A model generated the notes under the pieces. It was not told the origin of the DNA. It searched no databases and saw nothing but the letters and a program-made list of their open reading frames with translations. A DNA stretch of 35,987 nucleotides from a virus, in IMG/VR virus record IMGVR_UViG_3300024529_000004, positions 1 to 35,987 of that record; one strand, given 5' to 3'. This document shows positions 1 to 35,987 of the stretch, piece by piece. How positions within the stretch are numbered: the stretch's first letter is position 1; the number at the start of each line of letters is the position of its first letter. Position numbers and translations under genes: made by a program.

Positions 1-72
1 GAGGTAAATAAATTATATAAAATTATAGAAGAATTAAAAATTAAAAAGAATGGACAACGATCAAAAAGCTGA
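1..72 (+). CDS. C-terminal end of an upstream gene (partial)
   Basis: The first frame is open from the window edge to a TGA at 70-72 and encodes a lysine-rich helical tail (EVNKLYKIIEELKIKK..). The other two forward frames are closed by stops within the first 10 bases. It would overlap the start of the next gene by 23 nt. It is too short to assign a function and could be chance in AT-rich sequence. Confidence 0.35.
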   Translation, partial: EVNKLYKIIEELKIKKNGQRSKS

Positions 73-241
73 AAAGTACAACCAGTATTTAAGAATGCAC
101 GATAGATTAACAGAAAGAATTGCGGATATCAAGTCAGATGCTGCTGGAATGGATTTAAATGTAGAACAAAAAACTAAAGTTGCTGAATATGAACAACAAA
201 TCCAGCAAGTTATAGAAGAGACTAGATCTTTATTCGGATAG
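50..241 (+). CDS. Small helical protein of unknown function
   Basis: This encodes 63 residues, almost entirely charged helix with heptad-like spacing (KYNQYLRMHDRLTERIADIK, then VAEYEQQIQQVIEETRSLFG), so a short coiled coil is likely. There is no signal peptide, membrane segment or capsid-targeting leader. The ATG at 50 follows an A-rich stretch, as in neighbouring genes. It ends 16 nt before the next start, with a promoter-like box in between. I do not recognise the family; a small structural or regulatory phage protein is possible. Confidence 0.6.
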   Translation: MDNDQKAEKYNQYLRMHDRLTERIADIKSDAAGMDLNVEQKTKVAEYEQQIQQVIEETRSLFG

Positions 242-245
242 TATA

Positions 246-253
246 TATTTATA
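246..253 (+). promoter_or_regulatory. Candidate late promoter box TATTTATA
   Basis: TATTTATA lies in the short gap between two genes, only 4 nt before the ATG at 258. If it acts as a -10 element, the transcript for the next gene would be nearly leaderless. It matches the box seen before many other genes of the window. Confidence 0.4.
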
Positions 254-257
254 GGTA

Positions 258-572
258 ATGATACTTACCTTACATACAGATTTTGTCGATACCGAAGGTA
301 ACGCTAAAAGACAATTAACGATAAAGAGAAACCTATCTAATAATGATGGGTGGCATCTTTTCGAAGCATGGTTTCACCTTTCTAGGTGTAAAGAAATGCC
401 TGGTGATATCATCGATAGGGTGATGGGTCAGATATATGAAATCATAGGTGTTGAGGTAAAATCTACATTAGGTTTAAATGAAGAAGGTTATAGGGATGGT
501 CAATGGGATATAGACGACCCAACAGTACATAATAAACACGAAATGTCAGCAATAATCACTGTTAATGTTTAA
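258..572 (+). CDS. Hypothetical protein, 104 aa
   Basis: This is a soluble mixed alpha/beta protein with no recognisable motif. It has aromatic clusters (DGWHLFEAWFHL) and an acidic C-terminal half. Its stop overlaps the start of the next gene by 8 nt, so the two are probably translationally coupled. No capsid-targeting leader is present, unlike the next gene. The ATG at 258 lies directly behind a TATTTATA box; a start further inside would remove conserved-looking sequence, so 258 is kept. Function unknown. Confidence 0.6.
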   Translation: MILTLHTDFVDTEGNAKRQLTIKRNLSNNDGWHLFEAWFHLSRCKEMPGDIIDRVMGQIYEIIGVEVKSTLGLNEEGYRDGQWDIDDPTVHNKHEMSAIITVNV

Positions 573-1425
573 TAAAATAATCAAACGTATTTTAAAGGAA
601 GAAAGTGGTAAAAAGTATATGTCTTGGGGTAGTGAGACTAAATCTCTTAAACCCACTGATAAATCCAAGCAAAAGTTTGTTGAGGTTATCTTAAAGAATA
701 GACATCAGTTTATAAAAAATTACAACCAAAGGAGAAGAGAAGGAGATGCTACCTTTCACGGTTATCCTGATGATTATAATGAATTTATTCTGAATTTAAA
801 GAATGGATTTCCAACCTATGAAGGTTTCGGTCATATGATTCAAACAACACTTAATCCAACAATACCAAACCCATTACTTATGGGTACTGATATAGCATAC
901 CTCACAAAATTAATGACAGAATATATCCTTAATTATGGTGAAGAATCGAATGAAAGGGTAGATGTTGTTGATGATTGGGAGATGTCTGAATACATTGATG
1001 CCCAATTCTTTGATTGTTCTGATATATTTTTCGAAAAAGTGTGGGATGATTTATTATCAGGTAAGAGTAATTACTGGAATGAGGACTTAAAAGACAATAT
1101 GTGGTCTGATATTGAATCTGAAGTGGTAGAAAAGATGCAAGATGTTGAATGGCAAGAAGAAAATGGTATGGAATTCGATGATGTAGAAAATTTGGAGACT
1201 GAAAGAGACTATTTTATGTCATATTGGTATTATCCGATACATTCATTAGGTTGGGATAAGATTACGTTATGTGAATGGTATAAAGAATTCATAAATCCAT
1301 CTGATATTAAAGACTTTTTCTTTAATGATAAAGACAAAGATTCACCATCAAACAATATTTGGATTAAATTACCTATCGGATTAGGTGGTAGTCACTATAT
1401 AATTAACAGAAACAAGATTTTTTAA
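565..1425 (+). CDS. Unknown protein with capsid-targeting-like leader, 286 aa
   Basis: The N-terminus MFNKIIKRILKE/ESG is the short leader class of this genome: basic amphipathic helix, then L10-K11-E12, a T4 gp21-type cleavage site. Behind it is a soluble acidic protein rich in Trp, Tyr and Asp (for example DYFMSYWYYPIHSLGWDK near residue 220), with no transmembrane segment and no motif I recognise. The gene overlaps the previous one by 8 nt and ends 8 nt before the convergent HNH gene. I infer that it is an internal head protein delivered into the prohead; its activity is unknown. Confidence 0.65.
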   Translation: MFNKIIKRILKEESGKKYMSWGSETKSLKPTDKSKQKFVEVILKNRHQFIKNYNQRRREGDATFHGYPDDYNEFILNLKNGFPTYEGFGHMIQTTLNPTIPNPLLMGTDIAYLTKLMTEYILNYGEESNERVDVVDDWEMSEYIDAQFFDCSDIFFEKVWDDLLSGKSNYWNEDLKDNMWSDIESEVVEKMQDVEWQEENGMEFDDVENLETERDYFMSYWYYPIHSLGWDKITLCEWYKEFINPSDIKDFFFNDKDKDSPSNNIWIKLPIGLGGSHYIINRNKIF

Positions 1426-1433
1426 AATAATTC

Positions 1434-1850
1434 CTATTTTAACCTTCTAATTCTTCTTAAAGCATTCTTTGACTCCGTAGTTATCTTGGATCCCTTAGCA
1501 ATATTCTCTTTATGTGGTATAAATTGAAGATTTTTGATGTTTCCAACCTTTTTTGGGGATAATCCATCTTTGTAAGATGCGCTGATCGGGTAAATATGAT
1601 CTAAATGAAACGATTTCCATCCTCTTTTATCATTATTCTCCAATATATGTAGTGGTTGACTCTCTGTAACCTCCCAAACCTTCGCATAATAGAGTTTTTT
1701 GTCTAAATCCTTAACAAATTTGATCTTTTTCTTGATTTTAGGGTGTTTTTTACAGATCATACGTATCTGATAGAGTAATTTAACCCTCCTGGAGTCCTTT
1801 TTAGGTGGTTTTAACCCCTTTTTACCTCTTTTCGGTGTCTTTCTCCCCAT
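1434..1850 (-). CDS. HNH endonuclease (free-standing, homing type)
   Basis: The 138-aa protein has a very basic N-terminus (MGRKTPKRGKKGLKPPKK) that probably contacts DNA, and an HNH nuclease core in its second half: LDHIYPIS supplies the metal/base-activating DH, followed by NIKNLQFIPHKENIAKGSK with the central Asn and the H..N end of the ββα-metal fold. It is encoded against the surrounding genes, between two unrelated cargo-like genes, with no exon fragments beside it. That fits a free-standing mobile endonuclease like the many in T4-type phages. Its ATG is at 1850. It could alternatively be a non-mobile HNH nuclease involved in packaging, but it is far from the terminase. Confidence 0.85.
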   Translation of the reverse strand: MGRKTPKRGKKGLKPPKKDSRRVKLLYQIRMICKKHPKIKKKIKFVKDLDKKLYYAKVWEVTESQPLHILENNDKRGWKSFHLDHIYPISASYKDGLSPKKVGNIKNLQFIPHKENIAKGSKITTESKNALRRIRRLK

Positions 1851-1915
1851 ATCTGTACATATACCCTTAAAACAATTTAATTGGGTTATTCTGTATTTTT
1901 TTATTAATTAAGTGA

Positions 1916-1923
1916 TATTTATA
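1916..1923 (+). promoter_or_regulatory. Candidate late promoter box TATTTATA
   Basis: GATATTTATAATAAAAATAG precedes the ATG at 1941 with 17 nt between box and start. The upstream gene is on the opposite strand, so this gene needs its own promoter here, which strengthens the call. Confidence 0.55.
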
Positions 1924-1940
1924 ATAAAAATAGACAGAAC

Positions 1941-3155
1941 ATGGGAAAAAAGATATACATTACAGAAAGTCAACTAGACTATATCATTAAAAACGTTGAT
2001 TTATTGAATGAACAGGAACAACCTGCACAAGGTGGAGATTGTGCTTCCTTAATATTTAAAGGAACTCAATTAACGATTGAAAACTTCGGAAAGATTTTAA
2101 ATTGTTTCCAAAAAGGTGCTGGAACGGGGAAGAAATTTTGGGATTCAAAATCTGACAATGAAAAGAAATATGTTTTAGATAGTATCGTACAATCATATGG
2201 TAATGACTTACAAAAACATGGATTGGCAACAAAAGAATTTAACAATAACCCTAATCAACCAAATGGATATGTCATCAATACTGCAGATTGGAATAGTTCA
2301 ATTAAAAGAGGTGATAAAAAAGGTACAGGTGGACTTTATTTAAATGAATCTAATCAAATATACTTAGTTAATGGTGGTGCTATAGGGTTACAAAAAGGAT
2401 TTAATAATTATGGGGATTTCGTTAATAAACTGAACGAGTATAATAGAAATGCTTTTATTAGTAAGAAACCACCAGTATCTATGTCATTCCAACCAAAAAC
2501 AACTAAGGGTGTTGAGGGGGTATATAAAAACTTTGCTTATAAACTGAATCTATCAACAGCATCTGATGGTGTATTATTTTACTTACCAACATCTGATGCT
2601 AAACTCCAAAAGGTGGGTATTAAAGTAGGTAAACCAGAAAAAACACCAGTACCTCAAATTACATTTGGAAATCAAGACCAACCATTCGCTGATGATGAAA
2701 CAAGATTGAGAGATGAACTATATAACCAAATCGCTCAAGATTTACAAAGTAAATTATCTGACACTGACATTAAGATAGATAGTATTACAATTCAATCAAG
2801 TGCGAGTAATCTATCATCAAAGTATATTGGTGACAATAAGAAGGGGGCTACATCAAACTACCAAAATAATCAGGTATTGGCAAAAGATAGGGGGGAGATG
2901 TTATATCAAAGGCTACAAAAACAATTCGGTAAAAACCTACCACAATTAAAGGATGGGAAGGTAGAATTCAGAGTTCAACCTTGTAGTAAACTACTAAATG
3001 ATGGTAGGTGTGATCAGGCAACTGATAAAGCTGACCCATCTCAAAAGTATGTTAAAATCATTTATAACGGTATCCAAACTAAACCTACTTTTGAGGATGA
3101 AACAACAAACAAGGGTTCGTACACCTATACACAATGGCAATTAAAAAAGTTTTAA
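1941..3155 (+). CDS. Capsid-targeted protein with OmpA-like C-terminal domain
   Basis: The leader is of the long class: KIYITESQLDYIIKN, then L22-N23-E24/Q. It holds two [L/I]xE sites (I7-T8-E9 and L22-N23-E24). The middle is a Gly/Asn/Lys-rich soluble region. Residues ~265-385 resemble an OmpA/MotB peptidoglycan-binding fold: a strand ending in IQSSASN, then NQVLAKDRGEMLYQRL, which matches the N-x-x-L-x-x-x-R pattern of that family, then a final strand KYVKIIYNG. Two Cys (CSKLLNDGRC) may pair. There is no signal peptide, so it is not a host envelope protein; I infer a virion protein that could touch peptidoglycan on entry. The OmpA-like call rests on motif reading only. Its stop overlaps the convergent CAP gene. 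Confidence 0.6.
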   Translation: MGKKIYITESQLDYIIKNVDLLNEQEQPAQGGDCASLIFKGTQLTIENFGKILNCFQKGAGTGKKFWDSKSDNEKKYVLDSIVQSYGNDLQKHGLATKEFNNNPNQPNGYVINTADWNSSIKRGDKKGTGGLYLNESNQIYLVNGGAIGLQKGFNNYGDFVNKLNEYNRNAFISKKPPVSMSFQPKTTKGVEGVYKNFAYKLNLSTASDGVLFYLPTSDAKLQKVGIKVGKPEKTPVPQITFGNQDQPFADDETRLRDELYNQIAQDLQSKLSDTDIKIDSITIQSSASNLSSKYIGDNKKGATSNYQNNQVLAKDRGEMLYQRLQKQFGKNLPQLKDGKVEFRVQPCSKLLNDGRCDQATDKADPSQKYVKIIYNGIQTKPTFEDETTNKGSYTYTQWQLKKF

Positions 3156-3805
3156 GAAAGGGTACAAACAAAAATATACTTCATATAATACCCTTTAGTT
3201 ATTAGCTTTATTGAAACACCTGTTTTACTATATTTAACACCCAACATTTTTTTTCTGTGACCTTTCGAATTATGGTATGATGAATAAGCACTTTCTGCAA
3301 TTTCTTTATTAATGTTGGGGTGTTGATTTACAATTGTACCAGCCGTTAAGATTTCAGTAAATGATTCAGTTTTGAAGTATTCTGATCTATCTATCCAAGT
3401 ATAAAGATTTTTAAATCCTTCGATAGTGTCTTTTTGGTAATGACTGATGTATAATTCACCTTCGTGTTTATTATTATAAAGTCTTAAATATTCAGCTTGG
3501 TGTTCAGCACCTAATGTTAATCCACTATCAATCACAAGTTTTTGTGGTGTAGCATAACTCATACGAGCCGTATCATTTACCCATTTACCATTCTTTTGGT
3601 AAAATTTCTTCTCATACACTTCTTCAATAACCCCATCAAACACAGGTCCAATTCTGAATTTTTCCTCATTCACCAATTCAATGAAGTAATAGATAACACT
3701 ATCCACATTTACATTTGATGGTGTAGATGATGTTAGAGCATCACTTGATTGAGAATACCCAACTGAAGAGATTAAAATTGTTAATATTATAAGTAAGTTT
3801 TTCAT
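3152..3805 (-). CDS. Secreted CAP/SCP-domain protein
   Basis: The preferred start is the ATG at 3805, because it puts a clean signal peptide first (MKNLLIILTILISSVGYSQ), with the flavobacterial-style end GYSQ. The mature part looks like a CAP (SCP/TAPS) domain: an early helix EHQAEYLRLYNNKHEG, a conserved SFTEILTAG segment, then SAYSSYHNSKGHRKKMLGVKY (the W..S..H.. box with Tyr instead of Trp) and a C-terminal strand YYMKYIFVCTLS. His and Glu residues of the CAP cavity seem present. A host-type promoter lies just upstream on this strand. Reading up to 3862 in frame is open but would destroy the signal peptide. Role unknown; bacterial CAP proteins are secreted and sometimes proteolytic or lipid-binding. 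Confidence 0.7.
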   Translation of the reverse strand: MKNLLIILTILISSVGYSQSSDALTSSTPSNVNVDSVIYYFIELVNEEKFRIGPVFDGVIEEVYEKKFYQKNGKWVNDTARMSYATPQKLVIDSGLTLGAEHQAEYLRLYNNKHEGELYISHYQKDTIEGFKNLYTWIDRSEYFKTESFTEILTAGTIVNQHPNINKEIAESAYSSYHNSKGHRKKMLGVKYSKTGVSIKLITKGYYMKYIFVCTLS

Positions 3806-3825
3806 AGTTTTATGTCTTTGTATAA

Positions 3826-3855
3826 CAAAGATAAGCATAATAATTGACTTGGCAA
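3826..3855 (-). promoter_or_regulatory. Candidate host-type (Bacteroidota) promoter for the CAP gene
   Basis: On the minus strand, TTG (3855-3853) is followed after 19 nt by TATCTTTG (3833-3826). This matches the Bacteroidota -33 TTG / -7 TAnnTTTG promoter. The CAP start codon lies 20 nt further on. It suggests expression by unmodified host polymerase, different from the late box. Confidence 0.5.
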
Positions 3856-3867
3856 TGACCAAACGTA

Positions 3868-3883
3868 TATTTATTAATAAATA
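3868..3883. promoter_or_regulatory. Palindromic late-promoter box TATTTATTAATAAATA
   Basis: This 16-bp perfect palindrome carries TATTTATT in both directions between the leftward CAP gene and the rightward gene at 3891. The rightward box leaves 15 nt to the ATG, in line with other sites. It could fire both ways or bind a dimeric factor. The same 16-bp palindrome recurs at 7560-7575. Confidence 0.5.
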
Positions 3884-3890
3884 TTAGTAA

Positions 3891-4727
3891 ATGAAACATA
3901 TTATACGAAAAATATTAAGGGAATCTCAAGAAGAAAGGTTAAGGGGTGCATATCAAAAATGGTGTAAGAAAGTTAAATTAAATAACAAATACCAACGTGA
4001 TGAAATAACGGACATTGATGGTTATATAGAGGAACTTGGTAGGTATAGTTATGATTTTGAAGACCCTTATAGTAAAACATATAAAAAGACAGAAGAGTTG
4101 TATTCTAAAGGAGATTACGAGGGTGTTCACAAATTAGTAGTCGAGTACGAATGTGGTGTAGAACTTATTGATAGAAAATTTAAAGAGTGGTCTTCTTACA
4201 GAAACCAAATGCCAACTTCAGATATATTTCAGTATAAAAGTGAAAATGAACTTTATATTGAATTACAAAAAGCAAAAGAAAAATCATTTACTAAAAAATT
4301 AAAAAAATCTAAAGAAGGTAAGGATTTTGAAAAAATCTATGAAGATGAAGATATGGTAATCATCGTACCTTTAACACATGTGGGTGCGTGTAAATATGGT
4401 CAAGGAACTAGATGGTGTACCGCAAGTAAAGTAAAACCTGAACATTTCGAGGGTTATGATGAAGAGGGTAATTTATATAGGGTATTACAAAAAAATGATA
4501 AACTCATTAAAAATCCTGACATTGTAGAATTAACGGATAGGGGAAATCATAGAAATAGAAATCCCAAACATATGGATAAAGTTTCAATACATTTAAAATA
4601 TACGGGTGAAAAATCTATGGTAGATTCTATTGATAACTATTATGGCGAAATTGATGTGGGTTATTTCCTAGCAGAATTACCCGACAATGCAGTAAACACA
4701 ATAAAACAATACCAATCAGAACATTAA
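3891..4727 (+). CDS. Capsid-targeted protein with phage WCT-motif domain
   Basis: The leader MKHIIRKILRE/SQEE is the short class with the site L9-R10-E11. The first 29 nt of the gene are identical to those of the next gene. After a charged helical region, residues ~155-190 read VIIVPLTHVGACKYGQGTRW, then CTAS. That Gly-rich segment ending in W-C-T is a pattern I associate with many phage proteins of unknown function and shares with the gene at 5668. A short acidic domain follows. TAA at 4725-4727 is directly abutted by the next ATG. I infer an internal virion protein; no enzymatic activity can be assigned. Confidence 0.65.
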   Translation: MKHIIRKILRESQEERLRGAYQKWCKKVKLNNKYQRDEITDIDGYIEELGRYSYDFEDPYSKTYKKTEELYSKGDYEGVHKLVVEYECGVELIDRKFKEWSSYRNQMPTSDIFQYKSENELYIELQKAKEKSFTKKLKKSKEGKDFEKIYEDEDMVIIVPLTHVGACKYGQGTRWCTASKVKPEHFEGYDEEGNLYRVLQKNDKLIKNPDIVELTDRGNHRNRNPKHMDKVSIHLKYTGEKSMVDSIDNYYGEIDVGYFLAELPDNAVNTIKQYQSEH

Positions 4728-5270
4728 ATGAAACATATTATACGAAAAATATTAAGAGAGGAGTTTAATAAGACTAATCTTAAAAAGGGTTATGAATTAA
4801 AAGGTAGTCAATGGTTATTCGATTTTATTCGTTACGAAGAAGGTAACCCAAAACAAAAAGGTAAACCTGTATTAACCTCTTACAAAATTTCTGGTGATAA
4901 ATGGACAATAGGTTATGGGCACACCACAGGTGATGTTGAACCTAAAGTTACACCAAACATGACTATCACAAAAGAAGAGGCTGAAAAAATACTTTCAAAT
5001 GATTTAACATACTCTGCAAATTGTGTTAGAAGGATATTCAAAGAATGGGAATCAAAAGGTATTGATGTTTTAATAACTCAGAATATGTTTGATGTTTTAA
5101 CATCGTTAGTTTTTAATAGTGGTTGTGACACAGTAAGAAAATCATCATTTATCCAACAACTAAAAGATGGTGATTATTCTACCGCAGGTGAAAAAATAAA
5201 GGGTTGGAATATATCATACCCAGGACATGTGGACAGAAGGGAAAAAGAATCGCAACACTTTTTGAGTTAA
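4728..5270 (+). CDS. GH24 lysozyme (T4-lysozyme family) with capsid-targeting leader
   Basis: The 180-aa enzyme would cleave the MurNAc-GlcNAc bond of peptidoglycan. After the leader MKHIIRKILRE/EFN comes the GH24 core: FIRYEEGNPK with the catalytic Glu near residue 37, then KISGDKWTIGYGHTTGD with the conserved Thr and the TIGYGHT box, then helices ending in LVFNSGCDT. The position usually holding Asp (or Cys in other phage muramidases) is Ile in the simple alignment, with an Asp three residues later, so catalytic details may differ. There is no signal or SAR segment. The leader, rather than an export signal, suggests delivery inside the virion; it may also serve as the endolysin with a separate holin. 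Confidence 0.85.
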   Translation: MKHIIRKILREEFNKTNLKKGYELKGSQWLFDFIRYEEGNPKQKGKPVLTSYKISGDKWTIGYGHTTGDVEPKVTPNMTITKEEAEKILSNDLTYSANCVRRIFKEWESKGIDVLITQNMFDVLTSLVFNSGCDTVRKSSFIQQLKDGDYSTAGEKIKGWNISYPGHVDRREKESQHFLS

Positions 5271-5277
5271 TACAAGA

Positions 5278-5285
5278 TATTTATA
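5278..5285 (+). promoter_or_regulatory. Candidate late promoter box TATTTATA
   Basis: GATATTTATAAATAAAAAAT lies just behind the lysozyme stop, with 17 nt between the box and the GTG start at 5303. The spacing matches the site at 1916. Confidence 0.5.
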
Positions 5286-5302
5286 AATAAAAAATAGAAA
5301 CA

Positions 5303-5587
5303 GTGAGACAGACAATTAAAAAAGTTTTAAGGGAGTCGTTATTAGATAACGAGTTTAGAACGTTTGTTTTTGAGAAAACCTATAAAGCCGCTTATGATGA
5401 GAAGAAAAAGTGGAGAACATATAACACCATTTTAACTGAATTAAGGTGGTTAGGTGATGAAGATGCTGTGGATGAGATCAAATATCGTATTACTGATGGT
5501 GAGGATCCTAAGAAAGTTATTAAGGAAACAACAGAATATCCTAAATACTTTTCTTACAAACTTCAAAAGCTTGTAGAGGAAATATAG
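5303..5587 (+). CDS. Small capsid-targeted protein, 94 aa (GTG start)
   Basis: The GTG at 5303 is chosen because it gives the exact leader MRQTIKKVLRE/SLLDNE (site L9-R10-E11) at the usual distance from the promoter box. No ATG is nearby upstream. The remaining ~83 residues are helical and charged (FEKTYKAAYDEKKKWRTYNT), ending LQKLVEEI. There is no recognisable domain. Small internal proteins of this size and build occur in T4 (IPI-IPIII), but no sequence similarity is claimed. Confidence 0.6.
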   Translation: MRQTIKKVLRESLLDNEFRTFVFEKTYKAAYDEKKKWRTYNTILTELRWLGDEDAVDEIKYRITDGEDPKKVIKETTEYPKYFSYKLQKLVEEI

Positions 5588-5607
5588 CACATTTACTAAT
5601 TTTGTAA

Positions 5608-5615
5608 TATTTATT
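5608..5615 (+). promoter_or_regulatory. Candidate late promoter box TATTTATT
   Basis: TATTTATT lies 52 nt before the ATG at 5668. It overlaps the end of a TAATTTTG sequence (5597-5604) that fits the host TAnnTTTG pattern. Either could be the real signal, or one may be chance in this AT-rich gap. Confidence 0.4.
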
Positions 5616-5667
5616 TGTATAAAAGAATAAAAACGCTTAATTTAGCAAAAATTATATAAAACACACT

Positions 5668-7335
5668 ATGAAGGTATTAGTAACAGAATCACAATTAAAA
5701 GTATTATTAAAAGAGGATAGGGTCACTTACCTTAGAAATAACAACGTAGTTAATCCAGATATACTTAATGAACCCATAATACCTAACACTGCTGATATGT
5801 CTGACGAAGAGGCAGCGAAAGTAAGAAAGAAATTAGAAAGAAAGAAAGTAAAAGTCACACCTATTGAGGGTCATGATGGTGTTGATGTGGGTTATATTAT
5901 TGAAAAGAAAGGAAAGTTACAGATTAGAGTAACAGAAGAAATATTTAATAATATAGTAGCCGCTGATCCTTCAGCCAATAAACAATATGTTGAGTGGATG
6001 TTAATTGTATTCGCTAAACACATAAAAGATGGTGATATTAATCAAGCAGTTAGATTTGTTACAGAAGATTTACCAGAAGCAAATGAATTCTTAAAGGTAT
6101 TTGACTTTTGGAAAAGTAAGAAAAATAAATTCGCAGCGGCAAAAAATAGACCAAACGCACCAGATAACCCTTCTGATATTAGACAATATAATGATTTAGC
6201 TCATTTATATAGTGTTATCTCACCATTTATTGGTATGTCACAAGATGATGAAGATGATGAAGAAGATGATGGTGTAAGTAAGTTATATAAAAAAATGAAA
6301 GGTTATATTGATTTAGGTCAAGCAAATGTGGTTTATCACGACTCAGATGTATTAGTTTACGTACCTAACCATATTGACGCAAGTTGTGGTCCATTAGGTA
6401 ACTTAGCATCTTGGTGTACTCGTAGAGAGGGTAACTCTTACTTTGATAGTTATAGAAAAAATAACCCAAAACCAGATGGTTCTTTATCTGATTACTATGT
6501 AATTATGCCAAAAGAATTATTTGATATGGAGAATCCAGGAGAACACGATAAATTCCCTTACCAATTCCATTTTGAGTCTAATCAGATTCATGATAAAAGT
6601 AATAGAGGTATTGGTGACGAAGGTGTTGTATCATTACTATCAAAATATCCGGGGTTAGGTAATTTCTTAAAAGGTGAGTTAGGTACATTGGCTGCAGATT
6701 CTATTAGATCAGGTACTGGTTTAATGGATAATAAATATATTAGTTACTTAAATAGATTCGGTGGTAAAACTTCTGATTTTGTACCAGAGGAAGCATATGC
6801 AGAGGGTGTTGTGTCAATTAAAAAATTAGCAAAAGAAAATAGAGGACCAATCAATAATAACAAATACTTAAAATGGTTAATGTCTAATGAAGACAATATT
6901 GAGATTATTGATTATATCCCATTAGACATTGATAATTTAAATTTTGATGGTATCAATATAGAAAAATTACCAGATCTATCAATGTTTACTGATTGTGATC
7001 AAGTATCTGCAACTAAATGTAATATTAAAGAATCACCAAAAGGAAGTGAATTACCACCTAATATGACAATTCTTACATTACATGATAATCAAATCACAAA
7101 AGCAACATTTGATGGTTATTCTGATAAATTACAAACTTTATTCGTTGTTAATATATTCAACAACCCATTAGTAAGTATTGATGTAGAAAACCTAAAGAAA
7201 TTATTTGATAATGAAACACTAGCTAGGTTTGCAATTTCTAACCCAGAAAATTTACAAAATTATGATGATTATGCTGCAATGGTAAGTAACTTTGAGAGAA
7301 CTCATCCAAATTCTGGAATTTATGCTGATACTTAA
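5668..7335 (+). CDS. Capsid-targeted protein: WCT-motif domain plus leucine-rich C-terminus, 555 aa
   Basis: The leader MKVLVTESQLKVLLKE/DRV has sites V5-T6-E7 and L14-K15-E16. An acidic linker (DDEDDEEDDG, ~residue 195) precedes a domain with YVPNHIDASCGPLGNLASWC, then TRREG, and later PYQFHFESNQIHD. It aligns by eye with the W-C-T motif region of the gene at 3891. Residues ~410-540 carry irregular leucine-rich repeats (LPDLSMFTDC, LPPNMTILTLHDNQIT, LQTLFVVNIFNNPLVSI), a typical protein-protein interaction surface. No membrane segment. I infer a packaged protein that may act on a host target after injection; the activity is unknown. Confidence 0.65.
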   Translation: MKVLVTESQLKVLLKEDRVTYLRNNNVVNPDILNEPIIPNTADMSDEEAAKVRKKLERKKVKVTPIEGHDGVDVGYIIEKKGKLQIRVTEEIFNNIVAADPSANKQYVEWMLIVFAKHIKDGDINQAVRFVTEDLPEANEFLKVFDFWKSKKNKFAAAKNRPNAPDNPSDIRQYNDLAHLYSVISPFIGMSQDDEDDEEDDGVSKLYKKMKGYIDLGQANVVYHDSDVLVYVPNHIDASCGPLGNLASWCTRREGNSYFDSYRKNNPKPDGSLSDYYVIMPKELFDMENPGEHDKFPYQFHFESNQIHDKSNRGIGDEGVVSLLSKYPGLGNFLKGELGTLAADSIRSGTGLMDNKYISYLNRFGGKTSDFVPEEAYAEGVVSIKKLAKENRGPINNNKYLKWLMSNEDNIEIIDYIPLDIDNLNFDGINIEKLPDLSMFTDCDQVSATKCNIKESPKGSELPPNMTILTLHDNQITKATFDGYSDKLQTLFVVNIFNNPLVSIDVENLKKLFDNETLARFAISNPENLQNYDDYAAMVSNFERTHPNSGIYADT

Positions 7336-7346
7336 AATATTTTTTG

Positions 7347-7354
7347 TATATTTG
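7347..7354 (+). promoter_or_regulatory. Candidate host-type promoter element TATATTTG
   Basis: TATATTTG matches the Bacteroidota -7 consensus TAnnTTTG and lies 19 nt before a small ORF start at 7374, nearly the same spacing as at the CAP gene. I do not see a good -33 TTG at the standard distance. Confidence 0.35.
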
Positions 7355-7373
7355 AATATATAAAATAAAAAAT

Positions 7374-7523
7374 ATGAAAAAATTCAAACTAATTAATAAG
7401 TCAAATGAAACCATTAATATTGTAAATATAGAAACTATAGGTGAGGCAATCCGTTATTTCGCAGAAATTAAAAAACTTACTGTGGACATGTTACTATCAG
7501 TTTATAAAGTTGTTTCAGAATAA
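7374..7523 (+). CDS. Small protein, 49 aa
   Basis: The frame MKKFKLINKSNETINIVNIE ... LTVDMLLSVYKVVSE runs 49 codons from an ATG preceded by an A-rich leader and a host-type promoter element. It has a beta-beta-helix look: a two-strand N-terminus, then helices AIRYFAEIKKL and VDMLLSVYKV. It lacks the capsid leader. It fills most of the 267-nt gap between two larger genes. Function unknown; the ORF is short, but composition and upstream signals support it. Confidence 0.55.
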   Translation: MKKFKLINKSNETINIVNIETIGEAIRYFAEIKKLTVDMLLSVYKVVSE

Positions 7524-7559
7524 AACTGATTACATTGATTCGTTTTTGAAGTTATCGTA

Positions 7560-7575
7560 TATTTATTAATAAATA
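7560..7575. promoter_or_regulatory. Palindromic late-promoter box TATTTATTAATAAATA
   Basis: This is the same 16-bp palindrome as at 3868-3883. The rightward TATTTATT (7560-7567) is 35 nt before the ATG at 7603. No leftward gene starts here, so only the rightward direction is clearly useful. Confidence 0.5.
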
Positions 7576-7602
7576 ATAATATTTTCCAAAATATACATTG
7601 AC

Positions 7603-7791
7603 ATGTCAAAAGGTAAAAAAAGAATAGTGAGACTTAATGAGTCTCAAATGGTAGATTTAATTGAAAGAATTGTAAAAACAGTAAAGTCTGAAAAAGAAAC
7701 TCTAAAAGAAGGTAGAAGAAAAGAAACTAGAAGAAGAGTAATGGCTGAAGCTAACAGACCTAAGAAAAGAGCTCTTCCAAGAAGGAGATAA
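7603..7791 (+). CDS. Small basic capsid-targeted protein (possible DNA-condensing peptide)
   Basis: The 62-aa product has a long-class leader (KRIVRLNESQMVDLIERIVK) and a last [L/I]xE site at L34-K35-E36. Cutting there would leave 26 residues, GRRKETRRRVMAEANRPKKR then ALPRRR, of which 13 are Arg or Lys. Such a peptide would bind DNA tightly, like basic peptides or internal proteins packaged with phage DNA. It has its own promoter box and its own terminator, so it may be made in large amounts. The DNA-condensing role is inferred. Confidence 0.7.
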   Translation: MSKGKKRIVRLNESQMVDLIERIVKTVKSEKETLKEGRRKETRRRVMAEANRPKKRALPRRR

Positions 7792-7805
7792 AAAAAATAT
7801 ATAAA

Positions 7806-7834
7806 AAAAGCTATCTTATTGATAGCTTTTTTTT
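7806..7834 (+). terminator. Rho-independent terminator
   Basis: Perfect 10-bp stem AAAAGCTATC / GATAGCTTTT with a 5-nt loop (TTATT) and a run of eight T. It sits 15 nt after the basic-peptide gene. A-richness on the other side means it may also work leftward for the convergent gene. Confidence 0.85.
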
Positions 7835-7898
7835 GTTTTATTATATTCTCAAAAATAAATATTCTATTGGGGTGTTCCCGATATGGTGGTTAAACAAT

Positions 7899-8486
7899 CT
7901 ACTTAAATTCTAAATTATAACTAGAAAATTCTTTCATATAAGTTGTGATAGGAATTCCGTTACCATCCTTAAACACCTTACCCCCTTTGAAAAACTTTTT
8001 AACTGAACCAGCACCCCCTAAATGAGCTGCTGCTAGTATCCCTGACTCAGTTATATACACACCCCTAAATTTAGTAAACTGATACATACCAATATAATCG
8101 GATAATTGTTTTTTATTGTATTGGAGGTATAATTCCATAGCATGTTCTTGTAACATTGGTTGGTTGATGAATTCTTGTGGTGTACATACAATTTTCACCT
8201 CTTTAAGTGTCGATCTACCGAATTGATACTTACCTAAATAACCAAACCTATTAACTTTACGATAATCATTATTGCTTTCGAATCTTCCAATATCAGTTAG
8301 GAACATTTTATGTGTTTTACTTGAATCTATGTAAACATAAACCGTATCTGTTAAAACAACTATATCTGGTTCCGCTTTTATGATATATGTAAATTTACAA
8401 AAGAATATCAACCCAGTAATTAGGAAGATAGTATACGCAAACAATATATGTCGTGAAACATATTTATTTAAGTTAATATATCCCAT
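7899..8486 (-). CDS. Membrane-anchored lytic transglycosylase/lysozyme-like protein
   Basis: The 195-aa protein starts with a positively charged end and one hydrophobic segment (ILFAYTIFLITGLIFFCKF, ~residues 14-32), probably an uncleaved anchor with the rest outside the cytoplasm. The catalytic-looking part has IGRFESNNDYRKVNRFGYLG followed by KYQFG, i.e. a Glu-Ser motif and a GxYQFG box as in SLT/lysozyme-like folds. Later come ILAAAHLGGAGSVKKFFKGG and a C-terminal helix. It would cut peptidoglycan. It begins 1 nt after the clpC-like stop, so the two form an operon. It is a second candidate lysis enzyme beside the GH24 lysozyme. Confidence 0.7.
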   Translation of the reverse strand: MGYINLNKYVSRHILFAYTIFLITGLIFFCKFTYIIKAEPDIVVLTDTVYVYIDSSKTHKMFLTDIGRFESNNDYRKVNRFGYLGKYQFGRSTLKEVKIVCTPQEFINQPMLQEHAMELYLQYNKKQLSDYIGMYQFTKFRGVYITESGILAAAHLGGAGSVKKFFKGGKVFKDGNGIPITTYMKEFSSYNLEFK

Positions 8487-8487
8487 C

Positions 8488-10935
8488 TTAATCTATTTTT
8501 ATAACTATATCACCCTTAGTTTTTGAATAACTAACTTTTATGGTTTGACCCTCTTCTACATTCCCTTTAAGAATTTCTTCAGAAACTGGATCCTCCACAT
8601 ATTTTTGAATCGCTCTGTTAAGTGGTCTAGCACCATATTCTTCATCATAACCACTTTCTATTAAGAAGTCTTTTGCATTTCTATTAATTTGTAACACATA
8701 ACCAATCTCTAAAACTCTAGATTTAAGTTTCCCAACCTCTAATTCAACAATCTTACCAATGTCACCTTTACTTAATGATTTAAAGATAATAACATCATCT
8801 AATCTATTTAGGAATTCTGGTGGAAAATGATTCTTCAATTCTTTTTGTAAAACCTCATCTTTAAGTGAATCTTGACTATCTAATTTAGTTTTAGTGCCGA
8901 AACCAACACCCGATCCAAAATCTTGTAGTTTCTTAACACCAATGTTTGATGTCATAATAACCATACAATTTTTAAAGTTAACTTTCCTACCCATACTATC
9001 AGTTAATTGCCCATCATCTAATAGTTGAAGTAGGATATTGTAAACATCTTTATGTGCTTTTTCGATCTCATCGAATAGAATTATTGAGTAAGGTTTTCTT
9101 CTCACTTTTTCAGTAAGTTGACCACCCTCTTCGTGACCTACATATCCAGGAGGTGCACCAATTAACCTACTAACCGCAAATTTCTCCATATATTCAGACA
9201 TATCAATTCTGATTAAACTATCCTCACTACCAAACATATAGTTTGCTAAGTTATTAGCTAAATGAGTTTTGCCTACACCCGTTGGTCCAAGAAACATAAA
9301 CGTACCAATAGGTTTTTTTGGATTCCTAATACCTACCCTATTTCGTCTTAAAGATTTAGCGATTTTAAGAACTGCCTCTTTTTGACCGATTACTTTACTA
9401 CCCATATCTTTCTCCATTTTCATTAGTCGATTACCTTCTTTTTCAGATAGTCTATTTAATGGTATTCCTGTCATATGGGCAACAACTGACATTACATCTT
9501 CTGAGGTAATTTTAGTTCTCTTATGGTTTAATTGTGTCTGCCACACTTCTTTAGCGACATTTAAATCTTCTAACGTAATTCTTTCCTTATCTCTTAGTTT
9601 CGCAGCTTCCTCATATCTTTGAGACCTAACTACATCATTCTTTTCTTTTTTGATAGATAAGATTTTTTGCTCTAAATCTTTTATAGCCTTTGGGGGTTGT
9701 ATGTTTACTTGTGATCTAGCACCTACCTCATCCATAATATCAAGTGCTTTGTCTGGGAATTCTCTATCGGTAATATACCTATCAGCTAATTTAACACATT
9801 CACTAATGGTTTCTGGTAGATATTCTACTTTATGATATTCTTCGTAACTATATTTAACTTTTTCAAGAATCTCTAGTGTCTCATCCAACGAAGGTGGTTC
9901 AACAACTACTTTTTGAAATCTTCTTTCTAATGCACCATCTTTTTCGATGTGTTGTCTATACTCATCCAAAGTAGTTGCACCAATTACTTGTAACTCACCC
10001 CTAGCTAATGCTGGTTTAAATACGTTTGCGGCATCCATAGAACCAGATGCATTACCTGCTCCCACTAATGTATGTAACTCATCGATGAATAATATAACAT
10101 CATCAACCTCTCTCAATTCATCCATCACACCTTTTATTCTTTCCTCAAACTGACCCCTATATTTGGTTCCAGCAACCATTGATGATAAGTCTAATGACAC
10201 TATTCTCATATCTAAAAGTGTTCTAGGTGCGTCACCTTGTTTAATCATTAGAGCTAACCCCTCAATTATAGTTGTCTTACCAACACCAGGGTTACCAATA
10301 AGAACTGGGTTATTCTTTTTCTTTCTAGATAAAATCTGAGCAACTCTTTGAATTTCACTTTTCCTACCAATCACAGGATCAATTTTACCTTCTTCTGCTT
10401 TTCTAGTAATATCACTAGAGAAATTATCTAAGATAGGTGTTGCTGTAACATGTTTAGATTTTTTCTTAGGTTTTCTTGGTATTTCTTTATCGTCATCATC
10501 CTCCATATCATCGAAACTATTTTGAATAGTCTCACTGTAAGTTTTATGGTTAATCCCCATTTTTATTAATATTTTACTTATAATGTTATTTTCATTTAAT
10601 AATGATAGTACTATGTGGTGAGTATTTAAATAGGTTTCGTTTAAATTATCACATTCAGTTTCTGCGTTTTTAAGAATTAACTCTGTTTCTTCATGTAATG
10701 GTAGATGTTTAACCTTAGTTGCTTCATCACCTTTATGTATCTGTAATTCAATCATCTTATGTAAATTGTCTAAATCTACATCTAATTCTTTTAAATAATT
10801 TATTGCTTCATTATCATCATCATTAATCATTGATATCATAATATGTTCAATTCTCACACTATCATCATTGCGAGATTTCGCTTCACTAATTGATTTGTTG
10901 ATTATTTTCTTAACTTTTGGATAAACTTTCTTCAT
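8488..10935 (-). CDS. clpC: ClpC-type AAA+ protein unfoldase
   Basis: This is a full-length Hsp100 protein of 815 aa. Two N-terminal Clp repeats cover residues 1-145. A linker with [12 protein letters not shown] leads to the first ATPase domain: Walker [10 protein letters not shown] near 215 and Walker B ILFIDE near 285. The middle part is short and contains a UVR-like motif ([17 protein letters not shown]), typical of ClpC rather than ClpB. The second ATPase domain has GPTGVGKTH near 545. The segment [10 protein letters not shown] holds a VGF loop like the ClpP-docking loop, so it may feed host ClpP. The ATG at 10935 is preferred; reading to a TTG at 10944 adds only three residues. It is leftward, with a late box upstream. 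Confidence 0.9.
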
Positions 10936-10984
10936 ATGTCTCAATTCTAATTATTATTATTCTAAAAACCAACTTTGTTTTATC

Positions 10985-10992
10985 AATAAATA
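10985..10992 (-). promoter_or_regulatory. Candidate late promoter box (minus strand) for the clpC operon
   Basis: On the minus strand this reads GATATTTATTGAT, with about 49 nt to the start codon at 10935. It is the one clear leftward copy of the box, and it points at a leftward gene, which supports the motif being directional. Confidence 0.5.
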
Positions 10993-11023
10993 TCATTAAC
11001 ATTATAACTAAAATAATACGTAT

Positions 11024-11947
11024 ATGGAAGACAAATATAAACTTTACTTAGGAGATACTAAGAAAATTGTCGCAGAAATGGTAGAGAGGGAAGAATTAGT
11101 TGATATGATTTTTACCTCACCACCATATTTTGCGTTTAGAAAAAATTATAATGGTGATGATGACGGTAAGGTAGGATCTATCCATGTTGACGATTACGCT
11201 GACTGGTTATTAGAATTTACAGAACAATTCCTCAAAGTATTAAAACCAAATGGTAGTTTTTTCCTTAATATTAATGAAAAGATTGATAAAGGGGAAATTC
11301 ATCCAGTATTAGATGAATTAAAATATAAAATGAGGCTACAAGGTTGGAAACTTGTTGCTAAACCTTATATATGGTATAAGAAACAATCGATGCCAACGAA
11401 TTGTAAGTATAGAGCAATTGATCGTTACGAATATGTGTATCACTTCTCCAATTCAAATAAACCAAAATTTAGGGCTGATAATTGTAGAATACCACATTCA
11501 GAGTCTACAATAAAAAGAGTTAAGACACCAGTACCAACAATTAATTCACGTGATGGTGTATATGAATACGGTGAGTTAAAGTTAAATAAAAAAGGATCAT
11601 TACCACACAATGTTGTTATTACTGCGGCGGAAAGTAATCCAAGTGTATTACACCCAGCACCATTTCACGTTGAGTTGGCTGATTGGTTTGTAAGGATTGG
11701 TAGTGATGAAGGTGATATTGTTTTAGACCCATTTGCTGGCTCGTCAACAACAGGTGTTGCCTCACTTAAAAATAATAGAAAGTTTATCGGTATAGATATG
11801 ATAGACTTCAACATTGAATTCGGTAGGAAAAGAATGGATTATTTTTTAGAAACAGGTAAAGCATACATACCAAAGAAAGAACTTGAACCATTGGGTATTG
11901 ATGTTAATTACTATAAAGTTAAAGGAAAACACGTCAATAACCCATAG
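11024..11947 (+). CDS. DNA methyltransferase, beta class (likely N4-cytosine or N6-adenine)
   Basis: The 307-aa enzyme has the catalytic motif TSPPYF at residues 31-36, followed near the C-terminus by the SAM-binding motif LDPFAGSSTTG with FIGIDM. Motif IV before motif I is the beta-class order. SPPY is most common in N4-cytosine enzymes but also occurs in N6-adenine ones. The middle (residues ~110-220, with NCKYRAIDRYEYVYHFS) is the target-recognition region. No restriction endonuclease gene lies beside it, so it is an orphan enzyme, probably protecting phage DNA or marking it for regulation. It is divergent from the clpC operon. Confidence 0.9.
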   Translation: MEDKYKLYLGDTKKIVAEMVEREELVDMIFTSPPYFAFRKNYNGDDDGKVGSIHVDDYADWLLEFTEQFLKVLKPNGSFFLNINEKIDKGEIHPVLDELKYKMRLQGWKLVAKPYIWYKKQSMPTNCKYRAIDRYEYVYHFSNSNKPKFRADNCRIPHSESTIKRVKTPVPTINSRDGVYEYGELKLNKKGSLPHNVVITAAESNPSVLHPAPFHVELADWFVRIGSDEGDIVLDPFAGSSTTGVASLKNNRKFIGIDMIDFNIEFGRKRMDYFLETGKAYIPKKELEPLGIDVNYYKVKGKHVNNP

Positions 11948-11954
11948 TAAATAT

Positions 11955-11985
11955 AACCCCTTATCTTTACTGATATGGTTTTTTT
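11955..11985 (+). terminator. Possible weak terminator
   Basis: AACC..TATC / GATA.GGTT forms an imperfect stem with a bulge, followed by six to seven T, just after the methyltransferase gene. The stem is poor, so the call is weak. Confidence 0.3.
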
Positions 11986-12025
11986 AACTATACTTATAAC
12001 ATAATAAAAATAAAAAATAAAAAAT

Positions 12026-12295
12026 ATGATACCTTCAGCCCCAAAATTTAAAAAAGTAGAGTTATTATTAAAATTAGGTGGTACAAAAAATTATGACGAA
12101 AATGATAGTTTAAGAGATTTAGATCTCCACAGAACAACTAAAATTTCACACGAAGATTGTGCTATGGTAATAACAGGTGATTATGTTATCATCACTGAGG
12201 ATGAAGGTAATAACGAAATAGATACTGAAAAAAGTATCAAAGGTAAGATTTATAACTTAACAGAAATCGATTCTTACCGATTATATATTGAATAG
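12026..12295 (+). CDS. Hypothetical protein, 89 aa
   Basis: This is a small acidic protein with beta-strand-like stretches (CAMVITGDYVIITEDEG). The ATG follows a long A-rich leader (AATAAAAAATAAAAAAT), typical of start regions here. It has no leader, membrane segment or known motif. One nt separates it from the KTSC gene, so the two are likely co-translated. Function unknown. Confidence 0.6.
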   Translation: MIPSAPKFKKVELLLKLGGTKNYDENDSLRDLDLHRTTKISHEDCAMVITGDYVIITEDEGNNEIDTEKSIKGKIYNLTEIDSYRLYIE

Positions 12296-12296
12296 T

Positions 12297-12596
12297 ATGA
12301 TATTAAACACATTTGAGCAGGATGGTACAATCGAAAACATTTATGATTCAACCAATGTTATGGCAACTAAGTATGATACCAGTAAAAGAAAATTGGCAGT
12401 TATATTTGGTTCTGGACAACAATACTTATATCATGATGTAACATTAGAGGATTATAGAAAATTTGAATCTGATGATAGTCAAGGCAAGGCAATACACAAA
12501 TATATAAGAAAATATAAGTCCGATAAAGCCGATGAACTAGTAGATATTACAATCATTAAAGAACAAGTCGAAAAACTAAAAGAAAATAAAAAATAA
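12297..12596 (+). CDS. KTSC-domain protein
   Basis: Residues ~15-75 match the KTSC pattern: STNVMATKYDTSKRKLAVIF, then a G-x-x-Y-x-Y strand turn (GSGQQYLYHDV), then YRKFESDDSQGKAIHKYIRK. KTSC domains are small phage and bacterial domains, often fused to RNA- or DNA-acting proteins, of unknown exact role. The C-terminus is a lysine-rich helix. The ATG at 12297 is preferred over a TTG at 12288, which would overlap the upstream gene and add only three residues. Confidence 0.8.
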   Translation: MILNTFEQDGTIENIYDSTNVMATKYDTSKRKLAVIFGSGQQYLYHDVTLEDYRKFESDDSQGKAIHKYIRKYKSDKADELVDITIIKEQVEKLKENKK

Positions 12597-12601
12597 ATTT
12601 G

Positions 12602-13009
12602 ATGGAATTAATCTCAACACACCCAATAAAAAAATCCGATTTAGGGTTTCATGGTAATTTGTTTGGTGGTAAATTATTAGCTTGGTTAGATGCGGCTGGT
12701 GCGGCATACGCTGCTCAGATATGTGACACACCAAGAATGGTTACGATAAAAATTGATGAGTGTCTGTTTAAAAAGGCAACTAAGGAAGGTCAACTATTAA
12801 AAATATATGGTAAAGTATATAAGCTCGGCAATACTTCAGTAACTCTTTTATTAGAGTGTAGAGCTCACAATGTATACACTGGTAAACAATTATCAGTCTT
12901 AACTACAAATATAAAGTTTATAAGGGTAGATGAAGGTGGGGACCCCATCCCTATTAGTGGAAGAGTCAAAGAAAAATATAACAAAATAAAAATAGAAAAA
13001 GATGGGTAA
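12602..13009 (+). CDS. Acyl-CoA thioesterase (hotdog fold)
   Basis: The 135-aa protein reads like a short acyl-CoA hydrolase of the YciA/BFIT type: an N-terminal [20 protein letters not shown], then [12 protein letters not shown] (the hotdog helix with the catalytic Asp), then the strand [20 protein letters not shown], and the final strand [15 protein letters not shown]. It would hydrolyse acyl-CoA to fatty acid and CoA in the cytosol. Single-domain length is normal. It overlaps thyA by 8 nt and follows the KTSC gene, so it is part of a metabolic operon. This is an auxiliary metabolic gene, probably host-derived. ATG at 12602 rather than the TTG just before it. Confidence 0.85.
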
Positions 13010-13739
13010 CGCAACATTTGAATACCACAAATTATTACATTATATCCTAGACAATGGTAAGAAAAAAACAGATAGGACGGGTACAGGGACAACATCAATC
13101 TTTGACTACAAGATTAAGTTTGATATGGAACAAGGGTTTCCACTCATTACTACAAAACGCCTCCATTTACGTAGCATTATCCATGAACTACTTTGGTTCC
13201 TCAAAGGCTCTACAAACACAAAATACCTCAACGAAAACGGAGTAACTATTTGGGATGAATGGGCAGATGAAAATGGAGATTTAGGTCCTGTTTATGGAAA
13301 CCAGTGGGTTAATTGGGGTAGTATTAAAGAAACACCACGTATAGGTTGGTTACATAAAAGAGAAGGTGTTTGGTGTGTTAAGTGGTCTGACCTACATTCT
13401 TTTGGGGAAGGTACTCATTGGTGTTACACCGATATTAGTAGTTTTAACCAACATAAATATAATGATTCGGATGAGGGTAGAAAGGTTACTTTTACAGAAA
13501 CACTATTGAGTCATAACCCAGAAACATTTTCACCAAATATAGTTGCAACGGTAAGTGATAACCCAACTGTTAGCTATAAAGGTGGAATCAACCAAATCCA
13601 AAACGCTATTGACACATTAAAGAACAATCCCGATTCACGTAGAATTATGGTATCAGCTTGGAACGTGGGGGACATTCCACAACCCGATAATAGAAGTGAT
13701 GATAAACTTTATGAAGATTATTTAAAACAAATCGGTTAG
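13002..13739 (+). CDS. thyA: Thymidylate synthase, N-terminal part of a split gene
   Basis: ThyA makes dTMP from dUMP with methylene-tetrahydrofolate. This piece has the folate/phosphate-binding start ([17 protein letters not shown]), [20 protein letters not shown], the VYGNQWVNW box and the phosphate-binding double Arg in [19 protein letters not shown] (Arg 213-214). It lacks the catalytic Cys, which lies in the downstream piece at 14856. About 85 residues (106-192) are inserted between QWVNW and GGINQIQ compared with E. coli ThyA. After Q227 an unrelated hydrophilic tail of 18 residues ends at TAG 13737-13739. The two pieces are in the same frame number and together cover the whole enzyme, so they may assemble as a two-chain protein. 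Confidence 0.85.
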
Positions 13740-13756
13740 AAAATTTGTTTTGTGTA

Positions 13757-13764
13757 TATTTATT
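13757..13764 (+). promoter_or_regulatory. Candidate late promoter box TATTTATT before the homing endonuclease
   Basis: GTATATTTATTATTAAAGGG lies between the end of the thyA N-part and the endonuclease ATG at 13786 (21 nt gap). It would give the endonuclease its own transcription inside the broken gene. Confidence 0.5.
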
Positions 13765-13785
13765 ATTAAAGGGAGTAATACCATT

Positions 13786-14649
13786 ATGATTATATACAAA
13801 ACAACAAACACAATAAACGGTAAATTTTATATCGGTAAGGATAAACATAACAACCCTAATTATTTAGGTAGTGGTAAACGACTAAATGATGCTATTAAAT
13901 GTTACGGAAAAGAAAACTTTAAAAAAGAAGTGTTAGAACATTGTGATACATATGAACAAATGTCAGAACGAGAAATCTTCTGGATTAGTGAGTTAGAATC
14001 ACTTCACCCAAAGGGTTATAATTTAGCGTTAGGTGGTGATGGTGGTGATACCATATCAAACCACCCTAAAAGAGATTTAATTGCTAAGAATCACTCTGAT
14101 TGGATGTTAGAAAACAACCCAACAAGAGGTAGAAGTAAAACCCAAGAAGAAATTGATAATTGGAGAGAATCTTATGGTGGTAAATGGGAAGGTGAACATA
14201 ACCCTAATTATGGGAGTACTCGGAGTGTTGAAACTAAACAGATACAATCAGAAATTAGAAAAGAATGGCATAAAAACTTATCAGAAGAAGAACGAAAAAT
14301 TATTAGTAAAAAAATAAGTGAATCTAATAAAGGTAAAGAGGGGTATTGGAAGGGTAAAACTAACGAAAATCATTCACAATGGATGACAGAAAATAACCCA
14401 TTTAAGGGAAAAACACATACAGACGAAGTAAAACAAATGTTAAGTGAAATAAACTCAAAACCTAAAACTAACGAACATAAGGAAAATATAAGTTTAAATT
14501 CACCTAATAACAAACAATGTGTAATTGAAGGTGTAACTTACCGAAGTGTTGCCGCGGCAAGTAGACAATTAGGGTTATCAGAAAACACCGTAAGAGGTAG
14601 AGTTAAAAATAAAAATTTTAAAGAATGGAATTATGTCGAAACGGAATGA
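13786..14649 (+). CDS. GIY-YIG homing endonuclease inserted in thyA
   Basis: The 287-aa protein starts with a GIY-YIG nuclease domain: IIYKTTNTINGKFYIGKDK (the YIG half is clear, the first half is IIY), YLGSGKRLNDAIKCYG with the catalytic Arg region, and MSEREIFWISELE with the likely metal-binding Glu. The middle has several NUMOD3-like repeats (NPTRGRSKT, NPNYGSTRS, NPFKGKTHT). The C-terminus is a NUMOD1/helix-turn-helix DNA-binding part (YRSVAAASRQLGLSENTVRG). It resembles T4 Seg enzymes and I-TevI. The ATG at 13786 is chosen because the in-frame TTG at 13750 would overlap the promoter box. It is the likely cause of the thyA split. Confidence 0.9.
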   Translation: MIIYKTTNTINGKFYIGKDKHNNPNYLGSGKRLNDAIKCYGKENFKKEVLEHCDTYEQMSEREIFWISELESLHPKGYNLALGGDGGDTISNHPKRDLIAKNHSDWMLENNPTRGRSKTQEEIDNWRESYGGKWEGEHNPNYGSTRSVETKQIQSEIRKEWHKNLSEEERKIISKKISESNKGKEGYWKGKTNENHSQWMTENNPFKGKTHTDEVKQMLSEINSKPKTNEHKENISLNSPNNKQCVIEGVTYRSVAAASRQLGLSENTVRGRVKNKNFKEWNYVETE

Positions 14650-14863
14650 AAATATTTATAGTGCTTTTAACGCAGGAAGAAAGAAAAAAAATAATGAATA
14701 TGTATATCCCACAATAGAAGATTGGTTATCACATGAATCGGAATTAAGTAACATACCATTAATGCATTCCGATTCTTTAAAAGTACAAACTGATAAATTT
14801 AAAAATCTGTATAATAAATACATAACAAAATTACGTAACGAGATAAACAAGAAATATGAATAA
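14633..14863 (+). CDS. Small protein inside the thyA interruption, 76 aa
   Basis: The frame overlaps the end of the endonuclease by 17 nt and the start of the thyA C-part by 8 nt, so the four reading frames form a tight overlapping chain. The product is hydrophilic, with a basic helix (FKNLYNKYITKLRNEINKKY) at its C-terminus. No domain is recognised. It may be a real gene carried with the endonuclease, or an accidental frame; overlap coupling to thyA-C supports translation. Confidence 0.5.
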   Translation: MSKRNENIYSAFNAGRKKKNNEYVYPTIEDWLSHESELSNIPLMHSDSLKVQTDKFKNLYNKYITKLRNEINKKYE

Positions 14864-15467
14864 AAATTACACACACGAAGACGGAACACCGTTTACAAAA
14901 GAAGAGTTTTTAGAAAAGTTAAAAATTGATAAAGAGTTTAGTAATAAGTTTGGGCGAAAATCCACGCAAGAAGGAAAAATGGCGTTACCCCCTTGTCATT
15001 GGGCATTTGAATTATATACAGAGGAATTGACTGATGGGGAACGAAACGAACATCTCGTATTTACTAAAGACTCGTATGGGTTAGATGGTAAATTAAGGTC
15101 TCCCATTACTATTGATTGGGGTAAGACACCAAAACGAAGATTATCCCTTAAATGGCATCAACGTTCAGTAGATACATTTTTAGGACTTCCATTCAATATA
15201 GCAAGTTACGCACTATTACTTCATATGTTTGCACAACAAACTAATATGGTACCGGGTACATTAGTTGGAGATTTAACAAACGTACACATTTACGACAACC
15301 ATATGGAATACGTAAAGAAACAACTGGGTCGTGATAGTAACAAATATTCAACACCAACCCTAAAATTAAAAAAGGCAAAAGACATATTCAGTTATACTTA
15401 TGAAGATTTTGAAATAATTGATTATGAAACATACCCAAATTGGAAAAACGTACCAATAGCAATTTAA
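14856..15467 (+). CDS. thyA: Thymidylate synthase, C-terminal catalytic part of a split gene
   Basis: From residue 42 this is typical ThyA: MALPPCHWAFELY with catalytic Cys47, then KWHQRSVDTFLGLPFNIASY (dUMP- and folate-site residues including R-S-x-D), LLHMFAQQTNMVPGTLVGDL and NVHIYDNHMEY with the conserved HxY. The first 41 residues (MNKNYTHEDGTPFTKEEF ..) are not part of normal ThyA and match no family I know. The C-terminus ends PIAI, close to the usual end of the enzyme (..P-x-A-I/V). It starts inside the end of the preceding small gene by 8 nt. Function as a separate chain with the 13002 product is inferred from complete conservation of key residues. Confidence 0.85.
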   Translation: MNKNYTHEDGTPFTKEEFLEKLKIDKEFSNKFGRKSTQEGKMALPPCHWAFELYTEELTDGERNEHLVFTKDSYGLDGKLRSPITIDWGKTPKRRLSLKWHQRSVDTFLGLPFNIASYALLLHMFAQQTNMVPGTLVGDLTNVHIYDNHMEYVKKQLGRDSNKYSTPTLKLKKAKDIFSYTYEDFEIIDYETYPNWKNVPIAI

Positions 15468-15487
15468 TTATGAAATTACAAATATAA

Positions 15488-15871
15488 ATGATAAAATTAT
15501 TTTACATATTATTATTCCTAATACCTTTCACAAGTTATTCGCAAGAAACTGTCATCTATTCTGATACATTACATTGTTATGGTAGTTGTTTAGATGAGTG
15601 TGATAGTGTTAAAACATATATAGAGGTAATTCAGTTTAATGATTATAGTGGTGGTTATATCCACATTAATATATACCCTGATAGTAGTAGGTTTGATGGT
15701 TGTCGGAATATGGATATTAAAAAATGGAATTGTGGTGATGCGGTAATGTATATCGTACCCTGGAAAAATGAATGGGGGGTTAAATCGATATATATTGATG
15801 AAGATGGTGTCTACTTTAGACATAAACATAATATTTTTAAGACACATAGATTTGTTTATCACAATCTGTAG
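15488..15871 (+). CDS. Secreted cysteine-containing protein, 127 aa
   Basis: MIKLFYILLFLIPFTSYSQ is a strong signal peptide with the flavobacterial-style end SYSQ. The mature part (~108 aa) is rich in Tyr and Asp and has five Cys, three of them close together (CYGSCLDEC), so disulfides in the periplasm are likely. No known domain. It lies 20 nt behind thyA. With the CAP protein it is the second exported protein encoded by this phage; roles such as altering the envelope or superinfection exclusion are possible but not shown. Confidence 0.65.
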   Translation: MIKLFYILLFLIPFTSYSQETVIYSDTLHCYGSCLDECDSVKTYIEVIQFNDYSGGYIHINIYPDSSRFDGCRNMDIKKWNCGDAVMYIVPWKNEWGVKSIYIDEDGVYFRHKHNIFKTHRFVYHNL

Positions 15872-15879
15872 TATTTATT
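15872..15879 (+). promoter_or_regulatory. Candidate late promoter box TATTTATTAAGAAA
   Basis: The extended form TATTTATTAAGAAA (15872-15885) directly follows the TAG of the previous gene and leaves 14 nt between the 8-nt core and the ATG at 15894. Confidence 0.6.
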
Positions 15880-15893
15880 AAGAAATATATTTT

Positions 15894-16658
15894 ATGGATT
15901 TAGATAATATTACAGAGGAAGAAATTTTAGAGGTGGTAAATCCTGATGATATTGATCTATCGTCATTCAAAATCAAAAAAGAACTTAACCCAAATATATT
16001 CGATGAGAATCAAAAAATGCATTCAGATATACGATCAAGATTACTTATGATCGCTGATGACTTTTTTGAAACATTAGAATTACCTTGGATTGATATAGAA
16101 GATGTTACATTAACAGGTAGTTTAGCTAATTATAATTGGTCAAAATTTTCAGATGTAGATTTACATGTTATGGTAGACTATAAAACAGTAGATGAAAATC
16201 AAGGTTTAGTTGGTGAGTACCTAATGGCTAAGAAAAATTTATGGAATGAAAAACATGATATAAAAATTAAGAATTTTGATGTTGAGGTTTACGCTCAAGA
16301 TGTTAATGAAGAACATATATCTACTGGGGTATATTCTATATTATGGGATGACTGGTTAGTTAAACCACAAAAGGGTGAAAGAAAAATTGATTCTAAAAAG
16401 GTTAAGCAAAAAGCATCCTCAATAATTGATGGTTTTGATAGTGTTTATATGACTTATAATGAGGGTGAATATGATAAAGTAATCAGAAGAATTTCTACAA
16501 TTAGGGGTAAAATAAAGAAGATGAGACAAGCTGGGTTAGACAGAGAAGGTGAATATTCATACGAGAATATAGCCTTCAAAGTCCTAAGAAGAATTGGTCT
16601 TTTAGATAAATTAGCGGAATTAGAAAATAGATCATACGATAAATCTTTATCTATGTAA
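15894..16658 (+). CDS. Nucleotidyltransferase-fold protein
   Basis: The 254-aa protein has the signature of the polymerase-beta nucleotidyltransferase superfamily: LTGSLANYNWSKFSDVDLHV, with G75-S76 and the metal-binding D87 and D89, and a third acidic position in NFDVEVYAQD (~129-131). The C-terminal part is helical (IIDGFDSVYMTYNEGEYDKV ..). Such genes are common next to structural genes of T4-type phages and act on unknown substrates. The start region MDLDNITEEEILEVV is acidic and lacks the capsid leader. It is likely an active nucleotidyltransferase in the cytosol. Confidence 0.8.
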   Translation: MDLDNITEEEILEVVNPDDIDLSSFKIKKELNPNIFDENQKMHSDIRSRLLMIADDFFETLELPWIDIEDVTLTGSLANYNWSKFSDVDLHVMVDYKTVDENQGLVGEYLMAKKNLWNEKHDIKIKNFDVEVYAQDVNEEHISTGVYSILWDDWLVKPQKGERKIDSKKVKQKASSIIDGFDSVYMTYNEGEYDKVIRRISTIRGKIKKMRQAGLDREGEYSYENIAFKVLRRIGLLDKLAELENRSYDKSLSM

Positions 16659-16679
16659 GTTTTTTTAATGAAAACATAA

Positions 16680-16687
16680 TATTTATT
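16680..16687 (+). promoter_or_regulatory. Candidate late promoter box TATTTATTAAGAAA
   Basis: The extended box TATTTATTAAGAAA starts at 16680, with 15 nt from the 8-nt core to the ATG at 16703. It probably serves the chain of co-directional genes from 16703 to 21842. Confidence 0.6.
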
Positions 16688-16702
16688 AAGAAACTAAAAC
16701 AA

Positions 16703-17011
16703 ATGAATACAATACAGAACGGAACATTTAGTGTAATACATAGTAGTACTACTACCAACTTTACAAATAATATGTATGGTGCGGTGTATTGCAATGCGAC
16801 TGCTGCAATAGTTGTTAATGGTACAACCATTGCGTGCACGCAAGGACAAATTATTCCGATAATAGTAAAAGATAATGACACAACATTAAGTGCTAATTTC
16901 CTTTTATTAGGGAATCCTAAACCAACTGGGTTAGAAAGAACAGGAAAAATAAGTGGAACAACCTATCAATTTACTGATATTAAAACTGGTTTACCAATAC
17001 AAGAATCATAA
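16703..17011 (+). CDS. Small beta-rich protein, likely virion-associated, 102 aa
   Basis: MNTIQNGTFSVIHSSTTTNF and the following strands (AAIVVNGTTIACTQGQIIPI) are Thr/Asn-rich beta sequence as in decoration, fibre or tail proteins. No leader or membrane segment. It is first in the unit behind a late box and 25 nt before the large acidic protein. The structural role is inferred from composition and position only. Confidence 0.6.
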   Translation: MNTIQNGTFSVIHSSTTTNFTNNMYGAVYCNATAAIVVNGTTIACTQGQIIPIIVKDNDTTLSANFLLLGNPKPTGLERTGKISGTTYQFTDIKTGLPIQES

Positions 17012-17036
17012 AGAATAAAAACAAAAACATTATAAA

Positions 17037-18911
17037 ATGGGAAAAAATATAAATCCAAAAAGTTTAAAAGGAAAAGATAAAACAAATAGGATAAAGGATC
17101 TTATGGGGAGGATGAACACTCTTAATGAGAGTACTTCCTTATCTGAATTAGACTTGATTAAAAAAGCACCAAACGGTGTTATATATGGTGTCGTAAGAGA
17201 GAACCATAAATACTTCATTAAAACTACTGAAAAGAAAACTGGTAAATTAATGGCGGAAGACTTTGACTACATTGGTGGTTTACAAAATAAATTCTCTGAA
17301 GCTTATAATTCATATGCTGAGGTTACAAAACAATTAAACTTAAAGTTTGATATGTTGAATGAGAGTTTTGGTATTGAGGATAATGTTAATATTCTTGAAT
17401 CTGATGGTGTTGCCTTTGATGATCGCACTGGATTTGGGTTTGTTGTTGAGGATGAAGAAGTAGAAAAGGAAGAGATTGTTGAAGAAGATGAAATTGAAGA
17501 GCAAGAATATAAACTTAAAGTAGATGCACCAGCTCCAACAGAAGAACCATCAATGGAATTACCTGTTGAGGACGAGGTTGATATGGGGGTTGAAGATGAG
17601 GTTGAAGATCCAATGACTGATATGGGTGACGAAGATCCAGTGGGTGAAGAAGGAGAAGATGATGACGACACTACAAAGAAAATACAAAAAATGACTGGCA
17701 AAATTGGTCAGATGTTTAGAGAAATGGATGATGTGGATACTGATTTAGAGAAGTATGTTATTAACTCTGTTATTTCAGCACTACATTTAGATCAATTCAG
17801 TGATGAAGATATCGAAGATGTTATTTCTAAGTTAGAAGGTGAAGACGATGAAGATGATATGGCTGCTGATGATATAGCTACTGATGATATGGATATGGAA
17901 GATCCAATGGCAACAGAGGAATTACCATTAGAAGAACCATCAATTGCTGAGGAAAGCTTTAAAATTAAGAAAAGTGATCTAGTTGAGGGTTTAACTAAAA
18001 AACTTCTTAAAACCAATTTAAATGAAAGTTGGGAGGATGACTTTAAGTATACTGGTAAAAGAGCTAACCTTAAAAAGTTGTCTAAAAAAAGAGGTTCATT
18101 AAAAGGTAAACAACACAGAATTGATAAAAATAGAAATGGTAGAATTGACTCACAAGATTTTAAAATGTTAAGAGGTGAACATCACGATATAGATATGGCG
18201 AATCCTAAGTCTTATGGTAAATATGATAGAGATGAGTATATGATGCGTGAAGATTCAGATATGGAAATGTCATCTACTTATGTTGATTGTCCAAGATGTG
18301 AAGGTATGGGTTGCCCTCATTGTGGTGGAGAAGGATTTCATCTATCAAATGAAATGGATAGTGAGTTTGATATGTTTGATGACATGAGTATCGCAGATGA
18401 TTTTATGACTATAGATGGTGAAACTGGTGAATACGGACCATTTGATAGAGATGGTGATGGTATCGCTTCATCAGTTGATCAAGATGACGATGGAGATGGA
18501 TTTCTAGATGAGATGGAAGGTGATGGTTATGGTATGGATGTTATGGATTCTGTAAGTGGATCTATCTCAGATGATTTTATGACTATAGATGGTGAAACTG
18601 GTGAATACGGACCATTTGATAGGGATGGTGACGAGATAGCAAGTAGTGTAGATATGGATGCTGATGGTGATGGACAAATAGATAATCAAATGAGAGATAA
18701 TGATTTCGGTGATTTAGATATTGAATTCTTTTCTGACCCAATGACTAAACCAAGAACACGTCCAGGCATTGGTGACCCAACAACGACACCGGGTAAGAAA
18801 GAAAGAAAAGGACCTTGGACAAAACCAAAAACTGCACCAAAACCTAAAGCTAGTGATGAATCTCCATCTAAAGAGAGAAGATCATTTAGAAGAAAGGGAT
18901 GGTATAAATAA
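17037..18911 (+). CDS. Large acidic modular metal-binding protein, likely head core or cargo, 624 aa
   Basis: The N-terminus has RIKDLMGRMNTLNE/S (site L29-N30-E31), followed by further LxE sites (MLNE/S, NLNE/S). Residues ~135-300 are extremely acidic. Then come a dockerin/EF-hand-like loop (DKNRNGRIDSQDF, ~365), a zinc-knuckle-like CPRCEGMGCPHCGGEGF (~420) and two copies of a ~58-residue unit with DRDGDGIASSVDQDDDGDG loops like thrombospondin type-3 or dockerin calcium sites. The C-terminus is basic and Pro/Lys-rich. The IKDLMxRM motif recurs at the very end of the scaffold at 30434. This build suggests a prohead core component cut up by the protease; calcium and zinc binding are read from motifs only. 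Confidence 0.65.
   Translation: MGKNINPKSLKGKDKTNRIKDLMGRMNTLNESTSLSELDLIKKAPNGVIYGVVRENHKYFIKTTEKKTGKLMAEDFDYIGGLQNKFSEAYNSYAEVTKQLNLKFDMLNESFGIEDNVNILESDGVAFDDRTGFGFVVEDEEVEKEEIVEEDEIEEQEYKLKVDAPAPTEEPSMELPVEDEVDMGVEDEVEDPMTDMGDEDPVGEEGEDDDDTTKKIQKMTGKIGQMFREMDDVDTDLEKYVINSVISALHLDQFSDEDIEDVISKLEGEDDEDDMAADDIATDDMDMEDPMATEELPLEEPSIAEESFKIKKSDLVEGLTKKLLKTNLNESWEDDFKYTGKRANLKKLSKKRGSLKGKQHRIDKNRNGRIDSQDFKMLRGEHHDIDMANPKSYGKYDRDEYMMREDSDMEMSSTYVDCPRCEGMGCPHCGGEGFHLSNEMDSEFDMFDDMSIADDFMTIDGETGEYGPFDRDGDGIASSVDQDDDGDGFLDEMEGDGYGMDVMDSVSGSISDDFMTIDGETGEYGPFDRDGDEIASSVDMDADGDGQIDNQMRDNDFGDLDIEFFSDPMTKPRTRPGIGDPTTTPGKKERKGPWTKPKTAPKPKASDESPSKERRSFRRKGWYK
18394..18622 (+). repeat. Two-copy 55-bp direct repeat inside the acidic protein gene
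   Basis: Positions 18394-18448 and 18568-18622 are identical over 55 bp, 174 bp apart, in the same frame. They encode DDFMTIDGETGEYGPFDRDG twice. The sequence after each copy still encodes similar calcium-loop residues but has diverged, so this is a recent in-frame duplication of a 58-codon unit or a segment kept identical by gene conversion. Confidence 0.9.
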
Positions 18912-18916
18912 AAAAA

Positions 18917-19318
18917 ATGAAACTAGTATTTATCAATAAAATTGGTCAGAACTGGAAGGGAAACTTTGTTTATGAGTTTCTCTTTTCTGATGCAAATTTG
19001 AAAGATATAGATGGTGAAGGGTGGGATAGTTATCCATCATCAGGTAACCCTGAAGCACCTGAAGATTTTGTTGGTAAGACAGGTTCATTAATTTGTAAGA
19101 TGAAGTTAGACTTAATCCAAGATAGTGATACATTCGCTGTATGGGATGCAGTTGATGGTGTGGTTTCTATGGCTTGGGAGAATATGGAGGGATATGATGA
19201 ATACCCTGATAGTAGATTACATTTTTCTTTTGGGGAAGATGTAAAAAATGTAGAGGACAAATTGTATGAAAAAGATATGGTTTTAAATTATGATAAAGAA
19301 TTAATAAACAATATATGA
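18917..19318 (+). CDS. Hypothetical protein, 133 aa
   Basis: This is a soluble acidic protein with alternating strands (LVFINKIGQNWKGNFVYEFL, SLICKMKLDLIQDSDTFAVW) and no leader. It starts 5 nt after the acidic protein and its stop overlaps the next start by 4 nt (ATGA), so it is inside an operon of virion-linked genes. No family recognised. Confidence 0.6.
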   Translation: MKLVFINKIGQNWKGNFVYEFLFSDANLKDIDGEGWDSYPSSGNPEAPEDFVGKTGSLICKMKLDLIQDSDTFAVWDAVDGVVSMAWENMEGYDEYPDSRLHFSFGEDVKNVEDKLYEKDMVLNYDKELINNI

Positions 19319-19758
19319 AAAAAATAGTGAAATTAACAGAAAGTGATCTTAATAGGATTGTTAAGAAGGTATTAAAAGAGCAAGTCACTGACCCTGAAAT
19401 GAGTGGGTCTTGGGAGAGATCTAAATACGAACCAACACCAAGAGAAAGCGGTGTTAAAGATGTATTCGGAAAATATGGTGAAGATATGTTACCTAATATC
19501 ATAAGGTATTTGAGAAAAAATCCTGACGCTATTTTAAGAAGAATGTCTAAAATGTATCCAGAAATTTATATGAGACATATACCATTTAATTCTTCTTCAG
19601 AAGGTCCGATGGATGAGTCACAAGAAGAAAATATTAAACGTACGACATATACTAAGTCAGAAATGGATCAAGCATCATCAGAAGGTATTGGTATTGAGGC
19701 TAATGGTACAGTCACACCTACCAAAGACGGTGGGTTAACAATTACAAGTAAACAATAA
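19315..19758 (+). CDS. Small capsid-targeted protein, 147 aa
   Basis: The long-class leader KIVKLTESDLNRIVKKVLKE/Q carries the sites L7-T8-E9 and L20-K21-E22. The rest is hydrophilic: a Pro-rich stretch, a helix LPNIIRYLRKNPDAILRRMS near residue 60, and a Gly/Thr-rich end. No known domain. ATG overlaps the preceding TGA. It is inferred to be an internal head protein. Confidence 0.65.
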   Translation: MKKIVKLTESDLNRIVKKVLKEQVTDPEMSGSWERSKYEPTPRESGVKDVFGKYGEDMLPNIIRYLRKNPDAILRRMSKMYPEIYMRHIPFNSSSEGPMDESQEENIKRTTYTKSEMDQASSEGIGIEANGTVTPTKDGGLTITSKQ

Positions 19759-19761
19759 AGG

Positions 19762-20580
19762 ATGTCTGATAAAAGATCTTTAATGTTAGACGATGAACAA
19801 TTAACTGAAAAGTTTGCTTCAAAAAAGCAACAAGGGTATTTTTATGCTAAATGTGGTGAGGGTAAAACCAAAGAACAAAAGAAATGGTGTAAAATGGCTG
19901 AGGAATTTTCAGATGATATGTCTAAGAAAGATTGGAAAAAGCTACCAGAAAAGAAAAAACCATCTAATAAAGAAACAATAGATGAAAATAAAATTGTATC
20001 TTTGATAAAAGATAAAGAAAATGCTAGAATGTCAAAGAAAGGTTTACTCGAATACATTAAAACAAAAAAAGTAGTTAAAACAACATCAAAAAGAGGAATG
20101 GTTTCAGAAGCATGGGGTACAAATAAAGAATTAGGTAATCATATGAGGTACTTCAAAGGTGAAAAAGGAGCTATCCAAAAGGTGATGAAGTATCTAGAGA
20201 TGATTAGAGAAAGTGGTGTTGAGAATATGTTTGGTGCCTCCCCAATACTTAATTGGACAAAAGATGATTTAGAAAGATATTTATATGGTAAAAAAATGGA
20301 TTTAGTTTCATTAGAAGATAAAATTGAGGGTTTAGAGTATGATATAGATAGTGGAGAAGACAATACACTATATGAAACAGAATTAGATTTATTAAAAGAA
20401 CAATTAAGAACTGTTGAATACCTGTTAGATAATAAACAAGAAATTAGAGATATTTTAATTAGGGTAGCTTTAAGGAAGTCTGATGAATTAGATAATCATG
20501 ATGTTAATACGATACAAAGACATTTTGAGAAAGCAGCGAAAGAAGCGTTTCTGATATGGATAAGAGTAAATAGTATATAA
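19762..20580 (+). CDS. Unknown protein, 272 aa, with SKKQQGYFYAKC motif
   Basis: The N-terminus reads LDDEQLTEKFASKKQQGYFY followed by AKCG, then a second Cys (KKWCKMAEEF) and Lys-rich linkers. The SK-x-QQ-x-F segment is reminiscent of small phage proteins with SKAQQRFM-type starts, but the match is short. The C-terminal half is a long charged helix region (LVSLEDKIEGLEYDIDSGED, LDLLKEQLRTVEYLLDNKQE), probably coiled coil. It sits 3 nt behind the preceding gene in the virion operon. Function unknown. Confidence 0.6.
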   Translation: MSDKRSLMLDDEQLTEKFASKKQQGYFYAKCGEGKTKEQKKWCKMAEEFSDDMSKKDWKKLPEKKKPSNKETIDENKIVSLIKDKENARMSKKGLLEYIKTKKVVKTTSKRGMVSEAWGTNKELGNHMRYFKGEKGAIQKVMKYLEMIRESGVENMFGASPILNWTKDDLERYLYGKKMDLVSLEDKIEGLEYDIDSGEDNTLYETELDLLKEQLRTVEYLLDNKQEIRDILIRVALRKSDELDNHDVNTIQRHFEKAAKEAFLIWIRVNSI

Positions 20581-20591
20581 AAAAAATAGAT

Positions 20592-21842
20592 ATGAGTAAA
20601 AAAATAAACATTAGTAAAATAATTAGTAAGGTTTTGAATGAAACCTATGAAGTAAGTAGTGAAATTTCAAAATTAACTGAAGCTATTGAGTATGATCCAT
20701 CACACCCAGAAAGAATGCATCCAGACATCGAACAAAAGTTAAGGGATGATAGCCATAATTTAGGTGGAAATAAATCCCTTCCAAAGACTACGGATAGTAG
20801 ACATTTTTCTGAACATAACGCTTCTAAGAGATTTAAAGATTTAGTTACTAAAGTAAAGAGATATTGGGGTGTCGAGGTTGTTGACCCTAGAATGGCAATG
20901 CAGGTTATGACACTATTAAATGAAGCGCAAACTTTAGAAAGACCACATAGAGCTGAGTTAGAAAAGTTAGCGGTAGATTTAATCAGAGAGGAGTTTGATA
21001 TTCCTGAGGATCAAGTCGATTTTGATGCTAAATTAGTTGACGGTAAAATTTCTGATGAAGGTATGCAACAATCAGAAGAAGAAGAAGAAATGGAATTCGA
21101 TAGTGAAGTAGACATTGAGAGACTTAATGGTGAAGTTCAAAAAAGAAGAATGTTAAATGCTATTATGCAAGGTGCGGCTAAGAAAGGTCATTATATGTTC
21201 CATATGATTGATGAACAACTTACAAGTATTGAACCAAGATTAGTTACTATATATGGTAAACTAATGTCAATGACTGATTTAACTTACTGGATGATTCCTA
21301 ATATGTCTGGCGGTGGTGGCGGTGGAGAAGGTGATATGAAAGGTGGAAGGGAACACTTAGATTTAAGTGGTGACAAACCTAAAATTGTTGCTGAGGCTTG
21401 GATTTTACCAGTTTTACTTAATGAGTTAATCAAAGGTAGTATGGAGTTATTAGCGGCACATGGATTACCAGAGGATAAAAGAGAGGCGAATTACGTTATT
21501 AATAAAGCGGATACTTTAGATTCTGAAATATGGGATATGAGATTAGGTCCAGTTATTTGGGAGAAATTCATAGACGCTATCGAAGGTGATGCTTATGATA
21601 TCAAACACTTTCTTTATTATGAAGTAGCTCAAATGGCAGCAACTGAATTTCATACATTTATGAGGGAATTATTATCTGGTAGTCAAAAAGGAAAACAAAT
21701 GTTAACAGATTTAGCAAATGACATCCAAAAAGATATTAGAGAAAAAGAATCTGATGAAGCAATCAGTGATGCTGGGGGTTATGATGGTGACGATGATGAT
21801 ATTGATTTAGACGATATAGACATTAGTAATTTATTTTCATAA
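20592..21842 (+). CDS. Capsid-targeted or virion-associated protein, 416 aa
   Basis: MSKKINISKIISKVLNE/T is a leader ending in L15-N16-E17. Behind it is a large mostly helical protein with an acidic run (QSEEEEEMEF, ~160), a Gly stretch (MSGGGGGGEGDMKGG, ~240) and a very acidic C-terminus (YDGDDDDIDLDDIDISNLFS). Helices such as AWILPVLLNELIKGSMELLA look packed rather than membrane-spanning. It closes the operon, before a strong terminator. I do not recognise it; size and place near the packaging genes suggest a structural component. Confidence 0.6.
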   Translation: MSKKINISKIISKVLNETYEVSSEISKLTEAIEYDPSHPERMHPDIEQKLRDDSHNLGGNKSLPKTTDSRHFSEHNASKRFKDLVTKVKRYWGVEVVDPRMAMQVMTLLNEAQTLERPHRAELEKLAVDLIREEFDIPEDQVDFDAKLVDGKISDEGMQQSEEEEEMEFDSEVDIERLNGEVQKRRMLNAIMQGAAKKGHYMFHMIDEQLTSIEPRLVTIYGKLMSMTDLTYWMIPNMSGGGGGGEGDMKGGREHLDLSGDKPKIVAEAWILPVLLNELIKGSMELLAAHGLPEDKREANYVINKADTLDSEIWDMRLGPVIWEKFIDAIEGDAYDIKHFLYYEVAQMAATEFHTFMRELLSGSQKGKQMLTDLANDIQKDIREKESDEAISDAGGYDGDDDDIDLDDIDISNLFS

Positions 21843-21860
21843 AATAAAATTAATATTTAA

Positions 21861-21888
21861 AAACCTGATATATGTATCAGGTTTTTTT
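21861..21888 (+). terminator. Rho-independent terminator
   Basis: Perfect 10-bp stem AAACCTGATA / TATCAGGTTT with a TATG loop and seven T. It lies 18 nt behind the 416-aa protein gene and ends the unit that begins near 16.7 kb. Confidence 0.9.
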
Positions 21889-21901
21889 ACGCCTTATTGT
21901 G

Positions 21902-21909
21902 TATTTATA
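21902..21909 (+). promoter_or_regulatory. Candidate late promoter box TATTTATA
   Basis: It lies just behind the terminator and only 5 nt before the ATG at 21915, so the predicted transcript would be almost leaderless, as at 246 and 33625. Confidence 0.5.
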
Positions 21910-21914
21910 GTTAT

Positions 21915-23009
21915 ATGAAATTAATCATAGGAAAAATACTTAAAGAACAAATAGATTCAAAATCTCATTTAAAGAAACTAAAAGATAGTCCATTAAAAAC
22001 TATATCTTTTAAACTTATCGATAAGTATATTCAATTACACCCCATTTTAACAAATTATTCAGATGTAGAAGGGTTAATTGATAATATATCTGAAAAGTTA
22101 GCTTTGTCTTATTCTGATGCTTCATTTTATATTTTCTATTATTTTATTACAGAAAACGATGACCCAACTGATTATAGAGGTTTAAATGATTGGTTATATA
22201 AAATCAATAGTGGTGATGAGTTAGAATTCTTAAAACTTAGTGGTTATTACGATGATTATATGGATTATAAGAAATTCGATGATTTAGAATTTACAGAAGA
22301 TGGTAAAATATACTTTACCATTGATGGTTATTTAGATTTAGTTAATTGGTTTGACAATGCACCTTTGGCGGAACAGGTTTTTGATGAGGATTGGTTAGAT
22401 TTATTTGACTTATGGGACGTAGATTTAGGAGAAATATGTGACAATCTTGATGAACCTACTTTATTATATATTATTGACCTTATTGTTAGTGAAAATGATT
22501 ATCTTGACGAATTGGGTCATAGAGATGAATGGTCAGAAATAATGACTGAGGATGGTGTATTAAACCTCACACCTTCTAATGTTAGTTACATCAAAAGTAA
22601 TATTGATAGTTATAACTTAAATGTTCTTATATCTGATAGTAACCTTAGTGGTGGTGAGATTGAACACCATTTAAGGCGGTCTTATAATAGCGCGTATAAT
22701 TTGGCTACTGAGGATGAGTTATTCGAGCAGTTGAAGGGTGAAATAGAGGATTTTATGGGTGCTAAAATTGAGCTAACCGAAGGTGGATTACGTATTGATG
22801 CAACAAATAGTGCTGTGAAACTTATGGATAGATATTTTACTGAATCTTTAGAAAATCCTATTGATGAACATTCATCATTTTTAGATATGGTAAATGGGTT
22901 ATTTGAATATTATATAGATAAGTTATACACCTTTGATTCTGGGTATTATTACCCAGATCACAGAAAAGTAGAAGAACACTTCAATTATATGGTTAAAGAA
23001 AATTATTAA
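21915..23009 (+). CDS. Capsid-targeted unknown protein, 364 aa
   Basis: The ATG at 21915 is chosen over 21897 because it starts the leader exactly (MKLIIGKILKE/QIDS) and avoids overlapping the promoter box. The body is acidic, rich in Asp, Tyr and Leu, with repeated short helices (LVNWFDNAPLAEQVFDEDWL, LLYIIDLIVSENDYLDELGH). No membrane segment and no catalytic motif seen. One nt separates it from the next gene. Inferred internal virion protein. Confidence 0.65.
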   Translation: MKLIIGKILKEQIDSKSHLKKLKDSPLKTISFKLIDKYIQLHPILTNYSDVEGLIDNISEKLALSYSDASFYIFYYFITENDDPTDYRGLNDWLYKINSGDELEFLKLSGYYDDYMDYKKFDDLEFTEDGKIYFTIDGYLDLVNWFDNAPLAEQVFDEDWLDLFDLWDVDLGEICDNLDEPTLLYIIDLIVSENDYLDELGHRDEWSEIMTEDGVLNLTPSNVSYIKSNIDSYNLNVLISDSNLSGGEIEHHLRRSYNSAYNLATEDELFEQLKGEIEDFMGAKIELTEGGLRIDATNSAVKLMDRYFTESLENPIDEHSSFLDMVNGLFEYYIDKLYTFDSGYYYPDHRKVEEHFNYMVKENY

Positions 23010-23010
23010 T

Positions 23011-23772
23011 ATGAGAATTAAGATTACAGAAAACCAATATAGGGGAATACTTAATGAAAATAGGTTAGAAAACTTCATAAATAGTATTATTGATGAATGG
23101 AAAGATAGTGATTTACTTGTAATATTAGAGAGATTATTACTTTCTTATAGATTTAGTTTGGATATTATTAGTAATAATAATGAATTAAAAAAGTTATTAG
23201 AAAATAAAATGCACAAAAAAATAGATTTAAGTAATTCTTTTGGTAAATTAGTTTTTATTAATGACGTTAGAGATTCCCTAAAACATAGGTTAACTGATAC
23301 TTTACGTAATCTAATGGAGGATAATATACAAGGTATGTTAGACGAATTAGTTAATGACGCGTTCCAGCAGAGTAAAAATTTTATTGGTGCATATAAAACC
23401 TTAAAATCTATAAGGAGTATGTTACCGACAAGAAATTATAATATAATAACTTATTTTACTAACTTAGTTAAGGAAAGAGGAGAAATAGAAGGTTATACAG
23501 TAATACCTAAATCTTATGAGTGGACATTCCAAAAAGGTGGTGGTCAAGTACAAAGTATAATTGATTATATTAAGAATGGGTCAAAGAAAACTAGGTCCGG
23601 TTGGCAATCATCTGTTGGTGAGGATCCTAAAAGAAGAGGGTGGAATAGTAGATTGTGGTCAGCAATGATAGCTGCAGGTATTGTACAATCACATAGAGAT
23701 GGTAGAGATACAATTTATACATTAGGGCCAAACGCTGAATCTTTTGAACAAGGTAATTTAGTAGGATTTTAA
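23011..23772 (+). CDS. Capsid-targeted protein with possible winged-helix domain, 253 aa
   Basis: The leader MRIKITENQYRGILNE/NRL has two sites (I5-T6-E7 and L14-N15-E16). The middle is helical. Residues ~180-245 look like a winged-helix DNA-binding domain: IIDYIKNGSKKTRSGWQSSV, then a recognition-helix-like segment WNSRLWSAMIAAGIV and a wing GRDTIYTLGPN. It lies directly before the large terminase gene, the place of the small terminase in T4, so a packaging-related DNA-binding role is an alternative to packaged cargo. Neither is proven. Confidence 0.6.
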   Translation: MRIKITENQYRGILNENRLENFINSIIDEWKDSDLLVILERLLLSYRFSLDIISNNNELKKLLENKMHKKIDLSNSFGKLVFINDVRDSLKHRLTDTLRNLMEDNIQGMLDELVNDAFQQSKNFIGAYKTLKSIRSMLPTRNYNIITYFTNLVKERGEIEGYTVIPKSYEWTFQKGGGQVQSIIDYIKNGSKKTRSGWQSSVGEDPKRRGWNSRLWSAMIAAGIVQSHRDGRDTIYTLGPNAESFEQGNLVGF

Positions 23773-23790
23773 CATTTACCCCATTTCTGA

Positions 23791-23798
23791 TATTTATA
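23791..23798 (+). promoter_or_regulatory. Candidate late promoter box TATTTATA before the terminase
   Basis: CTGATATTTATATAAAAAG lies 18 nt behind the preceding stop, with 12 nt between the box and the terminase ATG at 23811. Confidence 0.55.
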
Positions 23799-23810
23799 TA
23801 AAAAGATTAT

Positions 23811-25610
23811 ATGAATAAGACTGAACAGTTACAGTTATTTGCACGTAGTTTAGGGGATCCGATATATGCAATAGAAACGTTTTTTAAAACTTTTGATTTA
23901 ACTCAAAAGGGTATGGTGCCGTTTAAGTTGTTTTATAAACAAAAACAAATAATTAAATCTTACGAAAAGTACAATCGGAATATCGTAACAAAACCTCGTC
24001 AAGCTGGTGTATCCACAACAACAGCGGCTTATATTGGTGCTAAATGCGCGTTTGGTGATCCATCTAACCCACATAAAATATTAATACTAGCCAATAAGCA
24101 AACATTAGCGCAAGAATTCTTAAAGAAGGTTAAAGACTTTTTAGATCAAATACCTAATTGGGTGTGGGGGTTAGAAGAAGGTGAAAGTTATTTAGAAACA
24201 GATTCAAAAGGGCATTTAAAAATTAAATCAACCAATTGCGAAATTAGGGCGCTAGCAACATCTAAGGATGCATTAAGGGGTTTTACCCCAACATTCTTAA
24301 TTATGGATGAAGCAGCGTTTATTGATAATGGGTCAGAAGTATTTGGGGCGGCTTTAGCCTCATTAGGGACTGGTGGTAAAATATCTTTAATCTCCACACC
24401 AAACGGAATGGATCCACTTTATTATAAAATATATGATGAAGCAAAAAATAACCCTAATAGTAACTTTAATATCGTTGAGATGAAATGGTATCAAGATATT
24501 AGGTACAATAGACATCTAAGATGGGAAAGGGGTGAAAATGAAGTATTATCGTGTGAAACTATTGGTAGAACTAAATTAAGGTGGGAATATGAGGGTAAAA
24601 CTTACGAGACTACCGAATCAACTATTGAAGATTATGAAATAATGGTAAAAGAGGGATGGAAACCTTACTCTGAATGGTATGATGATATGTCATTAGATAT
24701 GGGTGACCCTAAAAAGATATCACAAGAACTTGATGTGTCATTTATCGGATCAGGTGGTAATGTCATCACTGATGAATATGTTACATTTCATGAAGAAACT
24801 AATGTCGAAGACCCTCAATATATGGCTGAACTAGAAAAGTCTATGTGGGTATGGAAAGATCCAGAAGAGGGTCATAAATATATAATGGGTGTCGATGTAT
24901 CTAGAGGAGATGGAGAAGATAGCTCAACGATGGTGATATTGGATTTTGAGGGTTTAGAACAAGTTGCTGAATTTCAGGCTAAGATTGCACCAGATTTATT
25001 AGCTGAGATGGTTTATAAATATGGTAACCTTTATAATGCCTATACTGTAGTGGATATTACTGGTGGTATGGGCGTTTCAACGGTAATGAAACTATTAGAG
25101 ATGGAATATAAACACCTTCATCATGATGATCCTAAAAGTAGAAAACTTTCAGATAAATATGCTAAATCAAGGTATAAACAAGGTGATAAAGTTCCTGGTT
25201 TTAATGTCGGTAATACTAGACTCCAAATGATATCTGAATTAGAAGAACATGTTAGGGAGAATAAAACTATTATTCGATCGAAAAGAATGATTTCTGAACT
25301 AAGAACATTTGTTTATAGGGGTGGAAGACCCGATCACATGGATGGTTATCATGATGATATTATTATGGCTTATGCAATGCCTATATTCGTTGTTCAGACA
25401 TCATTTAAGAAATTAGAAAAAGCAACGAAACAAGCTAAGGCGATGTTAGACAGTTGGGTTAACACTTCTTCCGATAATGTTGAAAGTGTAAATAATAAAT
25501 CCCATTCTAGCCCATTTTATTCAAATACACCTACTTATAATCCACCACAAACTGGTAAGAATGGGGCGAATAATGATAATGGTGAATATAATTGGTTATT
25601 CGGGTACTAA
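23811..25610 (+). CDS. Large terminase subunit (T4 gp17-like)
   Basis: The 599-aa DNA-packaging motor and nuclease has an ATPase domain with Walker A KPRQAGVSTTT (residues 61-71), Walker B with FLIMDEAAF (162-170) and a coupling motif region ISLISTPNG (~191-199). The C-terminal RNase-H-like nuclease has MGVDVSRGDGEDSS (first Asp 362), VVDITGGMG (Asp 415) and MDGYHDDIIMAYA (third acidic site). A Pro/Asn-rich tail ends WLFGY. Length is close to T4 gp17 (610 aa). It would bind the portal at the prohead vertex, fill the head and cut the concatemer. The next gene is the portal, without the tail sheath and tube genes found between them in T4. Confidence 0.95.
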   Translation: MNKTEQLQLFARSLGDPIYAIETFFKTFDLTQKGMVPFKLFYKQKQIIKSYEKYNRNIVTKPRQAGVSTTTAAYIGAKCAFGDPSNPHKILILANKQTLAQEFLKKVKDFLDQIPNWVWGLEEGESYLETDSKGHLKIKSTNCEIRALATSKDALRGFTPTFLIMDEAAFIDNGSEVFGAALASLGTGGKISLISTPNGMDPLYYKIYDEAKNNPNSNFNIVEMKWYQDIRYNRHLRWERGENEVLSCETIGRTKLRWEYEGKTYETTESTIEDYEIMVKEGWKPYSEWYDDMSLDMGDPKKISQELDVSFIGSGGNVITDEYVTFHEETNVEDPQYMAELEKSMWVWKDPEEGHKYIMGVDVSRGDGEDSSTMVILDFEGLEQVAEFQAKIAPDLLAEMVYKYGNLYNAYTVVDITGGMGVSTVMKLLEMEYKHLHHDDPKSRKLSDKYAKSRYKQGDKVPGFNVGNTRLQMISELEEHVRENKTIIRSKRMISELRTFVYRGGRPDHMDGYHDDIIMAYAMPIFVVQTSFKKLEKATKQAKAMLDSWVNTSSDNVESVNNKSHSSPFYSNTPTYNPPQTGKNGANNDNGEYNWLFGY

Positions 25611-25632
25611 AGTAACATTTAGTTTTTGATGA

Positions 25633-25640
25633 TATTTATT
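25633..25640 (+). promoter_or_regulatory. Candidate late promoter box TATTTATT before the portal gene
   Basis: The box lies 35 nt before the ATG at 25676 and is partly inside a small perfect inverted repeat, ATGATA-TTTAT-TATCAT (25629-25645). Confidence 0.5.
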
Positions 25641-25675
25641 ATCATAGTATAGATAAAACTATTTTAAAAAAAGAT

Positions 25676-27664
25676 ATGGCAGAAAAATACACAATATTTC
25701 AAAGGTTAGAGGGGTTATTCGGTCCTGAGAAGAAAAAAGAGGACGCTAAATCCAGATATTCATTAGGGGATGATCAAATTTTAAAAACAAAATCCAAAGA
25801 AGAATATGAATTAGCAAAATTAGAAGCACAACAAGCTAAATACCTCGGTAATATGTGGCATAAGGTTGATAATGAGATATATCAGCAGTCAGTATTTTAC
25901 GAAACAACAAGAATTGCATCTTATTCAGATTTTGAGGGTATGGAGTTTTTCCCTGAAATCGCAGCGGCTTTAGATATTATGATGGAAGAGTCTACCACTC
26001 AAAATGGTGAAGGTAGAATACTTAACATTTTTTCTGAAAGTAAAAGGGTAAGGAGAATATTACAAGATTTATTCTTTAATAAGTTAGATGTTCACACCAA
26101 CTTACCTATGTGGACACGTAATACATGTAAATATGGTGATGATTTCTTATTTTTAGATGTTGATCCAAATGAAGGTGTTAGAGATGTAAAACAATTACCG
26201 AATATTGAAATTGAAAGGAGGGAAGGTGACTTCCTTGCTAAGACACATAATAGTGGTAATATTAGTGGTAATAGTACTGATAAAGATGATGGTAGAGTTA
26301 CATTCTATTGGAAAAATAAAGATACTGAGTTTAACGCTTGGCAAATTGCTCATTTTAGATTGTTAGGTGATGATAGAAGAATACCTTATGGTACTTCTAT
26401 GTTAGAGAAAGCAAGAAGAATTTGGAAGCAATTATTACTTTCGGAAGATGCAATGTTAATATATAGAGTAACGAGAGCACCAGAAAGAAGAATATTTAAA
26501 ATCTATGTGGGTGATATTGATGAATCCGATGTACCATCGTATGTTCAAAAAATTGCAAACAACTTTAAAAGAAGTCCAGTAATTGATCAGAACACCGGAC
26601 AGATTGACACTAAGTATAATCAAATGGCTCAGGATCAAGATTACTTTGTACCTGTTAGGGATCCAAGTTCTCCTAGTCCGATAGAGACACTTCCAGGTGC
26701 GACTAACCTATCTGAGATTGCAGATATTGAATTCTTACAAAAGAAATTGTTTACTGCTCTTAGAGTTCCTAAACCATTTTTAGGGTATGAAGAAACAAAT
26801 GGTGATGGTAAAAATTTAGCGTTACAAGATATTAGGTTTACTAGAACTGTTGGTCGTATCCAACAAGCAATGATTCAGGAGTTGAACAAGATTGCTATTA
26901 TTCATTTATATATTTTAGGTTTAGAAGATGAGTTAGAAAATTTCACATTATCACTTAATAACCCATCTACACAAGCTGATATGTTAAGAACTGAGCAACT
27001 ACAACAAAAAGTACAAGTATATAGAGACTCTGTTGCGGATGCAGGAAATGGTTTTGGTGCTATGTCTATGACAAGAGCTAAAAAAGATATTTTAGGTATG
27101 TCAGAAGAAGAAATTAGGTTAGATTTAGAACAACAAAGAATGGAGAAAGCAGCGGCAGCTGAAATGGAACAAACCGCAAATATAATTAAGAAAACAGGTA
27201 TATTCGATAGGGTGGATAGTTTATATGGAGAATTCGGTGTTAAACCAGGTGAAACATCAGAAGAATCACCCGCAGGTGGTGAAGAAGACGCAGGATTCGG
27301 TGGTGGTGGAAGCTTCGGTGGTGGATTCGGTGGTGGTGATGATTTAGGTGCTACTGATGATGCTTTAGGTGCTACTGATGATGCTTTAGGTGATACCACT
27401 GAGCCAGCAGTAGAACCAGCAGAAATACCTATGGAAAGTGTAGAAAAGAAAGGTGACTTAATTGTGGAGAATGAAGTTAAGAAAAGAGTTTTACAAGAAA
27501 AAACAAACAAGTATAAAAATATCTATACTAATAGGTTAATGGAGAGTCTTGATCGTAAAGGAGTAATTAGTGGTAGTATAGAAAATATAAGTAAAACTAA
27601 CGATTCACTTGCTGATGAATTATCTAGAATGTCTGATAAAGTAGATGAATTAACAAAAGATTAA
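25676..27664 (+). CDS. Portal vertex protein (T4 gp20-like)
   Basis: The 662-aa protein forms the ring through which DNA enters the head. Family segments are clear: FFPEIAAALDIMMEEST near residue 90, AWQIAHFRLLGDDRRIPYGT, EDAMLIYRVTRAPERRIFKI, DYFVPVRDPSSPSPIETLPG, ATNLSEIADIEFLQKKLFTA and LRVPKPFLGY. It is longer than T4 gp20 (524 aa) because of a C-terminal extension. This starts with a Gly-rich run (FGGGGSFGGGFGGGDD, ~540), a short tandem repeat LGATDDA x2 (DNA 27346-27387), and ends in a charged helix. The extension also holds an LxE-type end (ENEVKKRVLQE), so it could be trimmed by the protease. Confidence 0.93.
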   Translation: MAEKYTIFQRLEGLFGPEKKKEDAKSRYSLGDDQILKTKSKEEYELAKLEAQQAKYLGNMWHKVDNEIYQQSVFYETTRIASYSDFEGMEFFPEIAAALDIMMEESTTQNGEGRILNIFSESKRVRRILQDLFFNKLDVHTNLPMWTRNTCKYGDDFLFLDVDPNEGVRDVKQLPNIEIERREGDFLAKTHNSGNISGNSTDKDDGRVTFYWKNKDTEFNAWQIAHFRLLGDDRRIPYGTSMLEKARRIWKQLLLSEDAMLIYRVTRAPERRIFKIYVGDIDESDVPSYVQKIANNFKRSPVIDQNTGQIDTKYNQMAQDQDYFVPVRDPSSPSPIETLPGATNLSEIADIEFLQKKLFTALRVPKPFLGYEETNGDGKNLALQDIRFTRTVGRIQQAMIQELNKIAIIHLYILGLEDELENFTLSLNNPSTQADMLRTEQLQQKVQVYRDSVADAGNGFGAMSMTRAKKDILGMSEEEIRLDLEQQRMEKAAAAEMEQTANIIKKTGIFDRVDSLYGEFGVKPGETSEESPAGGEEDAGFGGGGSFGGGFGGGDDLGATDDALGATDDALGDTTEPAVEPAEIPMESVEKKGDLIVENEVKKRVLQEKTNKYKNIYTNRLMESLDRKGVISGSIENISKTNDSLADELSRMSDKVDELTKD

Positions 27665-27684
27665 TTTTTTTATATTAAACAATA

Positions 27685-27692
27685 TATTTATT
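27685..27692 (+). promoter_or_regulatory. Candidate late promoter box TATTTATTAAGAAA
   Basis: The extended form TATATTTATTAAGAAAAAG leaves 12 nt from the core to the ATG at 27705. Confidence 0.6.
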
Positions 27693-27704
27693 AAGAAAAA
27701 GAAT

Positions 27705-28478
27705 ATGAAAAACTTTGGTGAAATAAAAAATAGATTTAGTGATATATTAACGGAATCAATTATCAGAAAAGATATTAAAGGGAAGAAAACTTTTGGTAAA
27801 TTTATTAATATGTTAAAAGAGAATGTGATATTAAGTACACAATACCACATATTTGATAATATAGAAAATAAACATTTTGATAATAGCGGGGACGCTAAAG
27901 ATTACATTAAAGAGAATATAAGTCTCTTATCAAAATATACAAAAAAACAAATTACAGAAGCGAATAAAAAATTAGCATCCATAATATCCTTCAAAGGAGG
28001 TAAAGATTATGAAAATAAAGAATTACATGAAAATATCTCAAAAGTAATATTTACTAAAAAAACATCTAAGACATTAGATACAATTCAGGAGTCAATTAAT
28101 TCATTAAGGGATCATATGACAACAGAAAGATTAGATGAAAGTAATGAATATGATAAAGTTGATCTACCACCATCTGTATTAACTAAAATGGTTGTGAATA
28201 AATTTAATAGTAAATATGAAGATATTTCAGAGGGTGAAAAGAATATCCTTAAATCAATTCTAAATGGTTCAGAAGAAGATAAAAAAACAGTCTATATGGG
28301 TATAGTAAGAGAATGTATTGATAGTATTGATGGTCGGTTGAGTGAGAGTGATGTTGATGTTAAGGAGAAACTGTTAGGTGCAAAAGACAAATTGTTAAGG
28401 ATGGGGTTCAATAAAGAAACATACAATACTGACATCAGTAGAGTTTATCAATTAAAACAATCAATAGAAACTGTGTAA
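27705..28478 (+). CDS. Probable prohead core or head protein (position of T4 gp67/gp68), 257 aa
   Basis: The N-terminus MKNFGEIKNRFSDILTE/SII has a site L15-T16-E17 but a leader sequence different from the cargo set. Next come KKTFGKFINMLKENVILSTQ and FDNIENKHFDNSGDAKDYIK, then long charged helices to the end. The place between portal and protease corresponds to the small prohead-core genes 67 and 68 of T4, although this protein is larger. I infer a head-assembly protein processed by the protease; similarity to gp68 cannot be shown by eye. Confidence 0.6.
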   Translation: MKNFGEIKNRFSDILTESIIRKDIKGKKTFGKFINMLKENVILSTQYHIFDNIENKHFDNSGDAKDYIKENISLLSKYTKKQITEANKKLASIISFKGGKDYENKELHENISKVIFTKKTSKTLDTIQESINSLRDHMTTERLDESNEYDKVDLPPSVLTKMVVNKFNSKYEDISEGEKNILKSILNGSEEDKKTVYMGIVRECIDSIDGRLSESDVDVKEKLLGAKDKLLRMGFNKETYNTDISRVYQLKQSIETV

Positions 28479-28479
28479 T

Positions 28480-28809
28480 ATGAAAAAGATAGTAAGATTA
28501 AACGAAAACGATATAGAAAACCTTGTCAAAAAAATTATCAAGGAGGAGGTTATAAGGGATGATATGGATAGAGCTCTAAGAATGGCTAGAGAAGGTCAAA
28601 GTGTCGTAATATCAGCCGACTTATATTATAGGGAACTTAATCAACATCGTGATGGGTTTACAGGTGCACACATTGTTGATGGTGAGGTGTATTCGGCAAT
28701 ACCTAAACATTACGGACCAGACCAAGAGTATGAAGATAAAATTGTGACACATAAAGATAAAACAGAATTAATTAATAAACTTAGGGATACATTAAATAAA
28801 TTACAATGA
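28480..28809 (+). CDS. Small capsid-targeted protein, 109 aa
   Basis: The leader KIVRLNENDIENLVKKIIKE/E is of the long class with sites L7-N8-E9 and I20-K21-E22. The remainder (MDRALRMAREGQSVVISADL, then HIVDGEVYSAIPKHYG) is a small alpha/beta domain, unrecognised. One nt behind the previous gene, and its TGA overlaps the next ATG. It lies within the head-assembly operon, which fits packaging into the prohead. Confidence 0.65.
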   Translation: MKKIVRLNENDIENLVKKIIKEEVIRDDMDRALRMAREGQSVVISADLYYRELNQHRDGFTGAHIVDGEVYSAIPKHYGPDQEYEDKIVTHKDKTELINKLRDTLNKLQ

Positions 28810-29042
28810 AAAAGAAAGTAATTAGATTAAACGAGAACGATATTAAAAGAATTGTAAAGAAAACAATACTTAAAGAAGATACATACCAGTTTAGGTTGGG
28901 GTATTCAAATAACTTAAAAAGGATTGAAGCCAATTATAGTGGTGATGAAGATAGGTTAGATGACATTATTGATGTTTATCAAAACCATATACAACAATTA
29001 AAGAATATAAAGTCTGAAAAGAATGAATCTGAAAAAGATTAA
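28806..29042 (+). CDS. Small capsid-targeted protein, 78 aa
   Basis: KVIRLNENDIKRIVKKTILK then E/D gives sites L8-N9-E10 and L22-K23-E24. The leader is nearly the same as in the preceding gene (RLNENDI shared exactly), although the bodies differ. After cleavage ~54 charged residues would remain (FRLGYSNNLKRIEANYSGDE ..). Adjacent genes sharing a leader but not a body suggest leader shuffling or duplication followed by replacement. Confidence 0.65.
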   Translation: MKKKVIRLNENDIKRIVKKTILKEDTYQFRLGYSNNLKRIEANYSGDEDRLDDIIDVYQNHIQQLKNIKSEKNESEKD

Positions 29043-29050
29043 CAATATTT

Positions 29051-29076
29051 AAACCCACTTAGTTGTGGGTTTTTTT
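29051..29076 (+). terminator. Rho-independent terminator
   Basis: 8-bp stem AAACCCAC / GTGGGTTT with loop TTAGTT and seven T (29070-29076), 8 nt after the preceding stop. Confidence 0.85.
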
Positions 29077-29101
29077 ATGTTCTAATTTGACTGAGGGGGT
29101 T

Positions 29102-29147
29102 ATAATGATTATATTAGTTTTATAATAACAAAAACCATAATCATTAT
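29102..29147 (+). promoter_or_regulatory. 11-bp inverted repeat just before a start codon
   Basis: ATAATGATTAT (29102-29112) and its exact reverse complement ATAATCATTAT (29137-29147) enclose 24 nt and end 2 nt before the ATG at 29150. In RNA the hairpin would cover the initiation region; in DNA it could be an operator. No TATTTAT box is present in between. Confidence 0.5.
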
Positions 29148-29149
29148 GA

Positions 29150-29581
29150 ATGAAAAGAGGAAAAGAAATTACTTTAAAGTCAAAGGACAATTATAAGGTA
29201 AAATTAGGGACAATAGATAATAAAAGTCCAAAGACAATATATCTAAATGTTTCAGCATGGGGGAAACCACTTACGCAAGAAGATAATTACGACAACATAA
29301 TTAGTAATCTTAGAAAAAAAATAAAACAGAAATTATATTCACAAATAGGGTTTAATAACTTTGAAAAAGAAAGATATATTGTAGACTTAGATATGAGGTC
29401 ATCAGGTATTAATCACACTAAAAGAAGTTTTATGTCTTGTGAAATCACATTGTTCCAAAAAGAAAGGGTATCGGTGAATGACACATCGATGATGGAGCTA
29501 TCAAATAATCTAACTAATAACATCATACAAGATTGTTTTGAGGAAAACAATCATTTCAGGTTTTATAAAACCAAAAAATAA
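29150..29581 (+). CDS. Hypothetical protein, 143 aa
   Basis: A basic soluble protein: strands ITLKSKDNYKVKLGTIDNKS and TIYLNVSAWGKPL, a helix with IISNLRKKIKQKLYSQIGF, then YIVDLDMRSSGINHTKRSFM. No capsid leader. It stands alone between a terminator and the hairpin-controlled protease gene. The ATG at 29150 is preferred over the out-of-frame ATG at 29146. No family recognised. Confidence 0.6.
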   Translation: MKRGKEITLKSKDNYKVKLGTIDNKSPKTIYLNVSAWGKPLTQEDNYDNIISNLRKKIKQKLYSQIGFNNFEKERYIVDLDMRSSGINHTKRSFMSCEITLFQKERVSVNDTSMMELSNNLTNNIIQDCFEENNHFRFYKTKK

Positions 29582-29590
29582 TATTTTTCA

Positions 29591-29630
29591 TCGTATTGGT
29601 ATATTTATTAAGAAACATATACCAATACGA
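29591..29630 (+). promoter_or_regulatory. 14-bp perfect inverted repeat around the protease promoter, ending on the start codon
   Basis: TCGTATTGGTATAT (29591-29604) pairs perfectly with ATATACCAATACGA (29617-29630), whose last A is the A of the protease ATG. The 12-nt loop TTATTAAGAAAC holds most of the late box TATTTATTAAGAAA (29602-29615). A read-through transcript would fold the start region into a strong hairpin; a transcript begun just behind the box would lack the left arm and stay open. T4 genes e, soc, 49 and I-TevI use this logic. Confidence 0.75.
29602..29609 (+). promoter_or_regulatory. Candidate late promoter box TATTTATTAAGAAA in the hairpin
   Basis: The 8-nt core TATTTATT overlaps the end of the left hairpin arm and its loop; 20 nt separate it from the ATG at 29630. 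Confidence 0.6.
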
Positions 29631-30319
29631 TGGAAATATTAAAAAACGGACAAACAGGCAAAAAAGGTATTTTAGTTGAATACGATGCTGGATATATATC
29701 ACCAAACAACAATAAACATTTTGTAAACGAAGTTAATAAAATTGCAAAGGGTGAACCTATCATAGAAGAACCATTATATGTTTATGCTGTAATGCAAAAA
29801 TATGATGTTGAAAACAGAAACGGGAGAATCTATCCCGAAGCTATCCTAAAAAGGGAAGCAGAAAATTATTTAAAACTTATTAAAGACAATAGAGCTCTAG
29901 GTGAAGCAGATCACCCAGAAAGTTCTATCGTTGCCGTTAGTAGAATATCTCACAACGTAGTTGATCTATGGTGGGAAGGTAATGTTCTAATGGGTAAATT
30001 AGAAATCATAATGTCACCAGGATTTATCAATCAAGGTATCATATCGTGTGAGGGTGACAGAATCGCAAATTATTTAAGAAAGGGAATTAAGATTGGAGTA
30101 TCCTCAAGGGGTGTCGGATCATTAGCAAAAGAAAATGGTAGAAACGTAGTTCAAGAGGATTTTGAAATAATCTGTTGGGATATTGTTACCTCACCATCAA
30201 CACCTGGTTCATGGATATATGATGAGAAACCATCAGTAGAGCAACAAATGAGTGAATCTACCGATAAGAAGGATAAGAATTTACTTATAAATTCTATTGA
30301 TAATTTCCTTTTAGAATAA
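29630..30319 (+). CDS. Prohead maturation protease (T4 gp21-like)
   Basis: The 229-aa serine protease (T4 gp21 is 212 aa) cuts scaffold, capsid and internal proteins in the prohead. The fold signature is clear: YVYAVMQKYDVENRNGRIYP, ALGEADHPESSIVAVSRISH with likely catalytic His95, VDLWWEGNVLMGKLEI, and GIKIGVSSRGVGSL with the likely catalytic Ser in S158/S159. The protein itself ends NSIDNFLLE, i.e. with LxE at the very C-terminus, in keeping with autoprocessing. T4 gp21 prefers (L/I)xE, the motif that ends the many leaders of this window. It is controlled by an unusual hairpin-promoter. Confidence 0.93.
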   Translation: MEILKNGQTGKKGILVEYDAGYISPNNNKHFVNEVNKIAKGEPIIEEPLYVYAVMQKYDVENRNGRIYPEAILKREAENYLKLIKDNRALGEADHPESSIVAVSRISHNVVDLWWEGNVLMGKLEIIMSPGFINQGIISCEGDRIANYLRKGIKIGVSSRGVGSLAKENGRNVVQEDFEIICWDIVTSPSTPGSWIYDEKPSVEQQMSESTDKKDKNLLINSIDNFLLE

Positions 30320-30327
30320 AAAATATT

Positions 30328-30346
30328 CACTTAATAAGTGTTTTTT
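30328..30346 (+). terminator. Short rho-independent terminator
   Basis: Stem CACTT / AAGTG with a 3-nt loop and six T, 8 nt behind the protease stop. The stem is short, so termination may be partial. Confidence 0.55.
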
Positions 30347-30359
30347 CTAAAGCACAATA

Positions 30360-30367
30360 TATTTATT
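30360..30367 (+). promoter_or_regulatory. Candidate late promoter box TATTTATTAAGAAA for scaffold and capsid
   Basis: TATATTTATTAAGAAATAAA gives a 66-nt leader to the scaffold ATG at 30434, the longest among these sites. It probably drives the scaffold-capsid pair. Confidence 0.6.
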
Positions 30368-30433
30368 AAGAAATAAACCCGCATTGTGGGTAATAATAAT
30401 TAAATAATATTTAATAAACAAATTAATTTAAAG

Positions 30434-31747
30434 ATGGCTAAAGAAAAAAAATCAATCATCGAAGAGGCTTTGTTAGAAGCAAAGTCATTAGAAGATGCCT
30501 TAAAAGCCAACACAAAAGAAATACTTGCTTCGACTATGAGGGAAGAAATTAATAGCGTTGTTAGAGAATCTCTTTCTGAACAAGATGAAGAGATTGAAAA
30601 CGATGAGTTAGAGGGTCTAGATGATGAAATGGAAGACGACTTACCTGTTGAATTAGGAACAGGGGAAGATTCAGAAATGGAAGATGAAATGGAAACACCA
30701 GAAATGGAGTTAGGTGATGAAGATGGTGAGATGGATATCGAACTAGATTTAGACCTTAGTGACGATGAAGGTGGTATGGAAATGGATTTGGGAGATGATG
30801 AATCGGAATTATCTATGGAACTTGGTGACGAGGAAGGAATGATGGGAGATTTAGAAGGGCTTGACGACTTAGGTGGTGGAGACGAAATGGATCTTACTAT
30901 GTCTGGAGACGAAGAAGTTCTTAAAGTATTCAAAAGTATGGGTGATGATGATGAAATCGAAGTTGTAAAAGACGAAGGTGGAATTTCACTTAAAGATAAT
31001 CAGACAGGTGCTGAGTATTATATAAAAGAATCTGAAGAAGATGAAATTTGTGAAGGATGTGGCAGTGATGGCATGTACGAAATGGAAGAAGGTAATTTAG
31101 ATGAAGTTATGTATGAAGTTGAATTAGATGCCGATATGGCAGATGAGTTAGAAGCTTCTATGGGTGAAGATGAAGAACTAATGGGTGAAGATCATACATT
31201 AGCTAGATCTAAAGGTCGACAAAGAAAAGGTGGACATAGAAATAGACAAACTTCTGAATCTAGAAAAAGTAGAAAACCTTTAGTAAGAGAATCTAGAAAT
31301 AGAAAAGTTACTACTAAAAGAAAAGTTACTGAGAATACGGTAAATAAAGTGTCTTACCAAAAGTTGCTTAAAGAGTATAAAATATTAAAAGGTAGAAATA
31401 CTGAATATAAAGAAGCTCTTAAAGTTTTCAAAACAAAAATAAATGAAGTGGCATTGTTCAATCAAAATTTAGCTCACGTAACTAAATTATTTACTGAACA
31501 TTCTACTACTAAAAAAGAGAAGATGAAAATCTTAGGCAGATTCGACAACGTTGAAACTGTTAAGGAATCAAAAACTCTATATAAAAGTATCGAAGGTGAA
31601 TTAGGTAGTAAAACACCAATTAATGAATCTATCGATAAAAAAGTAAATAAAACAATTGATTCCTCGAAATCAAACCTTAATGAATCATCTGCTTATGTAG
31701 ATCCAAGTGTTTCAAAAATTAAGGACTTGATGAAAAGGATGAAATAA
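30434..31747 (+). CDS. Acidic scaffold / prohead core protein (T4 gp22-like)
   Basis: This 437-aa protein lies between protease and capsid gene, as gp22 does in T4, but is longer than T4 gp22 (269 aa). Residues ~50-270 are extremely acidic and Met-rich (LDDEMEDDLPVELG .. EEDEICEGCGSDG), then a basic Arg/Lys region (~255-300) and a helical coiled-coil part (YQKLLKEYKILKGRNTEYKE) with IxE/LxE sites. Near the end are INES and SNLNESS sites and the final motif KIKDLMKRMK, shared with the N-terminus of the protein at 17037. It should form the core inside which cargo gathers and then be degraded by the protease. Confidence 0.85.
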   Translation: MAKEKKSIIEEALLEAKSLEDALKANTKEILASTMREEINSVVRESLSEQDEEIENDELEGLDDEMEDDLPVELGTGEDSEMEDEMETPEMELGDEDGEMDIELDLDLSDDEGGMEMDLGDDESELSMELGDEEGMMGDLEGLDDLGGGDEMDLTMSGDEEVLKVFKSMGDDDEIEVVKDEGGISLKDNQTGAEYYIKESEEDEICEGCGSDGMYEMEEGNLDEVMYEVELDADMADELEASMGEDEELMGEDHTLARSKGRQRKGGHRNRQTSESRKSRKPLVRESRNRKVTTKRKVTENTVNKVSYQKLLKEYKILKGRNTEYKEALKVFKTKINEVALFNQNLAHVTKLFTEHSTTKKEKMKILGRFDNVETVKESKTLYKSIEGELGSKTPINESIDKKVNKTIDSSKSNLNESSAYVDPSVSKIKDLMKRMK

Positions 31748-31771
31748 TAAAAAAAATAAACACAAAAAAAA

Positions 31772-33553
31772 ATGAGTTTAATACATTCAGGTGAAGTCGG
31801 AAATATCGGACTAGAACACCTAAAACAAATCAGAACAAAAACTATGTCAAAATGGGATAGTTTAGGATTCTTAGAAGGACTTAAAGGTCACATCAAAGAA
31901 AACGTAGCACAGTTATATGAAAACCAAGCGTCTTCATTATTAACTGAATCATCTGACGCTGGTTCATCAGGATCTTTCGAGACTGTTGTATTTCCAATCG
32001 TTAGAAGAGTATTCTCTAAATTATTAGCTAATGATATCGTATCAGTACAAGCAATGAATATGCCAATTGGTAAATTATTCTACTTCGTACCAAAGGTATC
32101 AGAAACAGCGGTAAGTTTAGGTGGTAAGAATATTACACAAAATGGTTCATTACCAGCAGGTAATACTATGGAAGTAGCAACTTATGAAGACAAATCTCTT
32201 TATGATTTATATTATAACGATGGTTTATTTGATAAGTCAAAAGGAGCATCAACTATATTAACTTCAACAGGGGTAGAAGCTAACACAATTGCAGATACAG
32301 GTACCACAATGGTATCAGGTTTAACTTGTGCTTCTAATTACGCAGCTAATGCACAAAAAGTGTTATCTGCTGATGATTCAGTAAGAGCAATTAAATTAGC
32401 AATAAAAGGATTCACTGATTCTAGTGCAGGTAGATTAAATGATTCATTTGGTAATGAAATGGATACAGAATCTTTCTTAGCTTCTTTAAAAGTTATTACT
32501 AACGGAGAAATCGTTGATAACGATGGTAATGTAATCGCTGTAACAGGTGCTGAATTACCAATTAGATTAGTAGCTCAAAAATACGGAAAAGGTATTGTTG
32601 ATTACGGTAACATTTGTACTCCTGATGGTTGTCTATTAGTAGAGGTTGATTTAACTCACCCAGCGTGTGTTGATTGTTCTTCTGGTAGAATTGATGGTTA
32701 TACTGGTGCTGAATCAGGATTCACATCTACGTCTAGTACATCTTCAGGTAATACATTTACTGCATCTTGGTTACAATACGAAGATATGGAATATGCAACT
32801 GAAATGGGAGAAGTATCTTTCGAACTTGATGAGGTTGTAGTTTCTGTAACTGAAAGAAAGTTAAGAGCTACTTGGTCACCAGAATTAGCACAAGACGTTA
32901 GTGCATTCCATAACATCGATGCAGAAGCTGAATTAACAGCATTGCTTTCTGAGCAAGTTGCAGCTGAAATCGATAGAGAGATTTTAAGAGACCTTAGAAA
33001 AGGTGGAGCTTGGTCTTTAAGATGGGATTACAACGGATGGAAAAGAGCTAACTCAGGTGGAGGCTTTAACGCTTACACACAAAAAGAGTGGAATCAAACA
33101 TTGATTACGAGAGTAAATCAATTATCAGCTCAAATACATAAAGCTACACTTAAAGGTGGTGCTAATTTTATCGTTGTATCTTCTGAGGTATCAGCAATCT
33201 TCGATGATTTAGAGTACTTCCACGTAAGTAACGCTAATCCAGAGCAAGATCAATACAATATGGGTATTGAGAAAATTGGTTCATTAGGAGGAAGATACAC
33301 AGTATACAGAGATCCTTATGCACCAGCTAACTCAATCTTAGTAGGACATAAAGGTAAGTCTTTATTAGACACTGGTTATATCTACGCACCATACGTACCA
33401 TTACAATTAACACCAACGTTACAAAATCCATTTAACTTCGCACCAACGAAGGGGATTATGACACGTTATGCTAAGAAAATGGTAAATAATCGCTTCTACG
33501 GAAATATCCGAGTGGATGGGGTTCAAACGTTTGATACGGCAGAGTTGAGATAA
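31772..33553 (+). CDS. Major capsid protein (T4 gp23-like)
   Basis: The 593-aa shell protein (T4 gp23: 521 aa) has the diagnostic segment FPIVRRVFSKLLANDIVSVQ followed by AMNMPIGKLFYF. Conserved later parts are VSFELDEVVVSVTERKLRAT, WSPELAQDVSAFHNIDAEAE and the C-terminal GIMTRYAKKMVNNRFYGNIR. The N-terminal ~59 residues end in LLTE/SSDAG (L57-T58-E59), matching the gp23 cut after residue 65 in T4. About 90 residues with several Cys (near CTPDGCLL, HPACVDCSSG) form an extra insertion. It follows the scaffold by 24 nt and is ended by a strong terminator. Confidence 0.95.
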   Translation: MSLIHSGEVGNIGLEHLKQIRTKTMSKWDSLGFLEGLKGHIKENVAQLYENQASSLLTESSDAGSSGSFETVVFPIVRRVFSKLLANDIVSVQAMNMPIGKLFYFVPKVSETAVSLGGKNITQNGSLPAGNTMEVATYEDKSLYDLYYNDGLFDKSKGASTILTSTGVEANTIADTGTTMVSGLTCASNYAANAQKVLSADDSVRAIKLAIKGFTDSSAGRLNDSFGNEMDTESFLASLKVITNGEIVDNDGNVIAVTGAELPIRLVAQKYGKGIVDYGNICTPDGCLLVEVDLTHPACVDCSSGRIDGYTGAESGFTSTSSTSSGNTFTASWLQYEDMEYATEMGEVSFELDEVVVSVTERKLRATWSPELAQDVSAFHNIDAEAELTALLSEQVAAEIDREILRDLRKGGAWSLRWDYNGWKRANSGGGFNAYTQKEWNQTLITRVNQLSAQIHKATLKGGANFIVVSSEVSAIFDDLEYFHVSNANPEQDQYNMGIEKIGSLGGRYTVYRDPYAPANSILVGHKGKSLLDTGYIYAPYVPLQLTPTLQNPFNFAPTKGIMTRYAKKMVNNRFYGNIRVDGVQTFDTAELR

Positions 33554-33573
33554 TATATCTTTAACATAAAATT

Positions 33574-33604
33574 AAAAGGGTAGATTTTTTCTACCCTTTT
33601 TTTT
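33574..33604 (+). terminator. Strong rho-independent terminator behind the capsid gene
   Basis: 11-bp stem AAAAGGGTAGA / TCTACCCTTTT with a T-rich loop and a run of eight T (33597-33604). Confidence 0.9.
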
Positions 33605-33624
33605 ATGCTTTCATGTTTCATTGA

Positions 33625-33632
33625 TATTTATA
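33625..33632 (+). promoter_or_regulatory. Candidate late promoter box TATTTATA
   Basis: TTGATATTTATAAGTGTT leaves only 6 nt to the ATG at 33639, so again a nearly leaderless message is predicted. Confidence 0.5.
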
Positions 33633-33638
33633 AGTGTT

Positions 33639-34202
33639 ATGAAAATTGTTATTAATGAAACACAATATAAAAGATTGATTAAGGAATCATTTCCTGATGA
33701 TGTGGATATAAGTATTGGTGATAAGGTAAACGAAAACATTGTTAAGATTTTTGAATGGTGTCATAAAAACACACCCATAAAACAAAAGTTTGGAATTGAT
33801 GTTGATATTGAAAGTTATCAACATATAATACCAAAATTTGCCAGAGAAATAGGAAAGAAACTTGCGTTTGATAAAGAAACTAGTTTAGTTTTATCATATA
33901 ACTTTTTTATTAGATATAATGAACAAGGGAATTATAGGGATTTTTTGGGTGAAGATTTAATGTTTTTTGGTGAATTTATTTGGAAAGGTAATGTTAATGT
34001 TACTAGTAAGACTTACGCAGTTGCTGAAGAAAGTGAAATTTGGGTTTATGCTAGAAATCATAATGATGCAGAGGATAAAATTTCTTATGGGATACATCAT
34101 GATGAGATAATGGGTGATGTAGAGGTTGATGGTTTTGCAGCTTCTGAATGGGTACCTGAAGGTGAAATAGATACAGATAAAGGTGAAACAGAATATAGTT
34201 AA
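33639..34202 (+). CDS. Capsid-targeted unknown protein, 187 aa
   Basis: The ATG at 33639 starts the leader MKIVINETQYKRLIKE/SFP (sites I5-N6-E7 and I14-K15-E16). An upstream in-frame start at 33621 would run through the promoter box and is rejected. The body is acidic, with helix-rich IPKFAREIGKKLAFDKETSL and strands (DLMFFGEFIWKGNVNVTSKT). No domain recognised. It is 7 nt from the next gene, so the two are co-expressed just behind the capsid gene. Confidence 0.65.
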   Translation: MKIVINETQYKRLIKESFPDDVDISIGDKVNENIVKIFEWCHKNTPIKQKFGIDVDIESYQHIIPKFAREIGKKLAFDKETSLVLSYNFFIRYNEQGNYRDFLGEDLMFFGEFIWKGNVNVTSKTYAVAEESEIWVYARNHNDAEDKISYGIHHDEIMGDVEVDGFAASEWVPEGEIDTDKGETEYS

Positions 34203-34209
34203 ATAAGTT

Positions 34210-34995
34210 ATGATATACAAGAAAAAACATGTTATAAAAGAATCATTAATTATTGAGGGGTTATTAATTGATGACATTTCTAATTTTTCTAATAAAGAAA
34301 AAAAGATTTTAAAATCACTATATAAGAAATATTATAAACCTAATGATCCAAGTTTTAGGTGGTGGAGGTTAAGTCATTATGATATATTAACGGAATTAGA
34401 TGAAAAATGGTTATTACCATATAATGTAGCGTTTAAAATGTCAAAAATTTTTGTAGAATATGGTGAAAAATTATTTGCGGATAATCATATTGAAACGTCT
34501 TTTACCGTAAAAGAAGTGTTTGAATCATATTTTGAGAGATTTATGCGTACTTATAAATCTAAATTAATTGATGGTGATACAATTGGTGAACAATGGGATA
34601 TTAATGTGGATAACAAAGTTAGTGTGCATGACTTACATTTTTGGGATAGTTATGATGGTTTTAATTTATATTCACCAATTAATAGAGAAGCGTATTGGGA
34701 ATTACCTAGAGAAGAAAGGAATTATATTGATAATCATATTGTGCTGGTTAGGTGTAAATTCGACTTAAAATTAAGGTCAGAACAAGCGCCAACGTTAAGG
34801 TTAACGTATGAAGTAGGTAGAGGCGATGATGTAACTAGTGGGGTTATTGTTGATGAGGCAATTTTTGATCTACCTAAAGAAGTTAGTCAAACAGAAATGT
34901 TTGTGTGGCTTGATGACTTAATTAAAGTACAGATACGTACTATAATAGAAGATTTTAAATTCCCTGCTCCCCCACAAACCCCAGAATCTGATTAA
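34210..34995 (+). CDS. Unknown protein with short leader, 261 aa
   Basis: MIYKKKHVIKE/SLII is a shortened leader with site I9-K10-E11. The body has many aromatic residues (FRWWRLSHYDILTELDEKWL, LHFWDSYDGFNLYSPINREA) and a C-terminal Pro-rich end (FPAPPQTPESD). No membrane segment or catalytic motif visible. Its stop overlaps the convergent stop of the last gene in a TTAA palindrome. The leader match is weaker than in the others. Confidence 0.6.
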   Translation: MIYKKKHVIKESLIIEGLLIDDISNFSNKEKKILKSLYKKYYKPNDPSFRWWRLSHYDILTELDEKWLLPYNVAFKMSKIFVEYGEKLFADNHIETSFTVKEVFESYFERFMRTYKSKLIDGDTIGEQWDINVDNKVSVHDLHFWDSYDGFNLYSPINREAYWELPREERNYIDNHIVLVRCKFDLKLRSEQAPTLRLTYEVGRGDDVTSGVIVDEAIFDLPKEVSQTEMFVWLDDLIKVQIRTIIEDFKFPAPPQTPESD

Positions 34996-35987
34996 TGTAG
35001 TTCAATCTGATTAACAATCTGAAATTTCATAGTATTACTATATGTCTTAACTTCAAGATTAGAGGTTAATTTAATGTCTATATAATATACGTTAGGTATC
35101 ATCCAAGATGTATCCAATATAAAGAAGTTGCTATTGAATGTTCTGTTAACATCTTGCCATTCTATAACATTTACCTCAGTATTCCCTTCTCTAACATAAA
35201 GTCGATACTCTAAACCATCGATAACGTCAGTTTCGTTGATTGTAAAAGGTGTTCTTGCTGAAACCAATACTTTCCTTTTGTCACCCCTTTTAATTCTCTC
35301 TTCCCTCTTAATTCCACTTACATTAAGATAGTAATCTATTGGTGTCATATCATTAGTTCCAATATCGAAATAATCTTCATCATCCTTAACTTCAAAAGTT
35401 AACTCAACATCAGATATCGACTTTCCATTAACAGATAAGTTACCCCAAGTATCGGTATATAATACACAATCATCCGATGATGTTGGTATAGAAAATTCTA
35501 CACTATAAACACCCTTAGTTACGTGTGTTGTTTGTCCAGTTGTAATTGCGGTATATATAACATCGTCACCATCCTTAATAGTAACCGATGGGTTATTATC
35601 TAGATTGGTAGGTTGACCACCTACATTGGTATAAAGGTATAATTTATTTGTTTTTCCCTTATAGAATTTATTTCTATCATCTCTAATTGGATTGTCATAA
35701 ACAGACTCAACAAAAGGTTCATAATATGTTTGAGTCTGTTTAGTAAAAAACCCCACATATTGTGCTTGATCTTTTACTAATAACTCCAAACTACTATCAA
35801 ACGACAAACCATAACCATAATTAGTTGTTCCACCTGTGATTAAACTATTAACCTCATTAGTAACATCCATATTAATATTTTCATTACCCTTGTCAAAGTG
35901 TTGGGTAGTCACACTAATACCAGACGAAGATCCTGAATACACTCCGGGATCATCCCAATTTACGGTTGATGTTGAACTCACCCAGTT
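34992..35987 (-). CDS. Tail or other virion structural protein (partial, start beyond window)
   Basis: The leftward frame is open through the window edge (a GTG at 35981 is not needed as start), so the gene is probably cut at its 5' end. Early sequence INMDVTNEVNSLITGGTTNY then GYGLSF resembles beta-sandwich carbohydrate-binding repeats of the DNRLRE/CBM96 kind. Three further beta-rich segments follow, Ig-like in look (KLYLYTNVGGQPTNLDNNPS, VELTFEVKDDEDYFD, YYIDIKLTSNLEVKTYSNTM). It is Asp/Thr/Asn-rich without Cys clusters. Such proteins are baseplate, neck or fibre components. The exact part cannot be told. Confidence 0.6.
   Translation of the reverse strand, partial: NWVSSTSTVNWDDPGVYSGSSSGISVTTQHFDKGNENINMDVTNEVNSLITGGTTNYGYGLSFDSSLELLVKDQAQYVGFFTKQTQTYYEPFVESVYDNPIRDDRNKFYKGKTNKLYLYTNVGGQPTNLDNNPSVTIKDGDDVIYTAITTGQTTHVTKGVYSVEFSIPTSSDDCVLYTDTWGNLSVNGKSISDVELTFEVKDDEDYFDIGTNDMTPIDYYLNVSGIKREERIKRGDKRKVLVSARTPFTINETDVIDGLEYRLYVREGNTEVNVIEWQDVNRTFNSNFFILDTSWMIPNVYYIDIKLTSNLEVKTYSNTMKFQIVNQIELH

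Follow-up and report, generated by a model that had tools for sequence, protein, structure and literature searches.

A hairpin carrying a candidate late-promoter box is predicted to hide the prohead protease start codon in a lineage of marine T4-like phages

The prohead protease gene of a lineage of marine T4-like phages is preceded by a hairpin whose 3′ arm holds the start codon and whose 5′ arm and loop carry a candidate late-promoter box, and this leader probably serves as a cis-acting device that both times and insulates the protease. The window, that is, the whole stretch of 35,987 nucleotides analysed here, is a 36-kb fragment from an uncultivated T4-like phage (virus record IMGVR_UViG_3300024529_000004). 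Early in infection, host RNA polymerase would start at the host-type promoter (about 29087–29117) of the gene directly 5′ and run into the protease gene; the resulting RNA would have both arms of the hairpin, locking the start codon in a helix of 16–20 bp, and the protease would go untranslated. Once the late phase is reached, the phage's late polymerase would start at the box within the hairpin, giving an RNA with the 3′ arm only, in which the start codon would be open and protease could be made. We infer early read-through into the protease gene, translational repression of the long RNA, use of the box late in infection and the exact start site there from the arrangement and conservation of the following features.

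29051–29076, plus strand: intrinsic terminator (AAACCCAC..GTGGGTTT and a T run) ahead of the upstream gene; a similar element in most relatives.
29087–29115, plus strand: host-type (early) promoter of the upstream gene, TTGACT-N17-TATATT (TATATTAG); conserved in relatives.
29150–29581, plus strand: upstream gene, 143 amino acids, no family match, presumed early; conserved directly 5′ of the protease.
29589–29604, plus strand: 5′ arm of the hairpin, CATCGTATTGGTATAT, extended to 29585 by U-A/U-G pairs.
29600–29609, plus strand: late box TATATTTATT, lineage consensus ATATTTAT[A/T], with a core invariant in relatives.
29605–29616, plus strand: loop of 12 nt, TTATTAAGAAAC, with the late start predicted near 29612 from the box geometry and the host −7 spacing (PMC6847099).
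29617–29632, plus strand: 3′ arm of the hairpin, ATATACCAATACGATG, closing with the entire start codon and extended to 29636 by added pairs.
29630–30319, plus strand: prohead core serine protease, gp21-like, Peptidase_S77, 229 amino acids (PF03420, E = 6e-25; PHROG 207, E = 3e-42).

The hairpin at the protease start

The open reading frame at 29630–30319 is assigned as a gp21-type prohead protease by its Pfam profile match (PF03420, 88.3 bits, above the curated cut-off of 27), bearing out the identity first given to it from the letters alone, and lies between the portal gene (25676–27664) and that of the major capsid protein (31772–33553). Ahead of it, that first-pass annotation had seen a perfect dyad of 14 bp ending on the A of the ATG. 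The dyad is where it was reported to be and is indeed perfect, but it is longer, with 16 bp (29589–29604/29617–29632), and it ends beyond the A, taking the full ATG (29630–29632) into the 3′ arm. As reported, the box spans both the left arm and the loop, straddling the end of the arm, and it is similarly placed in the relatives that carry the hairpin.

Folded as RNA, the stem lengthens to 20 bp (29585–29604/29617–29636) with a predicted stability of −24.2 kcal/mol (z = −7.7), compared with −6.1 ± 2.3 kcal/mol for shuffles; none of 200 matched it. The hairpin remained the dominant fold within a 221-nt context and ranked first in stability among 650 start regions from the window and three long relatives. 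A chance origin of the dyad was ruled out, as only about 0.0014 perfect 16-bp repeats (loop 3–30) are expected in the entire window; the longest arms in 20 first-order random sequences were 9–15. An Rfam search of the window gave no match at the gathering level.

Conservation and the selected molecule

Relatives were collected by a protein search that gave 80 related contigs, enlarged by two further searches. Nearly all near relatives share one leader plan, with a stem, a box ATATTTAT running from the last part of the 5′ arm into the loop, and a start codon in the 3′ arm; in nearly all of them, too, the protease start codon lies 44–50 nt past the preceding stop codon. The predicted helix is kept across about 80 related contigs despite sequence change. 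In an alignment of 27 distinct leaders, 89.1% of cells were paired, with 38 double-change cells and seven pairs changed on both sides, and the covariation score was 0.241 against 0.152 for shuffled alignments (0 of 500 as high) and at most 0.096 for slid registers. Because kinship among sequences inflates such pairing and covariation figures, we also ran a tree-aware null, in which each column's substitutions were randomly placed on the protease-gene tree (56 loci, 1,000 simulations). Observed pairing was 85.7%, compared with 78.3 ± 2.7% simulated, a value reached in none of the 1,000 simulations; five pairs had both compensatory changes on the same branch, against 1.06 simulated (4 of 1,000 reaching the observed number). 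Three relatives (L171, L176 and L192) have an altered protease N-terminus and a shifted register, and their helix still closes over the start.

One transition in a Watson–Crick pair yields either G-U or A-C. G-U is retained under selection on the sense RNA and A-C is expected under selection on an antisense RNA, whereas selection on DNA favours neither. Among variable non-coding pairs we counted 206 Watson–Crick, 32 G-U and 3 A-C, and this excess of G-U over A-C argues for the sense-strand RNA of the hairpin as the selected molecule, contrary to a DNA operator or cruciform.

The immuto-/cyanophage-type distant relatives (L195–L274) have no box and no hairpin before the protease gene, which directly follows the preceding open reading frame; the device is therefore specific to this lineage.

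The leader would also seem to be portable, as in one branch (L071, L072 and L076) it has evidently been captured by a homing endonuclease gene. There, a GIY-YIG/NUMOD3 gene (5250–6010 in L071; Pfam E = 1e-7 and 8e-7) sits exactly at the protease start and has for its own beginning the protease's hairpin and box together with the ATG and first codons (MEIL); the protease, displaced, now starts at MNKF, overlapping the end of the GIY-YIG gene. Elsewhere, in the early region of L106 (13371–13606) and in L356–L363, a 62-amino-acid gene has a box within a hairpin of −20.6 kcal/mol and its ATG in the 3′ arm; this hairpin is kept in eight contigs with an altered 5′ arm.

Candidate late box, early promoter and insulation

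Across 650 genes of four genomes, ATATTTAT was the strongest directional 8-mer 5′ of genes (173 sense, 41 antisense), its positions peaking at −25..−21, that is, 21–25 nt ahead of the ATG. In each of the four genomes it lies ahead of the orthologues of gp20 (portal) and gp21 (protease), and in three of them also ahead of that of gp17 (terminase). The T4 late box TATAAATA was in its rarer orientation when read in the sense direction in the same gene set (37 versus 102), and its frequency in the window was no higher than chance. The host-type −7 element TATATTTG was directional (38 versus 7), and the box differs from it mainly at the end. Two relatives encode a candidate gp55-like late sigma, found by weak matches to PHROG 234 (E = 2e-5 and 0.007) and to Sigma70 region 2 (E about 2e-4 to 3e-4, slightly under the cut-off); BLAST with T4 gp55 found no match, these proteins being recognized by profile only, and no sigma gene was found in the 36-kb fragment itself. 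We infer that a gp55-like sigma serves the box late in infection. A palindromic form of the box, TATTTATTAATAAATA, occurs at 3868–3883 and 7560–7575 of the window, the first between divergent genes, and these are possible two-way late promoters.

In Flavobacterium, the −7 element lies at −12 to −5 and transcription starts 4–5 nt later (PMC6847099). Applied to the box, this geometry predicts a late start near 29612, within the loop, and it places the start in the loop in 36 of 36 relatives. T4 geometry would put it at about 29616, likewise within the loop. When the long RNA and the late RNA were folded, the mean unpaired probability of the start codon was 0.10 in the former and 0.34 in the latter, where it is thus just partly open in silico; for the window's own AUG the values were about 0.001 and 0.41. 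The mean for the −10..+10 region rose from 0.18 to 0.53. In L025, L039, L064 and L075, the start codon was predicted to be no more open in the late RNA, but its −10..+10 region was more open. Shine–Dalgarno sequences are scarce (AGGAGG occurs once in 650 leaders), with none evident at the protease.

The first-pass annotation had taken read-through from upstream to be the source of the hidden message, and the upstream gene fits this part. In most relatives it is preceded, in order, by an intrinsic terminator, TTGAC-N17-TA...T and the ATG. This promoter-like element was found in all 47 distinct leaders, with a spacing of 17 in every case, and in 53 of 54 of a second set gathered using the upstream protein; genome-wide, the 17-nt spacing occurred 22 times, against 0–4 at other spacings. 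It should be read early by the host polymerase. By its promoter type the upstream gene is presumed to be early, and it is the probable source of early read-through RNA into the protease gene: in the window, the hairpin alone stands between this promoter and the protease, in a gap without a terminator. The 143-amino-acid product had no match in Pfam, PHROG, PDB sequences or isolated phages and was found in uncultivated phages only; its structural model, a confident one (pLDDT 89.6), gave only weak PDB fold matches, among them a YbjN-like one, and one match to an uncharacterized viral structure. A second dyad, ATAATGATTAT/ATAATCATTAT, lies at 29102–29147 of the window, where it covers the −10 box of that gene's early promoter and ends shortly before its ATG; the nearest clade has it as well, and L011 and L021 have part of it.

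A further promoter pattern, TTTG-N20-TA..TTTG, was counted genome-wide 31 times, against 0–8 at other spacings. It is the pattern of Bacteroidota promoters (PMC6847099, PMC9723704), and by promoter type the host may belong to the Bacteroidota. The only genome match, by contrast, places a 63,985-nt contig of the relative L026/L275 in an assembly from a single Prochlorococcus cell (QCKH01000009.1).

In three relatives (L011, L021 and L023), an intrinsic terminator comes after the upstream gene and the box comes next, where pairing between box and start is weak (−5 to −6 kcal/mol). Since this weak pairing remains, the group is an imperfect hairpin-free control. L014 and L282 have the terminator and the box followed by an inserted 136-amino-acid gene between upstream gene and protease, and in L345 a terminator ends the upstream gene and the protease is not adjacent. 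With a terminator replacing the strong hairpin in relatives, the two look like alternative insulators of the protease, the terminator acting on transcription and the hairpin on translation. Both this exchange and the conserved promoter and terminator before the adjacent gene are consistent with read-through as the source of the long RNA.

More tentatively, the locus may be read as an early gene, complete with its own terminator and host promoter, set within a late head operon, with the protease shielded by whichever insulator evolved. The late box TATATTTAT would then resemble the Bacteroidota −7 element (TAnnTTTG) as the T4 box resembles TATAAT, the late sigma's target following the host promoter, and the leader would be a portable unit open to capture by a homing endonuclease gene.

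Other explanations and known T4 leaders

Among other explanations, translational coupling is improbable. It would have a ribosome at the upstream stop codon (29579–29581) melt the base of the stem so that the protease starts, the box being incidental; the stem base does lie a few nucleotides past that stop in hairpin carriers, and the gap is held at a near-constant length. The hairpin and box together already fix that length, however, and the box, a general directional motif ahead of other genes, is invariant while the arms drift. It is less probable still that the hairpin acts in RNA processing or stability (as a site for a double-strand RNase, for instance), dividing early from late messages and hiding the start as a by-product. 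A long double-stranded stem and selection on the sense RNA would suit such an element, but the arms have no conserved sequence for an enzyme to recognize and the helix closes over the start even in the three relatives with a shifted register and a different N-terminus.

We give very little weight to either of two further readings. With a promoter box at its centre, the perfect dyad could be a DNA-level palindrome, as a repressor operator or a cruciform; the arm sequences, however, vary widely among relatives with pairing kept, and the ratio of G-U to A-C is not that expected of a DNA operator. An intrinsic terminator or attenuator closing the upstream gene's transcript would fit the intergenic position and the true terminators found at that place in other relatives. 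True terminators in the lineage are, however, G+C rich with a T run immediately after the stem, and the window has no such run past the hairpin's 3′ arm.

In T4 genes e, soc and 49, the translation start is folded away in the long early RNA, and late RNA escapes the structure because its promoters are located in the 5′ strand (PMC3014915); the leaders of T4 I-TevI and segB and of Aeh1 mobE, which are carried on early transcripts, enclose a late promoter in a hairpin that hides the start (PMC2988022). The folding procedure used here also recovers the T4 e, soc, 49, I-TevI and segB structures, and the comparison with e, soc, 49 and I-TevI made in the first-pass annotation is a sound one. The protease leader is like them, by prediction and covariation, in having its start region paired in the long transcript, and its box is so placed that a late RNA started there would lack the 5′ arm. 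It differs in its box, ATATTTAT[A/T] as opposed to TATAAATA, in having no evident Shine–Dalgarno sequence to hide, where e, soc and 49 hide theirs too, and in its target, a prohead protease instead of lysozyme or Soc. The I-TevI, segB and mobE leaders serve homing endonuclease genes, and the protease leader was itself taken over by such a gene in L071. As the box is not TATAAATA, and one part of the arrangement is thus a sequence variant, we claim that the leader works like T4-type control and not that it is identical to it; sequence supports this reading wherever it can bear on it, through the covarying hairpin over the start codon, the selection on sense RNA, the placement of the box, the promoter and terminator ahead of the upstream gene, and the terminators where the strong hairpin is missing. 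No leader of this sort precedes T4 gene 21, which overlaps gene 68. The consulted portions of the reviews on T4-type hairpin control (PMC3014915, PMC2988022) do not name gene 21. Timing by a start-hiding hairpin is known from a few T4 genes and, as far as we found, has no earlier description for a capsid-processing protease.

From comparison alone, the covariation argues strongly that these uncultivated viruses have a regulatory RNA, ATATTTAT points to a previously unrecognized late-promoter box for the lineage, and the exchange of hairpin and terminator makes protection from read-through directly testable. We suggest that the control guards against harm by protease made early. If the leader works as proposed, the logic of T4 e and I-TevI would reach an enzyme essential for capsid maturation, and also phages seemingly without Shine–Dalgarno signals, in which hiding has to act on the start codon itself.
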